From a virus: DNA of 64,000 nt. Of this stretch, positions 1 to 64,000 are shown piece by piece (position 1 is the first letter of the stretch; each line of letters starts with the position of its first letter). Location of the stretch: the IMG/VR virus record IMGVR_UViG_3300044653_000068, positions 1-64,000 of that record; one strand, given 5' to 3'. The position numbers and the translations under genes were made by a program. Under the pieces are notes generated by a model, which ran no database searches, was not told where the DNA came from, and worked only from the letters and a program-made list of their open reading frames with translations.

Positions 1-5641: not shown

Positions 5642-6709
5642 GTGGACGTGCTGAACATCGCGCTCGCGATCAGCACGGCCCTCGGCTCCGCTGGTACCGT
5701 AGCGTATTACAGGGAAACGCACAGTGACGGCGTACGGGTTAAGCGCGCGGCGGAGACCAGGGCGATCGTGGATGCGGCGCTGGCTCCCGTCCTGGTCGAT
5801 CTTCAGGCTATTCGCGCCCAGTACGCCGCTGACAACTCGCAGACGCCGCTGGTCATAAAGACCGTGCTGTCCGAGGCGCTGGAGCCGATGCGAGATCAGA
5901 TCAGCACGCTTAACACCAAAATTGAGCCATTGTGGACGGCGTTGATCAACATGGGAATCAACCAGACCAACGTCCTGCACCAGCCTGACCCGCGCAGAAC
6001 CGAGATCGACGGGCTGCTGGAGGAACTTCAGGACGAGCTTGTGAACGGCCACCTGATGTCCCAGCCTGACTACACCCGGTTGCGCGAGTTCCTGAACAAG
6101 ATCAAGGTCTGGGAGCCGGGAACGGACATCGGCTTCCCCGTGCTGCCGGCCGAGCCCACCTCGGCGGCTATACTCCTGAGTGTGATGGGACTGTCCCGGC
6201 AGCGTCGCAGTCAGGAGCGGTTAGGCATGAGCGCGTCCACACCAGACCCCGGTGGACTACCCGAGCATGAGACTCGTGAGGTGAAAAGCGTGTCTGACGG
6301 AAATGGCGAGCGCGGCCCGCAGGGCGAGCGCGGCCCGAAGGGCGACAAGGGCGAGCCCGGTCCGTCCGTGCTTAACAAGCTCGCCGAGCAGCAGGTGTCC
6401 CGGCTCATCGCGGCGAAGACCATGCCGAGGTGGTGGGGCTACGCGCTGATCACGGGTCTCGTCGTGCTGACGGCGGTCGTGATCATCCTCGCCGCGTGGG
6501 TGCTGCCCGCGCTGAACAATAACACCATCAGCGACAGGTCGTACGTCAACAAAGTCGTACAGCACGAGTGCGCGGCCTTGAAGCAGGTCGCCGCCAGCCT
6601 CCCGTCATCACCGCCCTCCGACCCGGCGGCGAACCCGTCGCGCGTGACCAACTACCAGACCTACCTGGCGATCACGTCCTGGGCGCGCAGCGACGGATGC
6701 CCGGCGTGA
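5642..6709 (+). CDS. Membrane-anchored protein with collagen-like segment
   Basis: The 355-residue product begins at GTG with GGCAGGGG upstream. The first 22 residues are hydrophobic and could be a membrane anchor or signal. Residues 25-180 are helical and charged. Around 218-240 lies a short collagen-like run of Gly-x-y triplets (GERGPQGERGPKGDKGEPGP). A strong transmembrane helix follows near 266-290, then a short tail with two Cys. Collagen-like segments are typical of phage fibres and surface proteins, but a C-proximal membrane helix is unusual for a virion protein. Roles in superinfection control, lysis or surface display are all possible. The stop overlaps the convergent tail gene by 49 bp. 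Confidence 0.75.
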   Translation: MDVLNIALAISTALGSAGTVAYYRETHSDGVRVKRAAETRAIVDAALAPVLVDLQAIRAQYAADNSQTPLVIKTVLSEALEPMRDQISTLNTKIEPLWTALINMGINQTNVLHQPDPRRTEIDGLLEELQDELVNGHLMSQPDYTRLREFLNKIKVWEPGTDIGFPVLPAEPTSAAILLSVMGLSRQRRSQERLGMSASTPDPGGLPEHETREVKSVSDGNGERGPQGERGPKGDKGEPGPSVLNKLAEQQVSRLIAAKTMPRWWGYALITGLVVLTAVVIILAAWVLPALNNNTISDRSYVNKVVQHECAALKQVAASLPSSPPSDPAANPSRVTNYQTYLAITSWARSDGCPA

Positions 6710-8985
6710 GCTGAGCCTGCGGGTGGTCCGGCCTGATCAGCCGGCGTAAGCGGGGTCGGTCGTTGCCCCGGCCACCCCGGGAAATTAGTCCGGGTGCACC
6801 GTCTTATAAGACCTAATGCAAACTTGCCCGGATAGAGCGCGGCGACCACCGAGGCCATGTCCGTCATCACGTTCTGATAGGGCGTGACCTGCGCGGTCTG
6901 CGTGTCGTCGTCGTAGGCGTACTGGCCGATCATGAACGTCATGGGGGCCAGCCCCACCTCGCCGCCGTACGCCTCGTTCATGCCCTGCACGGTGACCATC
7001 GCGCCGCCCCAGTTGAGGCCCAGGTCCACCGGGAAACCGCCCGCGTTGAGCAGCTGGCCGGGCATCACCGAGAACGCGCTGGCGAAGTTGGCGCGGATGT
7101 ACTTGGACAGGATGTTCGAGCCGATCGCCTGCGCTGCGGCCTTGGTCATCGCCCCGGCGTTGGTGACGTCCAGGTAGTACTCCATGCGCCCGTGCGCCGC
7201 CACCGACCCCGGGGCGTCCGCGAACGTGGTGTTGTACGTGGCGGCGACGGCGGCCTTGGTGGAGGTGGCGGTCTTGTCCGGCGTCGCCTGGTAGTAGATG
7301 ATGACGGTGTTGACGTCCGCGACGATGGACCGGGCGACGGGCGAGGTGTTCACCAGGAACAGGTCCGGCGGGCGCCTTGCCCCGCTGATCGTCAGGTCAA
7401 CGCGCTTCCACTTGCCGCCCGACAGGATCTCGGTCTGCATCTTGGCCTGCGGGCCGGCCTGGAGCGGGTTGCCGGACACGTCGGTGGGCATCGCGTGGAC
7501 CTGCACCTCCCACGGGGACGGAGGCCAGCTTGACGCCCCGGCCGGCTGGGCAAGCTCCCAGATGAGGGAGCCGCCCGTGCACAGCAGGTTGAGGAAGTCG
7601 GTGACGGTCAGCGACCCCGGGTCCTGGACCGGGCCGGTGTAGATGCCGGCCGGGTTGCCGACGCCCCTGTTCACCCAGCGCAGGCCCCGGGAGATGGCCA
7701 GGTCGATCGGCGCGTCCGGCGTCCACCCGGCCCCCTTGAGCAGGTTCTGGTCCCACCACGCGCCGAAGTTCGTGCCGTAGGTGCCGACGCCGTTGCAGGT
7801 GAGGGTCCAGCCCGTCGCGGCCGGCTGCGGCTCCGTGAGCTGCCCCTCCCAGATGCACGAGCAGCCCCTGTGCGCGGTCACTACGCGGCCCGGGTTGAGG
7901 GCGTCCGTGCGGAACCACGGCTCGACCTCCAGCTGGCAGGTGAGCTGGTCGGGGCCGCCGGGGATCGAGTACGTGTAGTTGATCGCGGAGACGTGCCCGA
8001 TCTGGCCGAGGTAGCGCGGGTTGAACGGGCGCGGAATGGTGATGATGCCGTCCAGGCTCGGCGTCACCGTGTCCAGGGTCGATAGGTTCGGGTAGAAGTA
8101 GACGTACCAGGACTCCGTGCTCGCCTGCTGGACGCTGGCCACCGTGCACACGTTCGGGTTCAGCAGGGTCCACAACGGCGCGGAGCCGGCCGGCACGCCG
8201 TCCCGGTTCACGCTGCCGTTGGCGGTGCCCGCCGCCGTGAAGCACGCCAGGTTGGCCTCGATGCACGCGTTGGAGGCCTGGGCGTACGCGTTGGCGGCGG
8301 TCGCCGCCCCGGCGGCGGTGGCCTCGATGGCAGCCGCCGCCATCGTCCCTTCCGCTAGGCCGAACGCCATGGTAGCCGCGTTCCAGGCTCCCACGGCCGT
8401 GGTGGCGTAGGCGCTCTGGTTCGCGATGGCGGCCTTGGACGCCGCCGTGGCGGCGCTGGCCACCCCGCCGATCGCAGCCGCCTTGTACGGTCCCCAGGCC
8501 GCGCTCGGCCCGGCCAGGTAGTCGGCGTACGCCGTGGCCATGTCCGTGACGGCCGTGGCCATGGCCGCCGTGGCGGCGGTGACGTTGCCGGCGTAGGCGG
8601 ACGACGGGCGCCCGGCGCCGACCAGCGCCTGGATGGCGAACAGGTCCGGCGCCCCGCCCGAGGAGTTCGCGTTGGCGGCGCTCCACTTGACGGTGCCGTT
8701 GTCGAACGCCGGGGGGTTCACGAACGACCCCAGGGACGGCGCGCTCCCCGAGTGGTAGACCTGAAACTGCTCTCCCGGCTGGACGGGCGGCGTGTGGAAG
8801 CCCTCCTCGACCCCCCACTGGGCGGTGTTGAGGATGAAGTACCCGTACCGCTTGCCGTCCGTCGCCGTGCCGCCGGCGCCCATGTTGTCCGTGGTGGACC
8901 CCGCCGAGAGGATGGGGAACGCGCGCTGCGGCAGCGCCGGCTGCCACGTCACGATCTGGGTGGAGTGAAGCTTCTCAAGCGCCAT
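6661..8985 (-). CDS. Large tail/baseplate protein
   Basis: The start is set at the ATG at 8985 because AAGGAGG lies 8 nt upstream; an in-frame start 48 bp earlier would waste that site. The 774-residue product has an Ala-rich helical region (about 120-260). Beta-rich sequence follows with Trp/Tyr and Cys residues, ending in a region (about 590-720) resembling the virus-tail hub proteins that follow distal tail proteins in siphophages. It is the last gene of the tail operon, ends opposite the collagen-like gene and starts 14 bp after the GH16 tail protein. Tail placement is certain from context; the exact subunit is not. Confidence 0.7.
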   Translation of the reverse strand: MALEKLHSTQIVTWQPALPQRAFPILSAGSTTDNMGAGGTATDGKRYGYFILNTAQWGVEEGFHTPPVQPGEQFQVYHSGSAPSLGSFVNPPAFDNGTVKWSAANANSSGGAPDLFAIQALVGAGRPSSAYAGNVTAATAAMATAVTDMATAYADYLAGPSAAWGPYKAAAIGGVASAATAASKAAIANQSAYATTAVGAWNAATMAFGLAEGTMAAAAIEATAAGAATAANAYAQASNACIEANLACFTAAGTANGSVNRDGVPAGSAPLWTLLNPNVCTVASVQQASTESWYVYFYPNLSTLDTVTPSLDGIITIPRPFNPRYLGQIGHVSAINYTYSIPGGPDQLTCQLEVEPWFRTDALNPGRVVTAHRGCSCIWEGQLTEPQPAATGWTLTCNGVGTYGTNFGAWWDQNLLKGAGWTPDAPIDLAISRGLRWVNRGVGNPAGIYTGPVQDPGSLTVTDFLNLLCTGGSLIWELAQPAGASSWPPSPWEVQVHAMPTDVSGNPLQAGPQAKMQTEILSGGKWKRVDLTISGARRPPDLFLVNTSPVARSIVADVNTVIIYYQATPDKTATSTKAAVAATYNTTFADAPGSVAAHGRMEYYLDVTNAGAMTKAAAQAIGSNILSKYIRANFASAFSVMPGQLLNAGGFPVDLGLNWGGAMVTVQGMNEAYGGEVGLAPMTFMIGQYAYDDDTQTAQVTPYQNVMTDMASVVAALYPGKFALGLIRRCTRTNFPGWPGQRPTPLTPADQAGPPAGSAHAGHPSLRAQDVIAR

Positions 8986-8998
8986 GCGGCACGCCTCC

Positions 8999-11581
8999 TT
9001 ACGTGGTGGAGTAAACGCTGCCGGACAGGTCAATGTACAGCGTGCTCGTACCCGCCGGGTACGGGTCCGCCCAGATAACGCCCGACGCGTTGACCTGCAC
9101 GCAGGCCCTGGTCCCGGCGGACGCGCCCTTGACGACGAGATCAGCCCCCGACCCGTACCCGGCGGGGCGGTACGGCGCCGGCAGCGGGTTCCCCGAGTTA
9201 AGCGACGTGGCCGTGGTGAATGCCGTCGCCGCCTGGGCGATCCCGTCGAGCTGCACGTTGCCGTCCGGCAGGAGGCGGTACCGGGGAACCGCGAACCCGG
9301 TGATGACCGCCCAGCCGGCGTCCATCGAAATGGGGTGCCAGATCTCCGGGGCGTAGGCGCCGGGCGTCGTCTCCGTGGGGTTGAACGCCGTGGCCGGGCC
9401 GGTGTAGCCCTCCGCGAACTTGTTGCCGGCCGCGTCGGTGGTCGCGTACGGCTGCACCTGGCTCACGGGGGTGACCGCCGAGTTCGGGACGGTGATCACG
9501 ATGCCGCCGCCGGCGCCGCTGGACCCCAGCTGGACGCTCGTGCCGACGCCCTGGGCCATGACCAGCGTCAGGTACGGGGCCTGGGAGTTGCCGAACGCGT
9601 CCGCCGCCCCGGGGCCGTAGATCGCGGAGTAGAAGTCCGACCCGGTGGGGGCGTTGTAGGCGTCGATGGTCGGGGTGTTGTTCGGCCCGATGAGGAAGGC
9701 GGTGACCGAGCCCTCCTGGAGCCCGGCGCCGATGCCGCTCTCGGTGATGTCGTACGTGACGGTGCCCGCCCCGGGCGGGATGAGGACCGCCGCCACGTTG
9801 TTGCCGGCGTAGGCCGCCGTGTACGTCGGGGGAATGGAGGCGTCGTTGGTGTAGTACACCTCCAGGACCGATTCCTTGGGGTTGGTGGGGTAGGCGTTGG
9901 TGACCGTGAGGAACACCTGGCTGACGGTCCACTTGCCCCCTTCCAGCGTCGCCGGCAGCCCCTCCGGCAGCAGCATCACCGAGAACTTGCTGCCCGTCGC
10001 CGTGTCGGAGGCGGCCCCGCCCGCGTAGAGCACGGTGTTGAGGGCGCTGTTCGGGTTGGACTGCTGGGCGGTGTTGTACTGGCCTCCCGCGCCGCTGGCC
10101 GCGTCGGCTCCGTAGTAGGTCATGGCGCTCGTGAACGGGACGGTGATCCCGGACAGCGGCGGCGGGGTGACGGTGGGGCTGGCGGGCTGGATGGCCGCCC
10201 CCGTGGCGGTGGCGAGGCCCGCGTTGGCGGTGACTACCGAGGCGCCCGGAATGAGGCCGGCCATGATGCCGAACCAGTAGCCCGCGCTCGTGCTGGTGCC
10301 GGTCTGGTTGCCGGTGGCCCCGGCCGCCGCCGACTCGTCGTCGGCCAGCATCATCGTCGCGTTGCCGGACTGCGGCCCGTTGGTGACCTGGCTGGTGTAC
10401 CCGGACGGCGGGGTGATCGCGTAGCCGGCGCCGCCGTCGCCGTTCTCCACCCCGGCGAACCACAGCGCCCACCCGGCGGCCGGCATGGTGATCCCGCTGT
10501 TGGTGAACGACGTGTACTCGCCGCCGGCGTTCCCGGGCGAGCCAACGGTAATCGTCGGCGCCGCCCCGGCCACCGTGGCGATGGTCGCGGTGACCGCCGC
10601 CCCGCCGAGGTTGGTGATCGTGAACGACGTGCCCTCGGTGCCATCGGCCAGGCGGTACAGCAGGCAGCCGATTCCCTCGTTGTCGAGCGGGCTGACGGTG
10701 AACCCGGTGCAGGCGGGGGTGCTCATGCCGACGCCCCACAGGGCGATCATGATCCAGTCGCCGGCCGCCGTCCCGGCCTGCTTGCTGAGCGTGAACGACG
10801 TGACCGCGCCGGGGGACTGCACGACGTTAGGCGTGGCGCGGTACGACAGGACGCCCGTGCCTCCGCCCCCGCCCCCGCCGCCCCCGCCGCCTCCGCCGCC
10901 GCCGCTGCCCGGCACCCAGCCGTACACGTAATCGACCATGATGGGGTTGTTGTAGGAGGAGGGGCCGCCGCCCTGGGTCCCGTTGTTCGGCAGGATGGAC
11001 CAGCCGCCGCCGGCGTCGTCAGTGGCCCACGGGGCGTGGACGAGAACGCCGTCCCAGTAGAACGAGAGCTGGGTCGCCCCCCGGACCATGGTGTAGGTAT
11101 GCCAGCTGTTACACCAGTTCCCCGGCGGGTTGTACGGGCCGGACTGCTGCTCGCCGCCGTTCTCGTAGTGGTAGTTGACGTCGATGCCCGACCCGTTGGT
11201 CTCAACGCAGTCGCCCTCGCCGTTGTCCGGCCAGTCCTGCCCGCTGCCGAAGTAGCCGCCCCAGTTGTACGGCTGGCTGGCGCTCTCGCCTGGCACCCAC
11301 ATCCGCGCCTCGACGCAGCCGCCCACCGGCATGTCCCACCCGTTGACTCCCGCGCCGTCGCTGGGGCTGGAGCTGATGTACGCGCCCTCGGTGTACGACG
11401 CCACGGTCAGGTACAGATAGCCGTTCGCGACGGTCGTGCAGGACTGCGTGCCCAGGCAGCCGGTGCCGTTGATGCCGTTGCCGTTGAGGTAGGCCCACCG
11501 GGTGAGGTCGAGGTAGCCGAGGTTGAAGTCGTCCTGGAACACCAGGTCCCAGGTGCCGGGGGGCCCGTTCGGGTTAGGCAC
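8999..11581 (-). CDS. Tail protein with N-terminal GH16 domain
   Basis: The 860-residue product opens with a concanavalin-like glycoside hydrolase family 16 domain (about 10-225). The catalytic signature is E122-G-D124-C-V-E127, the E-x-D-x-x-E pattern in which the two Glu are nucleophile and acid/base. A pure glycine linker (about 228-244) follows, then beta-sandwich modules and an Ig/lectin-like tail. GH16 enzymes cut beta-1,3/1,4-glucans, galactans and similar polymers, so this is a candidate host-surface depolymerase on the tail tip. A GTG start overlaps the previous gene by 8 nt. One module contains the AGLATATGAA motif also found repeated in the 30855 protein. Confidence 0.8.
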   Translation of the reverse strand: MPNPNGPPGTWDLVFQDDFNLGYLDLTRWAYLNGNGINGTGCLGTQSCTTVANGYLYLTVASYTEGAYISSSPSDGAGVNGWDMPVGGCVEARMWVPGESASQPYNWGGYFGSGQDWPDNGEGDCVETNGSGIDVNYHYENGGEQQSGPYNPPGNWCNSWHTYTMVRGATQLSFYWDGVLVHAPWATDDAGGGWSILPNNGTQGGGPSSYNNPIMVDYVYGWVPGSGGGGGGGGGGGGGGGTGVLSYRATPNVVQSPGAVTSFTLSKQAGTAAGDWIMIALWGVGMSTPACTGFTVSPLDNEGIGCLLYRLADGTEGTSFTITNLGGAAVTATIATVAGAAPTITVGSPGNAGGEYTSFTNSGITMPAAGWALWFAGVENGDGGAGYAITPPSGYTSQVTNGPQSGNATMMLADDESAAAGATGNQTGTSTSAGYWFGIMAGLIPGASVVTANAGLATATGAAIQPASPTVTPPPLSGITVPFTSAMTYYGADAASGAGGQYNTAQQSNPNSALNTVLYAGGAASDTATGSKFSVMLLPEGLPATLEGGKWTVSQVFLTVTNAYPTNPKESVLEVYYTNDASIPPTYTAAYAGNNVAAVLIPPGAGTVTYDITESGIGAGLQEGSVTAFLIGPNNTPTIDAYNAPTGSDFYSAIYGPGAADAFGNSQAPYLTLVMAQGVGTSVQLGSSGAGGGIVITVPNSAVTPVSQVQPYATTDAAGNKFAEGYTGPATAFNPTETTPGAYAPEIWHPISMDAGWAVITGFAVPRYRLLPDGNVQLDGIAQAATAFTTATSLNSGNPLPAPYRPAGYGSGADLVVKGASAGTRACVQVNASGVIWADPYPAGTSTLYIDLSGSVYSTT

Positions 11582-13382
11582 TCGTCATCCTCCGCCGGTA
11601 CTTGTACTTGATCGCGTCGGGCAGGTCGGGGACCTCCGGCATGACGACCTCGCCGACGCCGCCCTCGCCGCTGCCGCTGCCCCCTCCGCCGCCGCCGTAG
11701 ACGCTGCCCCCGGGCGTTGCCGGGGAGGCGTTCCCCTCGCCGCCGACCGCCCCGGCGAACCCGCCCATGCCGGGCGTCGCGGTGGTGGCCAGGCTCGCGG
11801 GCCGCGCGGGAGGGGTCCCGCCGTGACCGCCCGTGGCGCCCGATCCCGACAGCCCGCCGCCGCCCGCCGCGCTCGGGCCCCCGGACGCCCCTCCGCCGGA
11901 ACCGCCCGTGGCCGGCGTCAGCCCGTACGCCTGGGAGACGAGCGTCGGCGTGGCGCAGTCCTGCGCGAACCACACATTGGACATGTAGCCGAAGAACCAG
12001 TTGGCCACGACGCCGGGGTCGGTCCCCAGGGTGGTGGCGTACGCGCCGCTCGGAACGCTGGTGTAGCCGGAGGAGGAGGCGGTGCCCTCCAGCGCGGCGT
12101 TCAGGTACAGGCTGAGGGTGCCGGCCGCGTACGTCATCACAACGTAGTACCAGGTGCCGGGGCTGGGCGCCCCCAAGCTGGTGGCCACTTTGGTCTGGCT
12201 GGTCCCGTTGCCCACCGCCGCCGTCAGGACCCAGTTCGGGGAGGCCGTGGTGCCCTGGTTGACCAGGAACAGCGCGTACCCCTTCATGGCGTTGCCGTCG
12301 TAGTTCTTGGTGTTGGCGGCGATGACGGCGTAGCTGCCCGCCGCCGTGTTGCCCCAGGTGCCGGACGGGTCGCACTGGAGCCAGCAGGAGACGGTCAGGT
12401 CGGTGCCGGAGAACGGAAAGGCCTGGCAGGTTATCTTGGCGCTCGCGGAGGTCAGCGACCCGAGGCTGAAGCGCCCGGCCTTGCCCGACGTGGTGGCGTT
12501 CGGCTGCGACGGCGGCGCGGCCGCGCCAGCGTAGGCCGGCACCTGGGCGGGGGCCGTGGCCGCGCTGTCCTTCCAGCCGCCCGAGTAGTTCGTGATGACG
12601 CCGAGGGCCGCGTTGCCGCTGTCGTCGTTGACCCGGGTGCCGCTCGCGTCGTTGAGGACGTACCAGGCCTCGATGTTCCCCTCGTTGAGGGTGAAGAACC
12701 CGGTGGGCACCTCAGAGAACGACACCGGGTTGTCGGCCCCGTTGTCAGAGTTGTTGGTGCCGCCCGCGCCGCCGGGGAAGTGGATCGAGTTGGAGCTGCC
12801 GTCGCCGCCGGCGCCGCCGATGCCGACCGACGTGGAGTCGCCGCCCAGCCCGCCGTTGGCCACGACCCCGGTGGCCAGGCCGAGCCCGGCGATGTCAAAG
12901 GTCGTCGTGCCGCCGGTCGTGCCCGACGAGTCGGCGCCGCCCCCCGTGTCGTTAACGCCGCCGGCCCCCGGCAGTCCCACCACGTAGGCGTAGGAGTTGC
13001 CCGGGACGATCGGGTACTGAGTCTCGCAGGCGTACTCCCCGCCCCCGCCGCCGCCCCCGCCGATCGCGGAGGACCCTCCGCCGCCCCCGCCGCCGGCCCC
13101 GAAGCACTCGATCTGGGCATAGTAGTCCGCGCCCGTGCCGGTGACGTCGGGCGCCACCCACACACCGTAGAAGTTCTGCACGGGGGTGGTGCCGGGCACG
13201 CCCAGGCCCCCTGTCGCCGTGGCGAGTTCGCCGCCCACCGTGCCGCCGGGCTGGTACACCGTCACCGGGGACAGCACGGTCGTCATCGTCGGCACGAGAG
13301 CGGTCAGGCGCGCGACCGTGGCCTGCGCCTTGGACAGCGCGGTGGACTTCGCCAGCTTCGGCGACGGAGGCTTGCTCGTCAT
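11574..13382 (-). CDS. Tail protein with LamG/concanavalin-like domain and Gly-rich ends
   Basis: The 602-residue product has an N-terminal helical segment and a Gly-rich region (about 90-200) of GGGGG blocks alternating with short beta segments. A laminin-G/concanavalin-like domain covers about 225-470 (IEAWYVLND, FSLGSLT, GTWYYVVMTY, LSLYLNAALEG, NVWFAQD). A second Gly-rich region and a basic C terminus follow. Such proteins bind host-surface sugars from the tail tip. It lies in the tail operon between the giant tail protein and the GH16 tail protein. Confidence 0.75.
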   Translation of the reverse strand: MTSKPPSPKLAKSTALSKAQATVARLTALVPTMTTVLSPVTVYQPGGTVGGELATATGGLGVPGTTPVQNFYGVWVAPDVTGTGADYYAQIECFGAGGGGGGGSSAIGGGGGGGGEYACETQYPIVPGNSYAYVVGLPGAGGVNDTGGGADSSGTTGGTTTFDIAGLGLATGVVANGGLGGDSTSVGIGGAGGDGSSNSIHFPGGAGGTNNSDNGADNPVSFSEVPTGFFTLNEGNIEAWYVLNDASGTRVNDDSGNAALGVITNYSGGWKDSAATAPAQVPAYAGAAAPPSQPNATTSGKAGRFSLGSLTSASAKITCQAFPFSGTDLTVSCWLQCDPSGTWGNTAAGSYAVIAANTKNYDGNAMKGYALFLVNQGTTASPNWVLTAAVGNGTSQTKVATSLGAPSPGTWYYVVMTYAAGTLSLYLNAALEGTASSSGYTSVPSGAYATTLGTDPGVVANWFFGYMSNVWFAQDCATPTLVSQAYGLTPATGGSGGGASGGPSAAGGGGLSGSGATGGHGGTPPARPASLATTATPGMGGFAGAVGGEGNASPATPGGSVYGGGGGGSGSGEGGVGEVVMPEVPDLPDAIKYKYRRRMTSA

Positions 13383-13434
13383 CAGGTGCCCACCTGGATT
13401 CCCGTGTCAAGACCCAATAGACTACGGAGAGCGG

Positions 13435-16400
13435 TCAACATAACACCGCCCTATCTAGGAACCATCTCGGGGCATAGGTCAGTGCCAGGTCGGGCGCCCC
13501 GGCGGTGGAGTAGCACAGCAGCAGGTTGTCCCCGGCCTGGATGTACAGCGCGCCCCCGCTGATCATGGCGCTGTCCAGTACTGACACCTGGTGCTGGCGG
13601 TCCTGGAAGCTGGCGCCCACGAAGCCCAGGTCCCTGTCGGGGGTGGCCTCGTCGAGGAAGTAGTTGACGTACTGCCCGTAGCCCGGGTTCCCCTGGCCGA
13701 TATTGATGAGCGCGGTCTGCCCGGTCGTGTCCAGGAACAGCACGTCCATGAACCGGTCCGCGATGTCGGTGTCGTTGACCGAGAGCGTGAAGTACGACTG
13801 GTCGTTGTAGGCGGTGTAGTCCTTCAGCGGCAGCGTCACCTCGCCCAGGTTGACGAACCCGTTCACGATGTCGGTGGCCGGGGTGACGGCCCGGGACGCC
13901 TGGACCGAGTAGCGAGGGCCGCCCGGGTACTCGTACTGGTTGATCGTGACGGTGATCTGCCGGGCCGAGCCCGCCGTCGAGGAATTCCATGAGTTGGCGA
14001 CCAGGAGCACGGTGTAGGAGCTGCTGAACGTGGCCGGGACGAGGCCGCTGACGGACGGGACGGCGTACTCGGTGTTGTTCGGCGCGTCGGTAACCGGGAT
14101 CGGGCAGATCGGGTTGACGTTCGGGTCGGTGTTGGCGCCGAGGCTGTGCACGATGAGATTGTTCATCGCCGTCAGCGGCGGGGTCCAGGTGACCCGCACC
14201 ATTCCGCCGCCGCCCTGGCCGCCCTGGTTGGCCCCGGTGTTGCTGGCGTAAGCGCCTCCGCCGCCGCCTCCGGGCAGGGCCGCGCTGCCGCCGCCCGTGT
14301 TCAGCGTCCCCGCGCCCGTGCCGCCCTTGCCCGAGTTCGCGCCCGCCAGGCCAGGCGCCCCCTGCTGCCAGACGCCCGGGTAGCCCGGCGCCCCGGGACC
14401 GCCCGCCGCGCCGCCGCCGGAGCCCGCCAGGGGCATCGTGAAGCCGATCAGCATCTCGCACCAGGGGGCGGTGGTGCCGAGGGTGGACGACAGCGTGGTG
14501 GCCGCCTCGTCCGTGATCTGCGCGGCCCACAGCTGGTCGTGCAGGTACGACTGGGCCAGGGTGTCCATCAGGTTGAAGGGCGCGGCTGCGGCGCCGAACG
14601 TCTCCGAGGCCACGACCGCCCCGATCGCCCCGACGAGCGTGTCATTCGGGCTGGCCGGGGTGTAGGACCCGGACGCCGCCGTGCCGGACCCGGTGACGGC
14701 CGAGGCCCCGTGGGCGTCCACGCCAACCGCGTTGGGAATCCAGTAGGTGGCCACGGCGTACTCCGGCGCGGCCGAGGCGCCGCCCCAGTTGTAGGTGCCC
14801 GTGGCGCCCGCCGCCAGGGCGGCCGTGACCGGCGCGGTGGTCATCCACATGACGCCGCCGCTCGACGGGATGACCTGGGTCTTCTGGGTGGTGTAGTGGT
14901 TGCCGCCGGAGTCGGCCATCGCGGTCGGGCCCGCCGTCACGCCGGCGCCGGAGCCCGCCATGCCGACCACCAGGATCATGCCGTTGGCGGAGATCGCGGC
15001 CTCGGTGCCCCACGTGGTCTGCGCGCCGGGGGTGGTCCCCGAGCGCCAGTCCAGCTGGATCACGTCGGCCTGCTGGTTCATCAGCAGCAGCGGGATGCAC
15101 AGCACCGCCCAGTTGGCCGAGCCGGAGAGGGTGGCGCTGAAGGTGTCCCCGCTGCCCGCGTTGTCGGTGCCGCCGCCCTGGTTCTTGATGGTGTAGGCCG
15201 ACAGGTTGAGCGTGCCGGCGGTGACGGTGTAGGTGGACGCCGCCTGGTACCAGATCTTGCCCAGGTTGCCGGGCAGCGACGAGACGGTGGTGCCGCCGTC
15301 CTGGACGACTACCGCCAGCTCGACCTCCAGGGAGCTGGTGTCGGAGGCGCCGAACTGGCCGCTGGCCGTAGCTCCGGTGCCGTTGCCGCTGCCCAGGTTG
15401 CCGGACGTGACGCCCGAGGCCAGGTAAGGCGAGGCCGCCCACAGTACCCCGTATTCCTGGCTGGTGGCGGACGTGACGGCCAGCGTCGTGGAGGTGGTGA
15501 CGGGGAACTCGATGTTGGCGACGAAGCCGTACGCGGTGACCCCGGTGCCGGCGGAGCCGCCGCCCTGCGAGCCGCCCGTTGGCTGGTACACGTTGCCGGC
15601 CGAGTCGATGACGGCCAGGTCGGTGACCGGCCCGGCGGACTCTATGAGCGCCAGCGCCACGCCCTGGGACACCGACGCCCCCGCGCCGCCGCTGGTGCCC
15701 CCGGTCGAGTTGTACGACATCGAGTTCAGGTAGGTCAGGGAGGGCCCCGTGCCCGTCCCCGGGTTGCCGGTCATGTAGCTGCCGAGGGACCCCGAGGTGA
15801 GCAGGCCGCCGGCGCCGCCGTTGTCATGGACGGTGTTGGAGCTGCCCGTGCCGCCGGCCGCGCCCGTGGCGCTGTTAACCGCCGCAGACGAGCCGCCGTG
15901 CGCCGTGACCACGGTCCCGGTGGTAGCCGCCGAGCCGAAGACGGTGCTCCCGCCGGCCAGGGGGCTGCCCCCGTTGATCTGGTAGGTGAGCTGGACCATG
16001 CCGGCCCCGCCATCGGCGCCCAGGTAGTTCACGCTCTTGGTGCCGGGCAGGTTGACCGCCGCCTGGGCGGTCGTGGCCAGGGTGCCGCTGGTGTAGCCGC
16101 CGCCCCCGCCGCCGCCGGGCTGGGAGCCAACGGCCGGGAAGCCCGGTGTGCTGGCGCCCGCGCCGCCGTTGCCGCCGGAGGTGCCCCCGCCCCCTCCGGT
16201 GCCGCCGAGGCCGCCCGTCTGCCAGTTCACGCCCCCTGTGGTCAGGTGCGGCTGGGAGTCGCCGCCGGCGCCGCCCGCCGCGCCGCTGCCCGCCGCGCCG
16301 CCGCCGCCGCCGCCCGAGGGGCCGGGAGACGACCCGCCGCGCCCGCCGTTGCGGTGCGTGGTGCCGGGGGCCCCGACGTTCGCCCCGCCCGCGCCGCCGC

Positions 16401-19356
16401 TGGTGCCGCCCGTGATGGCGGTGTTGCCGCCCGTGCCGCCGACCAGCGACGTGACCAGGTACTTGGTGCCCGCGTTGCCGAACCAGGAGCCGCCGCCCGT
16501 GCGCGCCCCCACCTGCGCCGAGGTAGTGCCGACGTCCGCCTTGCCGGCAGTGCCGACGTACGCCCAGTAGGTGACGCCGGGGGTCACGGTGATGGTCTTG
16601 CTGCTGTACGCGCCGCCGCCGCCGCCTCCTCCGCCGGACGCGCCCGCGCCGCCGCCGCCCCAGCATTCCGCGAGCACGGAGGTGACGTTGGCCGGGCAGG
16701 TCCAGTGGGCGATCACGCCGGCCTGGGTGAACTGGATCACCGTGCTGCTGATCTGCGCGGCGAGGCCGGCCGAGCCGATGGTGTACGGGACCTGGGCGCC
16801 GGGCAGGACCGCCAGGGCGGGCTCCGCCGCGTACTCCCCGCCTCCGCCGCCTCCGCCGCACAGGGCCCGGCCGACATCCACCGACGCGCCGGCGCCGCCC
16901 CCGCCCCAGGCCTCGGCCTCCAGGGAGTAGACGCCCGGCGGGACGATGAACGTGCCGCTGGCGGTCAGCTCCTTGGCTATCGCCTGGCCGGCCGGGAGCT
17001 GGCACTGGACGCTGACCGGCGCGCGGGCGGTCCCGGGCAGGGCGAACAGGTTGTAGACGTTGCCGCGCGGGGAGATCTGGGTCTGGAGCGTCTGCGGGTT
17101 GGCGGTGAGGCGGTTCAGCCAGCAGTGCATGCGGACGTAGCCGGTGTGGCCGCTGCCGGACCAGTTGGTGACGCGGACCGAGTACGACGCGACGGCGTTG
17201 TAGCCGAAGGCCTTCCCCTGCGGGACGGGCGCGTTGATCTGCGTCCACTTGGCCATCGTCGCGTTGGCCCCGAACAGCACCTTCTTCTGCGCCTTGGAGA
17301 AGCTCAGCGTCCGGCCGGAGGTGTCGGTCAGGGTCCAGGCGAGGGTGACGTTGGAGGTGTACTTCGGGTCGGCCGGCCATTGCGTGTCGTACGCCTGGCC
17401 GAACCACACGGACAGCACGGGCAGGCCGGTGATGTTCACTGGCGAGGGAAGCGTCTGGCTGTAGGTCGCGGCCGGCCACGGCGTGTGCATCGGCCTCGGC
17501 GCGTTGTACTTCGCGCTCGTCCCGCCGCCGGGGGCGGAGGAGGCGTCGCGGCTCCAGTACTGGTTGACGGGCTGGAGCGCGATCAGGAGGAGCTGGGACG
17601 GGATCGGCAGGGTGGTGACGCCGTAGGACAGCGCCGTCTGGCCGACCGGCATCGCGTACCAGGAGACCGTGGCATTGAGGCCGTTGCCGCTCGGCGTCCC
17701 GATCGAGGTGAAGCCGCCCGGCAGCGAGCCGCTGCTGCCCAGCCCGGAAGTCACGCTCAGCAGCATGTCGTAGGGGTTCAGGCCGGTGAGGTTGAAGCCG
17801 TAGTTGGTGACGTAGTTGTCGATGTTGACCGGCAGGGCGGCGCGCGGCTGCCAGGACCCGGTGACCGAGTACGCAGCCGACGACGGGCTCGTCGAGGCGC
17901 TGGAGGTGACGGTGACGTGATCGGTGCCGGAGGTCAGCGCGGTCTTCACCAGGGCCGTGTAGACGTACTGCCACAGGGCCTCCGTGCCCACCTGGCCGGA
18001 CACGGCGAGACCGTACACGTTCCCCTGGGTGTCGGTGACGCCCGTGATGGTGCCGGCCGGGGCTTCCACCTCGACCACCACCGTGTTCGTCGCCGCGACG
18101 TTAGCGCCGATCGCGATGTTCCAGGAGCTGACCGAGGTGGGGTTCGAGGTGCCGAGCGTCGTCCAGGTCGGGGAGCCGATGACCGGCGGCGGGGCGAACA
18201 CCTCCGTGAAGCTGTCCACGGTGACGGGGGAGGCGGGCTGGACGCCGTTGACGATCGGGTTCCCGAACGCCAGCTGCTGCACGCCGTCGATGTCGCTGCG
18301 GCCGAACGGCAGCGCCTGGATCGTCAGGGTGATCATCGCGATGGGGTAGTTCGGGCGGCCGATCGTGGAGTTCGTCGCGCTGCCGCCCGCGCTGTAGTTG
18401 AAGCCGTACAGCGGCGTGCTGGGGAGGGCGCGGAAGCAGTCGAAGACCGTTGCCAGGCCCGTGTCGGCCGGGGTCCACTTGAGCGGGTAGACCTGCTGGT
18501 CGATAACCGACATCAGGTACTCGCGCGCCTTCAGCACCTGGCTCATCCCGCCGGCCTGGGTGCCGAAGATGATGATCGGCAGGGTCATGGTGCGGTTCGA
18601 GGACCGCGCGCCGAAGGGCCGCTCGCCGTCCAGGAGCATGGACGCCACGACGTCCTGCGTGGGCTGCGGCGCGTTCAGGTCGTAGCTGGCCTCATAACCG
18701 TAGGCGGCGTTATTCAGGCTGGGGGGCGCGAGGATGCGGAAGACCGGCCCCTGGCCGTTGGAGTCGGCCATCTCCGGAATTGTGCACGGGACGCCCTGAG
18801 CGCCGCCCATCAGCTCGATGATGCCGTCGAGCACCAGGGAGTCGCTGTCGCCCGCGAGGAGGTTCTGCGCGGTCCACGCCAGCACGGCGCTCGCGACGGC
18901 GGTCCACGGCCAGAAGGTCCAGGAGAAGGCGTAGTTGACATTGACCTGGTTGTTGTTCTGGTCGTCCACCTCTGCCTGGTAGACCGACAGCGCGCTGCCG
19001 GGCAGGCCCGCCTGGGTGACCTGGGCGATGCAGTAGGAGGTCCCGGCCGGCGCGAGGACCTCCCCCGTGCTGACCGCGTACAGCTGGCCGCCGGTCATGG
19101 CCCCCGAGCTGGCGGTGAAGGCCGACCCGATGATGACGTTGGAGGAGTTGTAGAACGCCAGGGAAACGCTCATGCCGCTGGCCCACGTCGAGGCGTACGA
19201 GCAGACAACCTGGAACTGGTAGGTCAGACCGGCCTGGGCGGGGACGTTCTCCGACTGCATGCCGGCCCCGCTGGTGACGCCGTTGTTGGCAACGGTGATG
19301 GCGTACGGGAAGTTACCGCTGCCTGCGTACGCGGCCAACGCGCCTCCCGTGCTCAC
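13435..19356 (-). CDS. Giant minor tail protein with Gly-rich receptor-binding modules
   Basis: The 1973-residue product is the largest in the window. It starts with a galactose-binding-like beta-sandwich (about 1-130). A region resembling distal-tail proteins follows (about 150-350; NRTMTLPIIIFGTQ, then AREYLMSVIDQQVYPLKW). The rest alternates repeated beta-modules, recognisable by D-[ST]-x-G-N-x-[YF], with long Gly-rich segments of the kind that form polyglycine-II receptor-binding tips. FIVPPGVYSLEAEAWGGGG marks the start of one such module. It probably sits at the tail tip just after the tape measure and contacts the host. Fusing distal-tail and adhesin parts would explain its length. Confidence 0.8.
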   Translation of the reverse strand: MSTGGALAAYAGSGNFPYAITVANNGVTSGAGMQSENVPAQAGLTYQFQVVCSYASTWASGMSVSLAFYNSSNVIIGSAFTASSGAMTGGQLYAVSTGEVLAPAGTSYCIAQVTQAGLPGSALSVYQAEVDDQNNNQVNVNYAFSWTFWPWTAVASAVLAWTAQNLLAGDSDSLVLDGIIELMGGAQGVPCTIPEMADSNGQGPVFRILAPPSLNNAAYGYEASYDLNAPQPTQDVVASMLLDGERPFGARSSNRTMTLPIIIFGTQAGGMSQVLKAREYLMSVIDQQVYPLKWTPADTGLATVFDCFRALPSTPLYGFNYSAGGSATNSTIGRPNYPIAMITLTIQALPFGRSDIDGVQQLAFGNPIVNGVQPASPVTVDSFTEVFAPPPVIGSPTWTTLGTSNPTSVSSWNIAIGANVAATNTVVVEVEAPAGTITGVTDTQGNVYGLAVSGQVGTEALWQYVYTALVKTALTSGTDHVTVTSSASTSPSSAAYSVTGSWQPRAALPVNIDNYVTNYGFNLTGLNPYDMLLSVTSGLGSSGSLPGGFTSIGTPSGNGLNATVSWYAMPVGQTALSYGVTTLPIPSQLLLIALQPVNQYWSRDASSAPGGGTSAKYNAPRPMHTPWPAATYSQTLPSPVNITGLPVLSVWFGQAYDTQWPADPKYTSNVTLAWTLTDTSGRTLSFSKAQKKVLFGANATMAKWTQINAPVPQGKAFGYNAVASYSVRVTNWSGSGHTGYVRMHCWLNRLTANPQTLQTQISPRGNVYNLFALPGTARAPVSVQCQLPAGQAIAKELTASGTFIVPPGVYSLEAEAWGGGGAGASVDVGRALCGGGGGGGEYAAEPALAVLPGAQVPYTIGSAGLAAQISSTVIQFTQAGVIAHWTCPANVTSVLAECWGGGGAGASGGGGGGGGAYSSKTITVTPGVTYWAYVGTAGKADVGTTSAQVGARTGGGSWFGNAGTKYLVTSLVGGTGGNTAITGGTSGGAGGANVGAPGTTHRNGGRGGSSPGPSGGGGGGAAGSGAAGGAGGDSQPHLTTGGVNWQTGGLGGTGGGGGTSGGNGGAGASTPGFPAVGSQPGGGGGGGYTSGTLATTAQAAVNLPGTKSVNYLGADGGAGMVQLTYQINGGSPLAGGSTVFGSAATTGTVVTAHGGSSAAVNSATGAAGGTGSSNTVHDNGGAGGLLTSGSLGSYMTGNPGTGTGPSLTYLNSMSYNSTGGTSGGAGASVSQGVALALIESAGPVTDLAVIDSAGNVYQPTGGSQGGGSAGTGVTAYGFVANIEFPVTTSTTLAVTSATSQEYGVLWAASPYLASGVTSGNLGSGNGTGATASGQFGASDTSSLEVELAVVVQDGGTTVSSLPGNLGKIWYQAASTYTVTAGTLNLSAYTIKNQGGGTDNAGSGDTFSATLSGSANWAVLCIPLLLMNQQADVIQLDWRSGTTPGAQTTWGTEAAISANGMILVVGMAGSGAGVTAGPTAMADSGGNHYTTQKTQVIPSSGGVMWMTTAPVTAALAAGATGTYNWGGASAAPEYAVATYWIPNAVGVDAHGASAVTGSGTAASGSYTPASPNDTLVGAIGAVVASETFGAAAAPFNLMDTLAQSYLHDQLWAAQITDEAATTLSSTLGTTAPWCEMLIGFTMPLAGSGGGAAGGPGAPGYPGVWQQGAPGLAGANSGKGGTGAGTLNTGGGSAALPGGGGGGAYASNTGANQGGQGGGGMVRVTWTPPLTAMNNLIVHSLGANTDPNVNPICPIPVTDAPNNTEYAVPSVSGLVPATFSSSYTVLLVANSWNSSTAGSARQITVTINQYEYPGGPRYSVQASRAVTPATDIVNGFVNLGEVTLPLKDYTAYNDQSYFTLSVNDTDIADRFMDVLFLDTTGQTALINIGQGNPGYGQYVNYFLDEATPDRDLGFVGASFQDRQHQVSVLDSAMISGGALYIQAGDNLLLCYSTAGAPDLALTYAPRWFLDRAVLC

Positions 19357-19427
19357 CTGACTGAAACGTCAACTCACGGCCCACCCTACCGTGAAGGCAG
19401 CTCACACGGGAACAAGCCTCCATGGGC

Positions 19428-22400
19428 TTAGTTCTGCGCGCTGTAGAACCCTGCCTTCACGCCCGCCCCGGCCGACTGGCCGATAGCCCTGCCCATCGTC
19501 TGCGGCAGGCCGGACAGCAGCTGGATGATCTTGTTGTTCTGGCTAATCAGCGTCTGCTGGCCAACATTCGTCGCGGGCTGCATCATAGAATTACCGGAAG
19601 CAGCGGCCTGGCTGCCGTTCGACACATATTCGGGCTGGCCGTTCTCGGCGAAGCTGTAGCCCATCCCAGACCACAAGCCCACGCCGTTAACCGGCTCATT
19701 AATAGCGCCCCCGCCGCTATACCCACGATAGCTGCCCGCCCGGCCAATTCCCTGAATGTTGTAGGGGCTGCCGTATTCGCCGATGATGTATCGCACCGCC
19801 GCCTCGATATTGGAGAGCGGGTTGGTGATGCTGCCGGTGCCGCCGTACATTTCATATGTCGATGGCAGCATTTGCATTATGCCCACGGCGTGCTCGCCCA
19901 GGACCGAGATCGGGTCGATGGCCGCCGCGTTGCCGCCGGACTCCTTGCTGATGATCAGCTCGATGGCCGGCAGCCACGACTGGGGAGCGTGGTCGGCGTT
20001 GAGGGCCTCCATGATCAGCTGCGCGATGACCGGGGAGGTGATCGGCGCCGGCCCGGACAGGGTGCCCGAGGTGAGCATGCCGTTCTTCACCGTGTTGACG
20101 AACGACTGCGCGGCCGAGGTCGCGAACTGGGTGGAGGCCTGGCCCACGGTCGGCACGATGTTCTGGATCTGCGTGGCGTCGGCGTTCATCCCCACATAGC
20201 CGCCGGAGGCGAAGCCGGGGATGCCCATGCGCTTGGCCGCGCTGCCGAACATCGCCGCGTGACTCGTCGGGATGATCAGCTCGCCGGGGGCGACCATCGC
20301 CAGCCTGGAGTCCCGCCCGGCCGGACCGGAGCCCGCCGGCACGACGCCGCCCGCCGCCATCCCCTGGAACCGCAGCTCGCCCAGCATCGCGTTCTTGATG
20401 CCGTAGGCGGCGTTGCCGGTCTCGACGGCCGACACCTCGCCCGAGGCGCTGACGTTGGTCTTGACGTTCGCGATGTACGGCGACCCGGAGCCCAGCGTCT
20501 GGAGGGAGTGGTACAGCGCGTCCGCCTCGCCCTTGGACAGCTTGAGGTTCCCGATCGTCTGCTCCCAGCTCGACTGGGACTTGCCCATGGCGCCGTCGAT
20601 GGCGGCGATGGCGGCCGGGCCGTAGCCGAGCTGAGTCAGGTAGGCGTTCAGGTACTGAGTCGCCTGGGTGGTGCCGACGCCCGCCTTCTTCAGGGCGTTC
20701 ACGTAGTTGCCGGACAAGGTGATCGCGGTGTTGGTGACCTCGCCGCGCGCCGTCACGGAGGCGGTGTAGAGGCCGTTGATAGACCCGGAGAGGGTCTCCG
20801 TGGCCACCTTCGACGCCTCCATGCTCGTGACGTCGGTCTCCAGCTGGTTGGCCAGGTTCTTCTCGGCGGTCGTCATGTTGCTGGCGCTGATGGTGAGCGC
20901 GGCCTGAGAGTTGTTGAGGATGTTCGACGCGCCGCTGGTGCTGCCGATCCACTTAGCGAGGACCTGGAAGCTGCTGGTGGCGGGACCGCCCATGAGCTGC
21001 GCGAGGGAGGACAGCTCGGCGACGCCCTCCTTGCTGCCCGCGACGAACGGGAGCAGGGACGCGAGGATCGCCTTCCCGCCTTCCGTCAGCTCCTTCTCCG
21101 CCGAGGCGGTGTCGCCGGACGCGGTGGCCAGGGTCTGGAGGTTCCCGAACAGGGTGACGCCGGCCTGGAGCTGGGAGTCGAACGCCTGCCGGGCGGCGAG
21201 GGCGGACTGCGTGGTGCCGTCCAGCCCCGTTTTCAGCAAGGGGAACGTCTCGGACAGCTTGCCGAGGCTGACCTTCAGGGTGTCGCCACTCGCCGCACCC
21301 TGCTTCATCGCCCCGGACAGGGTGGCCTGGCCCTGCTCAAAGGTGGTGAAGGCGCTGTCGCCGCCGGTGATCATCGTGATCCAGGCGCTCTCGGCCTGCG
21401 TAAGAGTCTGGATGTTCTTGGTCACGGTGCCGGTCGCGATGTTCAGCGCCCCGAGCTGGGCCGTGGCCTCGCTGCCCGACTGCGACATGTATCCGTAGCC
21501 GGCGGCTAGCGCCTTAAGCTCGGTCAGCTGGGCCGCCCACTGCGCGTTGGTTTCCTTGGCGACCGTGCCCGCGCTGATGTTCATCAGGTTCAGGCCCGAC
21601 AGGGCGGCGCTCGTGCTGCCGAACACCCCTGCCAGCTGGCCCATGCGGATGCCGTAGTTGTCGGTCTCCTGGACGAGCTGCTGCTGGCCCCCGAGCAGCT
21701 CCTGCGTCTGCCGGTAGTTGTCGTTCAGGGCGTGCCCGCTGGTGTTGAGACCGCGCACCGTGCCGAGCGAGGCGCTGGCGTTGGCGTTCATCTGCTGGGT
21801 GAGCTTGTTGTACTGGTCAGCGGTCTTAGCCAGGCCGTTCGCCAGCACCTGGGTGATGTTCGCCGCGTTGGCGGCCGTCACCGTGTCCTGGATCTGGGCG
21901 TTGAACTTGGCGGCGGCGTCGGTGCTGTTGCGCAGCGCGAAGTACAGGACGGTGCCGATGATCGCGGCGGCGGCGCCGGCGGCCAGGCCCACGGCGCCGA
22001 ACGGGATGACGCTCAGAAGGTCGGAGAACGCGTCGGTGGCGGCGATGCCTATGCCCTCTTCCCTGGTGAGGGCGACGAGCGCGCTGGTGTACCTGATCGT
22101 GTTGACGACGCCGGCCGCGATCAGCCCGCCTATCGCCCCGATAGCGGTGCCGAAGGCGTTGAACTTGCCGGTGGCCGCCTCGGTCTCCTCGCCGGCCTCC
22201 GCAGTGTCCTCGCCGACCTTCACCGCCGCGCTCCCGGCGTCCGCCAGGGCGGTTCCGGTCAGCGCAGCGTACTTGGCGATGCCCCCCATGACCATGGCGC
22301 GGCCGAGCGCGAAGACCGCCGTCGCGGCCAGGCCCGCGTAGACGATGAAGCCGTGAATGGCGAGGCCCAGCTTGATGGCCGGGCCCGCGAACTGGACGAA

Positions 22401-23846
22401 ATCGGCGGTCATGGTCAGCGCGGCGTCGCCCAGGTCCAGCAGGATGTGAACGTAGCCGGGCATGTCGTGGACGAACAGGTCGTCGAGGATCTTGCCGAGT
22501 TCCTCGAACCCGTAGCCGATCTGGGCGAAGTCCTTGGCGCCGGTTCCGATGATGGAGTCCAGGGACTTCTCGAAGCCGCCGACCGCCGCCGCCGCCTGGG
22601 CGCCCCAGCGGTCGATGACGTCCCCGACCTTGGTCAGGGCGTCGCCGAGGCTCGCGGAGTTGTGGGTGACGATCGACATGTACTCGCCGAAGGCGACCAG
22701 GATGGACGGCTCGATGGCCCGCTCCACCTGGTCGAACCCGGAGCCCAGGTCCTTCAGGCCCACGGCGGTGCCGGACAGGCCGCTGTCCACGCCGTCGAGG
22801 ACGGTGTTGATGTTCTTCCACTGGCCGTAGATCTTCTCGCCGACCGGGAAGGCGTAGCCGGCGAACGCGCCCACGGCGATGATGGCCGGGCCCCACGCGG
22901 CGGCGAACTCGAAGATGGCGTCGGTGAACAAGTGCCAGAGGTGGATATTCGCCAGCCAGTCCGGGAGGATGCCCTCCAGCGCCCCGCCGAAGGTGCGGAT
23001 CTGGTTGTTCAGAATCCCCCAGCCGGTGCCGTTGGAGATGATCATCGAGTCCTGGGTCATGACCCTCGCGATGTTCGCGAAAGTGCCCAGGGCCGCCTCC
23101 GGCGCCTTGATACCGTCAAGGCCCGCCTGGATGGCGGCGACCGACGCCCCGATCTTGAGCAGGTCGGCCTCTATCGGGAGCGTGTCCGCCGACATGGGCA
23201 TGTTGTTCATGCTCTTGGCGAGGCGGAGAACCTGCCCCTGGAGCAGGACGATCTTCGCCAGGGCGGCGTTGTCGTCAATGTTCGCGCGCAGGTTGGACAG
23301 GGCCTCGTTGAGCAGCGCCGCCTCGGTCCGGAGGACCGCCATCTTGGTGTCGTAGACGGCGGTGCTCATGTTCGGGTCGAGGCCGGACATGTCCGCCGCG
23401 AGGGCCCTGGCCGAGGCGTCCAGCGTGTAAAACTTCGCAAGCGCCTTGTTAATGTCGAAGTCCGCGTCGCCCAAGTCCTCAAGCTTCGCCTGGAGCCCCT
23501 CGGCCCCGGCGATCAGGGCGTACAGCTTGGCGAGCGCCCGGGAGTCGTCCAGGGAGACGGGGATGTTGTCCAGGCGCCCCATGAGGGCGTTCACGGCGGC
23601 GGACAGGCCCGCGACGTCCGCTATCGCCCGGTCGGTGTTCAGCCCGAGCGTGCCCTCGGAGTTGAGGCCCTTCAGCGCGGCGGCGATGGCCGCGATCTTG
23701 GCGTCGATGTCCTTGGTGTTGCCCGTGAGGGTCACCTGAGGGCGCAGGGCGCTCAGCGCCGCCTTCACCTTGGCCTCTGTGTCCGGCCCGAACATAGAGG
23801 TCTCGGGGTTGATCGCGATATACGCGTCACCTATAAGGCGCGGCAC
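19428..23846 (-). CDS. Tail tape measure protein with lytic transglycosylase domain
   Basis: The 1472-residue, mostly helical protein has hydrophobic segments in the middle (about 320-345, 470-530, 590-640), as expected of a tape measure that sets tail length and crosses the host envelope. Near the C terminus (about 1285-1365) is an SLT-type transglycosylase domain with the catalytic Glu in SKESGG and the AVGIMQMLPSTY motif. This would cut peptidoglycan during DNA entry. At roughly 1.5 Å per residue the tail would be about 220 nm long. The gene follows the chaperone and gp10-like genes in the usual order. Confidence 0.92.
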   Translation of the reverse strand: MPRLIGDAYIAINPETSMFGPDTEAKVKAALSALRPQVTLTGNTKDIDAKIAAIAAALKGLNSEGTLGLNTDRAIADVAGLSAAVNALMGRLDNIPVSLDDSRALAKLYALIAGAEGLQAKLEDLGDADFDINKALAKFYTLDASARALAADMSGLDPNMSTAVYDTKMAVLRTEAALLNEALSNLRANIDDNAALAKIVLLQGQVLRLAKSMNNMPMSADTLPIEADLLKIGASVAAIQAGLDGIKAPEAALGTFANIARVMTQDSMIISNGTGWGILNNQIRTFGGALEGILPDWLANIHLWHLFTDAIFEFAAAWGPAIIAVGAFAGYAFPVGEKIYGQWKNINTVLDGVDSGLSGTAVGLKDLGSGFDQVERAIEPSILVAFGEYMSIVTHNSASLGDALTKVGDVIDRWGAQAAAAVGGFEKSLDSIIGTGAKDFAQIGYGFEELGKILDDLFVHDMPGYVHILLDLGDAALTMTADFVQFAGPAIKLGLAIHGFIVYAGLAATAVFALGRAMVMGGIAKYAALTGTALADAGSAAVKVGEDTAEAGEETEAATGKFNAFGTAIGAIGGLIAAGVVNTIRYTSALVALTREEGIGIAATDAFSDLLSVIPFGAVGLAAGAAAAIIGTVLYFALRNSTDAAAKFNAQIQDTVTAANAANITQVLANGLAKTADQYNKLTQQMNANASASLGTVRGLNTSGHALNDNYRQTQELLGGQQQLVQETDNYGIRMGQLAGVFGSTSAALSGLNLMNISAGTVAKETNAQWAAQLTELKALAAGYGYMSQSGSEATAQLGALNIATGTVTKNIQTLTQAESAWITMITGGDSAFTTFEQGQATLSGAMKQGAASGDTLKVSLGKLSETFPLLKTGLDGTTQSALAARQAFDSQLQAGVTLFGNLQTLATASGDTASAEKELTEGGKAILASLLPFVAGSKEGVAELSSLAQLMGGPATSSFQVLAKWIGSTSGASNILNNSQAALTISASNMTTAEKNLANQLETDVTSMEASKVATETLSGSINGLYTASVTARGEVTNTAITLSGNYVNALKKAGVGTTQATQYLNAYLTQLGYGPAAIAAIDGAMGKSQSSWEQTIGNLKLSKGEADALYHSLQTLGSGSPYIANVKTNVSASGEVSAVETGNAAYGIKNAMLGELRFQGMAAGGVVPAGSGPAGRDSRLAMVAPGELIIPTSHAAMFGSAAKRMGIPGFASGGYVGMNADATQIQNIVPTVGQASTQFATSAAQSFVNTVKNGMLTSGTLSGPAPITSPVIAQLIMEALNADHAPQSWLPAIELIISKESGGNAAAIDPISVLGEHAVGIMQMLPSTYEMYGGTGSITNPLSNIEAAVRYIIGEYGSPYNIQGIGRAGSYRGYSGGGAINEPVNGVGLWSGMGYSFAENGQPEYVSNGSQAAASGNSMMQPATNVGQQTLISQNNKIIQLLSGLPQTMGRAIGQSAGAGVKAGFYSAQN

Positions 23847-23858
23847 TGTGAACTCCCC

Positions 23859-24227
23859 TCACTCTATGACGGCAGCGTACAGGGCCGTGGACATGAAGGG
23901 ATATACGCTGTGCATCTGGTCGGCGGGCTTCTCCAGGAACAGGGTCGGGCCGTACGCCGCGTTGACCCCGCCGAATATCGTGCCGCCCCGGGTGTAGCCC
24001 ATGTGCGGCGTGACGCTGCCTTTCAGGTACCCCAGCGAGCGGGGCATGTAGCTGCTGGAGTTCCTGCCCCAGGACCAGTTCTTCACCTGCTGGACCGGGG
24101 CGAGGGCCATGGCGATGGCGGCCATCTCGGCGGCCTTCTCGGCGAGGAACTTGCCAACCGGGCCGTCCATGCTGTTGAGCAGCCACTCCAGCTCTGCGTC
24201 GTTCCAGTCAACACGCACGTACGCCAC
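23859..24227 (-). CDS. HK97 gp10-like head-tail/tail-completion protein
   Basis: The 122-residue product begins MAYVRVDWNDAELEWLL and has a central helix of Ala-rich sequence followed by P-x-x-x-G-x-L and a beta-rich C terminus, the layout of HK97 gp10-like proteins. These usually lie before the tail tube gene; here it sits between the tail assembly chaperones and the tape measure, which is unusual. A minor tail role is possible instead. Confidence 0.6.
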   Translation of the reverse strand: MAYVRVDWNDAELEWLLNSMDGPVGKFLAEKAAEMAAIAMALAPVQQVKNWSWGRNSSSYMPRSLGYLKGSVTPHMGYTRGGTIFGGVNAAYGPTLFLEKPADQMHSVYPFMSTALYAAVIE

Positions 24228-24239
24228 TGTTACACCGCC

Positions 24240-25138
24240 TCACAGAACATCGCGCGCCGCCTCTTCCCGCTCCCTGCCCGCCTGCTGCCGCCGCAGCGCG
24301 CCCATCCCCGGCAGCTCCCACGGGTTGCCCTTGAAGTCCGCCAGGCCCGCCTCCTCGCGGTCCTCGAACCGCCAGCGGTCCGCCTCGCTGACACCGGGGG
24401 GAAGCTGGCTGTCAGTATCCTCGTCGAACATCTCGGCAATCTGCTCGGGCGTATAGCCCCGGGCGGGGAGCAGCACGTTCTTGTGCATCCACATCGCCAG
24501 CTCCTCGTGGTCCGGCCGCAGCCCGATCTTCTCCTCGAAGCGCTCGATGCGCTCGCTCAGGGTCATGTCGAACTGGTGCCCGGCCATCCGCGCCGCGCGG
24601 TCCTCCTCGCGCATGTCCTTGATGACGTGGAAGTACGCGAGGTTGCAGCCCTCGCGGACCGTCATCTCGTGGAGCTGCCTGCCGTTGCCCTCCGCGAGCG
24701 ACTGCCCGTCCACGTAGCCCTGGTTGGCGATCAGCCAATTGAGGAGCCAGAGGGCCCCACGGTAGGGCGCCCCGCCAGGCCCTCCATGGCGGCGTTGATG
24801 AAGTCGGCCAGCTCATCGGGCTCGACGTGCTCCTCGCGGGCGAACTTGCGGAACTCCGCCCAGTCGTCGGGGTGCACGATGTCCTCAAGAACGTGGAACG
24901 CGGCGGGCAGCCCGTCGCCCCCCGTGGACGCCCCCCACTCCATCAGCGCCATGACACTGGGGATCTGGTTGAGCATGAACTTGCGGTCGCGAAGCGGCGC
25001 TGTGCCGTGCTCGGCCTCCAGCTTCGCGCGCTTGTCCTTGGCGACCCGGGCGTCCTGGTCGGCGGTGCCGAGCTGGACCTTGGCGGCGCGGGCGTCCCCC
25101 GTGGGCCTGCGCGTCGTACGAGGCGGCTGAGCTGGCAT
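24240..25138 (-). CDS. Tail assembly chaperone GT fusion, by -1 frameshift
   Basis: Translation starts at the ATG at 25138, as for the short form. A -1 slip at GGGGCCC (24752-24758) leads into a frame reading G-ALWLLNWLIANQGYVDG and onward to the stop at 24240, giving about 299 residues. The second part is charged and helical. A long second frame overlapping the short form's 3' end, just before the tape measure, is the classic siphophage G/GT arrangement. The fusion supports tape-measure folding and tail tube assembly. The shift site is inferred from the overlap and is not a textbook heptamer. Confidence 0.75.
24731..25138 (-). CDS. Tail assembly chaperone G (short form)
   Basis: The 135-residue product has a basic N terminus, a helical middle and an acidic stretch (about 80-118: HVLEDIVHPDDWAEFRKFAREEHVEPDELADFI without interruption) typical of phage tail assembly chaperones that handle the tape measure. 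It ends at a TGA 19 bp past the slip site. It starts downstream of the hairpin at 25205-25240 that separates it from the tail tube gene. Confidence 0.8.
   Translation of the reverse strand: MPAQPPRTTRRPTGDARAAKVQLGTADQDARVAKDKRAKLEAEHGTAPLRDRKFMLNQIPSVMALMEWGASTGGDGLPAAFHVLEDIVHPDDWAEFRKFAREEHVEPDELADFINAAMEGLAGRPTVGPSGSSIG
24752..24758 (-). promoter_or_regulatory. Probable -1 ribosomal frameshift site GGGGCCC
   Basis: In the zero frame the codons are GTG GGG CCC. Slipping back one base at GGG keeps a GGG match in the P site and opens the long second frame. The downstream TGA of the short form is 19 bp away. The position agrees with the point where protein-like sequence passes from one frame to the other. 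Confidence 0.55.
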
Positions 25139-25204
25139 CGCGTGATACTCCGGTTTCTGTATAGGATGAGGCTGCTTGGTGTTCTCTCATCCGGTGAACC
25201 GGAG

Positions 25205-25240
25205 CGAAGGCCGCCTCTCTTGCCCGGGAGGCGGCCTTCG
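25205..25240 (-). terminator. 13-bp GC hairpin between tail tube and chaperone genes
   Basis: CGAAGGCCGCCTC (25205-25217) and GAGGCGGCCTTCG (25228-25240) form a perfect 13-bp stem with a 10-nt loop. It lies 9 bp after the tail tube stop. No U-tract follows, as is common for high-GC actinobacterial terminators; it may attenuate rather than stop transcription so that tube protein exceeds chaperone. Confidence 0.7.
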
Positions 25241-25248
25241 TCGTCAGG

Positions 25249-25686
25249 TCATGTGCCCGCAATGCCCAAAGCGGGATACCGCTGAACCTGCGAGGCCGCG
25301 TTCCAGGTGCTCTTGAACGTGACGGCGGCCGCGACGCCGCCGGAGCTGGAGAAGTCCGGCAGGATCGTTCCGAAGTAGTACTGGCCGGGGCTCGCGCCCT
25401 CAAGGCCGAGCAGGCTCGGGTAGAGGTAGAAGTTGCGCGGCTGGCCGTCGATCGCGGCGGCGTACGTCTGCGCGGTCGCGGTGTCGTAGAAACCGGAGAA
25501 GTCGCCGGAGGCGTCGGGCAGGCCGGCCACCCAGACCAGGTTGGAGTCACCGAGCGCGGTCACATCGACCTTCGCCACGGTGAAGTTTATGGTCCAGTCC
25601 GCGACGAAGGCCAGGGGGGCGGCAGCTGCCGGGGCGACCGCGATACCCATGTAGACCATACCGTTGCGACCGTGGATACGGGACAC
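25249..25686 (-). CDS. Major tail (tube) protein
   Basis: The 145-residue product is beta-rich, starts with a short basic stretch and has the AKVDVTALGDSNLVWVAGLPDASGDFSGF pattern (central third) typical of siphophage tail tube subunits. It is immediately before the chaperone pair and tape measure, the standard place. It has its own strong promoter about 90 bp upstream and a hairpin after it, fitting a protein needed in many copies. Confidence 0.85.
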   Translation of the reverse strand: MSRIHGRNGMVYMGIAVAPAAAAPLAFVADWTINFTVAKVDVTALGDSNLVWVAGLPDASGDFSGFYDTATAQTYAAAIDGQPRNFYLYPSLLGLEGASPGQYYFGTILPDFSSSGGVAAAVTFKSTWNAASQVQRYPALGIAGT

Positions 25687-25771
25687 AGAGTCACCTCTTA
25701 GCTACTAGGTGTAGTAATCTCTGCATCCGGCTCCAGGCGCGCACGCGACCTGGCCTCGGTTGCTCACCTCA

Positions 25772-25800
25772 AGGGTAAGGGCAGCCGTGAAGTCGCACAA
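25772..25800 (-). promoter_or_regulatory. Conserved-spacer promoter for the tail tube gene
   Basis: On the minus strand TTGTGC (25795-25800), a 17-bp spacer GACTTCACGGCTGCCCT and TACCCT (25772-25777). The spacer shares ACTTCAC with the copies at 48498 and 50087. Confidence 0.7.
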
Positions 25801-25810
25801 CAGTTGCCGG

Positions 25811-26074
25811 CTACTCCGGCGGACGCCACCCGTGGGAGACCAGGAAGTCGCGGAAGCCGCCGTTGATCTCCACGCCCGGCGCGGTCAGGTCGATGGCGGC
25901 CGGGAGCAGCTCGATCGACAGGACCGGCTTGCGCGTGGTGCGGCTGAACGAGATCGTCATCGCCGTGATGAACTGGTCGAGCGGGTACCCGTCGATCTCC
26001 ACCTTCGCGTTCCCCGGCTCCAGGTGCATCACCATGCTGCCCGGCTGCTGCGGTGCGCGGTCCGGCCGCTGCAT
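25811..26074 (-). CDS. Hypothetical protein in the tail module
   Basis: The 87-residue product starts at the ATG at 26074 with GAGGAG 7 nt upstream. The sequence is compact, with beta-like segments (KVEIDGYPLDQFITAMTISFS) and a C-terminal GFRDFLVSHGW. No family is recognised. It sits just upstream of the tail tube promoter, after the small zinc protein gene. Confidence 0.6.
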   Translation of the reverse strand: MQRPDRAPQQPGSMVMHLEPGNAKVEIDGYPLDQFITAMTISFSRTTRKPVLSIELLPAAIDLTAPGVEINGGFRDFLVSHGWRPPE

Positions 26075-26224
26075 CTACTTACTCCTCGGGATCTTGTGCT
26101 GGCACGGGCAGTCGGGCGACTCGCACTGAAGGTGACCGCGCATAATGCCCTCCAGGTTCCCCTTGCGGGCGGCAATGACCAGGAGAGCGTCGCTGGCCGC
26201 CCTCCGGCAGGGCTTGCAGATCAC
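26075..26224 (-). CDS. Small Cys-rich protein
   Basis: The 49-residue product starts at a GTG overlapping the stop of the glycosyltransferase gene as GTGA. It has CKPC (residues 3-6) and CESPDCPC (33-40), enough for one zinc site, and basic residues between. Overlap coupling and Cys spacing support a real gene; function unknown. Confidence 0.55.
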   Translation of the reverse strand: MICKPCRRAASDALLVIAARKGNLEGIMRGHLQCESPDCPCQHKIPRSK

Positions 26225-27297
26225 ATGATCCCCTCCTTCTCCATCAGCTTCATGATCTCGGCCGCGCGGTTGTCGAATGTCCAGTCCGCAATCGCCGCCC
26301 GCGCCTTGTCGGCCATCTCCTCGCGGGCGCTGTCGTGCTTCAGCCACCAGCGCAGCGATTCCTCGGCCTCCTGCGGCGAGTGGAACTTAGGCAGGATGCC
26401 GTCGAACATCAAGTCTGACTCCGGGCGCGGGTCGCGGAGGAAGAACAGGCCGCAGGCGGCCATCTCGATCTCGCGCGGCCCCATCGCGTAACCCTCGCCC
26501 TTGTGCGCGTCCTCGCTCTCACGGCGGTAGAAGTTGATGCCGGCCTTCGTCATCCGGTAGACGCGGGCGGTCTCGGTGTTGTCCACGCACTCGTCCGGCT
26601 GGTGGCCGAGGTACTTGAGGAGGCCGAGGAACTCCGGCTCGATGGAGTCCCAGCCATTGCCGCCGAGCACGGTGTCGATGCCGTCGAAGTTCATCGCGCT
26701 GAAGAACTCAAGCCGGCTGCGGAACGCGGTGCCCACGAAGCTGAAGTCCACGCTGTAGTCCCGTCGCTCCGGCGGGAAGTGGATGCCCGGGTCGTAGGAG
26801 TGCGGGACGTAGGCGGCCGGGATGCCCATGCCCTTCCAGCTCTCGATGTTCGTCGGGTCGTTGAGCAGGTTGAGGTTCGCGAACTGGCCGCGCATCTTCT
26901 GCTCGTCGTCCTGGTAGGGGGACTCGGTGTGCAGCATCACGATCTTCATGTTGCGCGCCCGGATCGTGGCGAGGGCCTGGCCGGTCTGGTAGAACGCCGA
27001 GACGAAGAACACCACGTCCGGCCAGAACTCGAAGCAGGTCTCCATCAGCCCCTTGGTTGCCATCTGGGCCATCATCGCCGGGTCCGGCATGGCGAGGTGC
27101 ACGTCCGGCCGGCCGCAGTGCTCGCAGGGGGAGCTGTCCGCCGTCTCCAGCAGCGCCCGCGCGTAGAACGTCAGGCGCTCGTTCGTGTTGTAGACCATGA
27201 TCTGGTGGCCCTGCTTGCGCAGCGCCTTGACCCAGCCACGGAAAACATCCGAAACCGAAAAATCCGGCCCCGGCTGCACTACGAGAATACGAGCCAC
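26221..27297 (-). CDS. Glycosyltransferase, CgeB-like (GT-B fold)
   Basis: The 358-residue product starts MARILVVQPGPDFSVSDVFRGW, a Rossmann-like GT-B N terminus. The C-terminal half has ARVYRMTKAGINFYR, then GPREIEMAACGLFFLRDPRPE and a closing helix, as in CgeB-type spore/glycan glycosyltransferases. The donor is probably a nucleotide-sugar bound by the C-terminal domain. It lies between tail-completion and tail tube genes, so a virion protein is a likely acceptor. It is separate from the sugar cassette at 36-42 kb. Confidence 0.75.
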   Translation of the reverse strand: MARILVVQPGPDFSVSDVFRGWVKALRKQGHQIMVYNTNERLTFYARALLETADSSPCEHCGRPDVHLAMPDPAMMAQMATKGLMETCFEFWPDVVFFVSAFYQTGQALATIRARNMKIVMLHTESPYQDDEQKMRGQFANLNLLNDPTNIESWKGMGIPAAYVPHSYDPGIHFPPERRDYSVDFSFVGTAFRSRLEFFSAMNFDGIDTVLGGNGWDSIEPEFLGLLKYLGHQPDECVDNTETARVYRMTKAGINFYRRESEDAHKGEGYAMGPREIEMAACGLFFLRDPRPESDLMFDGILPKFHSPQEAEESLRWWLKHDSAREEMADKARAAIADWTFDNRAAEIMKLMEKEGIM

Positions 27298-27299
27298 CG

Positions 27300-27461
27300 C
27301 TACCTCTCAAGAAGGGGCAACTCCGCGCTGCCCGCGCGATCGATGAACGTGCCCGGAACGAACGAGAAATCCCAGGCACCGGGCTCTACGTCGCCGATGT
27401 GCTGCCACTCGCCCTCGGGGCTTAGCGTGTACACCTTGCCCGGCCCCATTTGAAAGGTCAC
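27300..27461 (-). CDS. Small hypothetical protein in the tail module
   Basis: The 53-residue product starts at a GTG with GAGG 6 nt upstream, 2 bp after the tail-terminator stop. It includes VYTLSPEGEWQHIGDV and reads as a short beta-hairpin protein. Function unknown. Confidence 0.55.
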   Translation of the reverse strand: MTFQMGPGKVYTLSPEGEWQHIGDVEPGAWDFSFVPGTFIDRAGSAELPLLER

Positions 27462-27463
27462 CG

Positions 27464-27928
27464 CTACCTCGCTGACACGTCGAACTGGAAGGTCGCGCCG
27501 AAGTACTCCACGCCGGCCCACGATATCGGGCCGTAGTCGGTGATCATAGTGGCGATGCACCACTCGACCGTGCCGCCGAGCGAGATGTCCATGTCGATCG
27601 CCATGGCGACGGGCACGACGGAGGCCGTGCTCTGGTAGCCGCACCACTGGTCGAGCGTGTCCTGGACGTTGCTGATGGTGTCGCCCCGCGAGACCGGCAG
27701 GATGCCCCGGAGGGTGAACTCGGTGGGGGTGAGCGGCCGGCCAGAGCCGTCGAGAAGCCCTGCGCCCATGGTCACGTCGAACTTAGCCACCGGCCGGGTC
27801 GGCAGCACCAGGAACATCGGCAGGGCTTGCAGCGAGTCCAGGAGCTGCGCCGAGGCCGCCAGCGACGGGACCGCGTTCGCCGCTATCTGCGCCGCTATCG
27901 ACGCCCGGATCGCGGTCACGTCCGCCAC
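27464..27928 (-). CDS. Tail terminator/completion protein
   Basis: The 154-residue product starts with a helix (MADVTAIRASIAAQIAANAV) and continues with beta segments ending in FQFDVSAR, the pattern of siphophage tail-terminator proteins that cap the tail tube and join it to the head. Position between connector and tail tube genes agrees. The GTG start has GAGG 6 nt upstream. Its first 146 nt overlap the K+ channel gene in another frame. Confidence 0.65.
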   Translation of the reverse strand: MADVTAIRASIAAQIAANAVPSLAASAQLLDSLQALPMFLVLPTRPVAKFDVTMGAGLLDGSGRPLTPTEFTLRGILPVSRGDTISNVQDTLDQWCGYQSTASVVPVAMAIDMDISLGGTVEWCIATMITDYGPISWAGVEYFGATFQFDVSAR

Positions 27929-28235
27929 TGTGCACCTCGCTTATGTGTCGTTTCAGTTCATTATGCCTGCGATCCACGTGCGCGGTGGTGAGTCCCGTGG
28001 CGATCAGGGCGAACACGGAGCTGAAAAGCGGTATCACCAGCAGCATCATGGCAACGGCGAGAAGGTGCGGGGCCCAGCCGTGCGGGGTGATGTCCCCGTA
28101 TCCCACGGTCGTGCCCGTGGTGGTGGCGAAGTAGAGGCCGTCCGGGACGCTGACGTGCTGCGCGAACGAGAACGTCACCCCGAGCAGCGCGTCCAGGGCT
28201 ACGCAGAGGACGGCGACGAAGACTGCGCGGCGCAC
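27783..28235 (-). CDS. Predicted minimal K+ channel
   Basis: The 150-residue product has one membrane helix (about 4-24) and a pore helix ending in TTTGTTVGYGDITP, with selectivity filter TVGYGD at 43-48. A second helix (57-82) and a basic, helical C-terminal part follow. This is the two-helix core of tetrameric K+ channels, as in KcsA and algal virus Kcv. It should sit in the host membrane and pass K+. The last 49 residues overlap the tail-terminator gene in another frame, so the original stop may have been lost. A GTG start has GGGAG about 10 nt upstream. It follows another membrane protein gene by overlap. Confidence 0.8.
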   Translation of the reverse strand: MRRAVFVAVLCVALDALLGVTFSFAQHVSVPDGLYFATTTGTTVGYGDITPHGWAPHLLAVAMMLLVIPLFSSVFALIATGLTTAHVDRRHNELKRHISEVHSGGRDRDPGVDSGADSGERGPVAGGLGAAPGLAASPADVPGAADPAGG

Positions 28236-28582
28236 TTCGCGTGCTCCCTGAGAATGTGAGCGTGAGTGAGCTTCCTCGGGTGCGGGCTGTGCTTGCGGCA
28301 GACCTTAAACTGCCCGTCAGCCAGCGGGTACCGGCCGATGCGCCAGCAGCCGGTCACATGGCAGTTCATCGACCGCAGGTGCGAGCCCAGCGCCCCGAAG
28401 ATGGACACGATCGCCAGCGCGGGGATGAACCCCGACCAGAGCTGGTAGGTCCAGGGGGTGCTCGATGAGGACGGGTACGGGTGAACGCCCACGCCGTACA
28501 GCACGCCCCAGGGATGCCAGCCCACGGCGTAAACGGCCAGTCCCAGGACCGCCAGAAGCGCGGCGGCTCTCAGCTTTCCCAT
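28199..28582 (-). CDS. Membrane protein with C-terminal Cys/His domain
   Basis: The 127-residue product has two hydrophobic segments (about 5-22 and 48-68), then CHVTGCWRIGRYPLADGQFKVCRKHSPH, a compact Cys/His domain that could bind zinc on the cytoplasmic side. It is coupled to the channel gene by a 37-nt overlap. A holin-like or channel-partner role is possible; no firm family. Confidence 0.65.
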   Translation of the reverse strand: MGKLRAAALLAVLGLAVYAVGWHPWGVLYGVGVHPYPSSSSTPWTYQLWSGFIPALAIVSIFGALGSHLRSMNCHVTGCWRIGRYPLADGQFKVCRKHSPHPRKLTHAHILREHAKCAAQSSSPSSA

Positions 28583-29607
28583 GTCAGCTCCCAGGCTTCC
28601 TCAACGGGGTACTTCAGCTTCATTATCGAGCCCCACGATACGATCCGCCCATCGGGCCGCGACAGGGCGGCGTGATCCCCGAACGCGGTCTCGTACCCGA
28701 CCACGAGGGGCAGGTGCGTGAACGCGAAAGGATCGACGGCCTGCGTGTAATGGGCCAGCCTCACGTTCCGGTCCCTCGGCCACGCGGCCATCCACGTGCG
28801 CCACAGCGCCTCCTCGATGGTGGGCTCCGGCCCGATCATCTCCGCCAGCTCATCGATGTCCCGGTCACTCGCCTTGACGCCCCGCGCGCACAGCAGGTGG
28901 TTGGCGATGGCGAACACGACGCAGCGCGCCTCAGTCTCGTTGCCCAGCCACTGCCCCGGCCTGCGCACCCCGATGAAGCTCCCTCGCCTGGCCGCCGTCC
29001 GGACCTTGGCCGCCGCCGCGAGCCCGGCCGTGTTCCCGGCCTTCGCTATGGCCGCCGACTGCGCCCTCGATATCTGGGTCTTCTTCCCGGTGTTCAGGGT
29101 GGACTTGGAGGCCTTCTTGGCGGTCTTGTTGATCGCGGCAAAGACGCCGCTCTCATGCGAGTTCGCCTGCGCCACGTCAACGGTCCGCATGACGGCCAGG
29201 TGCGCGTACGCCCTCTCGCCCGCCTGCACGTACTGGAGCCGCCCGGCGATGTTGGCGTGGGTGTACATCTGGTTCTCGATCCGGGCCTGGAGCGCGGCGT
29301 TCTGGTGCCCCAGCCGGGACTGCACCCAGCTCATCCGGGCGGCGTGCGCGGCGATGGCGGCGGCCTGGGCGGCTCCCCGCGACGCGGCGGCGGTCTTCAT
29401 GCTCGCGTACGCCGAGGCCAGGCGGTAGGCCCGGAACCGGTTGGAGGCGGCCTGGAAGGCGATCTTCGTCCGCGCGGCGGAGGCGGCGGCGTTGTACGCG
29501 GCGTTGTACGCCTTCCACTGCGCGGTGGACAGCACCAGCCCCTTCGGCGTCGCCTTCGCCTTGGTCGTGACCTTGAAGACGGTCGGGGCCGGCGCCTTGG
29601 CGGCCAT
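28570..29607 (-). CDS. Ala-rich helical protein with papain-like C-terminal domain
   Basis: The 345-residue product has an Ala/Lys-rich helical first half (about 25-200), resembling minor head or internal proteins. The second half holds EARCVVFAIANHLL (about 227-240) and GDHAALSRPDGRIVSWGS (about 310-327), matching the Cys and His regions of a papain-like peptidase. It might be a head-located peptidase used in maturation, or a non-catalytic relative. It lies between a short connector-module gene and the membrane genes. Confidence 0.6.
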   Translation of the reverse strand: MAAKAPAPTVFKVTTKAKATPKGLVLSTAQWKAYNAAYNAAASAARTKIAFQAASNRFRAYRLASAYASMKTAAASRGAAQAAAIAAHAARMSWVQSRLGHQNAALQARIENQMYTHANIAGRLQYVQAGERAYAHLAVMRTVDVAQANSHESGVFAAINKTAKKASKSTLNTGKKTQISRAQSAAIAKAGNTAGLAAAAKVRTAARRGSFIGVRRPGQWLGNETEARCVVFAIANHLLCARGVKASDRDIDELAEMIGPEPTIEEALWRTWMAAWPRDRNVRLAHYTQAVDPFAFTHLPLVVGYETAFGDHAALSRPDGRIVSWGSIMKLKYPVEEAWELTWES

Positions 29608-29609
29608 CG

Positions 29610-29819
29610 TCAGCGGTTGCCGCGCAGCGCCTTCAGCACCGCAGCGCCGCCGGAGGTGAGGCGCGGGGCGTGCGTCGGGAAGTGCGCGGTCTGCCCCGGC
29701 GGCACGTTGACCGTGGTCGGCTCCGGGCTCGCGACCGCGCCCTCCGTGCCCAGCACCGCCTGCGTCTCGACTTCCTCGGTCACCGGCACGGGCGCGATGT
29801 TCATCGGTCCCTCTGGCAT
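29610..29819 (-). CDS. Small hypothetical protein in the connector module
   Basis: The 69-residue product starts at the ATG at 29819 with GGGGAG 7 nt upstream. It is Pro/Thr/Val-rich (VEVPPG-like segment) with a basic C terminus and no recognised domain. It follows the adaptor gene with no gap. Confidence 0.55.
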   Translation of the reverse strand: MPEGPMNIAPVPVTEEVETQAVLGTEGAVASPEPTTVNVPPGQTAHFPTHAPRLTSGGAAVLKALRGNR

Positions 29820-29820
29820 G

Positions 29821-30858
29821 TCAGACTCCCCACTTGCGACGTGCGTTTATGTAAGGACGTAGCAATTCCACGACCCACGGGTTGCTCTGCACCCTCACCA
29901 TACCGCTGGCGGCGGTGCCGGCCATGCCCCACGGGGTGTCCTTGGACAAGTAGATGTCCTGGCAGAGCATCAGGGACGCCTGCGACACCTCGGGCGGCAC
30001 GTAGTCCCAGCCCCATGTGGTGGTGACCTGCATCCGGTTGAGGTGGCTGTACGGCCACACGAAGGGCAGCCACGCTCCGTTGGTGGCGATGGCCCCGGGG
30101 ATCATGAGCGCCTGGAGCTGCCGGTAGGGCCGCGCCACGCCGCCCGCCGCGTTCGGGTTGTAGTTGTCCTCGCTGTTGCTCGGGTCGCCCAGCTTGAGGG
30201 CGTAGAACGAGCCGGTGCCGACCGGCGGCGCGGGGTTGCCCCAGGCGGTCTCGAAAATGCCGTCGCCGTCGTAGTCCAGGTTCACGATCGTGCTGGCCGC
30301 CGTGCTGGGCACGATGTCGTCGATGCCCTCTTCCCAGATGGTCTGCGGCACGTAGGTCCGGGTTTCCTGGAGCCGGTAGAAGTGACGTCCGCAGTACCTG
30401 TTGATCCAGTTGGCCACGGTATGGATGGCGAGCTGCATCTCGTAGTCGTTGGAGTGGTAGGTCTTGCCGGCCGGGGACTCCCCGAGGCGCGACTTCAGCT
30501 CCTCCAGGCCCGTGTACCAGTACTGCATGCCGTAGCCGACGTCGGACAGGGGCATCAGCCGGAAGGTGCCCGGGGTGACCTGCTGGACGTTGCCGCCAGC
30601 GCCGACCCAGCAGTAGGTGTACAGCCCCGGGACGCTGATCCCGTCGAGCGTCAGGGTGTAGTTGCCCGTCGAGGACCGCAGGATGCTGTTGAGCCCGCCG
30701 CCGCCCGGGTACGTGAAATTGGTGATCGCCCCGGTCGGGTCGGTGACCACGCAGGTGATCGTGGTCGGGTCGGCGGCGACGCCGGACAGGTTGAGGAACG
30801 AAACCGAGGTGAGCGCCACGGCCTCGCTGGGGCTGTCGTAAAGGACCTGTGAACTCAT
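29821..30858 (-). CDS. Head-tail adaptor with N-terminal Ig-like domain
   Basis: The 345-residue product has a beta-rich first 105 residues like an Ig-type domain. An adaptor-like helical part follows (LEELKSRLGESP, then AIHTVANWINRYCGRHFY), the signature of gp6-type connectors that bind below the portal. The C-terminal part has VWPYSHLNRMQVTTTWGW. The N-terminal extension may be exposed on the neck. It overlaps the preceding gene by 4 nt. Confidence 0.7.
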   Translation of the reverse strand: MSSQVLYDSPSEAVALTSVSFLNLSGVAADPTTITCVVTDPTGAITNFTYPGGGGLNSILRSSTGNYTLTLDGISVPGLYTYCWVGAGGNVQQVTPGTFRLMPLSDVGYGMQYWYTGLEELKSRLGESPAGKTYHSNDYEMQLAIHTVANWINRYCGRHFYRLQETRTYVPQTIWEEGIDDIVPSTAASTIVNLDYDGDGIFETAWGNPAPPVGTGSFYALKLGDPSNSEDNYNPNAAGGVARPYRQLQALMIPGAIATNGAWLPFVWPYSHLNRMQVTTTWGWDYVPPEVSQASLMLCQDIYLSKDTPWGMAGTAASGMVRVQSNPWVVELLRPYINARRKWGV

Positions 30859-33302
30859 AGCGTGATCCAGGTGATCTGACCGTAGGCGCAGGTGTTCTGC
30901 AATCCAGAAAAAACAACGTCGATTCGATAAAAAAGATACGTCTCCGGGTACAAGTCGGCGCGCGGGACCAGCACCGAGCAGAGGCCGCCGGAGGGGTTGG
31001 TGATGGTGATCGCGGGGCTGCCGCCGGCCGAGGAGAGCAGGAGCGCCGAGCCGTCAGGGGTTCCGGCGGCCGTCTTCAGGTACATGTTTATCGTCGCGCT
31101 GGTCAGGGACAGCGGGCTGCCATTCTGGGTGATGGCGACGCTGATCGTCTCGTCGTTGTTCTCGGCGAGCGTCAGGGGCACGTTCTGCATCGTCCATCCA
31201 ACCAGGGAGCCGTCGATGGTTACTGAGTTCACAGTACCGCCGTAGGTGCTGGCCGTGGTAGTGAGCGAGCCGTTTATAGAGGTCACAGTCAGCGTCGCGT
31301 CTGCGTAATCGGGCACCGTGACGCCCGCGCCGTAGGTGCTGGCCGTGGTGGTGAAAGTGGCGTCATAGTCAGCCGGCGTGGCCGTGTCGCCGTAGTTCGC
31401 GTAGATGAAGGCGGCGCCCAGGTTCTCCGGCGACCGGACGGGCACGCCCACAGTCGGCGCGAGGGCGGCGCCGGAGCCCGTGGCAAGACCGGTGACTATG
31501 CCCGGTGACGGCACGAGCGCCGCGCCGGCTCCCGTGGCGAGCCCTATGGGGAACCCCGTGGTGAGGGAAGGCGCGAGCGCGGCCCCGGTACCGGTGGCGA
31601 GACCCGCGTTGGCCGCCTGGGAGATGCCGCCCGCCGCCCCGGTACCGGTGGCCAGGCCTGCGGTGAAGCCGGAAGTCGCCAGCGGCGCGAGCGCGGCCCC
31701 GGTACCGGTGGCGAGGCCGAGAACCCGGGGAGCCGTGGGCGCGAGGGCGGAGCCCGTCCCCGTGGTGAGCCCGGCAGTGAAGCCGACTCCCGGCGGAAGG
31801 GCGGCCCCGGTGCCCGTGGCGAGGCCGGCGTTGGCCGCCTGGGAGATGCCGCCCGCCGCACCCGTGCCCGTGGCGAGCCCGGCGTTGGCCGCCTGGGAGA
31901 TGCCGCCCGCCGCGCCCGTGCCCGTGGCCAGGCCGGCGGTGAGGCCGACTCCCGGCTGAGGCGCCGCGCCCGTGCCCGTGGCCAGCCCCGCGCTGAGGCC
32001 GGCGGACAACTGGATGTCGAAGCCGAACGCGAAGCTGTAGTTGTTGTTGGGGTACGCCATCGACGTGGTGGTGGCGGTGTTGGCGTACCCGTTGTTGCCC
32101 GTGGAGGTCGTGGCCGTGGCGATGCCGACCGTGCCGGGGTAGTACTCCACCGCCTGGTAGGCGAACCAGGCGCTGGTACTGCTGCTGAACATCGTCGCGA
32201 CGTACGTGGTGCCCGTGGAGAGCGAGACGGGCGACGAGAACGCGGCGTAGGCCCAGCCCGCGCCTGCGGTCGCGGCGGACCCCCCGGGCGCGGTCAGCCA
32301 GGACGGGCTTGAGTTGCTCGCGACGAGCGTGCCGGTGGTGACGCTGGTGTAGGTGTACAGCCCGATTTCACTCGGGAACAGGGTGTTGCCGAACGGGCTG
32401 TACTGCCACAGGCCGAGAAGCTGGGTGGCCGTGGATACGGTGAAGGAGAACCCGGTGGTGCCGGCGCTGCTGGCGGCGGCGTACGCCCCCCCGGTCCCGA
32501 CAGGGTTGCCGCCGTTGAAGAAATTCCCGCCGGCCATGACGGGCGGCTGGGGCGGGGGAGGCGATCCGAACTTTCTGAACGACAGCGGGGACTGGCGCCC
32601 GGGAGGGGATGCCGGGGGGATGACGGGCGCCGGGACGGCCACCCCGCCGCCCGCGAGCTGGAACGCGACGAGGAGGACCGCGTAGTTGTCGCCGGTGCCG
32701 GTGAAGGTGAGCCCGTCAGTCTCCGTGCCGCCGGTGCTGGACTTGTACTGGACGATGTTGTTGCCCTGGCTGCCGGAGTTGACCGAGTTCGGGTCGAGGG
32801 TCCAGCCGGAAGCCTGCGTGTAGGTGTTACCGTCGCCGCTGTCCGCGAGGAACGTGATCAGGTACTCGCCGGCGAGTGATGAGGCATACGTCGGCGACAA
32901 GACCGGCGAGGTGGTCCCGGCCGTGCTGCCGAACGTACCGTCGAGGCACGCTGCGGCGGTGCTGCCCGTCGCGAGCCCCGAAACCTCCTGGACGACGATT
33001 GAGGGGCTGTTGGCGCCGCTGTACGTCGCGGTGATCGTCGGCTTGGTGCCGGCGTCGCCGGACGGGGTGTCGAGGACGTAAACGTAGCCGAACTGGCTGC
33101 CGCCGTTGAATGAGACAGTCGTCGCCACCAGGGCGAACGAGTTCCCGGCGGTGTCTTTCACGCTGGAGACCGTCACGCCGCCGCTGGACAGCACGTAGGC
33201 GATCAGCTTGCTGCCGGCGGTCAGGTTCGCCGTGGTGAAAGTCGCGGCGACCGACGTGCTGCCGGTTGAGCTGTTGGCGCTCTGAAGCCAGTTCCACGCC
33301 AT
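30855..33302 (-). CDS. Large modular neck/tail-associated protein with GLATGTGAA repeats
   Basis: The 815-residue product starts with a jelly-roll-like module (about 1-220) carrying the D-T-A-G-N-x-F signature also seen in the giant tail protein. A DUF4082-like domain follows (about 285-440). Then comes a low-complexity array of about a dozen GLATGTGAA-type repeats with short linkers (about 445-630), and a C-terminal BppU/Ig-like domain (about 710-815). Such proteins are fibres or baseplate parts. Its position among connector genes suggests a neck or whisker fibre. Neighbouring genes overlap it by a few bases. Confidence 0.65.
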   Translation of the reverse strand: MAWNWLQSANSSTGSTSVAATFTTANLTAGSKLIAYVLSSGGVTVSSVKDTAGNSFALVATTVSFNGGSQFGYVYVLDTPSGDAGTKPTITATYSGANSPSIVVQEVSGLATGSTAAACLDGTFGSTAGTTSPVLSPTYASSLAGEYLITFLADSGDGNTYTQASGWTLDPNSVNSGSQGNNIVQYKSSTGGTETDGLTFTGTGDNYAVLLVAFQLAGGGVAVPAPVIPPASPPGRQSPLSFRKFGSPPPPQPPVMAGGNFFNGGNPVGTGGAYAAASSAGTTGFSFTVSTATQLLGLWQYSPFGNTLFPSEIGLYTYTSVTTGTLVASNSSPSWLTAPGGSAATAGAGWAYAAFSSPVSLSTGTTYVATMFSSSTSAWFAYQAVEYYPGTVGIATATTSTGNNGYANTATTTSMAYPNNNYSFAFGFDIQLSAGLSAGLATGTGAAPQPGVGLTAGLATGTGAAGGISQAANAGLATGTGAAGGISQAANAGLATGTGAALPPGVGFTAGLTTGTGSALAPTAPRVLGLATGTGAALAPLATSGFTAGLATGTGAAGGISQAANAGLATGTGAALAPSLTTGFPIGLATGAGAALVPSPGIVTGLATGSGAALAPTVGVPVRSPENLGAAFIYANYGDTATPADYDATFTTTASTYGAGVTVPDYADATLTVTSINGSLTTTASTYGGTVNSVTIDGSLVGWTMQNVPLTLAENNDETISVAITQNGSPLSLTSATINMYLKTAAGTPDGSALLLSSAGGSPAITITNPSGGLCSVLVPRADLYPETYLFYRIDVVFSGLQNTCAYGQITWITL
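31440..32000. repeat. Degenerate tandem repeats coding for GLATGTGAA
   Basis: About a dozen imperfect units with a core of roughly 27 bp, ACCGGTACCGGGGCC-like on the coding strand, separated by 15-45 bp. Two units in a row, GGISQAANAGLATGTGAA, are almost identical, which suggests recent expansion. Confidence 0.8.
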
Positions 33303-33331
33303 GCGGCTACCGCCCTCCGGTCAGGCGGCTG

Positions 33332-33952
33332 CTAGTCGAGCGTTTCGACGAGCCACTCGGTGCAGGCGATCGTGCCGAACGCGGCCGACGAGGTGGCGGC
33401 CAGGCCGATTCCGGTCAGGGACGTGGTGTTGATGCCCAGGGCGGTCTCGCCTGAGATGTTCGGCATCGGCAGGATGATGGCGTTGCCGGTGCCCAGCGCC
33501 ACGGGGGCCCCGGGGACGGCCATGGGGATCTTGACCGAGCCCTGCGTCGAGACGCTGCCCGAGGTGCCGCTGCCGAGGGCCGTGCAGCGCATCAGCGCGT
33601 CCAGCTCCCACTGGAGCCCGGTGATCGAGCCGGTGCCCAGCGCCAGGGTGGTGGTGGTCGCGAACGTGGTCCAGGTGCCGGTGTTGCCCGCGTTGCACCG
33701 CAGCAGCCAGGACAGGTTGGAGGTGGTGCCGGCCGTGTTAACGTACCCGCGCGCCGTGACCCGGATCAGCATGCCCGAGTACCAGCCGAGGTACTGGCCG
33801 TCCGGGTTGACGGAGGCGACGTCGGTGTTGAGCCCGCCCGCCTGGCACGGCGAGATGGTGGCGGTGGAGGCCGAGGAGGTGAGCGCCGTTCCCGCGCCCG
33901 CCGCCCGCGCGCTGCCCGAGTTGATCAGGCTGACCCACTGCTGGTTGGCCAT
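33332..33952 (-). CDS. Hypothetical virion protein
   Basis: The 206-residue, beta-rich product has Ser/Thr/Gly-rich sequence with CQAGGLNTDVASVNPDGQYLGWYSG near the middle and no recognised catalytic motif. It is in a tight run of similar structural-looking genes between 30.8 and 34.8 kb. A capsid-decoration or neck role fits the place; unproven. Confidence 0.6.
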   Translation of the reverse strand: MANQQWVSLINSGSARAAGAGTALTSSASTATISPCQAGGLNTDVASVNPDGQYLGWYSGMLIRVTARGYVNTAGTTSNLSWLLRCNAGNTGTWTTFATTTTLALGTGSITGLQWELDALMRCTALGSGTSGSVSTQGSVKIPMAVPGAPVALGTGNAIILPMPNISGETALGINTTSLTGIGLAATSSAAFGTIACTEWLVETLD

Positions 33953-33953
33953 A

Positions 33954-34217
33954 TCAGCACCCCCAGACCAGCAGGTAGCCGCTGTCGGAGGACAGCCCGG
34001 ACGGCATGGTGACCACGGTGCCGGTGAACGTGGCGGCGATCTCCACGAACTCCGACACGCCCAGCACGACGCCGCTCTTGACGATCAGGAAGCCGCTGAT
34101 GGTGGAGACGTCGATGGTGTCGCCCGTGCTGACCTTGGACAGCGCGAACAGGGCAACCTTGTCGGCGGCGCCGGCCGAGTACACGAGCGTGCAGTTGGCC
34201 GACGTGAGCGTCGCCAT
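33954..34217 (-). CDS. Hypothetical small virion protein
   Basis: The 87-residue, beta-rich product (MATLTSANCTLVYSAGAADKV start) ends in GYLLVWGC. It sits 1 bp after the preceding gene's stop. It resembles small cement or decoration proteins in composition only. Confidence 0.6.
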   Translation of the reverse strand: MATLTSANCTLVYSAGAADKVALFALSKVSTGDTIDVSTISGFLIVKSGVVLGVSEFVEIAATFTGTVVTMPSGLSSDSGYLLVWGC

Positions 34218-34227
34218 GCGTCCTCCC

Positions 34228-34758
34228 CTAGACCGAGATGTTGAAGATCGCCGTGATCGCGGCGGAGGCGGGCGTGGCCCACAGGATCGTGAACGTGGCG
34301 GCGGTGACGGTCTGCGTGCCGCCGAAGTAGTTGAAGCAGATGCCCTGCTTGGACACCGTGCCGCCGGAGATGGTCGAGTCGTACACCAGCAGGCCGTAGA
34401 AGCCCGACAGGGTGACCGAGGCCGTCGAGGTCTGGCCCGCCGTGGGAGCTGTCACCTGGAAGCACAGGGACGACGAGCCGGTGTCGATGGTCCACGTCTT
34501 GGTGGTGCCGACTGACACGCCGCCGGCCGCCCAGTTGGTGCCGGTGATCTCGTTGCCGGTTACCCACTGGCCTGTGTTGTACCCGGTGTTGGCGAGGGTG
34601 TCGGCCTTGTTCGGGGTGCCGGAGTTGCCGAACGCCGCGCAGTTGATCGTGTCGCCCGTGAGGCTGACGAAAGAAGTGGGCGCGGTTCCCGCGTTGACGG
34701 CCCTGGCGATCGGGTTAAGCATCGCCTGCTGGAAGATCGCGCTGTTAGACCAGCCCAT
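34228..34758 (-). CDS. Hypothetical virion protein
   Basis: The 176-residue product starts MGWSNSAIFQQAMLNPIARAV, then beta-rich Ser/Thr/Gly sequence (TISGGTVSKQGICFNYFGGTQTVTAATF). Such N-terminal helices followed by beta domains are seen in phage structural proteins of unknown role. It overlaps the tiny gene upstream by 14 nt. Confidence 0.6.
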   Translation of the reverse strand: MGWSNSAIFQQAMLNPIARAVNAGTAPTSFVSLTGDTINCAAFGNSGTPNKADTLANTGYNTGQWVTGNEITGTNWAAGGVSVGTTKTWTIDTGSSSLCFQVTAPTAGQTSTASVTLSGFYGLLVYDSTISGGTVSKQGICFNYFGGTQTVTAATFTILWATPASAAITAIFNISV

Positions 34759-34843
34759 CGGGCTCTCCCTCGGTTGGCTCGGGCTCGACGGACCCGTGCG
34801 CGGCCGCCAGGTCCGCGAGAATGCGCACTTCAGGCTCGGTCAT
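34745..34843 (-). CDS. Tiny protein (32 residues)
   Basis: An ATG overlaps the stop of the upstream gene as TGATG, the coupling used elsewhere in this operon. The 32-residue product is acidic with one helix (EVRILADLAAAHG) and then Pro/Glu-rich. The coupling and codon use favour a real gene despite its length. Confidence 0.5.
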   Translation of the reverse strand: MTEPEVRILADLAAAHGSVEPEPTEGEPDGLV

Positions 34844-35169
34844 CAGACTCGCAGCTCCCCGTGGGCCAGCCCCGCGTTGGCGGCCAGGTCGTTGCGGCCG
34901 TCCGCGTACTTCGTGATCACTGACATGTACGCCCTGCCGTCGTCTCCCATGGCCTGCTGGTCGCCGTTGAGGTAGTCCTCGCGCTCGACCGCCACCACCT
35001 CGCAGTCGGTGCCGGCCCGGACGAGGGGGGCGCTCAGCTGGTGCAGGCGCGGGCAGTTGTGGTAGCGGGTGGCGCCCGGCGGCATGGCGGGCAGCACCTC
35101 GGCGCAGTAGCACCCGTTAGGGCAGTACCACTCCTCGAAAGCCTGGCGCAGGATGGGCACATCGAACAT
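34843..35169 (-). CDS. Hypothetical Cys-containing protein
   Basis: The 108-residue product starts at an ATG with GAGGG upstream and has CPNGCYC (16-22) and later Cys residues (CPRLHQL, DCEVVAV). This N-terminal Cys cluster could bind zinc. The C-terminal half (REDYLNGDQQAMGDDGRAYMSVITKY) reads like a conserved phage protein, but I cannot name it. Confidence 0.65.
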   Translation of the reverse strand: MFDVPILRQAFEEWYCPNGCYCAEVLPAMPPGATRYHNCPRLHQLSAPLVRAGTDCEVVAVEREDYLNGDQQAMGDDGRAYMSVITKYADGRNDLAANAGLAHGELRV

Positions 35170-35173
35170 GCCC

Positions 35174-35482
35174 TCAGTGTAACGGCTTCACAGAGCCTGA
35201 GATAGTGGGGTCGAGCCTGGCCACGTCAGCTATCGTGGCCGCCGCCAGCTTATGGACGCCTGCCCCCAGGGAGTCGCGAAGCCCGCACAGAAGGCCCGCC
35301 CACTCCCCCAGCTGCGCGGGGGTGATGAACCCGGTCACGGTAGCCGAGTCCGTGCGCATGGTCACGCCGACCACGACCGGCTCGCCCGGCTTGGCGACGG
35401 TGCCGCACTCCAGGGTCACGGGACCGCCGGCCAGCAGTCGGTTGTTCGGGTCCAGCCACCGAAGGGAGTCCGGGGCGGTCAC
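35174..35482 (-). CDS. Hypothetical beta-rich protein
   Basis: The GTG at 35482 is chosen because it overlaps the previous stop as GTGA. The 102-residue product has VTLECGTVAKPGEPVVVGVTM, then FITPAQLGEWAGLLCGLRDSL. Strand-strand-helix order suggests a small globular protein. Function unknown. Confidence 0.6.
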   Translation of the reverse strand: MTAPDSLRWLDPNNRLLAGGPVTLECGTVAKPGEPVVVGVTMRTDSATVTGFITPAQLGEWAGLLCGLRDSLGAGVHKLAAATIADVARLDPTISGSVKPLH

Positions 35483-35715
35483 AGCCGGGCCCTCTCGCGC
35501 CACATCCGCCCGGCGGCGCGCTCCGCCAGCCCCACGATCTGCTCCTTCTGGGGGCGGGTGACGGCGCTCAGGTAGACGGACAGCTCACGCTGGCCCGAGG
35601 CGTGGCACAGGTCCCCGACGAGGCGGCCGAAGACCGCGCACTCCTCTTCCGTCAGCTCGGCGGTCTCGGCGTCGTACGTGAACCCGTTCATGATCCTCAT
35701 GCTAGCGGCCCTCAC
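35479..35715 (-). CDS. Small hypothetical protein
   Basis: A GTG overlaps the previous stop as GTGA; an internal ATG 15 bp on is an alternative. The 78-residue product is acidic then basic, with ELTEEECAVFGRLVGDLCH (about 21-39), probably two or three helices. Function unknown. Confidence 0.6.
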   Translation of the reverse strand: MRAASMRIMNGFTYDAETAELTEEECAVFGRLVGDLCHASGQRELSVYLSAVTRPQKEQIVGLAERAAGRMWRERARL

Positions 35716-36326
35716 ATCCGGACCTTGCGGGGACCGCGCGCCGGGGCAAGGCCGGCCGGCCGCAGGATGATCTCCCTGCGGATGGCGACGTCCAGGTTGT
35801 ACAGGCCCAGCGGGGTGACGTACCCCGGCCAGGTGCCCTCGAACAGATGGCAGCCCTCGTCGGAGTACGCCACGTCGCAGAGCTGGGAGCAGATCAGGTG
35901 CTTCGTGCTGGCGATGTAGCCCCGCAGGCCGGGCGCGGGGATGTGCAGCCGATGGCAGAACATCGCGCCGTAGTCGAGGAAGCTGTAGCCAACGCCGCCG
36001 GTGGAGGTCTTGTGCCCGGTGCCGGGGCCGTACTTCTGAACAGCGGCGCCCCAGATGTCAGCCAGCTTCTCCTCGGTGAACTGGGCCGCGATGGCGGTGC
36101 ACCAGTAGATCGTGTCGCTGTCGTACTCGCTGACGTTCGCTATCCGCGCGCCGCCGGGCTCGGCCTCCAGGACCGTCTCGTTCGGGCCGAGGAGGAGCGA
36201 GTGCTCCCAGTCCTTGAACCCCTGGCCGTTGAGGAACTCCCCGACCTTGATCAGCTTCCCGACGTCACCGGAGATCTGGGTGAGGCCGATGGTGCCGATC
36301 GCGGGGAGCGTCGCGGGAGTCGTCAT
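35712..36326 (-). CDS. YiiX-like permuted papain-fold cysteine hydrolase
   Basis: The 204-residue product has GDVGKLI and WEHSLLL (H42) early and HLICSQL (C146) late, the reversed His-then-Cys order of YiiX/YaeF-type NlpC/P60 relatives. Such enzymes cut amide or ester bonds in cell-wall or lipid substrates. There is no signal peptide, so it acts in the cytoplasm or within the virion. It lies between small genes and the methyltransferase at the left edge of the sugar cassette. Confidence 0.7.
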   Translation of the reverse strand: MTTPATLPAIGTIGLTQISGDVGKLIKVGEFLNGQGFKDWEHSLLLGPNETVLEAEPGGARIANVSEYDSDTIYWCTAIAAQFTEEKLADIWGAAVQKYGPGTGHKTSTGGVGYSFLDYGAMFCHRLHIPAPGLRGYIASTKHLICSQLCDVAYSDEGCHLFEGTWPGYVTPLGLYNLDVAIRREIILRPAGLAPARGPRKVRM

Positions 36327-36335
36327 GGGGTCAGC

Positions 36336-36929
36336 CTACGACTTTCGCCAGGCTCCCCGGAAGATCCTCGCCGTGCCGTCAGGGGAGATGATGCAGTCGT
36401 CCACGACGGGCTGCCAGCCGAGAGCGCCGAGGTCGGTCTCCCAGGAGCCGCCCGCGAGGATCGCGCCGGGCTTCATGCTCGCGGTGATCAGGTCTTCCAG
36501 CTTCTTCTCGCGCTCGGCGTCGCGGAACGGCCGGTAGAGCCAGATGACGTCGGCGAGGGCGTAGATGCGCTCGATCGTGGGCAGCGTCAGCGCGTCGCCC
36601 CGGTAGACGTGCCCGTGGGCCCTGGCGGCGTTCGCCATCTTGGGGTCGATCTCGATGCCGTGCGGGATCAGGCCGAGCAGGTCCTTCGCGATCCTCAGCT
36701 TGGTGCCGGGACCGCAGCCCACGTCGAGGAACACGGGACCGCCGGCCTCGCCCATGACGTCCCACATGATGCCGAGGAAATCGGCCGGCTGCCACGGCAT
36801 CCACGGGTTGACAACCGGGTCGCGGCGGACGCCGAGCTTCAGGTGCTCGTACTCGGTCTCCGCGACCCAGTTGACGAGTCGCTGGACGCCTCCCGCGCGG
36901 GTCGTGCTGCCCGGTGTGTCGGGGATCAC
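36336..36929 (-). CDS. Class I SAM-dependent methyltransferase
   Basis: The 197-residue product has motif I FLDVGCGPGTKL (about 67-78), acidic motif II GIEIDP (91-96) and a plausible motif III/IV region (ADVIWLYRPF). It transfers methyl from SAM; the substrate is unknown. Two glycosyltransferases, an aminotransferase and an acetyltransferase nearby suggest a sugar or glycan. The GTG start overlaps the upstream stop as GTGA. Confidence 0.75.
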   Translation of the reverse strand: MIPDTPGSTTRAGGVQRLVNWVAETEYEHLKLGVRRDPVVNPWMPWQPADFLGIMWDVMGEAGGPVFLDVGCGPGTKLRIAKDLLGLIPHGIEIDPKMANAARAHGHVYRGDALTLPTIERIYALADVIWLYRPFRDAEREKKLEDLITASMKPGAILAGGSWETDLGALGWQPVVDDCIISPDGTARIFRGAWRKS

Positions 36930-37171
36930 TGCTGTCCTTCCTCGGTGTTATGCGGTGTAACACGCGTCTCAGGTCGGATCGTAGCCGGCCATTCCCCCGC
37001 CACCGCCCGCTCGAAAGCGGCCCTGAACTTCTCGACCTCCTCGTCGGTCAGGACGCGCTTCTCAGGCCAGGCCCAGGTCTCCAGCATGACCGCCTCGCCG
37101 ACCGGGAGATCCCACTCATAGGGATCACGCCTACGACGTGCCAGCCGGGCTCTCAGCCACCGCAGTATCAC
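36926..37171 (-). CDS. Small hypothetical protein
   Basis: The 81-residue product starts at a GTG overlapping the previous stop (GTGA) with GGGATAGGGG upstream. It has a basic N terminus (RWLRARLARRRRD), then WAWPEKRVLTDEEVEKFRAAFERAVAGEWPA, a likely helix. Function unknown. Confidence 0.6.
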   Translation of the reverse strand: MILRWLRARLARRRRDPYEWDLPVGEAVMLETWAWPEKRVLTDEEVEKFRAAFERAVAGEWPATIRPETRVTPHNTEEGQQ

Positions 37172-37410
37172 GCCCCTATCCCTCCTGCCGACCCGTTGGC
37201 CACCTTCGCGTCCGCGCGCACCAGCCTGTCCTGCTTGAATGCCTCCAGCACGTGAAAGTCTTCCTTGAAGTCGTAGCCCGCCAGGATCATCGAGATCATC
37301 GAGGCCTGGCCGCCGCTGATCCGCCTCACCTTGCCGTCCGGGAGCTTCACGTCGTAGCAGCCGGTGCTGAACGGCCCCTCGAAGCTGTGCTCCAGGAGAA
37401 TGACGGCCAC
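37168..37410 (-). CDS. Small hypothetical protein
   Basis: The 80-residue product starts at a GTG overlapping a TAG stop (TAGTG). The first half is beta-rich (LLEHSFEGPFSTGCYDVKLPDGKVRRI), the second helical. It resembles no family I know. Confidence 0.6.
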   Translation of the reverse strand: MAVILLEHSFEGPFSTGCYDVKLPDGKVRRISGGQASMISMILAGYDFKEDFHVLEAFKQDRLVRADAKVANGSAGGIGA

Positions 37411-37628
37411 TACTGCGCTTCCGGGTCGTTCCCGCCGAACGGCTCGTCCGTGCCCCAGCGGCCGTAGGAGGTCGGACGCGGCTCATCGTCGTCGAAGGCC
37501 TCCTCGATATCGAGGGGGGCGAAGGGGTTCGGAGCCATCAGGGGCATGTAGTCCTCCGGCCGGTTGCCGCCCCGGGTCTCGGGCGGGGGAAGGCCCTCGT
37601 CAACGGGCTTAGGCTCGTGCCTGGTCAT
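37410..37628 (-). CDS. Acidic, Pro-rich small protein
   Basis: The ATG at 37628 follows AAAGGA by 8 nt, which decides the start. The 72-residue product is rich in Pro, Glu, Asp and Gly with a probably disordered sequence. Function unknown. Confidence 0.6.
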   Translation of the reverse strand: MTRHEPKPVDEGLPPPETRGGNRPEDYMPLMAPNPFAPLDIEEAFDDDEPRPTSYGRWGTDEPFGGNDPEAQ

Positions 37629-37668
37629 GTGAGTTCCTTTCACGCGACTGCTTCCCCGCAACCTATCA

Positions 37669-37875
37669 CTAGAACACCCCTCCCTCGCCGAGGACGCCGT
37701 GCTGCGCTGCCAGGCGACGCTCGTACTCCTGCTTAACCGCCCAGGCAACATCCTGCTCCCCCTTGGTGGGCATCAGGGCGTAGCGCTCCTGCGTGATCAG
37801 ACGGTTCAGCGTCCGGTAGAGCATCGTCAGCTCCACATCGCCCAGTCCCCCGGCCCAGGAGTCGTCGAGGCTCAC
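37669..37875 (-). CDS. Small helical protein
   Basis: The 68-residue product starts at a GTG overlapping the upstream stop (GTGA). It has two or three helices (VELTMLYRTLNRLITQERYALM; EQDVAWAVKQEYERRLAAQHG). The first 15 bases of the gene are identical to those of the next upstream gene, perhaps a copied initiation region. Confidence 0.6.
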   Translation of the reverse strand: MSLDDSWAGGLGDVELTMLYRTLNRLITQERYALMPTKGEQDVAWAVKQEYERRLAAQHGVLGEGGVF

Positions 37876-38051
37876 GAGACCAGGCCTTCCCTGCGCACCT
37901 CGGCCGCGACGAAGGCCGCGCAGGCGTCAGTGCCCCGCCAGCAGTCGAGGTCCCCGGTCTGGTTCCGCTCGCAGTACTCGCGCATGGCGCGGGCTATCAC
38001 CGCTGTCAAATCAGACCCCGCCACCAATAGGATCTTGTCGTCGAGGCTCAC
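37872..38051 (-). CDS. Small protein (59 residues) after the aminotransferase
   Basis: The GTG at 38051 overlaps the DegT stop as GTGA. The product VSLDDKILLVAGSDL... has a helix with AVIARAMREYCERNQ and two Cys. Overlap coupling at both ends and sensible composition support it. Function unknown. Confidence 0.6.
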   Translation of the reverse strand: MSLDDKILLVAGSDLTAVIARAMREYCERNQTGDLDCWRGTDACAAFVAAEVRREGLVS

Positions 38052-39160
38052 GCTCGGAAGCTCCTGACTGCGGCGATGACCTGCTCCTGCTCGGGCTGGG
38101 TCATGGACGGGAACAGCGGGAGGGTGACGAGGGTCTGCCAGACGCGCTCGGTGACCGGGGTCTCGTTCGGCCAGCCGGTGTCGGGAAACAGGCTCTTGTA
38201 GTGGTTGAGCGGCTTGTAGTGAACGCCGGCCGAGACCCCGTTCGCGATCATGTGCCTGATGAAGTCCGGCCTGCGGTCGGCGGGAACGCGGACGACGTAC
38301 ATATGGGTGGCGCTGTTCCCGTCCACCTTGGGGGTCTTGAGCCAGGGCAGGCCGGACAGGTCGCAGTTGTAGATGGCCGCCTGGGCGCGACGCATGCTGT
38401 TGCGCTCGTCGAGCTTCCGGAGCTGCACCCGGCCGAGGGCGGCGGCGATGTCGTTCATGTGGGCCTTGAAGCCGTCGCCGGGGATGTCGTAGTCCCAGCC
38501 GTAGCCCACCCGCGAGTCCTTGTCCCGGTCCCAGGTGGACTTGTCGATCCCGCACCAGCGAAGTCGGCGGACCTCGGCGGCCACGTCCTCGTCGTCGGTG
38601 GTGACCATGCCGCCGTCCCCCGTGGCCAGGTTCTTGACCGCGTGGAACGACCAGGCTCGCGCATCACCGCGCCGACCGGTGAACTTCGAGCCGGCCGCGT
38701 GCGCGCAGTCCTCGATGATCGTGAACGCGTCGTGGATCGGCTTCGGGATGGAGACGCCTGTGCCCGCGCCCCCGTACCAGACCGGGACGATCCCCCAGTT
38801 GCCGTCCGGGAACTCGCACATCTTCTCGTAGGCATCTGTGAAGTCGATGCACAGATCAGTCTCGATGATGTCCGCGAAGACCACCTGGTTGCCCGCGTGC
38901 TGCATGGCCTGCGCCGAGGAGATGAAGGTGAGCGCCGGAACGACGACGATACCGCCCGTGAGCCCGGTTGCGCGGGCGGCCAGCTCCAGGGCGGCGGTGG
39001 CGCTGCTGACGGCGACGGCGAACCTGGAGCCCGTGTAGGCGGCGAACTCGGCCTCGAACTTCTCCGTCTCCGGTCCCTGCCCCCACCAGCCGGAGCGCAG
39101 GACGCGGGTGACCGCCTCAATCTCCTCGTCGCCGCAAACAGGGCGAAACAGGGGAATCAT
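38048..39160 (-). CDS. DegT/DnrJ/EryC1-type sugar aminotransferase
   Basis: The 370-residue product has the fold-I PLP signature of this family. SSATAALELAARA (about 52-64) is the phosphate-binding region, EDCAHAAGSKF (150-160) has the Asp that contacts the pyridine nitrogen, and FHAVKNLATGDGGMV (172-186) has Lys176 for the aldimine. These enzymes make amino sugars on nucleotide carriers. It is flanked by a methyltransferase and small genes in the cassette. The start codon overlaps the upstream methyltransferase stop. Confidence 0.88.
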   Translation of the reverse strand: MIPLFRPVCGDEEIEAVTRVLRSGWWGQGPETEKFEAEFAAYTGSRFAVAVSSATAALELAARATGLTGGIVVVPALTFISSAQAMQHAGNQVVFADIIETDLCIDFTDAYEKMCEFPDGNWGIVPVWYGGAGTGVSIPKPIHDAFTIIEDCAHAAGSKFTGRRGDARAWSFHAVKNLATGDGGMVTTDDEDVAAEVRRLRWCGIDKSTWDRDKDSRVGYGWDYDIPGDGFKAHMNDIAAALGRVQLRKLDERNSMRRAQAAIYNCDLSGLPWLKTPKVDGNSATHMYVVRVPADRRPDFIRHMIANGVSAGVHYKPLNHYKSLFPDTGWPNETPVTERVWQTLVTLPLFPSMTQPEQEQVIAAVRSFRA

Positions 39161-39735
39161 GCGTCCTTCTTCCTGAGCATCGCCATGCCGTAGATGTAGC
39201 GGGCTTCCACCGCGTCCTCCGGCCGGCCGGCCGGGACGTGCGCGCCGCCCATGTCCGTGATGTCCGTCGCGGGCCTGATGCGCTCGATGAACGCTTGCGC
39301 CAGGGTCACCATCGACGTCCCGAAGTGCCCGTGGAACGGGTTGGACGGCAAGCCCACCGGCCAGTCCTCAAGCACGTACCAGCCGCCCGGCTTCACCAGG
39401 GGCCAGAGATTGCCGAACGTGATCTCCGACAGGCTGCCGACATGGGAGGCGTCGTCCACGATCAGGTCGTAGGGCCCGAACGGCATGACCAAATCCGGCA
39501 GCCCCGGGTCAGCCTGGTCGGCCTGGATGTGCACAACCCCGAGCGGCAGGCCCTCCGGCTTGCTCAGGTCCACGCCGACGATGACGCCCTCAGGCGCGAG
39601 ATCGCGCCACAGGAACAGCGACCCGCCGTGGGCGGTGCCGATCTCCAGGATGCGCGCGGCGCGGTTGCCCCCGAGCAGCTCCCTGTAAACGGGGGCGTAC
39701 CCGAGGGTGCCCTTGTCCGTCGTAGGCTCGCTCAT
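39157..39735 (-). CDS. Class I methyltransferase, cephalosporin-hydroxylase-like
   Basis: The 192-residue product has RILEIGTAHGGSLFLWRDLAPEGVIVGVDL (about 29-58, motif I and acidic II), then VDDASHVGS (about 93-101), typical of the CmcI/Methyltransf_24 group. It would methylate or otherwise act on a small molecule or sugar. It overlaps both neighbours by 4 nt, so it is tightly co-translated with the aminotransferase and GNAT. Confidence 0.75.
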   Translation of the reverse strand: MSEPTTDKGTLGYAPVYRELLGGNRAARILEIGTAHGGSLFLWRDLAPEGVIVGVDLSKPEGLPLGVVHIQADQADPGLPDLVMPFGPYDLIVDDASHVGSLSEITFGNLWPLVKPGGWYVLEDWPVGLPSNPFHGHFGTSMVTLAQAFIERIRPATDITDMGGAHVPAGRPEDAVEARYIYGMAMLRKKDA

Positions 39736-40247
39736 TTCGGCGGCACATCCAGCCAGTACCCGTCGTAGCTGCGGCTCATGATCAGGTAGTGGCCCTTCTC
39801 GCCGAGGATGTTCTCGTAGACGTCGGCGGTGTGCCCGCCCTCCGTGAAACCGTTGCCCTTGTGGAACGCGATGGTGCGCTCGTTGTCGGGCATGACCCGC
39901 AGCCAGTAGTAGTCGAGGCCGTAGGCGCTCATCAGCCGCCGCATCCCCTGCCGCATGAAACCGCCACGGGCGAGCGCCTTATCCCCGAGCATCATCCGCT
40001 CCAGCTCGCCGCCGCCGTGCCTGATCGTCATGCCCACGGTGCCGATGGGCTCGCCGTCCCGGAGCACGAGGTACAGGTTCTGCGAGGGGTCGGCCAGGTA
40101 CGTGCCGTGGTACCAGTCGTAGTGCCCGCTAAGAGTGAACGGCGGCTGCCTCGGGAACCAGCGGGCATTGTCCGGGTCATTGCGCCAGGCGACAAGGCGG
40201 GGAGCGTCGTCGGCGGTGATCTCCCGGAGAGTCACTTCATCGGTCAT
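39732..40247 (-). CDS. GNAT-family N-acetyltransferase
   Basis: The ATG at 40247 has GAGGAG 5 nt upstream. The 171-residue product has the RimJ/RimL layout: an N-terminal VTLREITADDAPRLVAWRNDP, a beta-strand YLVLRDGEPIGTVGM, and a late VMPDNERTIAFHKGNGF which is the usual N-x-x-x-x-x-x-x-x-x-GF end. Acetyl-CoA is the likely donor, an amino sugar from the adjacent aminotransferase the likely acceptor. Confidence 0.8.
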   Translation of the reverse strand: MTDEVTLREITADDAPRLVAWRNDPDNARWFPRQPPFTLSGHYDWYHGTYLADPSQNLYLVLRDGEPIGTVGMTIRHGGGELERMMLGDKALARGGFMRQGMRRLMSAYGLDYYWLRVMPDNERTIAFHKGNGFTEGGHTADVYENILGEKGHYLIMSRSYDGYWLDVPPK

Positions 40248-40255
40248 GCTTCTCC

Positions 40256-41044
40256 TCAGTGAGCGTCGTGCCTGGACCAGGCTGACAGCGGGGTCCAGCG
40301 GTGGGTGACGAGATAACGGGGGATAGGCCAGAACGGGAACCTCCCGACGAGGCGCTCCAGGAATATGCCGTCCGAGTGGCGGGCGATGGAGCCCTCCGGG
40401 TTCTCCTCGAAGTACGGGTAGGCCAGAGCGTCCAGGCACGTCTTGTGGTACATGACCTGGCCGCCGTCAATGCGGCAGTCTACGCTGCCGGGGAACATCT
40501 TCGGGTCCAGGGCCGGGATGCCGATGTCCGGCCAGGGACCGCAGTCCCCGGGCCCCGTGGGCGAGCCGTGGCGAAGAGAGCAGTAGACGACCCGGTAACC
40601 GGGGTTGGCGTCCAGTTCGCCGGCCATTATCTCCAGGCAGTCCGGGTCGAGCAGATCGTCGTCTGACAGGTGGAGGAGGTACTTCCCGTTCGCCTCCGGG
40701 TAGTAGACGTTCGGCAGCCAGCACGCGATGTACGTCTCACGGCGCTTCTTCTCAATCTCCTCCCCCTCCAGGCGCTCGTACTGCACCGAGCAGCCATCGG
40801 GAACCAGGCCCATGGCCTCCCAGCTCGCCAGCTCGTTCATGACCATGGCGTTCGTCACGTCATCGTTAGAGTTCTCCAGAATCCACAGCTCCCAGTCGGC
40901 CATGGTCTGATCGCGCACGCAGCGCATGGCGTCCAGCACGTACGCGCCCTTGTTATAGGACAAGATGAACACCGAGACCTTCGGTCCCTTGTGCTCGGGC
41001 TCGGGCTCGGCGGGTCGCGTCAGGGTCTGGCTAGTGAGGACCAT
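40256..41044 (-). CDS. Family 2 glycosyltransferase (GT-A fold)
   Basis: The 262-residue product starts VSVFILSYNKGAYVLDAMRCVRDQT (about 23-47), the GT2 nucleotide-binding beginning. HLSDDDLLDPD (about 123-133) is the metal-binding DxD region. It transfers a sugar from a nucleotide donor. In the cassette it could use the modified amino sugar, with a virion protein, DNA or host glycan as acceptor. Confidence 0.85.
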   Translation of the reverse strand: MVLTSQTLTRPAEPEPEHKGPKVSVFILSYNKGAYVLDAMRCVRDQTMADWELWILENSNDDVTNAMVMNELASWEAMGLVPDGCSVQYERLEGEEIEKKRRETYIACWLPNVYYPEANGKYLLHLSDDDLLDPDCLEIMAGELDANPGYRVVYCSLRHGSPTGPGDCGPWPDIGIPALDPKMFPGSVDCRIDGGQVMYHKTCLDALAYPYFEENPEGSIARHSDGIFLERLVGRFPFWPIPRYLVTHRWTPLSAWSRHDAH

Positions 41045-41296
41045 CTACGGTTCGCGCCACCCTAGTTCGAGAAGCCGCAGATGCTCGGCGTCCAGGTGCC
41101 GCTCTGGCTCCAGCTCGACCACGATCCTGCCATCGGCGGTGAAGAACCGCTGCTTGACCGGTACGCAGCACCAGTCTTCGGCAAGGTCCACCAGATCCCC
41201 CGGAATGGGCAGCACGGGGTACTCGCGCTCCGTGGTGAACTGGCGCGGCCCGCGCTGCACGTCGCCGTAGCACTGCTGCCGGATCTCTACCTTCAC
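41045..41296 (-). CDS. Small hypothetical protein
   Basis: The 83-residue product starts at GTG with GAGGAAG upstream and abuts the GT2 gene. It includes IPGDLVDLAEDWCCVPVKQRFF and a Glu/Arg-rich C terminus; beta-rich first part. Function unknown. Confidence 0.6.
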   Translation of the reverse strand: MKVEIRQQCYGDVQRGPRQFTTEREYPVLPIPGDLVDLAEDWCCVPVKQRFFTADGRIVVELEPERHLDAEHLRLLELGWREP

Positions 41297-41299
41297 AGG

Positions 41300-41441
41300 T
41301 CACTTCCTCTTCACGAGCTGGTCTACGTTGACGCCGTTGCGCTCCAGCCAGTTGAGCGTGGCATACGGTGAGTTGAGATCGTTCGGGTATGCCCTACCTT
41401 GCCCCGCCGTGCCAGACCTGGCCGAACCTGACCCAGTGCGC
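41300..41441 (-). pseudogene. Remnant of a small gene without a usable start
   Basis: One frame reads protein-like sequence AYPNDLNSPYATLNWLERNGVNVDQLVKRK and ends at a TGA at 41300. Upstream, the matching sequence RFGQVWHGG lies in another frame, with the shift in a GGCGGGGC run. No ATG, GTG or TTG opens the long frame. A one-base indel in a former 40-50 residue gene is the simplest reading. Confidence 0.35.
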
Positions 41442-42488
41442 TCAGACTAGTCCGTCTTTATAGGCCCATCCCACGGGGAACAGCATCTTGTAGGCGTCGG
41501 CCCATTCCCGCCAGTGGCCCTCGATCGTGTTCCTCCGGGCCTTCTCCTTCGCGGCCGCGCCCATCTTCAGCCGCAGGGCCTCGTCGCCGGCCAGCTCGGA
41601 CAGGAAGCTGAGCCACTCGTGCTCCCGCTTCACCAGGAAGCCGTCCACGCCGTGGTCGATGAAGCGCCGGTAGGGCTCCACGTCGCTGGCGACGACGGGC
41701 GTCCCGCGCGCCATGTACTCCAGGGCCTTGATCCAGGACTTGGACCTGCTGAACTGGGTGTCGAGCAGCGGGCAGATGCCGATGTCGAAGTCGATGGCCC
41801 GGTAGAAGACGTCGGGGTAGTCGCTGACGTGAATCCACGGGATGTGGAACGAGCGGCCCGGCGGGCAGCCGAACTTGTCCCTGTAGTCAACGCCGGACAC
41901 GAACAGGTCCCACTGCGGGAAGCGCTTCATGAACCGGCGGACCGCGCCCGTCGCCATCGTGACGTCGCGGGCGTGCGAAGCGCCGCCCTGCCAGCCGATC
42001 CGGGGCCTGTCCCGCCGGTCGTCGTGCCCGAGGCCCAGGACGAACTCGGGGACGTAGTTGGGCAGCACCACGACGGGCACCCGGCCCCCGGTCAGCTCGC
42101 GCGTCCAGTCGCCGAGGTGCGGCGAGGACGTGGTGACCAGGTTCGCGGTGGTGCAGTAGCGCAGCACGGCCTCGCGGGTCTCGCCGCCCTCGGCGTAGCT
42201 CTTGTACGCCGCCGCGTTCTCCGGGGTGATATTCCAGATATCGTCATCGTTTTCGTAGACGGTTCGGCACGTCGGCGTGGCCCAGCGCCGCCAGACCCCC
42301 AGCCCCTCGAACGCGTTGGACCGCTGCGACACGATCACGTCGGCCTCGGCTGCGTCGGTCAGCAGGAGCTGCTCGTGCTGTTCCTGCATCAGCTTCGGGC
42401 CGCCGGACCGGAAGGTGACCTTCACATCACCGGAGTGCTCGTTGACCGCCGTGAGGGGGACGAGCATGCGATACCAAGTAAAGCGCAC
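41442..42488 (-). CDS. Glycosyltransferase family 4-like (GT-B fold)
   Basis: The 348-residue product has a GT-B layout: an N-terminal region with YENDDDIWNI, then RPRIGWQGGASHARDV (about 162-177) at the start of the second domain, and the donor-binding helix region ALEYMARGTPVVASDVEPYRRFI (about 258-280). This type is common in actinophages and is often thought to glycosylate virion proteins. It is the first gene of the sugar cassette; the HNH/AP2 endonuclease gene begins about 90 bp upstream on the other strand. Confidence 0.88.
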   Translation of the reverse strand: MRFTWYRMLVPLTAVNEHSGDVKVTFRSGGPKLMQEQHEQLLLTDAAEADVIVSQRSNAFEGLGVWRRWATPTCRTVYENDDDIWNITPENAAAYKSYAEGGETREAVLRYCTTANLVTTSSPHLGDWTRELTGGRVPVVVLPNYVPEFVLGLGHDDRRDRPRIGWQGGASHARDVTMATGAVRRFMKRFPQWDLFVSGVDYRDKFGCPPGRSFHIPWIHVSDYPDVFYRAIDFDIGICPLLDTQFSRSKSWIKALEYMARGTPVVASDVEPYRRFIDHGVDGFLVKREHEWLSFLSELAGDEALRLKMGAAAKEKARRNTIEGHWREWADAYKMLFPVGWAYKDGLV

Positions 42489-42569
42489 CCGGAGCCGCCA
42501 TCGTGGCTGGCGAAGACTCTCACGGGTGCAAACTCACCAGCGCGGTCACTGCACCCTCCGGAAGTAAAG

Positions 42570-42575
42570 TACGAT
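42570..42575 (+). promoter_or_regulatory. -10 box for the HNH/AP2 gene (leaderless)
   Basis: TACGAT lies 6 nt before the GTG at 42582. No clear -35 and no Shine-Dalgarno are present. Confidence 0.45.
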
Positions 42576-42581
42576 ACCGAC

Positions 42582-43121
42582 GTGCTCAAGCTACCACTTA
42601 CCGAGGAAGTCTACACACGGATCGACGACGCGGACCTGCTGCTGGTATCCGGCTTCCCCTGGCGTCCGCTGATTACGAAGACTAACAGTCAAGTCACGTA
42701 CGTTCACGCCTGGAACAACAGGCAGAGTGTGTACATGCATCGACTGATCGTCGGCGCCGGCCCGCGAGAGCTAGTTGACCATTCGGACGGAGACGGGCTT
42801 AACAACCAACGCTGGAACCTGCGCACGGCGAACCCGAACCAGTCACAGGACAACCGGGGCAAGCAGCGTAACGGCCGCACCTCGCAGTACAAGGGCGTCT
42901 TCTGGGATAAGTCCCGAAACCGCTGGGCCGCCACCATCCATCACGAGCACCGCACCCGCGCACTCGGTCGTTACCAGGCGGAAGAGGACGCAGCCCGCGC
43001 CTACGACGAGGCAGCCATTGCGCTGTTCGGCAGTTTCGCCCGGCTGAACTTCCCGACCGAGAACGGCGTCGTCTGCCTGCGGCATCAGATGGCCGTGCCC
43101 GATGCGTTCTGCGCCTGCTAG
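42582..43121 (+). CDS. HNH/AP2-domain homing endonuclease
   Basis: The 179-residue product has an HNH motif with VYMHRLIVGAGPRELVDHSDGDGLNNQRWNLR (about 47-78) and a C-terminal AP2 DNA-binding domain with QYKGVFWDKSRNRWAATI (about 97-114). HNH/AP2 proteins are free-standing phage homing endonucleases that cut a target and are copied in by repair. It is on the plus strand inside a minus-strand operon, with its own leaderless promoter. Its stop is 3 bp from the end of the VIT-like gene. This fits insertion by homing between pre-existing genes. Confidence 0.85.
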   Translation: MLKLPLTEEVYTRIDDADLLLVSGFPWRPLITKTNSQVTYVHAWNNRQSVYMHRLIVGAGPRELVDHSDGDGLNNQRWNLRTANPNQSQDNRGKQRNGRTSQYKGVFWDKSRNRWAATIHHEHRTRALGRYQAEEDAARAYDEAAIALFGSFARLNFPTENGVVCLRHQMAVPDAFCAC

Positions 43122-43124
43122 GCG

Positions 43125-43583
43125 CTACCCCGGGGCGGGCAGGGCCAGCGACACGGCTAGGACGGCGCCGAAGATCAGCAGGAAGATGCCGAGCGTGCCG
43201 CCCAGCTCCGTCCAGAAGCCGTGCTTCGCGCACGCCTGGGCCCGCATCACCCCGACGACGATCCCGATCAGCAGGCAGACGACGCCCATCAGCGCCAGGG
43301 CGGGCGCGCCGCGCGCGAACAGGAACGGGACCGCCGGGGCGATGCCCCCGGCCGCCGTGGCGAGGCCCATGACGGCCGAGGGCCACAGGCCGTTGTCAGA
43401 GTCGCTCAGGTACTCGTTCCCGGCCATGGACAGCGCGGCGGAGATCGCGCCGGACAGGGCGGCCGGGAAGATGAGGCGCTCGTCCCCGAGGAGGTAGAGC
43501 ACCACGCCCACGATCGACATGCAGCCGTCGCCCAGTCCGAAGATGGCCGGCCGGAACAGGGGCGCGGTGCTTTTCCCCGTCAC
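43125..43583 (-). CDS. VIT1/CCC1-like membrane transporter, short form
   Basis: The 152-residue product has four to five membrane helices. Motifs typical of VIT/CCC1 metal transporters are present: LGDGCMSIVGVVLYLLG (residues 17-33) and ALSMAGNEYLSDSD (50-63), where the family has DG and SMxxGEYxS. The C-terminal helices (GGIAPAVPFLFA; LLIGIVVGVM; GTLGIFLLIFGAVLAVS) also match. The family moves Fe2+ or Mn2+ out of the cytoplasm. The usual length is 220 or more residues; the cytoplasmic metal-binding loop is missing here. It overlaps no neighbour and follows the cysteine peptidase gene. Confidence 0.65.
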   Translation of the reverse strand: MTGKSTAPLFRPAIFGLGDGCMSIVGVVLYLLGDERLIFPAALSGAISAALSMAGNEYLSDSDNGLWPSAVMGLATAAGGIAPAVPFLFARGAPALALMGVVCLLIGIVVGVMRAQACAKHGFWTELGGTLGIFLLIFGAVLAVSLALPAPG

Positions 43584-43587
43584 ACGG

Positions 43588-44337
43588 CTACTTCGCGAGC
43601 AGGCTCAGGTCGCCCTGGAGGGCCGCCAGGTTGACGCCGTGGCCGTCGAGCCCGGACGCCGGGACCTCGCCCCAGATGCACGCCCAGGCCTCGGTGGACA
43701 TGAGGTGCCAGGCGCTGTACTGGATCGCCTGGATTCCGCCCCAGGTGACGATGTACAGGTTGTCGCTGTCGTAGCCGACGATCGGCACGCAGTGGCCGCC
43801 CTCGACGTTCCCGTTCTGGAAGGTCGCCGCCGTCCACGGCTCGCCGTCCTGGAACGCCTCCATCATCAGGTCGGTGACCCGGATGCCGGTGTAGGCGTAG
43901 CCGTAGGCGTCAACCGCGAACTGGAGGGTCGCCATGTCGCGGATCGAGACCGGCGCGTAGGCGGCCAGGGTGCGGCCGAACCAGCCGGTCTTCTTCACGT
44001 AGGCGAGGAAGTCCGCGAGCACGACGCCGTTGTCCTCGCCGCCCGTGTAGGCCAGGTAGTACTGGACGATCTCGTCGTCTGTGACAGCGGCCAGCGCGGT
44101 GTGCGACTCCAGGTCCACGGTCATCTCGCCGTGATTGACGCCCGCGACGCCGCAGTCGCCGTACTGGTCGTTGCCGTCCATGCCCCAGGCGGTGCCATCG
44201 GAGGCCTCCGGCGGGACGGGGGGCGTGACGCTCAGGGGAGCGGCGGGCAGCGCGCCGGCCACGTACCAGGTCAGGTCGCGGAGACCGTTCGGGACGTGGC
44301 CGGGAAGACAGCCCAGCTTGAGGTTCGAGTGCGTCAT
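43588..44337 (-). CDS. Papain-like (C1/C39-type) cysteine peptidase
   Basis: The ATG at 44337 has GAGG 8 nt upstream. The 249-residue product has QYGDCGVAG (C62, preceded by the Gln that forms the oxyanion hole) and GGHCVPIVGYD (H182), followed by NLYIVTWGG with a Trp after the third catalytic residue. No signal peptide. It may cut host or virion proteins. It sits between capsid-associated genes and the VIT-like gene. Family fit is strong; the target is not known. Confidence 0.75.
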   Translation of the reverse strand: MTHSNLKLGCLPGHVPNGLRDLTWYVAGALPAAPLSVTPPVPPEASDGTAWGMDGNDQYGDCGVAGVNHGEMTVDLESHTALAAVTDDEIVQYYLAYTGGEDNGVVLADFLAYVKKTGWFGRTLAAYAPVSIRDMATLQFAVDAYGYAYTGIRVTDLMMEAFQDGEPWTAATFQNGNVEGGHCVPIVGYDSDNLYIVTWGGIQAIQYSAWHLMSTEAWACIWGEVPASGLDGHGVNLAALQGDLSLLAK

Positions 44338-44388
44338 TGTCCGCCTCTTCACTTGTGATCCGATGTCACGGAACAGGCTAGCCCGCGA

Positions 44389-44664
44389 TCAGGTCTGACG
44401 CCATTTTCCTGGGCCGTCCGGGAAACGCGCGTGCGCCTTGCCGTCATGGCCGACGTCCGTGCCGGAATTGCCGTCAATCGACGGCCAGCCCTGGTGGTCG
44501 GCCAGGGTGTGACGGCCGTCCGTGGCGTTGTAGTTCTCGTGCGGGGTCGGGTTGGCCTCGCGGCTGCCGACGTGCGGCTCGGTGACCGCGCCCTCGGCGT
44601 CCGCCGCGATCGGCTTGACGTTGTGCTCGACCGGCTTCTCGACCGGTCCCCACGTGTGTGCCAT
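44389..44664 (-). CDS. Hypothetical capsid-region protein
   Basis: The ATG at 44664 has AGGGAG about 9 nt upstream. The 91-residue product is hydrophilic, rich in His, Gly, Pro and Asp (NPTPHENYNATDGRHTLADH) and probably disordered. It belongs to the run of small genes after the major capsid gene. Function unknown. Confidence 0.6.
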   Translation of the reverse strand: MAHTWGPVEKPVEHNVKPIAADAEGAVTEPHVGSREANPTPHENYNATDGRHTLADHQGWPSIDGNSGTDVGHDGKAHARFPDGPGKWRQT

Positions 44665-44678
44665 TGACTTGCTCCCTG

Positions 44679-44933
44679 TCAGGTGATCGCGGTGGCGTCG
44701 TACGCGTAGACGGGCTGCGTCGCGCTGCCGAACGTGAAGCCCGTGGTGCACTTCACCAGGACGTTCGCGAACAGGATCGGCGAGCCGATCGCGGGATAGG
44801 GGGCCTGCGCCGTGGCGAGCCCGTTGAGCATGTTGTTGCACGCGTCAAGGGACGGGGCGTAGACCGAGTTGCCGGTCGCGGCCTGGATCGCGGCGGCGGT
44901 CGTAGCAGCCGATGCTCCCGTTGTGTATGCCAT
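44679..44933 (-). CDS. Small virion protein, single-module relative of the next gene
   Basis: The 84-residue product ends with SPILFANVLVKCTTGFTFGSATQPVYAYDATAIT-type sequence. It aligns with both modules of the neighbouring 44945 product (LWGVLVxCTSGW then VxEYD/S). It starts with an Ala/Thr-rich helix. A shared fold from duplication is likely; a capsid decoration or cement role fits the place. Confidence 0.65.
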   Translation of the reverse strand: MAYTTGASAATTAAAIQAATGNSVYAPSLDACNNMLNGLATAQAPYPAIGSPILFANVLVKCTTGFTFGSATQPVYAYDATAIT

Positions 44934-44944
44934 TGTCCTGTTCC

Positions 44945-45358
44945 TTAGCTAGGGCTGGTCGAGTACTCGAAGACGGGACTGGTAGTGGCGTTCCACCCGC
45001 TCGTGCACTCCACGAGGACGCCCCACAGTGTGATGGCGGAGCCCTGCCTCCAGGCGAGCGAGTGCAGCACGGCGGAAGCCTGGTCCGCCAGCGCCCCGGC
45101 GGTCACCAGCGCGGCGGCGGTCTGCGCCAGGGTCTTGCCGGTCTGCGTGAAGCTGGGCGTGATGTCGTACTCCCACACCGCGTCGCCGGGGTTGTTCCAC
45201 CCGCTCGTGCACTGGACGAGGACGCCCCACAGGGTGACGGGGTTGTTGGGCTTGTGCCCGGCGGAGGCGAGCGAGGTGAGCGCCTGGTCCATCAGCGCCC
45301 CGGCGGTGACCAGGACTGCGGCCATCTGCGCGGTGGTGCGGCCGGTGGTGAAGCCCAT
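44945..45358 (-). CDS. Two-module virion protein (internal duplication)
   Basis: The 137-residue product consists of two similar halves. Each has T-x-A-Q-x-A-A-x-L-V-T-A-G-A-L-x-D-Q followed by I/VTLWGVLVxCTSGWN and EYD/S-x-x-S. With the 44679 gene this makes three copies of one module. An internally repeated small protein near the capsid gene suggests a pseudo-symmetric decoration or connector piece. The start overlaps the upstream stop. Confidence 0.7.
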   Translation of the reverse strand: MGFTTGRTTAQMAAVLVTAGALMDQALTSLASAGHKPNNPVTLWGVLVQCTSGWNNPGDAVWEYDITPSFTQTGKTLAQTAAALVTAGALADQASAVLHSLAWRQGSAITLWGVLVECTSGWNATTSPVFEYSTSPS

Positions 45359-45681
45359 TAGTGCATCCCCTTCCAGGTGCGCTGCGGCGAGCCCATACCG
45401 GGCCCGTACTCGGCGGACTCGGGCACGTCCACGTCGAGGTTCTTATCGGTGACGGCCTCGGGGCCGGGCAGGTCGGCGGGGCTCTGCTCGTTGCCGAAGT
45501 CCGTCATCGTGGCCATCACGACGTCGTGCACGGCCTCGGAGTCCGAGCCTCGGCCGGCGAAGTTCGGGTCCTTCTTGGTGATCATGTTGCCGCCGGCCAT
45601 CGACGCGTCGTACGCCGGGAAGTGCTGGTTCTCGGGCAGGTTACTCAGGTCGTGCGTCGTCGGCTTCACCGGGAACGTCAT
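45358..45681 (-). CDS. Hypothetical capsid-region protein
   Basis: The 107-residue, acidic, mostly polar product (SNLPENQHFPAYDASMAGGN; DVDVPESAEYGPGMG) has no domain I recognise. It overlaps the neighbouring 45641 gene by 41 nt. It may be disordered or structural. Confidence 0.6.
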   Translation of the reverse strand: MTFPVKPTTHDLSNLPENQHFPAYDASMAGGNMITKKDPNFAGRGSDSEAVHDVVMATMTDFGNEQSPADLPGPEAVTDKNLDVDVPESAEYGPGMGSPQRTWKGMH

Positions 45682-45835
45682 CGCCGGGCACCTCCTGTCG
45701 CGGCTGGTCTGCGGACGGGGTGAGGACGGCCTCGGGCGGCATGCCCTCGCCGTGGTCGTTGCGGCCGGCGAACGGCCCGAAGGCCCCGATGTGCGCGGGG
45801 TTCACGGGCCAGGGGGCCGGGCCGACCGTCTTCAC
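45641..45835 (-). CDS. Small Pro/Gly-rich protein
   Basis: The 64-residue product MKTVGPAPWPVNPAHIGAFG... is Pro-rich, probably disordered, and starts 3 bp after the 45839 gene's stop. Its second half overlaps the next gene in another frame. The compact packing suggests a real gene, but weakly. Confidence 0.45.
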   Translation of the reverse strand: MKTVGPAPWPVNPAHIGAFGPFAGRNDHGEGMPPEAVLTPSADQPRQEVPGDDVPGEADDARPE

Positions 45836-45838
45836 GGC

Positions 45839-46429
45839 TTACCGGCCCGCGTTCGGGTTCCCGGCCGGGCGCGGCTGGGTACCGGAGTCCATGGCGTCGG
45901 GGTGGCCCGCGCCCCGGACGGAGCCGGAGCCGATGCCCGTGCTGACCGGGCGGTTGCCTTCCAGCGCCGGGAGGGTGGCGCCGCCGGCGTAGCCCTGGTC
46001 GTTGGCCTGGGTCCAGTCGCCGATGCCGTCGATGTGAGCGGCGGTGGTGACATCGCGGTTGACGCCGCCCATGATGCCGAACGGGTCGGTGTACGTCACG
46101 GTGTCCGGTCCGGCGTTCTGGTTGGACGCGCCCGGCGAGCCGTGCAGGCCCGTGTCGGTGATCTCGTCGCCGGTGACGTACGAGAGGCCGTCGTCGAGCT
46201 GGCCGGGCTGCACCGTCACGTCGGACGAGTGCCTCCCCGGGGGCGTGGAGCCGTGCGCGCCCGTCGAGTAGGACTGGGCGAAGCCGAAGATGTCGGGAGG
46301 GGTCTGCCCGTTCTGCTCAGTGGGGTCGAGGCCCGCACCGCCGTGACCCTGGCGTGCCGGGGCCGGAGACTGGCGCTGGGGGGTAGCGCCCTGGCGGCCG
46401 GGGTTCGTCCCGTCGTTGACAGTAGCCAT
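45839..46429 (-). CDS. Low-complexity capsid-region protein
   Basis: The 196-residue product is Gly/Pro/Asp/Thr-rich with many short motifs (GFAQSYSTGAHG; FGIMGGVNRDVTTAAHIDGIGDW) and no recognised fold. The ATG has GAAAGGA upstream. A TACACT box about 45 bp upstream may be a -10. It is in the region for small head proteins. Confidence 0.6.
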   Translation of the reverse strand: MATVNDGTNPGRQGATPQRQSPAPARQGHGGAGLDPTEQNGQTPPDIFGFAQSYSTGAHGSTPPGRHSSDVTVQPGQLDDGLSYVTGDEITDTGLHGSPGASNQNAGPDTVTYTDPFGIMGGVNRDVTTAAHIDGIGDWTQANDQGYAGGATLPALEGNRPVSTGIGSGSVRGAGHPDAMDSGTQPRPAGNPNAGR

Positions 46430-46495
46430 AGCGATGAAGTCCTTTCACAGTTCCTTCACGCCCAGTGTAAGGCTCTATCGCAGCTTGGGGTAGGG

Positions 46496-46963
46496 CTAGT
46501 CCTCTTCCCCCAGTCTGGCCCCATATCTACTCATCAAATCGGCCTTGGACATCTCCTCGGCGCGCTCGATGGTGATCGCCGGGCAGCCCTTGATCCCGCT
46601 CATCTTCACGGCGTAGTCGGCCCACGCGGACTTGGGGGCGTTGCCGTACGGGCGCTTGGGCTCAACGGGAGCCTCCGGCACTCCCGCGACCTCGGGAACG
46701 GGCTGGCCGTCCGGCTCGTGACCGGGGTCGTTCCAGTCCTGCCCCGTGGCGGTCTTGTATGTCTCCGCCAACCGCTCCGCCTCCTGCGCCTCCAGCTCGG
46801 CGCGGGTCGGGCCGACCTCCTGCGGGGGACCGACGTACTCGCCGAGCTTATTGTGGACCGCGAAATCCGCCGTCGCGTCGTCGAGCGTGAGTTCCGAGCC
46901 CTTGTCCGCGACGATGCGCGGCCGGTCCATCTTGACGGCGGTGGTGAACTTTACCCGGCGCAT
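46496..46963 (-). CDS. Hypothetical head-region protein
   Basis: The 155-residue product has a beta-like N terminus (VKFTTAVKMDRPRIVADKGSELTL) and a Glu-rich helix (ELEAQEAERLAETYKTATGQDW). A Pro-rich part and a C-terminal helix (ITIERAEEMSKADLMSRYGARL) follow. It directly follows the major capsid gene, after a hairpin. Capsid-adjacent helper or connector protein; unproven. Confidence 0.6.
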   Translation of the reverse strand: MRRVKFTTAVKMDRPRIVADKGSELTLDDATADFAVHNKLGEYVGPPQEVGPTRAELEAQEAERLAETYKTATGQDWNDPGHEPDGQPVPEVAGVPEAPVEPKRPYGNAPKSAWADYAVKMSGIKGCPAITIERAEEMSKADLMSRYGARLGEED

Positions 46964-46982
46964 GCGCTGCTCCTCTTAAACG

Positions 46983-47021
46983 GCGAAATCCCCCACCAGC
47001 GTAGCTGATGAGGGATTTCGC
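46983..47021 (-). terminator. 10-bp hairpin after the major capsid gene
   Basis: GCGAAATCCC (46983-46992) pairs with GGGATTTCGC (47012-47021) around a 19-nt loop, 25 bp after the capsid stop. The stem is perfect but no U-run follows; it may be a terminator or an mRNA-stabilising 3' hairpin. Confidence 0.6.
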
Positions 47022-47046
47022 ACGGTCCCCGTGGACCGAGGCGAGC

Positions 47047-48423
47047 CTAGCTTGCGCCGCCCTTGAACACGGCCAGAGGCTGCGGAGCGTAGGAGGGCGG
47101 GTTCATCAGGTTGCCGTCCGCGCGGATGATGGCGCGGAAGCTAACCAGGTCCGTTGAGAAGGCGAAGTCGTCCGAGCGCTCGAAGCGCACCCCGCCGACC
47201 ATCCGGATGAAGTACTGCGAGAAGTCGCCGAAGACGATCGAGGTTGCACCCACGCCGATCGCCGGCATGAACGGGTCCGCGACCAGGGGCTTGCCCAGGA
47301 GCAGGTCCGGAGCGCCGAGGACGGTGGAGGGCTCCCAGATCGGGCGTCCCACGGTGTCCGTCAGCTTCCGGAGGGTGCCCAGCGTCTTGTCCGCCGCCAG
47401 CCAGTAGCAGGACCGGCTCTGGCGGTAGGGAGCGATGACGCTGTACTCCATGTCCACCAGGTTCGCGTAGGTCGGGCCGCCCTCGACGACCCCCGTGGTG
47501 TCCGGGGCCGCGCTCGTGCCGGAGGCCGAGGCCGGGCCGGTGATCGCGACGGGGGCCGCCAGGATGTTGCCCGAGATGCCGGACCCGCCGTTGACCAGCT
47601 CGTTGCCCAGGAAGTTGCCCAGGGCGCGGCCCGCCGACATGGCGAGGTAGCCGAGCAGGTTGACGCCGGAGTCGTCGATCAGCTCGCGGGAAACCTGGAT
47701 CATGATGCCGAACTTGTTCGCGGTCAGGGTCTTCTGCGCGAAGATCGGGTCGGCCGAGGGGAGCGTTCCGCCCTGCGCGGCCGAGACGGCGACCTGGGCG
47801 GCCGAGGTGAGGCCGGTGTGCTGGTTGACGATCGGGATCTGGATCGGCTCGCCGCCCACGGTGTTGAGCACGGTGGGACCAGTCTGCATCACGCCCGAGA
47901 CCTCGATCAGGTACGACAGGAGCTGGTCGTAGAAGTCGATCGGGACGATGCCGCCCGAGGTGTTCGGCACGTTGCCCACGTAGCCGTCCGTCAGGACACG
48001 GACTTCAGTGGGGCTCATGGGCCGGCCGGTGGAGAGCTTCTGCATGATCCGGGAGTTGAGGGCGGGGACCTCCAGCTGCTTGCGCTGGCCCGTCTTGACG
48101 TCGAACTGGCCGCCGGTCACGAACGACCGGGCCTCGGCCGCGAAGCCCTCAAGGCCGCTGCCCTGGGTCATCGCCGGGTTCGCCGGGCGGGCGTTCATCG
48201 CGTCGAACGACGCCATGGTCTCGGCCATGCGCTTCTCGGTGGCGAGAACGTCCTTGAGCCGGCCGTCGTTGGCGTCGAGTTCGGCGTGCAGGTCGGCGAG
48301 CTTCCGCTGCTCGTCCTCGTTGAAGTTCCGGCGCTCGTCAGAGGCGTGCAGGGTGATCTGCTCGATCTCGTGCCAGGTGCGCTGCACCTGCTCGTGGAGC
48401 TGGGTAGCAACCGTGGATGCCAC
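47047..48423 (-). CDS. Major capsid protein, HK97 fold
   Basis: The 458-residue product has an N-terminal helical region (about 1-110: EQVQRTWHEIEQIT, RKLADLHAELDA) that acts as an internal scaffold in HK97-type phages and is usually cut off by the protease. The body has VNLLGYLAMSAGRALGNFLGNELVNG (P-domain spine helix) and a C-terminal FGDFSQYFIRMVGGVRFERSDDFAF (about 397-421), the typical late signature. The GTG start has GAGAGGA upstream. It has its own strong promoter and a hairpin behind it. Confidence 0.93.
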   Translation of the reverse strand: MASTVATQLHEQVQRTWHEIEQITLHASDERRNFNEDEQRKLADLHAELDANDGRLKDVLATEKRMAETMASFDAMNARPANPAMTQGSGLEGFAAEARSFVTGGQFDVKTGQRKQLEVPALNSRIMQKLSTGRPMSPTEVRVLTDGYVGNVPNTSGGIVPIDFYDQLLSYLIEVSGVMQTGPTVLNTVGGEPIQIPIVNQHTGLTSAAQVAVSAAQGGTLPSADPIFAQKTLTANKFGIMIQVSRELIDDSGVNLLGYLAMSAGRALGNFLGNELVNGGSGISGNILAAPVAITGPASASGTSAAPDTTGVVEGGPTYANLVDMEYSVIAPYRQSRSCYWLAADKTLGTLRKLTDTVGRPIWEPSTVLGAPDLLLGKPLVADPFMPAIGVGATSIVFGDFSQYFIRMVGGVRFERSDDFAFSTDLVSFRAIIRADGNLMNPPSYAPQPLAVFKGGAS

Positions 48424-48497
48424 TGTTTTTCCTCTCGTGTGAAGAGAATCAACACTGGCTCCGGCGCGGTGCGCACGGCCTCAGACGTTCAACATCA

Positions 48498-48526
48498 AGA
48501 CTAAGGGCGGCTGTGAAGTCGTGCAA
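48498..48526 (-). promoter_or_regulatory. Conserved-spacer promoter for the major capsid gene
   Basis: On the minus strand TTGCAC (48521-48526), spacer GACTTCACAGCCGCCCT (17 bp) and TAGTCT (48498-48503). It is nearly identical to the promoter at 50087. The leader to the GTG at 48423 is about 70 nt. Confidence 0.75.
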
Positions 48527-48543
48527 CACGTCGTGAGAAGAAA

Positions 48544-48644
48544 TCCCCCGGCGGGACTCGAACCCGCACGCCATCTCAGCCCGTATCTCGGCTTGTCGTC
48601 CCGAAGGACTCCTCTAGGGTCTTGCCTTTTGCCTCGACGGGGGA
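48544..48644 (-). ncRNA. tRNA-like element with non-canonical core (101 nt)
   Basis: The ends form a perfect 7-bp acceptor-like stem (TCCCCCG/CGGGGGA) and a perfect T-arm (GCGGG-TTCGAGT-CCCGC) joined directly to it. The middle is not a normal tRNA core. It has a UUCG-capped hairpin (GTCC-TTCG-GGAC) and a second hairpin (AGCC/GGCT), but no anticodon arm with T33 that I can defend. It lies between the prohead protease stop and the capsid promoter. It could be a decayed long-variable-arm tRNA, a tRNA mimic, or an mRNA 3'-end processing signal cut by RNase P/Z. Confidence 0.5.
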
Positions 48645-48650
48645 AGTTCT

Positions 48651-50048
48651 CTACTCAGGGAGCGCGGTCAGCGTCTTCTTGCGCTCGAACATCTTGCGCA
48701 TGGCCTCGACCGGGGAAAGCCCTTCAGGCGCGGCCGGGGTCTCGGGCTCGCCGTCGCGCTTCTCCGGCTCGGGCTCGGCGTCCTCGCCAGCGCGGGAGGC
48801 GACGGTGACCGGGGTGTGCCTGCCCTCGTGGCCCGTGTGCTGATTGCACGGCAGCCCGTCGTGGCGGCCCCAGCAAAGGCCGGCGTGCCCGCCCTCGGCG
48901 GCATTGTCGCCGTCAGCGGGGTGGCCCATCGGCCGAACGCAGGGCTCGCCGTGATGGAACCGCATGCAAAGCTGGTCGGTGGTCCGGGGCTTGACCGCCG
49001 CGCGGATCTCGTCCTCGTCGCGGATCTGGCGCTCGTCCTCGGGGACCATGGAGTCGCCCATGACGGGCTCCGGCTCGGCGTAGCTGTCGTCGCGCAGGGA
49101 GTCGGCCGGGTCGTCGAGCACGCGGCTCTCCTCCTTGGGGGCGGCGTCCGGCTTTGGGATCACCGGTAGCGCGCGGTCGAGGCGGTGGAAGAACCGGCGG
49201 GCCTGGCCGGCCTCCAGGATGCTGCGGACCTCGGTCGGGTCGCCGCCGACGAAATGGGCCAGGGACGCGACGGCGCCGCTGATGTTGCGGGCCATAGCCA
49301 CCGTGTCGTGGTAGGCGGGGTCCATGACCGGCGCGGTGTCCACCAGCGCGGTGTTGCGGAGCTGCCGGAGCGGGGTGCCGTACTCGGACTCGCCCCAGGT
49401 GTCGTCCACGCCGGGCTCGGCGATGCGGAAGGCGAAGCTGGAGTAGCGGACGTCGCCGCGCTCGACCAGCTCCAGGACGTCCTCGCGGTGCCGGGGCGGG
49501 AGCACGTCGTAGGCGAGGCCCTGGTCGTCAACGCGGAGCTTCAGCGTCCCGGCCATCGTGGTGCCGAGCACCATGTCGTCCTTGTGGTTGTACCGGCAGA
49601 CCACGTTAATGTGGTCCTCGCCCTTCTCGATCGCGCGCAGCGCGTTGTCAAAGGCCCCGGGCATCACCTGCTCGTGGAAGCCGCCGAGGCGCCGCGAGGT
49701 CTTGCCGAACACCGCCGCGTAGCCGAGGATGTGCTGCGGCTCGCCCTCGGCGGCCGACCGGACCTCGGGGCGGTCCGCGATGAACCGCACTTCCGGGAAC
49801 AGCGCCTCCAGCGAGCGGCCCGTGTCCGAGTCCCCGCCTCCGACGCCGAACTTCTTGGCTGCCGCCATTACCTTGCCCTTCGCCTTGGACCACATCGGGG
49901 AGCGCGGGCCGAGCCGCAGGGCCGCGATAGCGTGCGCCTTATCGTGGATAGGGAAGTGCCGCTCCCCCTTCTCGTCGATGTAGGCGAACGCGGAGTCGGG
50001 CAGGGCCTTCCGTGCCGCGCTCGACAGGAGCGCCCGGTCCTCGGCCAT
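48651..50048 (-). CDS. Prohead protease fused to a C-terminal extension (S78 family)
   Basis: The ATG at 50048 is used because AAAGGA lies 10 nt upstream. The product has 465 residues. An N-terminal segment (about 25-60, RHFPIHDKAHAIAALR) is common in actinophage proteases. The HK97-type protease domain (about 85-255) has catalytic His in RYNHKDD and Ser in RYSSFAFRI. A long acidic C-terminal extension has Cys/His clusters (LCMRFHHGEPC, LCWGRHDGLPCNQHTGHEGRH). It matures the capsid. The extension may be the scaffold, with a zinc-binding segment. Confidence 0.88.
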   Translation of the reverse strand: MAEDRALLSSAARKALPDSAFAYIDEKGERHFPIHDKAHAIAALRLGPRSPMWSKAKGKVMAAAKKFGVGGGDSDTGRSLEALFPEVRFIADRPEVRSAAEGEPQHILGYAAVFGKTSRRLGGFHEQVMPGAFDNALRAIEKGEDHINVVCRYNHKDDMVLGTTMAGTLKLRVDDQGLAYDVLPPRHREDVLELVERGDVRYSSFAFRIAEPGVDDTWGESEYGTPLRQLRNTALVDTAPVMDPAYHDTVAMARNISGAVASLAHFVGGDPTEVRSILEAGQARRFFHRLDRALPVIPKPDAAPKEESRVLDDPADSLRDDSYAEPEPVMGDSMVPEDERQIRDEDEIRAAVKPRTTDQLCMRFHHGEPCVRPMGHPADGDNAAEGGHAGLCWGRHDGLPCNQHTGHEGRHTPVTVASRAGEDAEPEPEKRDGEPETPAAPEGLSPVEAMRKMFERKKTLTALPE

Positions 50049-50086
50049 CGCGTTACGTCCTTTCACGGACAAGAGTGTTCACGTCC

Positions 50087-50115
50087 AGAGTAAGGACGTC
50101 TGTGAAGTGGTGCAA
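50087..50115 (-). promoter_or_regulatory. Conserved-spacer promoter for the prohead protease gene
   Basis: On the minus strand TTGCAC (50110-50115), spacer CACTTCACAGACGTCCT (17 bp) and TACTCT (50087-50092), with a short leader to the ATG at 50048. Confidence 0.75.
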
Positions 50116-50120
50116 CACAC

Positions 50121-50321
50121 TCAGGTATCGGAGACGACGAACATTCCGGCGCCCTGGGCGTACAGGAACAGGTCGCCCTCGGCCCTTTCGACGCGAAAGC
50201 GGTCGCCGAGCTTGAGCAGGCCGGCCTGGGAGGCCGTGTGCACCGCGCGCTCGTAGGGCACGCCCTCGTTGATGAGGCGCGACTGGATGGTGTCACCCTG
50301 GATTACGCCGGGCCACTGCAT
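50121..50321 (-). CDS. Small hypothetical protein after the portal
   Basis: The 66-residue product starts at an ATG overlapping the portal stop as TAATG. It is compact, with a helix (DTIQSRLINEGVPYERAVHTASQAGLL) and a beta-hairpin (DRFRVERAEGDLFLYAQ). Function unknown; the coupling suggests a head-assembly role. Confidence 0.65.
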   Translation of the reverse strand: MQWPGVIQGDTIQSRLINEGVPYERAVHTASQAGLLKLGDRFRVERAEGDLFLYAQGAGMFVVSDT

Positions 50322-52120
50322 TACAGGTTCCCCCTCTTCTTTCCGTTGGTGCTCATGACCATCTCCCGCACGTCCGCGCGCCCGGGGATGAAAGGCGCGA
50401 ACATGTGACTCGCGGGCACGGGGCCGTCGTTGAGATCAGGGTCCTCACGGCGGATGCGGTCCTCGCACTCGCAGATGGACACCAGGATCTCCTGCGCGCC
50501 GACGCGCGCCTCGTAGGGCATGCTCGCGTCGCGCTGCACGGAGATCAGCGACGCCAGGAAGCTGGCCGGGTCCATGGCGAGGGGCAGCGGCGCGTTCGGT
50601 CGGCCGATCGGGGTGCCGGTGACGCCGTTGACGGTGATCGGGTAGGGCGACGGGGCCGCGTTCGCGCCGCCGGAAGCTCCCCCGCTGGAAGTCCCCGCGC
50701 TCGTCCCAGCGCCGCCCGAACTACCAGCACCGCCGCCAGGTACTCCAGCTCCCGGTGAAGGAGCCGCCCCCTGGACGGGGTACCCCTGCTTGACGAGCTG
50801 GGGGATGATGTACTTTTCCAGCTTGATGAGCCTGTCGGTAGCAACGTCCATCTCCAGGACAACGGCCTTCATGAACGACTTGGGGATAACGCCGGCCCGG
50901 GTGCCGAGGGCGTTCATGGTGGTGAGCGGCAGGTACTCGTTGCCGATGTCACCGGGGATAGGCGGCAGGTCTTCAAGATCGCGTAGCTCGTTGATAGAGC
51001 GCAGGCCCATGTTCCGCATGATCAGGTACATGTTGATGCGGGCTTCGAGGTCGGTCTTCAGCAGCGCGTCGGTGTAGAACTTGCACATCCGGTTGCGCGG
51101 CAGCAGGAGGCCGGAGAAGCGCTGCTCGGCGTTGACCAGCCACGGGCGGCACGCCTCGATGAGCTGGAGGGTGGACTGCTCCGTGGTGTTGTAGGTCAGG
51201 CTGTCCCCGCGCGTGCCGCCGATGCGGTCCGGGGGCACGTTCAGGATCACCGCGACGTGCGTGGCGTTCATCTGCATGGCCTCTAGGAACTGGGCCTCGG
51301 ACGGCGGGACCGTGACCGGCTTGTAGTCCCAGTCGCGGCCGTAGACCAGCGGCTCCCTGCGCCGGAGGCTCTTGACGAGTTCCGCCCGCATGGCGGCGGC
51401 CTGGTCCTTGTCCACCTCGATCTCGGCGTTCTGGAAGGTGCCGGGCGGGAAGCCGCCGGCCGCGTACCAGTCAGTGCCGAAGCGCTGCGCCTCGGTGCCG
51501 GCCAGGAAAGTCAGCGCGAACTGGCGCAACGGCGAGATGCCCTCGATCCGGCCGGGCATAGGCAGGCCCGCGATGTGGAACACCTCGGCGTCGGGCCCGT
51601 GCCACCGGACCTCCCGGCCGAACGCGAAGACCCGGGCGCGCAGCGGGTTCCAGGAGTGCTCGTCCTCCTGCTCGTGCACGTACACGTCGTTCGGGGGAAT
51701 CCACTCGATGCCGGTCGGGAAGCCGTAGTTGTCCCGGCCCGTGACCCAGCCCCAGGCGTTCCCCTGGAGCAGCAGCGCGACCATCATCGAGTTGACCCAC
51801 GAATAGGTGGTGCCGATGACGCTGGGCTGGTCGAAAATGGACGGCCCGACCCACATGCGCTTGCCGGGGTAGCCGTCCCGGCCGAGCTGGGACAGGTAGA
51901 CGCGCAGCGGCATGGAGGCGATGTTGTCCGCCAGCAGCTTGACGCCGCCGTAGAGCGCGGGGAGGGCGAGGGCCGCGTCCGCGCCCATGAACTGGCGCGA
52001 GGGGTGCGTCGGGCCGCCTGTGTCGAACCTCCACAGAGGCGAGTCCCACGGCCGCCAGGGCACGCCGCCGATGACGCGCTGCTCGACGGCAGCGGACATG
52101 ATGCGGTCGCGCAGTGACAT
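50321..52120 (-). CDS. Portal protein, HK97 type
   Basis: The 599-residue product carries portal features. There is an N-terminal WRPWDSPLWRF region, LPALYGGVKLLADNIASMPLRVY (about 53-75) and a central AGTEAQRFGTDWYAAGGFPPGTFQ (about 198-221). NATHVAVILNVPPDRIGG (about 275-292) follows. The Gly/Ser/Ala-rich C-terminal segment (about 440-480) is unusual and may be a flexible tail inside the head. The portal forms the dodecameric DNA entry ring. The ATG has AAGGGAG upstream; a GTGAAG-N3-CTTCAC palindrome lies in the leader. Confidence 0.9.
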   Translation of the reverse strand: MSLRDRIMSAAVEQRVIGGVPWRPWDSPLWRFDTGGPTHPSRQFMGADAALALPALYGGVKLLADNIASMPLRVYLSQLGRDGYPGKRMWVGPSIFDQPSVIGTTYSWVNSMMVALLLQGNAWGWVTGRDNYGFPTGIEWIPPNDVYVHEQEDEHSWNPLRARVFAFGREVRWHGPDAEVFHIAGLPMPGRIEGISPLRQFALTFLAGTEAQRFGTDWYAAGGFPPGTFQNAEIEVDKDQAAAMRAELVKSLRRREPLVYGRDWDYKPVTVPPSEAQFLEAMQMNATHVAVILNVPPDRIGGTRGDSLTYNTTEQSTLQLIEACRPWLVNAEQRFSGLLLPRNRMCKFYTDALLKTDLEARINMYLIMRNMGLRSINELRDLEDLPPIPGDIGNEYLPLTTMNALGTRAGVIPKSFMKAVVLEMDVATDRLIKLEKYIIPQLVKQGYPVQGAAPSPGAGVPGGGAGSSGGAGTSAGTSSGGASGGANAAPSPYPITVNGVTGTPIGRPNAPLPLAMDPASFLASLISVQRDASMPYEARVGAQEILVSICECEDRIRREDPDLNDGPVPASHMFAPFIPGRADVREMVMSTNGKKRGNL

Positions 52121-52135
52121 CGCCGCTCCCTTAGC

Positions 52136-52150
52136 CGTGAAGACGCTTCA
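52136..52150 (-). promoter_or_regulatory. Operator-like palindrome GTGAAG-ACG-CTTCAC
   Basis: A perfect 6-3-6 inverted repeat in the portal leader, just downstream of a TACTCT box. The same palindrome with another centre occurs at 62842-62856. It could be a repressor site or an mRNA hairpin. Confidence 0.5.
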
Positions 52151-52154
52151 CGCT

Positions 52155-52160
52155 AAGAGT
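52155..52160 (-). promoter_or_regulatory. -10 box for the portal gene
   Basis: TACTCT on the minus strand matches the -10 of the protease promoter exactly, but no TTG-type -35 is present 17 bp upstream. Predicted transcription start lies in the palindrome at 52136-52150. Confidence 0.4.
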
Positions 52161-52184
52161 AGGGCAGGAACGTTGGAGGCGCTA

Positions 52185-52559
52185 TCAGCCCGGTTCGCTG
52201 TAAGCCTGCACGTTGGGGCCGAAGGGCACGCCGAACGGCGTCGTGTGATCGGCGATCCGGTCGTCGTTGATAGAGCGCAGGCCCAAGGCGCGAGCGTCAG
52301 GGGCGGGACCGGGCGCGGCGACGGGCTTGAGCGTCATCGTCCCCATGCGGTAGCCGTGGCGGATCGCGAGGCCGTAGGCGGCGAGGCCCCTGGCGGCGAA
52401 CACCGCGCAGAACACCAGGAGCCACCAGGAGCGGCCGACGACCCACCCGATCCCGACGAGAATGCCAAGGATCACGGTGTCGATGACGTGCAGCGGGTGC
52501 GTGCGGTCCGCGACCTCGGCCGCCTCAAACCGCAGGTTCGCCAGAGTTTGATCGCTCAT
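52185..52559 (-). CDS. Small membrane protein
   Basis: The 124-residue product from the ATG at 52559 has two adjacent membrane helices (about 31-50 TVILGILVGIGWVVG and 54-74 LLVFCAVFAARGLAAYGLAI), then a polar C-terminal half. A TACGAT box is 7 nt before the ATG and there is no Shine-Dalgarno, so the mRNA is probably leaderless. Its place between the Thg1-like and portal genes gives no clue to function. Confidence 0.65.
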   Translation of the reverse strand: MSDQTLANLRFEAAEVADRTHPLHVIDTVILGILVGIGWVVGRSWWLLVFCAVFAARGLAAYGLAIRHGYRMGTMTLKPVAAPGPAPDARALGLRSINDDRIADHTTPFGVPFGPNVQAYSEPG

Positions 52560-52566
52560 GCCAGCT

Positions 52567-52572
52567 ATCGTA
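52567..52572 (-). promoter_or_regulatory. -10 box for the membrane protein at 52185 (leaderless)
   Basis: TACGAT 7 nt before the ATG at 52559; identical to the box of the HNH/AP2 gene. No convincing -35. Confidence 0.4.
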
Positions 52573-52631
52573 ACCCACGTCCTGCGGGCTCTCGGGTGAA
52601 CTGGCGTCACGAGCGCAGGGCGGCCACCGGG

Positions 52632-53339
52632 CTAGGCCGCACCAGATCCAGCGGCAGGCGTCGCACCGATAAGGCCCTGCACACCGTAGTAGCTGAGCTG
52701 GTCGTGGCTTACGTCCAGCTTGCGGTCGATGAACGTCCCGTTCTTGAGCACCGGGTCGAGATCCGCCCAGTTGAGCCCCCTGGCGTACAGCATCTCGTGC
52801 AGCTCGGGGAGCTTCTTGCCTTCCAGCTGCTTGTGCGAGTAGTGCCACTGAGCGCACATTTGCACGGAGTTACGGTACCAGTCCTTCTGACGCCACACGA
52901 AGACGTTGGGCGCGTCGGCCTCGGGCACGCTGAACGCGCGGGCGTCGAACATGGCCGGGGGCATCGCGGCGGGGAGCTTCCAGGCGGCCTCGCGGGCGAA
53001 GTAGGCGGTGAACGCGCTGGCCGAGACCGAGATCAGCTTGCTCAGCTCGTTGCCGAACCACGGCTGCGTCTCCGGGCTGTCAGCGTCGTCGAGCATGAAC
53101 GTGGCCTCGTCGCTCTGCGCGTAGGCGAGCTTGAAGCCCTGCATCTCCCTGGCCGTGTCGATGGCGGCGTTGGTCATGGCATTGATGAACGCGATGTCGA
53201 ACGGCTTGTCCAGGCCCCGGGTCCAGGTGTGGAACGCCTTGCCGTCAACCCGGATGAACACCGGGCAGTTCGGGGTCAGGGTGTGGGCGGAGACGGCCTC
53301 GTACCGCTTGATCCGGTCCCCGAGTGAGTCGCCCATCAT
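52632..53339 (-). CDS. Thg1-like 3'-5' nucleotide polymerase (tRNA-His guanylyltransferase family)
   Basis: The 235-residue product has the family's catalytic signature. FIRVDGKAFHTWTRGLDKPFD (about 28-48) includes metal-binding D32. LAYAQSDEATFML (71-83) has D77 and E78, the second carboxylate pair. The length is close to bacterial Thg1-like proteins. These enzymes add nucleotides to the 5' end of tRNA in the 3'-5' direction. Bacterial and archaeal forms repair 5'-shortened or mismatched tRNAs against the 3' strand. The start overlaps the upstream stop as ATGA. The phage has unusual tRNAs as possible substrates. Confidence 0.88.
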   Translation of the reverse strand: MMGDSLGDRIKRYEAVSAHTLTPNCPVFIRVDGKAFHTWTRGLDKPFDIAFINAMTNAAIDTAREMQGFKLAYAQSDEATFMLDDADSPETQPWFGNELSKLISVSASAFTAYFAREAAWKLPAAMPPAMFDARAFSVPEADAPNVFVWRQKDWYRNSVQMCAQWHYSHKQLEGKKLPELHEMLYARGLNWADLDPVLKNGTFIDRKLDVSHDQLSYYGVQGLIGATPAAGSGAA

Positions 53340-53476
53340 GTTCCCCTCGCCTGGTACGCGGCTGCCAGGCGCTCGTAGTCCTCCTGCTTAACCTCGCCGT
53401 CCGGCAGCGGCCCGTGCTCTGCCACCGCCCACTGCACGAACTCCGGGAACCTAACGGCTACATCACGCCAGGTCAT
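53336..53476 (-). CDS. Small helical protein (46 residues)
   Basis: The ATG at 53476 overlaps the upstream stop as TGATG, and the stop overlaps the Thg1-like start as ATGA. The product MTWRDVAVRFPEFVQWAVAEHG... DGEVKQEDYERLAAAYQARGT has two short helices. The double coupling strongly supports translation. Function unknown. Confidence 0.65.
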   Translation of the reverse strand: MTWRDVAVRFPEFVQWAVAEHGPLPDGEVKQEDYERLAAAYQARGT

Positions 53477-53690
53477 CAGCTGCTCCCGTAAATGGGCCGG
53501 ACGCTGGTGTCCCTGACCGCGATGGCGGCGATCTCAGCGCTCTTAACGTGCTCCCCGAGCTGGACAAGCGCGCGTCCAGCGCCTGATTCGCGCGCTCCTC
53601 GGCAACCGTGGCGGCCTCGGCGGCGCTGAGCGGGCCGTCGATGACGAACCGGAGCGTGACCTCGGCCTCGTAGTGATTGATTTTCGGCAT
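53476..53690 (-). CDS. Small protein whose gene is split by an apparent -1 frameshift
   Basis: The first 41 codons read PKINHYEAEVTLRFVIDGPLS...ANQALDAR. The protein-like continuation LVQLGEHVKSAEIAAIAV is one base back and ends in RPIYGSS at 53476, where its TGA overlaps the next ATG (TGATG). Staying in the first frame gives a Ser/Pro/Arg-rich tail that looks non-coding and ends at 53463. Either a one-base indel near 53568 in a GCGCGCG run broke the gene (mutation or sequencing error), or ribosomes shift there. The intended product is 71 residues. Confidence 0.55.
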
Positions 53691-53699
53691 GCGGGCCCC

Positions 53700-53900
53700 T
53701 CAGTGGAAACTGGCGAATCTGATGTCCCGCTCCGCGCGCAGCAGGTCGATGGCGGCCTCCCGGCGGCTCATCCCCCACCCGCACAGAGGACGGCCGTAGA
53801 GCAGCGAGGGCAGCCCGGTGAAACGGGCCCGGATGATGTCGTGCTCCAGGCCTATCTCCTCGAACTCCACCTCGGAGTCGCCGTACTTGAGCTTGTCCAT
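53700..53900 (-). CDS. Small hypothetical protein after the terminase
   Basis: The 66-residue product MDKLKYGDSEVEFEEIGLEHD... has a beta-hairpin N terminus and a C-terminal helix (SRREAAIDLLRAERDI). Packed 36 bp after the terminase. Function unknown. Confidence 0.6.
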   Translation of the reverse strand: MDKLKYGDSEVEFEEIGLEHDIIRARFTGLPSLLYGRPLCGWGMSRREAAIDLLRAERDIRFASFH

Positions 53901-53936
53901 GCCCGCTGCAACACCGGGTCAGGCGGGCGTATTCCC

Positions 53937-55619
53937 CTACGCGATGGTGTTCGTAAGATCATAAGATCTGCGCACCTTGTTCAGGACGTACGCCGCGTTC
54001 GTGGCCGAGGTGATCGGCGTGATGTCCGCCTCGGCGTCGCGCCTGCACCAGGCCTTGCCGCCGTCCCCGGCCACACGGGTGGTGGCGCGAGCCACGGCCT
54101 TCCAGAGCGTGGGGGACAGCTCCTCCCCGAAGTGCCACAGCCTCTGGTCCTTGACCTGCTGCATGAGGAACGCGAACGCGGCCGCCTCCTCGCCGGGGCC
54201 CACCGGGTACACGCGGTCGCCCCACTGGCGGATGGCGTCGTCGAGCAGCGCCGCGCCCGGCCCCGACTTGGGGATCGCGATCGACTTGGGGTTCCACTTC
54301 CTGCACTTGACGATCAGCCACGGGATCACCCAGGCGACGCCCTGGCGCGAGCCGTCGCGGGGCATCTCGACGACGATCTTCTTCTGCTTGTGCTCCCAGG
54401 CGCACATCACCGTGGCGGACTTGCCGTCCTCGTCCACGTCGATCCCCACGACCATGGGGGGCGTCGGCATGCCGGGGTCCTCGTTGGTCAGCATCTTCCA
54501 GGCGGGCTTGCTGATTACCTCCCAGGGCTCGTCCTCAAGCGGCCAGTTGCCGATGGCGAGGCGCTCGATGTCGAACTTCCTGGGCGGCATCGTGTCCAGC
54601 TCGGACCGGGTGAACCCGGGGCTGATGCGGTAGCCCATGCCGGGGTTGGCCCTCGCCCAGGAGCGCGGGTCGTCGCGGTCGTCGTGCAGGTCGCACACGA
54701 TGTAGTAGTTGTCCTCGCGCCCGTGCGCCTCGTCCCTCGGGCAGCTCTCGTCGTGCGGGTTCACGGACCATTCCGCGCCGAACACGCCGGGGGCCTTCTT
54801 CTTCATGTTCTGGCGCATCTTGGCGAGCTGGGCGGACACCGTGCCGTCCTCCAGTCCGGCCGAGGCGGCGTAGATGATCTGCGGGTTGGGCCGGGCGGAC
54901 ATGGTGGGCATCGACGCCCCTACCTGCTCGTCGGACAGGATCATGGCCTCGTCGTAGACCAGGCAGTCGCAGGAGAACCCGCGCGAGGTGGCCGCGCCCG
55001 AGCGCGCGTGGAACTCCAGCTTGGAGGCCCGCCGCCGGAGCATCTGCCGGCCGCCCGCGCCGAAGATCAGCGTCGGGCGCGGCTTGAGGATGATCGCCTC
55101 CTTGCCGTTGCCGGTCCGGATGTTGGAGACGCGCCGGGCCAGGGCCGGGTACTCCAGCAGGACCATCTGGAGCCGCTCAAGGTGGTTGAGGCTCGTCTTG
55201 AGCTGATGGCTTGTGTGGATGATCAGCTCCTCCTGGAGCACGAACAGGCCGAACAGCTCGCGAACCTCCAGGCAGGTGCCCTTCCCGTTCTGGCGGGACA
55301 CGATCAGCACCGTGTTGAGGGCGGACCACATGCCGTCCGGCTGGCGGCCCATCATGTGCCGCAGAACCCAACGCTCCCAGGGGTCCAGCTCGTAGCCGAA
55401 GCCCTCGGCCCACTCCAGGGCCTCCTGCGCGACGTGATCGCCGCAGCCGTGGGAGTGCCTCTCCTCCTCGGCCTCCAGCGCGCACATCAGGCAGCCCGGC
55501 TGCTGCGCCTCGTGACGCGGCGGGATGGAGTAGAGGCGCGGCATCTGGTCGCCCATGAGCGGCCCCTCCATGAAGGTGCCGTCAGGGAGCTGGACGCGCT
55601 CGGTAAGTCGGTTGGCCAC
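53937..55619 (-). CDS. Terminase large subunit
   Basis: The 560-residue product has Walker A RQNGKGT (109-115), a form common in actinophage terminases, and Walker B LVYDEAM (about 222-229). The nuclease domain starts GIDVDEDGKS (about 379-388). The ATPase drives DNA into the prohead through the portal; the nuclease cuts genome units. The N terminus has a CLMCALEAE...HSHGCGDH segment that may bind zinc. It is the packaging motor gene at the start of the head module. Confidence 0.93.
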   Translation of the reverse strand: MANRLTERVQLPDGTFMEGPLMGDQMPRLYSIPPRHEAQQPGCLMCALEAEEERHSHGCGDHVAQEALEWAEGFGYELDPWERWVLRHMMGRQPDGMWSALNTVLIVSRQNGKGTCLEVRELFGLFVLQEELIIHTSHQLKTSLNHLERLQMVLLEYPALARRVSNIRTGNGKEAIILKPRPTLIFGAGGRQMLRRRASKLEFHARSGAATSRGFSCDCLVYDEAMILSDEQVGASMPTMSARPNPQIIYAASAGLEDGTVSAQLAKMRQNMKKKAPGVFGAEWSVNPHDESCPRDEAHGREDNYYIVCDLHDDRDDPRSWARANPGMGYRISPGFTRSELDTMPPRKFDIERLAIGNWPLEDEPWEVISKPAWKMLTNEDPGMPTPPMVVGIDVDEDGKSATVMCAWEHKQKKIVVEMPRDGSRQGVAWVIPWLIVKCRKWNPKSIAIPKSGPGAALLDDAIRQWGDRVYPVGPGEEAAAFAFLMQQVKDQRLWHFGEELSPTLWKAVARATTRVAGDGGKAWCRRDAEADITPITSATNAAYVLNKVRRSYDLTNTIA

Positions 55620-55650
55620 ACCCCGACTCTATAACCGGAGTGTGAACTCG

Positions 55651-55914
55651 CTACAGAAGTGGGGAGCGGACGGTCTCCAGATCACGGCGGCGCTGCGGGA
55701 AGTGAGGCGGGCAGTAGTCGCGCTGGTGCGCCCAGGGACGGCGCAAATCGGCCCAGTCGCAGTCGCAGGGGACGACGTGCCAGCCGGCGGCGCGGGCGTC
55801 CTCCTGGGCGAGGTGGAACGACCAGTGCTCCAGTGTCGTCCGGCAGAACGGCTTATCGCAGCGCAGCGCCCCGTTCCGGTAAGTCACCCGGCGTACCTCG
55901 TGTGGATAGTCCAC
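55651..55914 (-). CDS. Small Cys/His-containing protein
   Basis: The 87-residue product has CDKPFCRTTLEHWSFH (about 19-34) and CDCDWADL, then YCPPHF, which could form one or two zinc sites. It overlaps the previous gene by 31 nt. Such zinc proteins are frequent around actinophage terminases. Role unknown. Confidence 0.65.
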   Translation of the reverse strand: MDYPHEVRRVTYRNGALRCDKPFCRTTLEHWSFHLAQEDARAAGWHVVPCDCDWADLRRPWAHQRDYCPPHFPQRRRDLETVRSPLL

Positions 55915-56090
55915 TCCCCCACGGCCGGACTGTAGATCACGCTGAGCCGCCCGCCGCTGATCATGTCGGCGGTCACCGGAACCTGCTGTCCGCGCTCGGC
56001 TATGTACCTGGCGAGCGACAGGATCGGCCCGGCCGCATCCGCGTCCTTCAGGTACCCGCGCAGGAACTCAATCTCCTCAGTCATTGACAT
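55884..56090 (-). CDS. Small hypothetical protein
   Basis: Product MSMTEEIEFLRGYLKDADAAG... 68 residues; an ATG two codons later (56084) is an equal choice. Both overlap the previous gene's stop. Helix first (EEIEFLRGYLKDADAAGPILSLARYIAERG), then a beta-hairpin ending in VGEWTIHTRYAG. Function unknown. Confidence 0.6.
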   Translation of the reverse strand: MSMTEEIEFLRGYLKDADAAGPILSLARYIAERGQQVPVTADMISGGRLSVIYSPAVGEWTIHTRYAG

Positions 56091-56340
56091 CGAAATTCGG
56101 GTCGCCCGAGCGCATCTGCGAGTTCTTGCACGTCCCCCTGTGCGCAGTGCCCGGCAGCGTCGAGCAGCAGGTGCGCTGTGAAGTGATGTCACGCCCCGCC
56201 TGGATGTTCGCCGGCCCGTCACCGCCCTCCTGGATCTGATGCCGCCGGACCTCCGCGCGACTGCGCACCAGGACGAGGACGAGCATGAAAACCGCCAGCA
56301 CCGCGATCACGACGCAGGCACCCGCGAGTATTTCGTTCAT
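56077..56340 (-). CDS. Small membrane protein
   Basis: The 87-residue product has one N-terminal membrane helix (about 4-26, GACVVIAVLAVFMLVLVLV), then a polar, Arg/Gln/Gly-rich cytoplasmic or external part with CKNSQMRSGD. Function unknown. Confidence 0.6.
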   Translation of the reverse strand: MNEILAGACVVIAVLAVFMLVLVLVRSRAEVRRHQIQEGGDGPANIQAGRDITSQRTCCSTLPGTAHRGTCKNSQMRSGDPNFDVND

Positions 56341-56349
56341 TATCTTCTC

Positions 56350-56682
56350 CTATTCCGCCGTGCAGAGCAGGGTTACCCAGCCGCGCCCATCACGGCCGGT
56401 CTCCCGGGCGCGAGCGTAGCCGTTCCACTTGAGCCAGATGTCCAGCAGGCCGGGCTCGTCCACCAGCAGGTCGGCCAGGGTCGCCCGGTACCGGCCCGGG
56501 GGCCTCACCGCAGGCCGCTGCGCGGCAGGTCCCGTGCTGCCTCCGCTGACCCGGAAGCGAGCCTGGGTGGCCGCGTACTTCGAGCGGCCCGGCAGCAGCG
56601 CCGCCAAATCGGCGGGCGGCAGGCCCGGGTTACCCCGGACGATCTCCAGCTCCGCCTCAGTCCAGGCGGGGGCGCGAACCAT
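56350..56682 (-). CDS. Myb/SANT-like helix-turn-helix protein
   Basis: The 110-residue product opens with WTEAELEIVRGNPGLPPADLAALLPGRSKYAATQAR, a pattern of three helices with W at the start and a GRSxxA turn before the last helix, as in Myb-like and small-terminase HTH domains. A Pro-rich linker and a small C-terminal domain follow. It may bind phage DNA for packaging or control. Confidence 0.6.
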   Translation of the reverse strand: MVRAPAWTEAELEIVRGNPGLPPADLAALLPGRSKYAATQARFRVSGGSTGPAAQRPAVRPPGRYRATLADLLVDEPGLLDIWLKWNGYARARETGRDGRGWVTLLCTAE

Positions 56683-56926
56683 GCGGGCACCTCCCCGGAT
56701 GGCAGTTGATGAGGTGGAACGGGTCGCGCGACGGCGGGATCAGCCCGAACAGGTGCGCGGTCAGCGTAGCCCAGACGGACACCACGACCGGGCCCATCAC
56801 CCGGTGGCGGCTCGCGCTCTTGAACGCGTCGCTCATCGTCTCATTGCCCGTGGCGTCAGCCGCCAGCACCAGAACCGCGAGGGCGATCCAGCCCCAGCCG
56901 GGATGGTCATGCTTGGGAACGTTCAC
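56657..56926 (-). CDS. Small membrane protein
   Basis: The GTG at 56926 has GGAGG upstream. The 89-residue product has a membrane helix (about 11-24, WIALAVLVLAADATG) and a second hydrophobic stretch (about 43-63, VMGPVVVSVWATLTAHLFGLI), ending in a Cys/His-rich tail (HLINCHPGRCPHG). Function unknown; overlaps its neighbours by about 20 nt each. Confidence 0.6.
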   Translation of the reverse strand: MNVPKHDHPGWGWIALAVLVLAADATGNETMSDAFKSASRHRVMGPVVVSVWATLTAHLFGLIPPSRDPFHLINCHPGRCPHGSRPRLD

Positions 56927-57149
56927 CTCCCGCCTCCTGCCCCGCCTTGAATCCCCGAGTGAAGAGAACATCGCCTATGCGCATGTCCACTTCCCGCTGG
57001 CCGTCATCAAGCTCCTCCCACGGCAGAAGCCACGAGGGCCTGGCATCCGGTTGCTCCCGCGCCCACTCAACCCAGATCTGCCGCACCAGGCGGCCGACCA
57101 GTTCACGGGGCTCCGCCACGATCCTGTCGCTCACTTCCCGCGCCGCCAT
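56907..57149 (-). CDS. Small protein with RyR-like motif
   Basis: The 80-residue product from the ATG at 57149 has IWVEWAREQPDARPSWLLPWEELDDGQREVDMRIGD-type sequence, similar in layout to RyR-domain repeats (W...P-[WF]-x-E-L-x-x-x-x-R-E-x-D). Such short proteins are common in actinophage genomes; no function is known to me. Confidence 0.6.
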   Translation of the reverse strand: MAAREVSDRIVAEPRELVGRLVRQIWVEWAREQPDARPSWLLPWEELDDGQREVDMRIGDVLFTRGFKAGQEAGGERSQA

Positions 57150-57400
57150 CTCTTCGGGGGGTTGACTCCCTTGAGAGCGTAGCGCTCGATCCAGGCGCGA
57201 TCCCGCTTCTCGGCCCACATCGCAATTCGCTCCAGGGGCCTCCGCCAGCCCGTCGCGTTGTCGGGGATCTCCCAGCGCAGGGAGCAGTCCTTCCGGACGC
57301 CCATGCAGAAGCTGCCCAGCCGCGACCAGGGGCTCTCGTAGAAGACGGTGATCAGGAGCCGCCTGTCGCGCGGGGACCTACGCGCCGGGGTTGTCGTCAT
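57131..57400 (-). CDS. Small basic protein
   Basis: The ATG at 57400 has GGAGG 6 nt upstream. The 89-residue product is rich in Arg and Trp (LRWEIPDNATGWRRPLERIAMWAEKRDRAWIERYALKG) and ends very basic. It may bind nucleic acid. Overlaps the upstream gene by 23 nt. Confidence 0.6.
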   Translation of the reverse strand: MTTTPARRSPRDRRLLITVFYESPWSRLGSFCMGVRKDCSLRWEIPDNATGWRRPLERIAMWAEKRDRAWIERYALKGVNPPKRWRRGK

Positions 57401-57632
57401 CGCCGGCCTCCAGCGGGCAGAACGGGCAGGGAACGCAGTCGCACGACACGTCATGCCGGAGGCTGGGGTCACTGGGATCGCCCGCGCCGCACGTGCACAA
57501 CGGCTCGCGCTTCTCCAGCCACTCGCGGCCGAGCCAGCCAACGCCGGCGCAGGGGCACTCCAGCTCGGGCTGCTCCACCTTGAACTGGCCGTGGCCGTCG
57601 AAGTCGTAGAGCGGGGCGGTGGGGTCATTCAT
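57378..57632 (-). CDS. Small Cys-rich protein
   Basis: The 84-residue product has ECPCAGVGWLG (about 25-35), CTCGAGD (46-52) and SCDCVPCPFC (63-72), seven to nine Cys suited to one or two zinc sites. It overlaps the upstream gene by 8 nt. Function unknown. Confidence 0.6.
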   Translation of the reverse strand: MNDPTAPLYDFDGHGQFKVEQPELECPCAGVGWLGREWLEKREPLCTCGAGDPSDPSLRHDVSCDCVPCPFCPLEAGDDDNPGA

Positions 57633-57948
57633 GCGAGGTCTCCTGTAGGTGGGTGATGATCAGCGCATACCCGTCATACCCGCCGGGGCGGCCGCCTTTG
57701 CCCACCGTAACCTCAACCGTGTCGTCCAGCTCGTCCGCATTCCAAGAGCTGACCCGCGTGTCCCCGGGCTGGCCGTTGGGGCACCGGATGCCGTTCATAT
57801 TGACCCGGCGTCCGAGCGACGCGTAGGTGAACACCGCCCCGGCTGACTGCCCTCCCTGACCCCCCTGGAGCACGATGTCAACGCGAGTCGCCCCGGCGGG
57901 CTTAACCCACGTGCCATCCTCGGCGAAGTACTGGATGTCTGGCTTCAT
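57625..57948 (-). CDS. Gly-rich domain protein
   Basis: The 107-residue product reads FAEDGTWVKPAGATRVDIVLQGGQGGQ at the start, the same F-x-x-x-G-x-[WF]-x-x-P-x-G-x-x-x-[VL] opening seen before Gly-rich tail modules, and ends TVGKGGRPGGYDGYALI. It resembles a stand-alone tail-tip module, though far from the tail genes. Virion display is possible. Confidence 0.65.
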   Translation of the reverse strand: MKPDIQYFAEDGTWVKPAGATRVDIVLQGGQGGQSAGAVFTYASLGRRVNMNGIRCPNGQPGDTRVSSWNADELDDTVEVTVGKGGRPGGYDGYALIITHLQETSHE

Positions 57949-57975
57949 GTCCGGTTAAACGCTCGTTCCGGCGGG

Positions 57976-58407
57976 CTATATTCCGCCCTGCTCACGGCGT
58001 CGGCGCTCCTGCATCCGGGCGCGCTTGTCCTCGGTGTCGTCGGGCTCGCCCTCAGGCGGGTACAGCTCGATGAGCTGGAGGAAGTTCAGCCGGATCTCCT
58101 TGGTGTACTGGGTGATCTCGCGGGGCGAGACCTCGCCGCAGTCGAGCTGCCGGGCCATCATGCACGACTGCCTCGCCAGCGCGGTGTCGGCGGCCTCGTC
58201 CGGGAACTTCCCGAGATCCTTGATGAAGCTCTCCTCGATGCCGCCGTCCTTGACATCGCCCATCGTGGCCTCGGCCACCGGGCCGCAGACGGCGCAGTAG
58301 TACACGCCCTTGGACTTGATGAACACGTCGTCGCCCGGCGCGATGGGGATCTTGCAGCCGCAGCAGCGAACGGGGCCGGAAGCCGTGGCCCAGACCGGGT
58401 AGCTCAT
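57976..58407 (-). CDS. Possible small terminase subunit with zinc ribbon
   Basis: The 143-residue product has CCGC (15-18) and CAVC (about 38-41), a zinc ribbon. The C-terminal half (ADTALARQSCMMARQLDCGEVSPREITQYTKEIRLNFLQLIEL) resembles the A-L-A-x-x-L-D-x-G-x-x-x-x-x-x-x-x-x-x-x-L-R segment of actinophage small terminases. It is a few genes before the large terminase. The call is tentative; a general DNA-binding protein is the alternative. Confidence 0.45.
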   Translation of the reverse strand: MSYPVWATASGPVRCCGCKIPIAPGDDVFIKSKGVYYCAVCGPVAEATMGDVKDGGIEESFIKDLGKFPDEAADTALARQSCMMARQLDCGEVSPREITQYTKEIRLNFLQLIELYPPEGEPDDTEDKRARMQERRRREQGGI

Positions 58408-58410
58408 GAC

Positions 58411-58824
58411 CTAACGGTACTCGGGGTACTCCCAGGGACGCCAGGGAGAAGGGGGCCGTTGGCGAGGAGGGGCCTCCGTGCCCGCGATCAGGTCTCCGGC
58501 TTCGGTGTACTGCCCCGTGTTCGGGCATCCGCCGCCGTGACCGCCACCTCGGATCGCACCGCAGCAAGGGCAGCCCTGCCCGTCAGTCGCGGGCCAGGTG
58601 CCGTCGCCGTTCCGGCCGTTACCGCCGCGCTGAACAGGCTTGTACCCAAACCGCCTGAACGCCTCGTCCTCCAGGTAACTTGCCTGCATCCGCAGCACCG
58701 GGTCCGCAGATCGCGAGACGCGCTGCACGTGCTCCCAAGCCGCCTTGAACTGCTCCGAATCCGGTCTGAGTCTCAGCCACTCGCCGACCTGCCGGAGCTT
58801 CTCCTGCTCGTCATTGAATCCCAT
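58411..58824 (-). CDS. Hypothetical protein
   Basis: The 137-residue product has a helical first half (NDEQEKLRQVGEWLRLRPDSEQFKAAWEHVQRVSR) and a Gly-rich middle with GCPCCGAIRGGGHGGGC, a likely zinc knuckle. It ends 3 bp before the next gene and begins 16 bp after the tRNA-Ala gene. Confidence 0.6.
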   Translation of the reverse strand: MGFNDEQEKLRQVGEWLRLRPDSEQFKAAWEHVQRVSRSADPVLRMQASYLEDEAFRRFGYKPVQRGGNGRNGDGTWPATDGQGCPCCGAIRGGGHGGGCPNTGQYTEAGDLIAGTEAPPRQRPPSPWRPWEYPEYR

Positions 58825-58839
58825 GCGCGCACCCTACGG

Positions 58840-58910
58840 TGGAGCTGGAGGGAATCGAACCCTCTGCAGCCTGCCTGCCAGGCGGGCCCGCTACCTCAGC
58901 GATCAGCCCC
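58840..58910 (-). tRNA. tRNA-Ala(GGC)
   Basis: Canonical cloverleaf in normal order. The acceptor is GGGGCTG/CAGCTCC with the G3:U70 pair that marks alanine tRNAs. The D-stem is CGCT/AGCG with a short loop, and the anticodon loop is CTGGCAG (anticodon GGC). The anticodon stem has one mismatch and the T-arm is GAGGG-TTCGATT-CCCTC. Discriminator A followed by CC, then G, so CCA is not fully encoded. Confidence 0.88.
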
Positions 58911-59067
58911 GTGCCAGGTTTCCCGGTGCACTCACCGTGGCAAGCGGATCATAGGGCGTTCCGGGGAGGGATTAAGGGGACTCCCGCACCGGCCTGCCGT
59001 CGCCGGCCTGGTATCCCCTACCTGAACCTCGGCGCCCACTCTACCGCGCCCGGAGGTTTACCTTCCT

Positions 59068-59097
59068 GTGACAAACGATCCGGTCATAGCGTAGATT
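59068..59097 (+). promoter_or_regulatory. Promoter for the secreted GH16 gene (leaderless)
   Basis: GTGACA (59068-59073), an 18-bp spacer and TAGATT (59092-59097) end 7 nt before the ATG at 59105. No Shine-Dalgarno lies in between. Confidence 0.7.
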
Positions 59098-59104
59098 GCC
59101 CCCC

Positions 59105-59956
59105 ATGACACGATTCCGAATGACCATCGCCGTTGTCATCGCCCTCGCGTTCGCGCTCCTCGGCCTCGTGCCGGGTGCAGCCTCGGCCTCTCCCGCCGCC
59201 CCGCACGCGCCCGCCGGATGGGGCGTGGTGTACGCGCACGACTTCGCGACTCAGGGCGCCGGGAACTGGAAGGCGGACCCCTGGTACTCGTCTGCGCCCG
59301 TACTCGAAAGCAGCCAGAACGGCCTGGGCGTGGACATCACGGCGCCCGGCCAGAAGACCTGGGTGGTCTACTCCCCGGCGAACCCGTACTTCATCGGCCC
59401 CGACGCGTTCGTCCAGGGGCTCGTGTACATCCCGGAGGCCGCGAACGGCCAGGTGGCGAACTGGCCCGCCTTCTGGACTTCCGGCGATCCCTGGCCGGAG
59501 AACGGCGAGATCGACATGCTGGAGGGCCTCGGCGGAAGCGCGTGCGTGCACACCCACTACGAGACCGCGCAGGGCGAGGCCGGCCCGTCCGGCGGCTGCG
59601 CCAGCCCCCCGCTCGGCACCGGCTGGGTGACCGTCTCCATGCTCCGCGAGAACGGCGAGGTCAAGGTCTGGTACGACAGCGCTTACATCGGCGAGGCGCC
59701 GCTGCCCACCTCCGCGCTGGAGGAGCTGATCTTCTCGGACGAGTCAGACGGGGGCGGCCCGTACGCGGCGGGAACGGCGTGGCTGCGCGATGTCACGGTC
59801 TCGGCGCCCGGCGGCACGCCAGTCGTAACGGCGGCGAAGACCCAGGTGAAAGCCGCCGTCTCGGCTCATGAGCTTCATCTCGCGCACCTCGCGCACTTGG
59901 CCCACCTGGAACATCTCGCCCACCTGCGGTACCTGGCAGAGCACGCGGCCGGGTAA
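59105..59956 (+). CDS. Secreted GH16 glycoside hydrolase
   Basis: The ATG at 59105 is chosen from the promoter; it gives 283 residues. Signal peptide (about 1-28, AXA end), then a GH16 domain (about 35-240) with catalytic E135-I-D-M-L-E140 in PENGEIDMLE and Trp-rich sugar-binding sequence. The C-terminal tail (about 255-283) is an unusual run of LAH-type triplets. GH16 enzymes cut beta-glucans or related polymers. It is on the plus strand against a minus-strand operon with its own promoter, so it was probably acquired as a unit. It may clear host mycelial glycans or help release. Confidence 0.88.
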   Translation: MTRFRMTIAVVIALAFALLGLVPGAASASPAAPHAPAGWGVVYAHDFATQGAGNWKADPWYSSAPVLESSQNGLGVDITAPGQKTWVVYSPANPYFIGPDAFVQGLVYIPEAANGQVANWPAFWTSGDPWPENGEIDMLEGLGGSACVHTHYETAQGEAGPSGGCASPPLGTGWVTVSMLRENGEVKVWYDSAYIGEAPLPTSALEELIFSDESDGGGPYAAGTAWLRDVTVSAPGGTPVVTAAKTQVKAAVSAHELHLAHLAHLAHLEHLAHLRYLAEHAAG

Positions 59957-59978
59957 CTGGAACGCTGCCGGGGCCCGG

Positions 59979-60052
59979 TGGCGGGAGCCGGATTTGAACC
60001 GGCGACCTGAGCGTTATGAGCGCCCCGCGCTGCCGAACTGCGCCATCCCGCT
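59979..60052 (-). tRNA. tRNA-Met(CAT), with A1xC72 mismatch
   Basis: Normal order. The acceptor AGCGGGA/TCCCGCC pairs at six positions, with A1xC72 unpaired. The anticodon arm is GGGCG-CTCATAA-CGCTC and the T-arm is GCCGG-TTCAAAT-CCGGC, the form seen in initiators. Discriminator A, then CC and G. An unpaired 1:72 is a mark of bacterial initiator tRNAs, but the usual GGG/CCC anticodon stem is replaced by GCG/CGC, so initiator or elongator cannot be decided. Confidence 0.88.
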
Positions 60053-60092
60053 ATGTCCCTCAACCGTGCGGATTTCGCCGAGGGTGACCCCA

Positions 60093-60518
60093 CTATAACC
60101 CCCGCGCCAGGCGCTCGCGAGCGGCTTCGCGCGCTTCCTCGGCCGCCTCGGTGCGCCGGACCGCCTCCTCCACGTCGATCGGGCCAGCCGTGGTGTGAAT
60201 CCGGAGCCACTGGCGGTGGTCGAGCGTGCGGAGCGCCTGCGGCGCAGGACGCCCGTGCTCCTTGTGGTAGTCCGCCAGCGCTGACTGGAACAGATCCCAC
60301 TCGCGGTACATCCCGGGGGACAGCGCCGTCTTCGCTTTCCGCTTCTCTATCACCGCCCTCCGCTCCTCGGCCTGCTGCGCCTTGCGCGCCCGCCAGCTCG
60401 CGCCGGAGTGGTGGAGAGGGCAGTAAGGCTCGTCGTCGATCAGCCCCCAGCCCTCGCGCAGCGCGGCGTCAGAGTCGAAGCGGAACTCCAGGCAGCCGGG
60501 GTCAGCGCACTGGGGCAT
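60093..60518 (-). CDS. Hypothetical helical protein with N-terminal Cys/His motif
   Basis: The 141-residue product has CADPGCLEFRF (about 4-14) and CPLHH (33-37), a possible zinc site, then long charged helices (RKAQQAEERRAVIEKRKAKT; VEEAVRRTEAAEEAREAARERLARG). The ATG has GAGGGG upstream and overlaps the previous gene by 79 nt. Function unknown. Confidence 0.65.
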   Translation of the reverse strand: MPQCADPGCLEFRFDSDAALREGWGLIDDEPYCPLHHSGASWRARKAQQAEERRAVIEKRKAKTALSPGMYREWDLFQSALADYHKEHGRPAPQALRTLDHRQWLRIHTTAGPIDVEEAVRRTEAAEEAREAARERLARGL

Positions 60519-60694
60519 AACTCGTACCGCCCCTCGCGTATGTCCTGCCGAGCCCGGTTACGCTCGCGACGCCGATAGTCCCGCTTGATCTCGCCGACCA
60601 CGCCGGGGCGCATCAGGTAGCAGTACCAGCGCCGGGCGAAGAACGCATCCTGCTCAGCACCGCTCAGCTTCAGCCGCCGCTTGCCCGTGCTCAC
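60440..60694 (-). CDS. Small basic protein
   Basis: The 84-residue product from a GTG overlapping the previous stop (GTGA) is KRRLKLSGAEQDAFFARRW... then GEIKRDYRRRERNRARQDIREGRYELC. The last 24 residues overlap the next gene in another frame. The basic helices suggest nucleic-acid binding. Confidence 0.55.
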   Translation of the reverse strand: MSTGKRRLKLSGAEQDAFFARRWYCYLMRPGVVGEIKRDYRRRERNRARQDIREGRYELCPSALTPAAWSSASTLTPRCARAGG

Positions 60695-60912
60695 TTCATC
60701 ACCGGGGTGCCCTCGGGCGGCGCGTCCCAGCTCTCCCACACCACAAGCCGGTCCTCGTGCACGAACGACGGCGTGACGACAGGCGCTTCCTGCCCGGAAA
60801 GGCGCATGATGGCGTTCTCGGCCGCGCTGAGCGCCACCGCGTCGCCATCGGCCAGGGCGCGCTTGAACGCGGCCTTGGCCTCGTCCAGATCCGTCATCTC
60901 CGCCTCGCTCAC
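60691..60912 (-). CDS. Small acidic protein
   Basis: The 73-residue product has a helical N terminus (TDLDEAKAAFKRALADGDAVALSAAENAIMRL) and a beta-rich end (DRLVVWESWDAP). It follows the HNH gene by 89 bp. Function unknown. Confidence 0.6.
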   Translation of the reverse strand: MSEAEMTDLDEAKAAFKRALADGDAVALSAAENAIMRLSGQEAPVVTPSFVHEDRLVVWESWDAPPEGTPVMK

Positions 60913-61001
60913 AATCTGATCCTAGCAACTGCCCGAAACCGGCCCGAAGCCCGGCTAAGTCCCGAAAATCGCGGAAAAACCGCGCGAAAGCGCCTGAAAC
61001 T

Positions 61002-61814
61002 TCACGAATGCGCTGCGTGCTCTGTGACACCTGAAGCGGCCCACCAGGGCTCCGGCGGCGTCAACCCGCGCCTCGTGTAATAGTGCTGCTGCATCCGATG
61101 TCGGTTCGCGTGGGTCGCGCAGTCAGAGCAGAACTTAGCTCCACCGTGCGTCAGCACCGCATCACAACCTTCACAAGCGCAGATTTTGACCGGCCGGGGC
61201 GGTTTCGGGGCCTTCACCGGCCGCTTTTTACTCGGAAGCACCGAAATCTGCTCCGGCGCGAGCAAAAGCTCCGGATGCGCGTTCATGAACGCGATTTCCT
61301 CCGAAGTCATGCGATTTCCGCGCTGAACGTTGCAAATCTGATGCGCGGCGCGCTTGTTGGCCGAAACGTCGATTCCGCCGAGACTGAGCGGGATAATGTG
61401 ATCCACATTCGGCGCCAGCTCGTTGGTTTTGGGCGCTTCGGGGTCGATCGGCATGCCGGCGGCCTTGCACCACGAGCCGAGCTGGCACATTCCGCCCGCA
61501 CGCTCGTAAATCTCCCTGTCAGGCACACCGTCCCAGGTCTTGATCTTGTTCAGCTTCCGAGCCCGCGAACTGGCCTTCCTCGCCGCAGCCTTGTCATACG
61601 CAGGCAGTGAATCCAGGTAGCACTGCTTCGAGCAGAACTTTGGCTCGCGCCCACTATGCCGGTCCCCCCCGTCAAACTGCTTCCCGCACTGAAGGCAGAG
61701 ATACTGGCGAAGATGACGACGACAGCGCCCGCACGTCGGACTTTCTCTGCTCCCCCCTTTAGGATTCCAGTTTGCGGGTTTTCCGCAGATAGAACAGGGT
61801 CTGTATCTCGGCAT
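61002..61814 (-). CDS. HNH endonuclease with zinc clusters
   Basis: The 270-residue product has an N-terminal pair of zinc clusters (CSICGKP, CGRCRRH; CLQCGKQF, FCSKQC) and an HNH domain with NVDHIIPLSLGGIDVSANKRAAHQICNVQRGNR-type sequence in the middle. A third cluster (CACEGCD, FCSDC) lies near the C terminus. HNH proteins beside the packaging genes assist terminase cutting in many siphophages. It is the first gene of the right-hand minus-strand operon, with a promoter TTGTTA-N17-TAGGCT 6 nt upstream. The alternative is a homing endonuclease, but the place favours a packaging role. Confidence 0.85.
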   Translation of the reverse strand: MPRYRPCSICGKPANWNPKGGSRESPTCGRCRRHLRQYLCLQCGKQFDGGDRHSGREPKFCSKQCYLDSLPAYDKAAARKASSRARKLNKIKTWDGVPDREIYERAGGMCQLGSWCKAAGMPIDPEAPKTNELAPNVDHIIPLSLGGIDVSANKRAAHQICNVQRGNRMTSEEIAFMNAHPELLLAPEQISVLPSKKRPVKAPKPPRPVKICACEGCDAVLTHGGAKFCSDCATHANRHRMQQHYYTRRGLTPPEPWWAASGVTEHAAHS

Positions 61815-61820
61815 GCGCGC

Positions 61821-61849
61821 AGCCTACCTGCTTCTCTCCCGCCTAACAA
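61821..61849 (-). promoter_or_regulatory. Promoter for the HNH gene and packaging operon (leaderless)
   Basis: TTGTTA (61844-61849), a 17-bp spacer and TAGGCT (61821-61826), 6 nt before the ATG at 61814 on the minus strand. Confidence 0.7.
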
Positions 61850-62121
61850 CTGGAGAAACCTCCTCCGCTACCGCAAAGTTCAGTAACCGAACTTAATTTT
61901 GTATTTTGCCTGGTCAGCAGCGTGGACTCACTTCGCGAAATCGAAAAAACAGGCGAGTGACCGGCTTAGGTCGCGGGGTTTTTCGAGCTGGTTGGGGATT
62001 TCGGTCAGCAGATCGTCCCCGGTCAAATTTCGCTAAAAAACTCATTCGAATTATAGGCGCATATAATTTTTCGAATTCTTTAATGGTAGCTGACACTGGG
62101 GGTAATGATTATGCTAAGTGC

Positions 62122-62189
62122 AATGATTGCAATGAGTATAATGATTGCAATGGTGGATGGGTGCAATGCGTATAATGATTGCAATCATT
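62122..62189. repeat. Three AATGATTGCAAT repeats ending in a 16-bp palindrome
   Basis: Direct copies of AATGATTGCAAT at 62122-62133, 62140-62151 and 62174-62185. The last extends to AATGATTGCAATCATT (62174-62189), a perfect palindrome. Spacing is 18 and 34 bp. AT-rich repeats of this kind are typical of replication origins or regulator binding arrays. Confidence 0.8.
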
Positions 62190-62232
62190 GCACTAGACAC
62201 ACTCATACAACTAGTTGTGTGCAGCCAGCGCA

Positions 62233-62346
62233 CACTGACATGTGTCAGTGACAGTGGTCAGTGACACGTGTCAGTGACAGTGGTCAGTGAATACAGATTC
62301 AATGACTCGCGTCAGTGACAGTGGTCAGTGACACTCGTCAGTGTGG
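62233..62346. repeat. Two blocks of 13-bp GTCAGTGACA repeats
   Basis: GTCAGTGACA starts at 62244, 62257, 62270 and (partial) 62283, then again at 62311, 62324 and (partial) 62337, each exactly 13 bp apart within a block. The first copy is preceded by its inverse, CACTGACA-TG-TGTCAGTG (62233-62250). Exact 13-bp phasing is typical of iterons bound by an initiator or repressor. Confidence 0.85.
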
Positions 62347-62841
62347 CAGTAGTCAGGCAGTAGCACACAGTTAGTTGCACGTGCACACAGCTGGTAATAC
62401 CACACTGCATTGGTAGGTTGCCTGATTACACCGTTGCACTGCTGGTCACAGCAACGCTTCGAATTAGCTTTGTAGCAACGGCAGAATACGATTGGTCTAG
62501 CAAGCACGCTAACGAATTAGGCCTCTGACCAGCACGAACACCGAAACGGACATTTGGGCGAAAATCCCCGCCAGGATTCCCGCGATAGACAACCGCTTGG
62601 AAGGCCTTGCACCCGTCAGATTGGCTGTTTGACGCCTTAGACGCGTTTCCGCTGGTCAGACACCGAATTCGCTGGTCGAAATGAACCGTTTAATTCCGCT
62701 TTGTCACCGAATGCCCGAATCTCCGAGCCGGCGCTATATGACTAGTCATGCTGTGACCGGTCACATAGCCGTTCTGCGACCCGAATAGCCGCTAGCTGAC
62801 AAACGTGTCCTGGCAGGCCGGTAAAGCCTGCCTAGCGGGCT

Positions 62842-62856
62842 GTGAAGTGGCTTCAC
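62842..62856. promoter_or_regulatory. Operator-like palindrome GTGAAG-TGG-CTTCAC
   Basis: Same 6-3-6 inverted repeat as in the portal leader at 52136-52150, with a different centre. It may be a binding site of a phage regulator. Confidence 0.45.
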
Positions 62857-62879
62857 GCGGCATTCCGAGTCTTGCCTCT

Positions 62880-62908
62880 CACGCGCGTACGCGTACGCGT
62901 ACGCGCAT
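62880..62908. repeat. 29-bp alternating purine-pyrimidine tract with GCGTAC repeats
   Basis: From C62880 to T62908 purines and pyrimidines alternate without a break, including three tandem GCGTAC-type units. Such tracts can adopt Z-DNA under negative supercoiling. Confidence 0.85.
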
Positions 62909-64000
62909 CGCGCGCCGCGCCCGGCCGGACTGTGAAGTCAGTAAACGGACATTCGGTGCACCAATAGGACAAACTACCCCAGTTTCATGAAATTTTATCA
63001 TGACATTTCACGATATGTCCCGTTTTGTCCTCTCGAATAAGATTCGCACATGCCCGGAATGCCCGAAATGCCCGAATCCGGAAAATGCCTGTGACCTGCA
63101 CCGTTACCTAGCCGTTATTCTAATTAAGCCTCTGACCTTGAGTCTGACAGGATGCACCTAGTTGTTCGTCCGCCCGGTCCCCCGGGAAGCTTCCGGGGAT
63201 ATCACAGCCCGCTTAGGCGGGTGGGGGCATGCGGTCCGCGCTTTGGCGGATGAACGGGCAACCGACAACCTAGCTCGCGATAGATGCGGTCGGCTGAACG
63301 GGTTTGCGCCTAGGCGCAATGCTTCCCCTAGTAGGCCGGCGCGTGAGCGGCAATAACCCCTAGGGACGCCCTTAGGGCACTACCGCGCGAGATAACTACA
63401 TGCACACGCACACGGGAAACGATGGCCGTATGGCCAAAGAGTCGCGCGTGAGTCACCGATACCGGATTGGCCTGCCTAGGTTGGCTGCAAGTCTCGTCAC
63501 GGTTCAAATCGGCTTTGTGCGCAGTGCCTTTACCAAGGTGCAAACTCTGTGTTCTGAAGATGGTTTTTCAGATCACGGGAACGTGAGTCAATTGGTATCG
63601 GCCGACCAAACCAGTGATCACGGTTGCTGACACGGTGCGCATGGCACGCGTTAGGGATACGGCTTTAGCCAAAGGTTCCCAGTATGAGGTTTCGTGCATG
63701 GGGTTCCTGTCAGCCATCGATGGAAACATGGCAGGGGTACGCGGTTACCGACATCCGCCTATGGCTTATCTGAGCTGGATTCACGCCACGGTCACGGGAC
63801 ACGATGCGCATTGATGCGCGGGAAACGTCCTAGCGACAGTCAGCTTTGCAACTGACATGGTGCAGAAATTCCGGGATAGCTAGCAATCGATCGGCCGCCC
63901 AATAAGCGGTCAAGCTTTACCTGTTTTACCGCTAGGAAACCCGAACCCGGAGAAATCACTAGCTAATAGCACTCCGGCAACGACCTAGCGCGTTTAACCT

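Follow-up and report, generated by a model that had tools for sequence, protein, structure and literature searches.

A KcsA/MthK-type potassium channel gene and its Cys/His partner gene in the structural operon of a siphophage

The window analyzed here, from a soil phage, is a 64,000-nucleotide stretch (positions 1 to 64,000) of the IMG/VR virus record IMGVR_UViG_3300044653_000068. Portal, terminase, capsid, protease and tail genes in the record identify the virus as a tailed phage. A K+ channel open reading frame (ORF) of 150 amino acids lies on the minus strand at window positions 28235–27783, with a GTG start at 28235 and a stop at 27783. A preliminary description of this DNA had placed an ORF at 27783–28235 inside a siphophage-type structural operon. 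The ORF exists as described, its strand is minus, and the head-tail adaptor, tail terminator and tail genes around the channel confirm the operon. The locus is composed of these features:

27464..27928, minus strand: tail terminator gene, downstream of the channel (phrog_17840, E = 4.5e-9).

27783..27928, minus strand: run-on tail of the channel ORF over the 5′ end of the tail terminator gene (non-coding-like GC; the same run-on occurs in relatives).

27923..28235, minus strand: K+ channel core of ~104 aa, consisting of TM1, a pore helix with TTVGYGD, TM2 and a C-terminal helix (Ion_trans_2 match, AlphaFold model, KcsA/MthK fold, coding GC pattern).

28199..28582, minus strand: partner gene for a 127-aa membrane protein with two predicted helices followed by a Cys/His motif (overlap or adjacency with the channel in relatives; model pLDDT 83).

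28570..29607, minus strand: gene for a 345-aa protein upstream of the partner, kept in syntenic relatives (52% identity to the L003 orthologue) and overlapping the partner start.

29821..30858, minus strand: head-tail adaptor gene on the other side of the insertion site (phrog_442, E = 1.3e-15).

43125..43583, minus strand: gene for a VIT1-like small membrane protein of 152 aa (family HMM, E = 8e-24; above the PF01988 cut-off).

Several other minus-strand genes of the window have recognizable features. Glycosyltransferase-like and aminotransferase-like genes inside the structural region (26221–27297, 38048–39160 and 41442–42488) suggest that the virion or the surface of the host is decorated with sugars. 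An 815-aa protein with repeated GLATGTGAA units, encoded at 30855–33302, is probably a low-complexity fiber or adhesin-like virion part. The ends of the proteins encoded at 28570–29607 and 43588–44352 resemble papain-type cysteine peptidase domains by eye; for the first of these, the Pfam search gave no convincing match.

The 150-aa channel ORF contains the selectivity filter sequence ATTTGTTVGYGD; the filter reads TTVGYGD and carries the TxVG(Y/F)G pattern. The ORF matches Ion_trans_2 (PF07885) in Pfam with E = 1.9e-12 and 47.3 bits versus a cut-off of 22.5, and it is therefore no chance reading frame. This is the only PF07885 match in the whole 115,256-base virus record. The PHROGs profile phrog_14690 also matches the window channel (E = 2.5e-12); the name attached to that profile, 'cAMP-dependent Kef-type', is unsupported for this protein because the Pfam scan returned neither a cyclic-nucleotide domain nor an RCK domain. 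The AlphaFold model of the core has a mean pLDDT of 92 and places TM1 at residues 2–26, the pore helix at residues 30–41, and TM2 together with a long C-terminal helix at residues 54–103. The Pfam match and the model agree with the earlier reading of the ORF as having a complete K+ filter, a pore helix and a pair of membrane helices. KcsA and MthK are the top Foldseek matches of the channel model (probability 1.00), and the group channel profile matches KcsA and other solved K+ channels with E values down to 4e-18. The conserved part of the protein stops near residue 104, and the last ~45 residues are run-on. It is nearly certain that the first ~100 residues of the window ORF are a 2TM/1-pore K+ channel of the KcsA/MthK type. 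The modeled C-terminal helix is compatible with a tetramer, which is the presumed assembly.

A first scan returned one relative, L001, and the addition of the partner as bait brought in L003 and L004. A three-sequence channel profile recovered 74 viral loci and more than 400 bacterial loci, of which 80 bacterial loci were kept. The window group is defined as 25 distinct viral contigs after exclusion of near-copies and one truncated contig (L029), and the 26 aligned members are these contigs plus L081. All members are metagenomic contigs, and L081 comes from a metagenome-assembled genome. Group channels are 35–63% identical to the window channel. The channel tree, built from 88 columns and with many forks unresolved, joins 19 of the 25 viral contigs and L081, a Frankiaceae chromosome, with strong support (100/99). 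The phage sequences L024 and L027–L032 form a second cluster apart from this main set. Both phage clusters fall among mostly Actinomycetota sequences and away from firmicute-type channels, so an actinobacterial source and host of the window group are likely. The partner-channel pair of L081 (7600–8390) lies on the Frankiaceae metagenome-assembled chromosome and is nested inside the phage clade, which suggests phage-host exchange of the pair. By inspection its neighbors appear to be chromosomal genes (pirin-like, FAD-oxidase-like and phosphoglycerate dehydrogenase-like), and no phage genes were seen beside it.

The product of the gene directly upstream of the channel carries a zinc-knuckle-like NCHxxxCxRxGR...VCxxH motif after its two predicted membrane helices, and its homologues are ~125 aa long. 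The Cys/His pattern may form a structural zinc site. Of the 25 viral contigs, 22 have the partner immediately upstream of the channel (the L022 copy is frameshifted), as does L081. Among these 23 pairs, 22 have overlapping genes, and the overlap is mostly exactly four bases long, which points to translational coupling. An apparent partner-channel fusion in L022 (5695–5995) was rejected; the partner is split by a frameshift that mimics a fusion, with the rest of the Cys/His motif in another frame. The sole exceptions in the group are L014–L016, one branch of the tree, in which the channel occurs without the partner, and three related phages (L077–L079) carry the partner without the channel. No partner was present within the fetched flanks of 123 other related channels (44 viral and 79 genomic). 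The partner belongs to no Pfam or PHROGs family and gave scattered weak single matches only, the fold search returned no significant match to a solved fold, and searches of cultured phages gave no convincing match. Because about two dozen related phage sequences almost always carry the channel joined to the partner, the two genes look like a maintained two-part device and not a stray gene. Their linkage indicates that the partner is probably a regulator or accessory subunit of the channel.

The TVGYGD filter is intact in 26 of the 26 aligned members. The dN/dS ratio is ~0.25–0.40 in the clearest and closest usable pairs (0.156/0.638 for L024/L030 and 0.299/1.042 for the window and L005), the widest comparisons being near saturation. 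These ratios indicate that the channel gene is under purifying selection. A decaying passenger had been expected to be absent from all close relatives or to have a broken filter in them; with every filter in the group intact and dN/dS at this level, the channel is not a decaying passenger.

The channel ORF overlaps the tail terminator ORF (27928–27464) by 146 bases in another frame, which accounts for the 49 codons of overlap that the preliminary description had reported. The same description held that the channel had probably lost its original stop, and this was not supported. Codon-position GC in the channel core is typical of coding sequence (0.67/0.44/0.85). Within the overlap the channel frame is not coding-like (0.90/0.73/0.51) and the terminator frame has a coding pattern (0.75/0.52/0.92). 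The channel runs on into the terminator in L003, L005 and L011 as it does in the window, and in L077–L079, where the channel is missing, it is the partner gene that reads through into the terminator, in an unchanged frame and with the same junction sequence, LKxHVEEVRNGR. Shuffling of the terminator codons left the alternative frame open this far by chance with P values of 0.35–0.91. The overlap was rejected as proof of a lost stop since an identical run-on occurs with a different upstream gene; because the partner of L077–L079 runs into the terminator without a channel, the overlap belongs to the junction, at which the channel was gained or lost. Fourfold sites show stronger conservation within the overlap (0.303 versus 0.534), where the base composition also differs (71% G). 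This extra synonymous-site conservation cannot be taken as evidence that the channel tail is under selection. A conserved functional domain in the tail was considered and not established given this G content, an openness equal to the shuffle null, and a signal that includes the partner-tail loci. Terminator-based scans returned 0 loci with a single protein query and five loci with a two-sequence alignment.

The VIT1-like gene lies 15 kb from the channel in the window. It scores 36.5 bits against PF01988, with both matched stretches in one frame, versus a cut-off of 28.1; the stretches correspond to profile positions 1–57 and 138–194 of 214. A VIT1-like gene is positioned directly upstream of the partner-channel pair in eight contigs (L018, L023, L024, L027, L028, L030, L031 and L032). 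The homologues in other phages score below the PF01988 cut-off, and for several records with the pair the search gave no VIT1-like gene. The most informative features of the locus are the partner and the VIT1-like gene; the earlier reading had recognized the channel structure and the operon and had missed both of these genes.

The tail terminator follows the pair directly in the window and in L003, L005, L009, L010, L011, L021 and L025, and at a distance of about half a kilobase in L007, L012 and L023. The head-tail adaptor is on the other side of the pair where this was tested (window, L018 and L021). The pair is near the terminase in L001 and L022, and the channel is upstream of the portal in L014. 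L007 has a release factor-like gene with an RF-1 domain (GGQ) between the channel and the tail terminator (6318–6719, minus strand; phrog_3122, E = 1e-39). The channel stop of L008 (6333) overlaps the start of a GH25 endolysin gene (6330) by 4 bases, an endolysin gene lies 0.7 kb downstream of the channel in L028, and a weak endolysin-like gene overlaps the channel in L032. Adjacency to a lysis gene is thus firm in 2 of 25 contigs (L008 and L028) and weak in L032. No endolysin is adjacent to the window channel. The gene downstream of the channel in L031 was first taken by eye for a lysin, and no family supports this assignment.

The proposed mechanism starts with a genuine KcsA-type K+-selective pore, presumably a tetramer, that would conduct K+. 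The channel would be translated in a coupled manner with the Cys/His two-helix partner, both genes lying in the late structural operon of a siphovirus of actinobacteriophage type, a position that suggests expression late in infection. At that stage a partner-regulated K+ conductance would enter the host membrane and clamp the membrane potential toward the K+ equilibrium, with changes in K+ and turgor, and its likely use would be the preparation or timing of lysis. The family, the fold, the intact filter, the coupled pair, the operon position and purifying selection are the observations beneath this scheme; the tetramer, K+ conduction, late expression, regulation by the partner and the lysis-phase role are inferred. 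Late action at the host membrane is favored because of the position among structural genes, the coupling to a membrane partner and the occasional coupling to a lysin. We tentatively propose a late, partner-regulated K+ conductance that may act on membrane potential or turgor in the lysis phase. Lysis preparation or timing would rank first among the possible uses, with superinfection exclusion and ion homeostasis as its rivals. A K+-selective pore alone hyperpolarizes or clamps a bacterium rather than fully depolarizing it, so the channel is not an obvious holin, and the K+-selective filter argues against a non-specific holin-type hole. The occurrence of the pair in L081, where the neighboring genes seen were not those of a phage, argues for a function beyond lysis. 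Neither gene is indispensable, because L077–L079 keep only the partner and L014–L016 only the channel.

Superinfection exclusion would have the channel shift the membrane potential in an infected cell or lysogen and thereby block DNA ejection by a second phage, as proposed for chlorovirus Kcv. The Lactobacillus phage PLE2, with a different K+ channel gene beside its repressor and integrase, fits such a role, but exclusion by the window gene would come late because its neighbors are late structural genes, the surroundings showed no lysogeny genes, and the firmicute-phage type channels form a separate branch of the tree; exclusion is an unlikely use of the window channel. In ion homeostasis, the channel, the partner and the VIT1-like protein would tune the K+ (and metal ion) content of the cytoplasm to serve DNA packaging or to keep a soil host in osmotic balance. 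The co-occurrence of the VIT1-like gene, the pair on an actinobacterial chromosome and the reported soil viruses with potassium channels (PMC8269230) are consistent with this role. We nevertheless consider it improbable: K+ cannot be accumulated through a passive channel past the limit set by the membrane potential, the VIT1-like proteins are short and most score under the family cut-off, and several pair-bearing records gave no VIT1-like gene. The pair might also be a selfish or neutral moron that is passed among phages and hosts but plays no part in infection, which would explain why its position varies (ahead of the terminator, close to the terminase or ahead of a lysin) and its presence or absence at one junction (L077–L079 versus the window and L003). 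Purifying selection, the invariant filter and a two-gene coupling kept across contigs whose channels have diverged to 35–63% identity with the window channel make a moron very unlikely.

Beyond the tentatively preferred late K+ conductance, the locus could encode a phage ion device of two or three parts that has not been described before, in which a new family of zinc-binding membrane subunits would control the opening of a KcsA-type pore, often accompanied by a metal transporter of VIT1-like type, and would thus let K+ out or fix the membrane potential late, before lysis; this broader proposal is doubtful. In this group, many independent phage assemblies place a K+ channel among structural genes, translationally coupled to a membrane partner that is conserved but unclassified; the pair also occurs once on a bacterial chromosome, and the partner family appears without a name in Pfam or PHROGs. 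The prediction is a partner-gated K+ conductance, which, if true, would tie K+ flux to lysis or exclusion by phages.

K+ channels encoded by Mycobacterium, Vibrio, Acinetobacter, Pseudomonas, Streptomyces and Lactobacillus phages are already in the literature (PMC6163359), and related channel genes occur in 30 phage records; the novelty of a phage K+ channel implied by the preliminary description does not hold in view of these six host genera and 30 records. Any suggestion of function for the published channels was called speculative, and no function had been tested (PMC6163359). No paper was found that gives a role-tested phage K+ channel, and the coupled-partner setting was not found described in the literature. 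Kcv is the precedent for a viral K+ channel that alters turgor, DNA ejection and exclusion (PMC7019647).

The window channel shares its fold, filter, pore-domain size and cytoplasmic C-terminal helix with the 2TM channels KcsA and MthK (PF07885). It differs from them in its ~27–31% identity to KcsA in the best fold matches, the lack of an RCK domain, its phage structural operon and its coupled Cys/His partner. The phrog_14690/PMC6163359 channels (Myrna/Phabba, BillNye, Vibrio phages, ME3 and PLE) are alike in their 2TM/1P architecture (4TM in PLE), G(Y/F)GD filter and location in a phage genome, and are ~26–37% identical to the window channel over most aligned stretches. The Phabba and BillNye genes have metabolic, tRNA or hypothetical genes as neighbors and the PLE2 gene lies in a lysogeny region, and no Cys/His partner was detected beside the related IMG/VR channels outside the window group. 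The third gene resembles the VIT1/CCC1 family (PF01988) in its N-terminal motif and membrane-protein character, but the phage versions are ~140–150 aa versus a 214-position profile and are mostly below the cut-off. Chlorovirus Kcv is likewise a virus-encoded miniature K+ channel; it differs in belonging to an algal virus and in residing in an internal virion membrane (PMC7019647), a location that would be unexpected for a siphophage.
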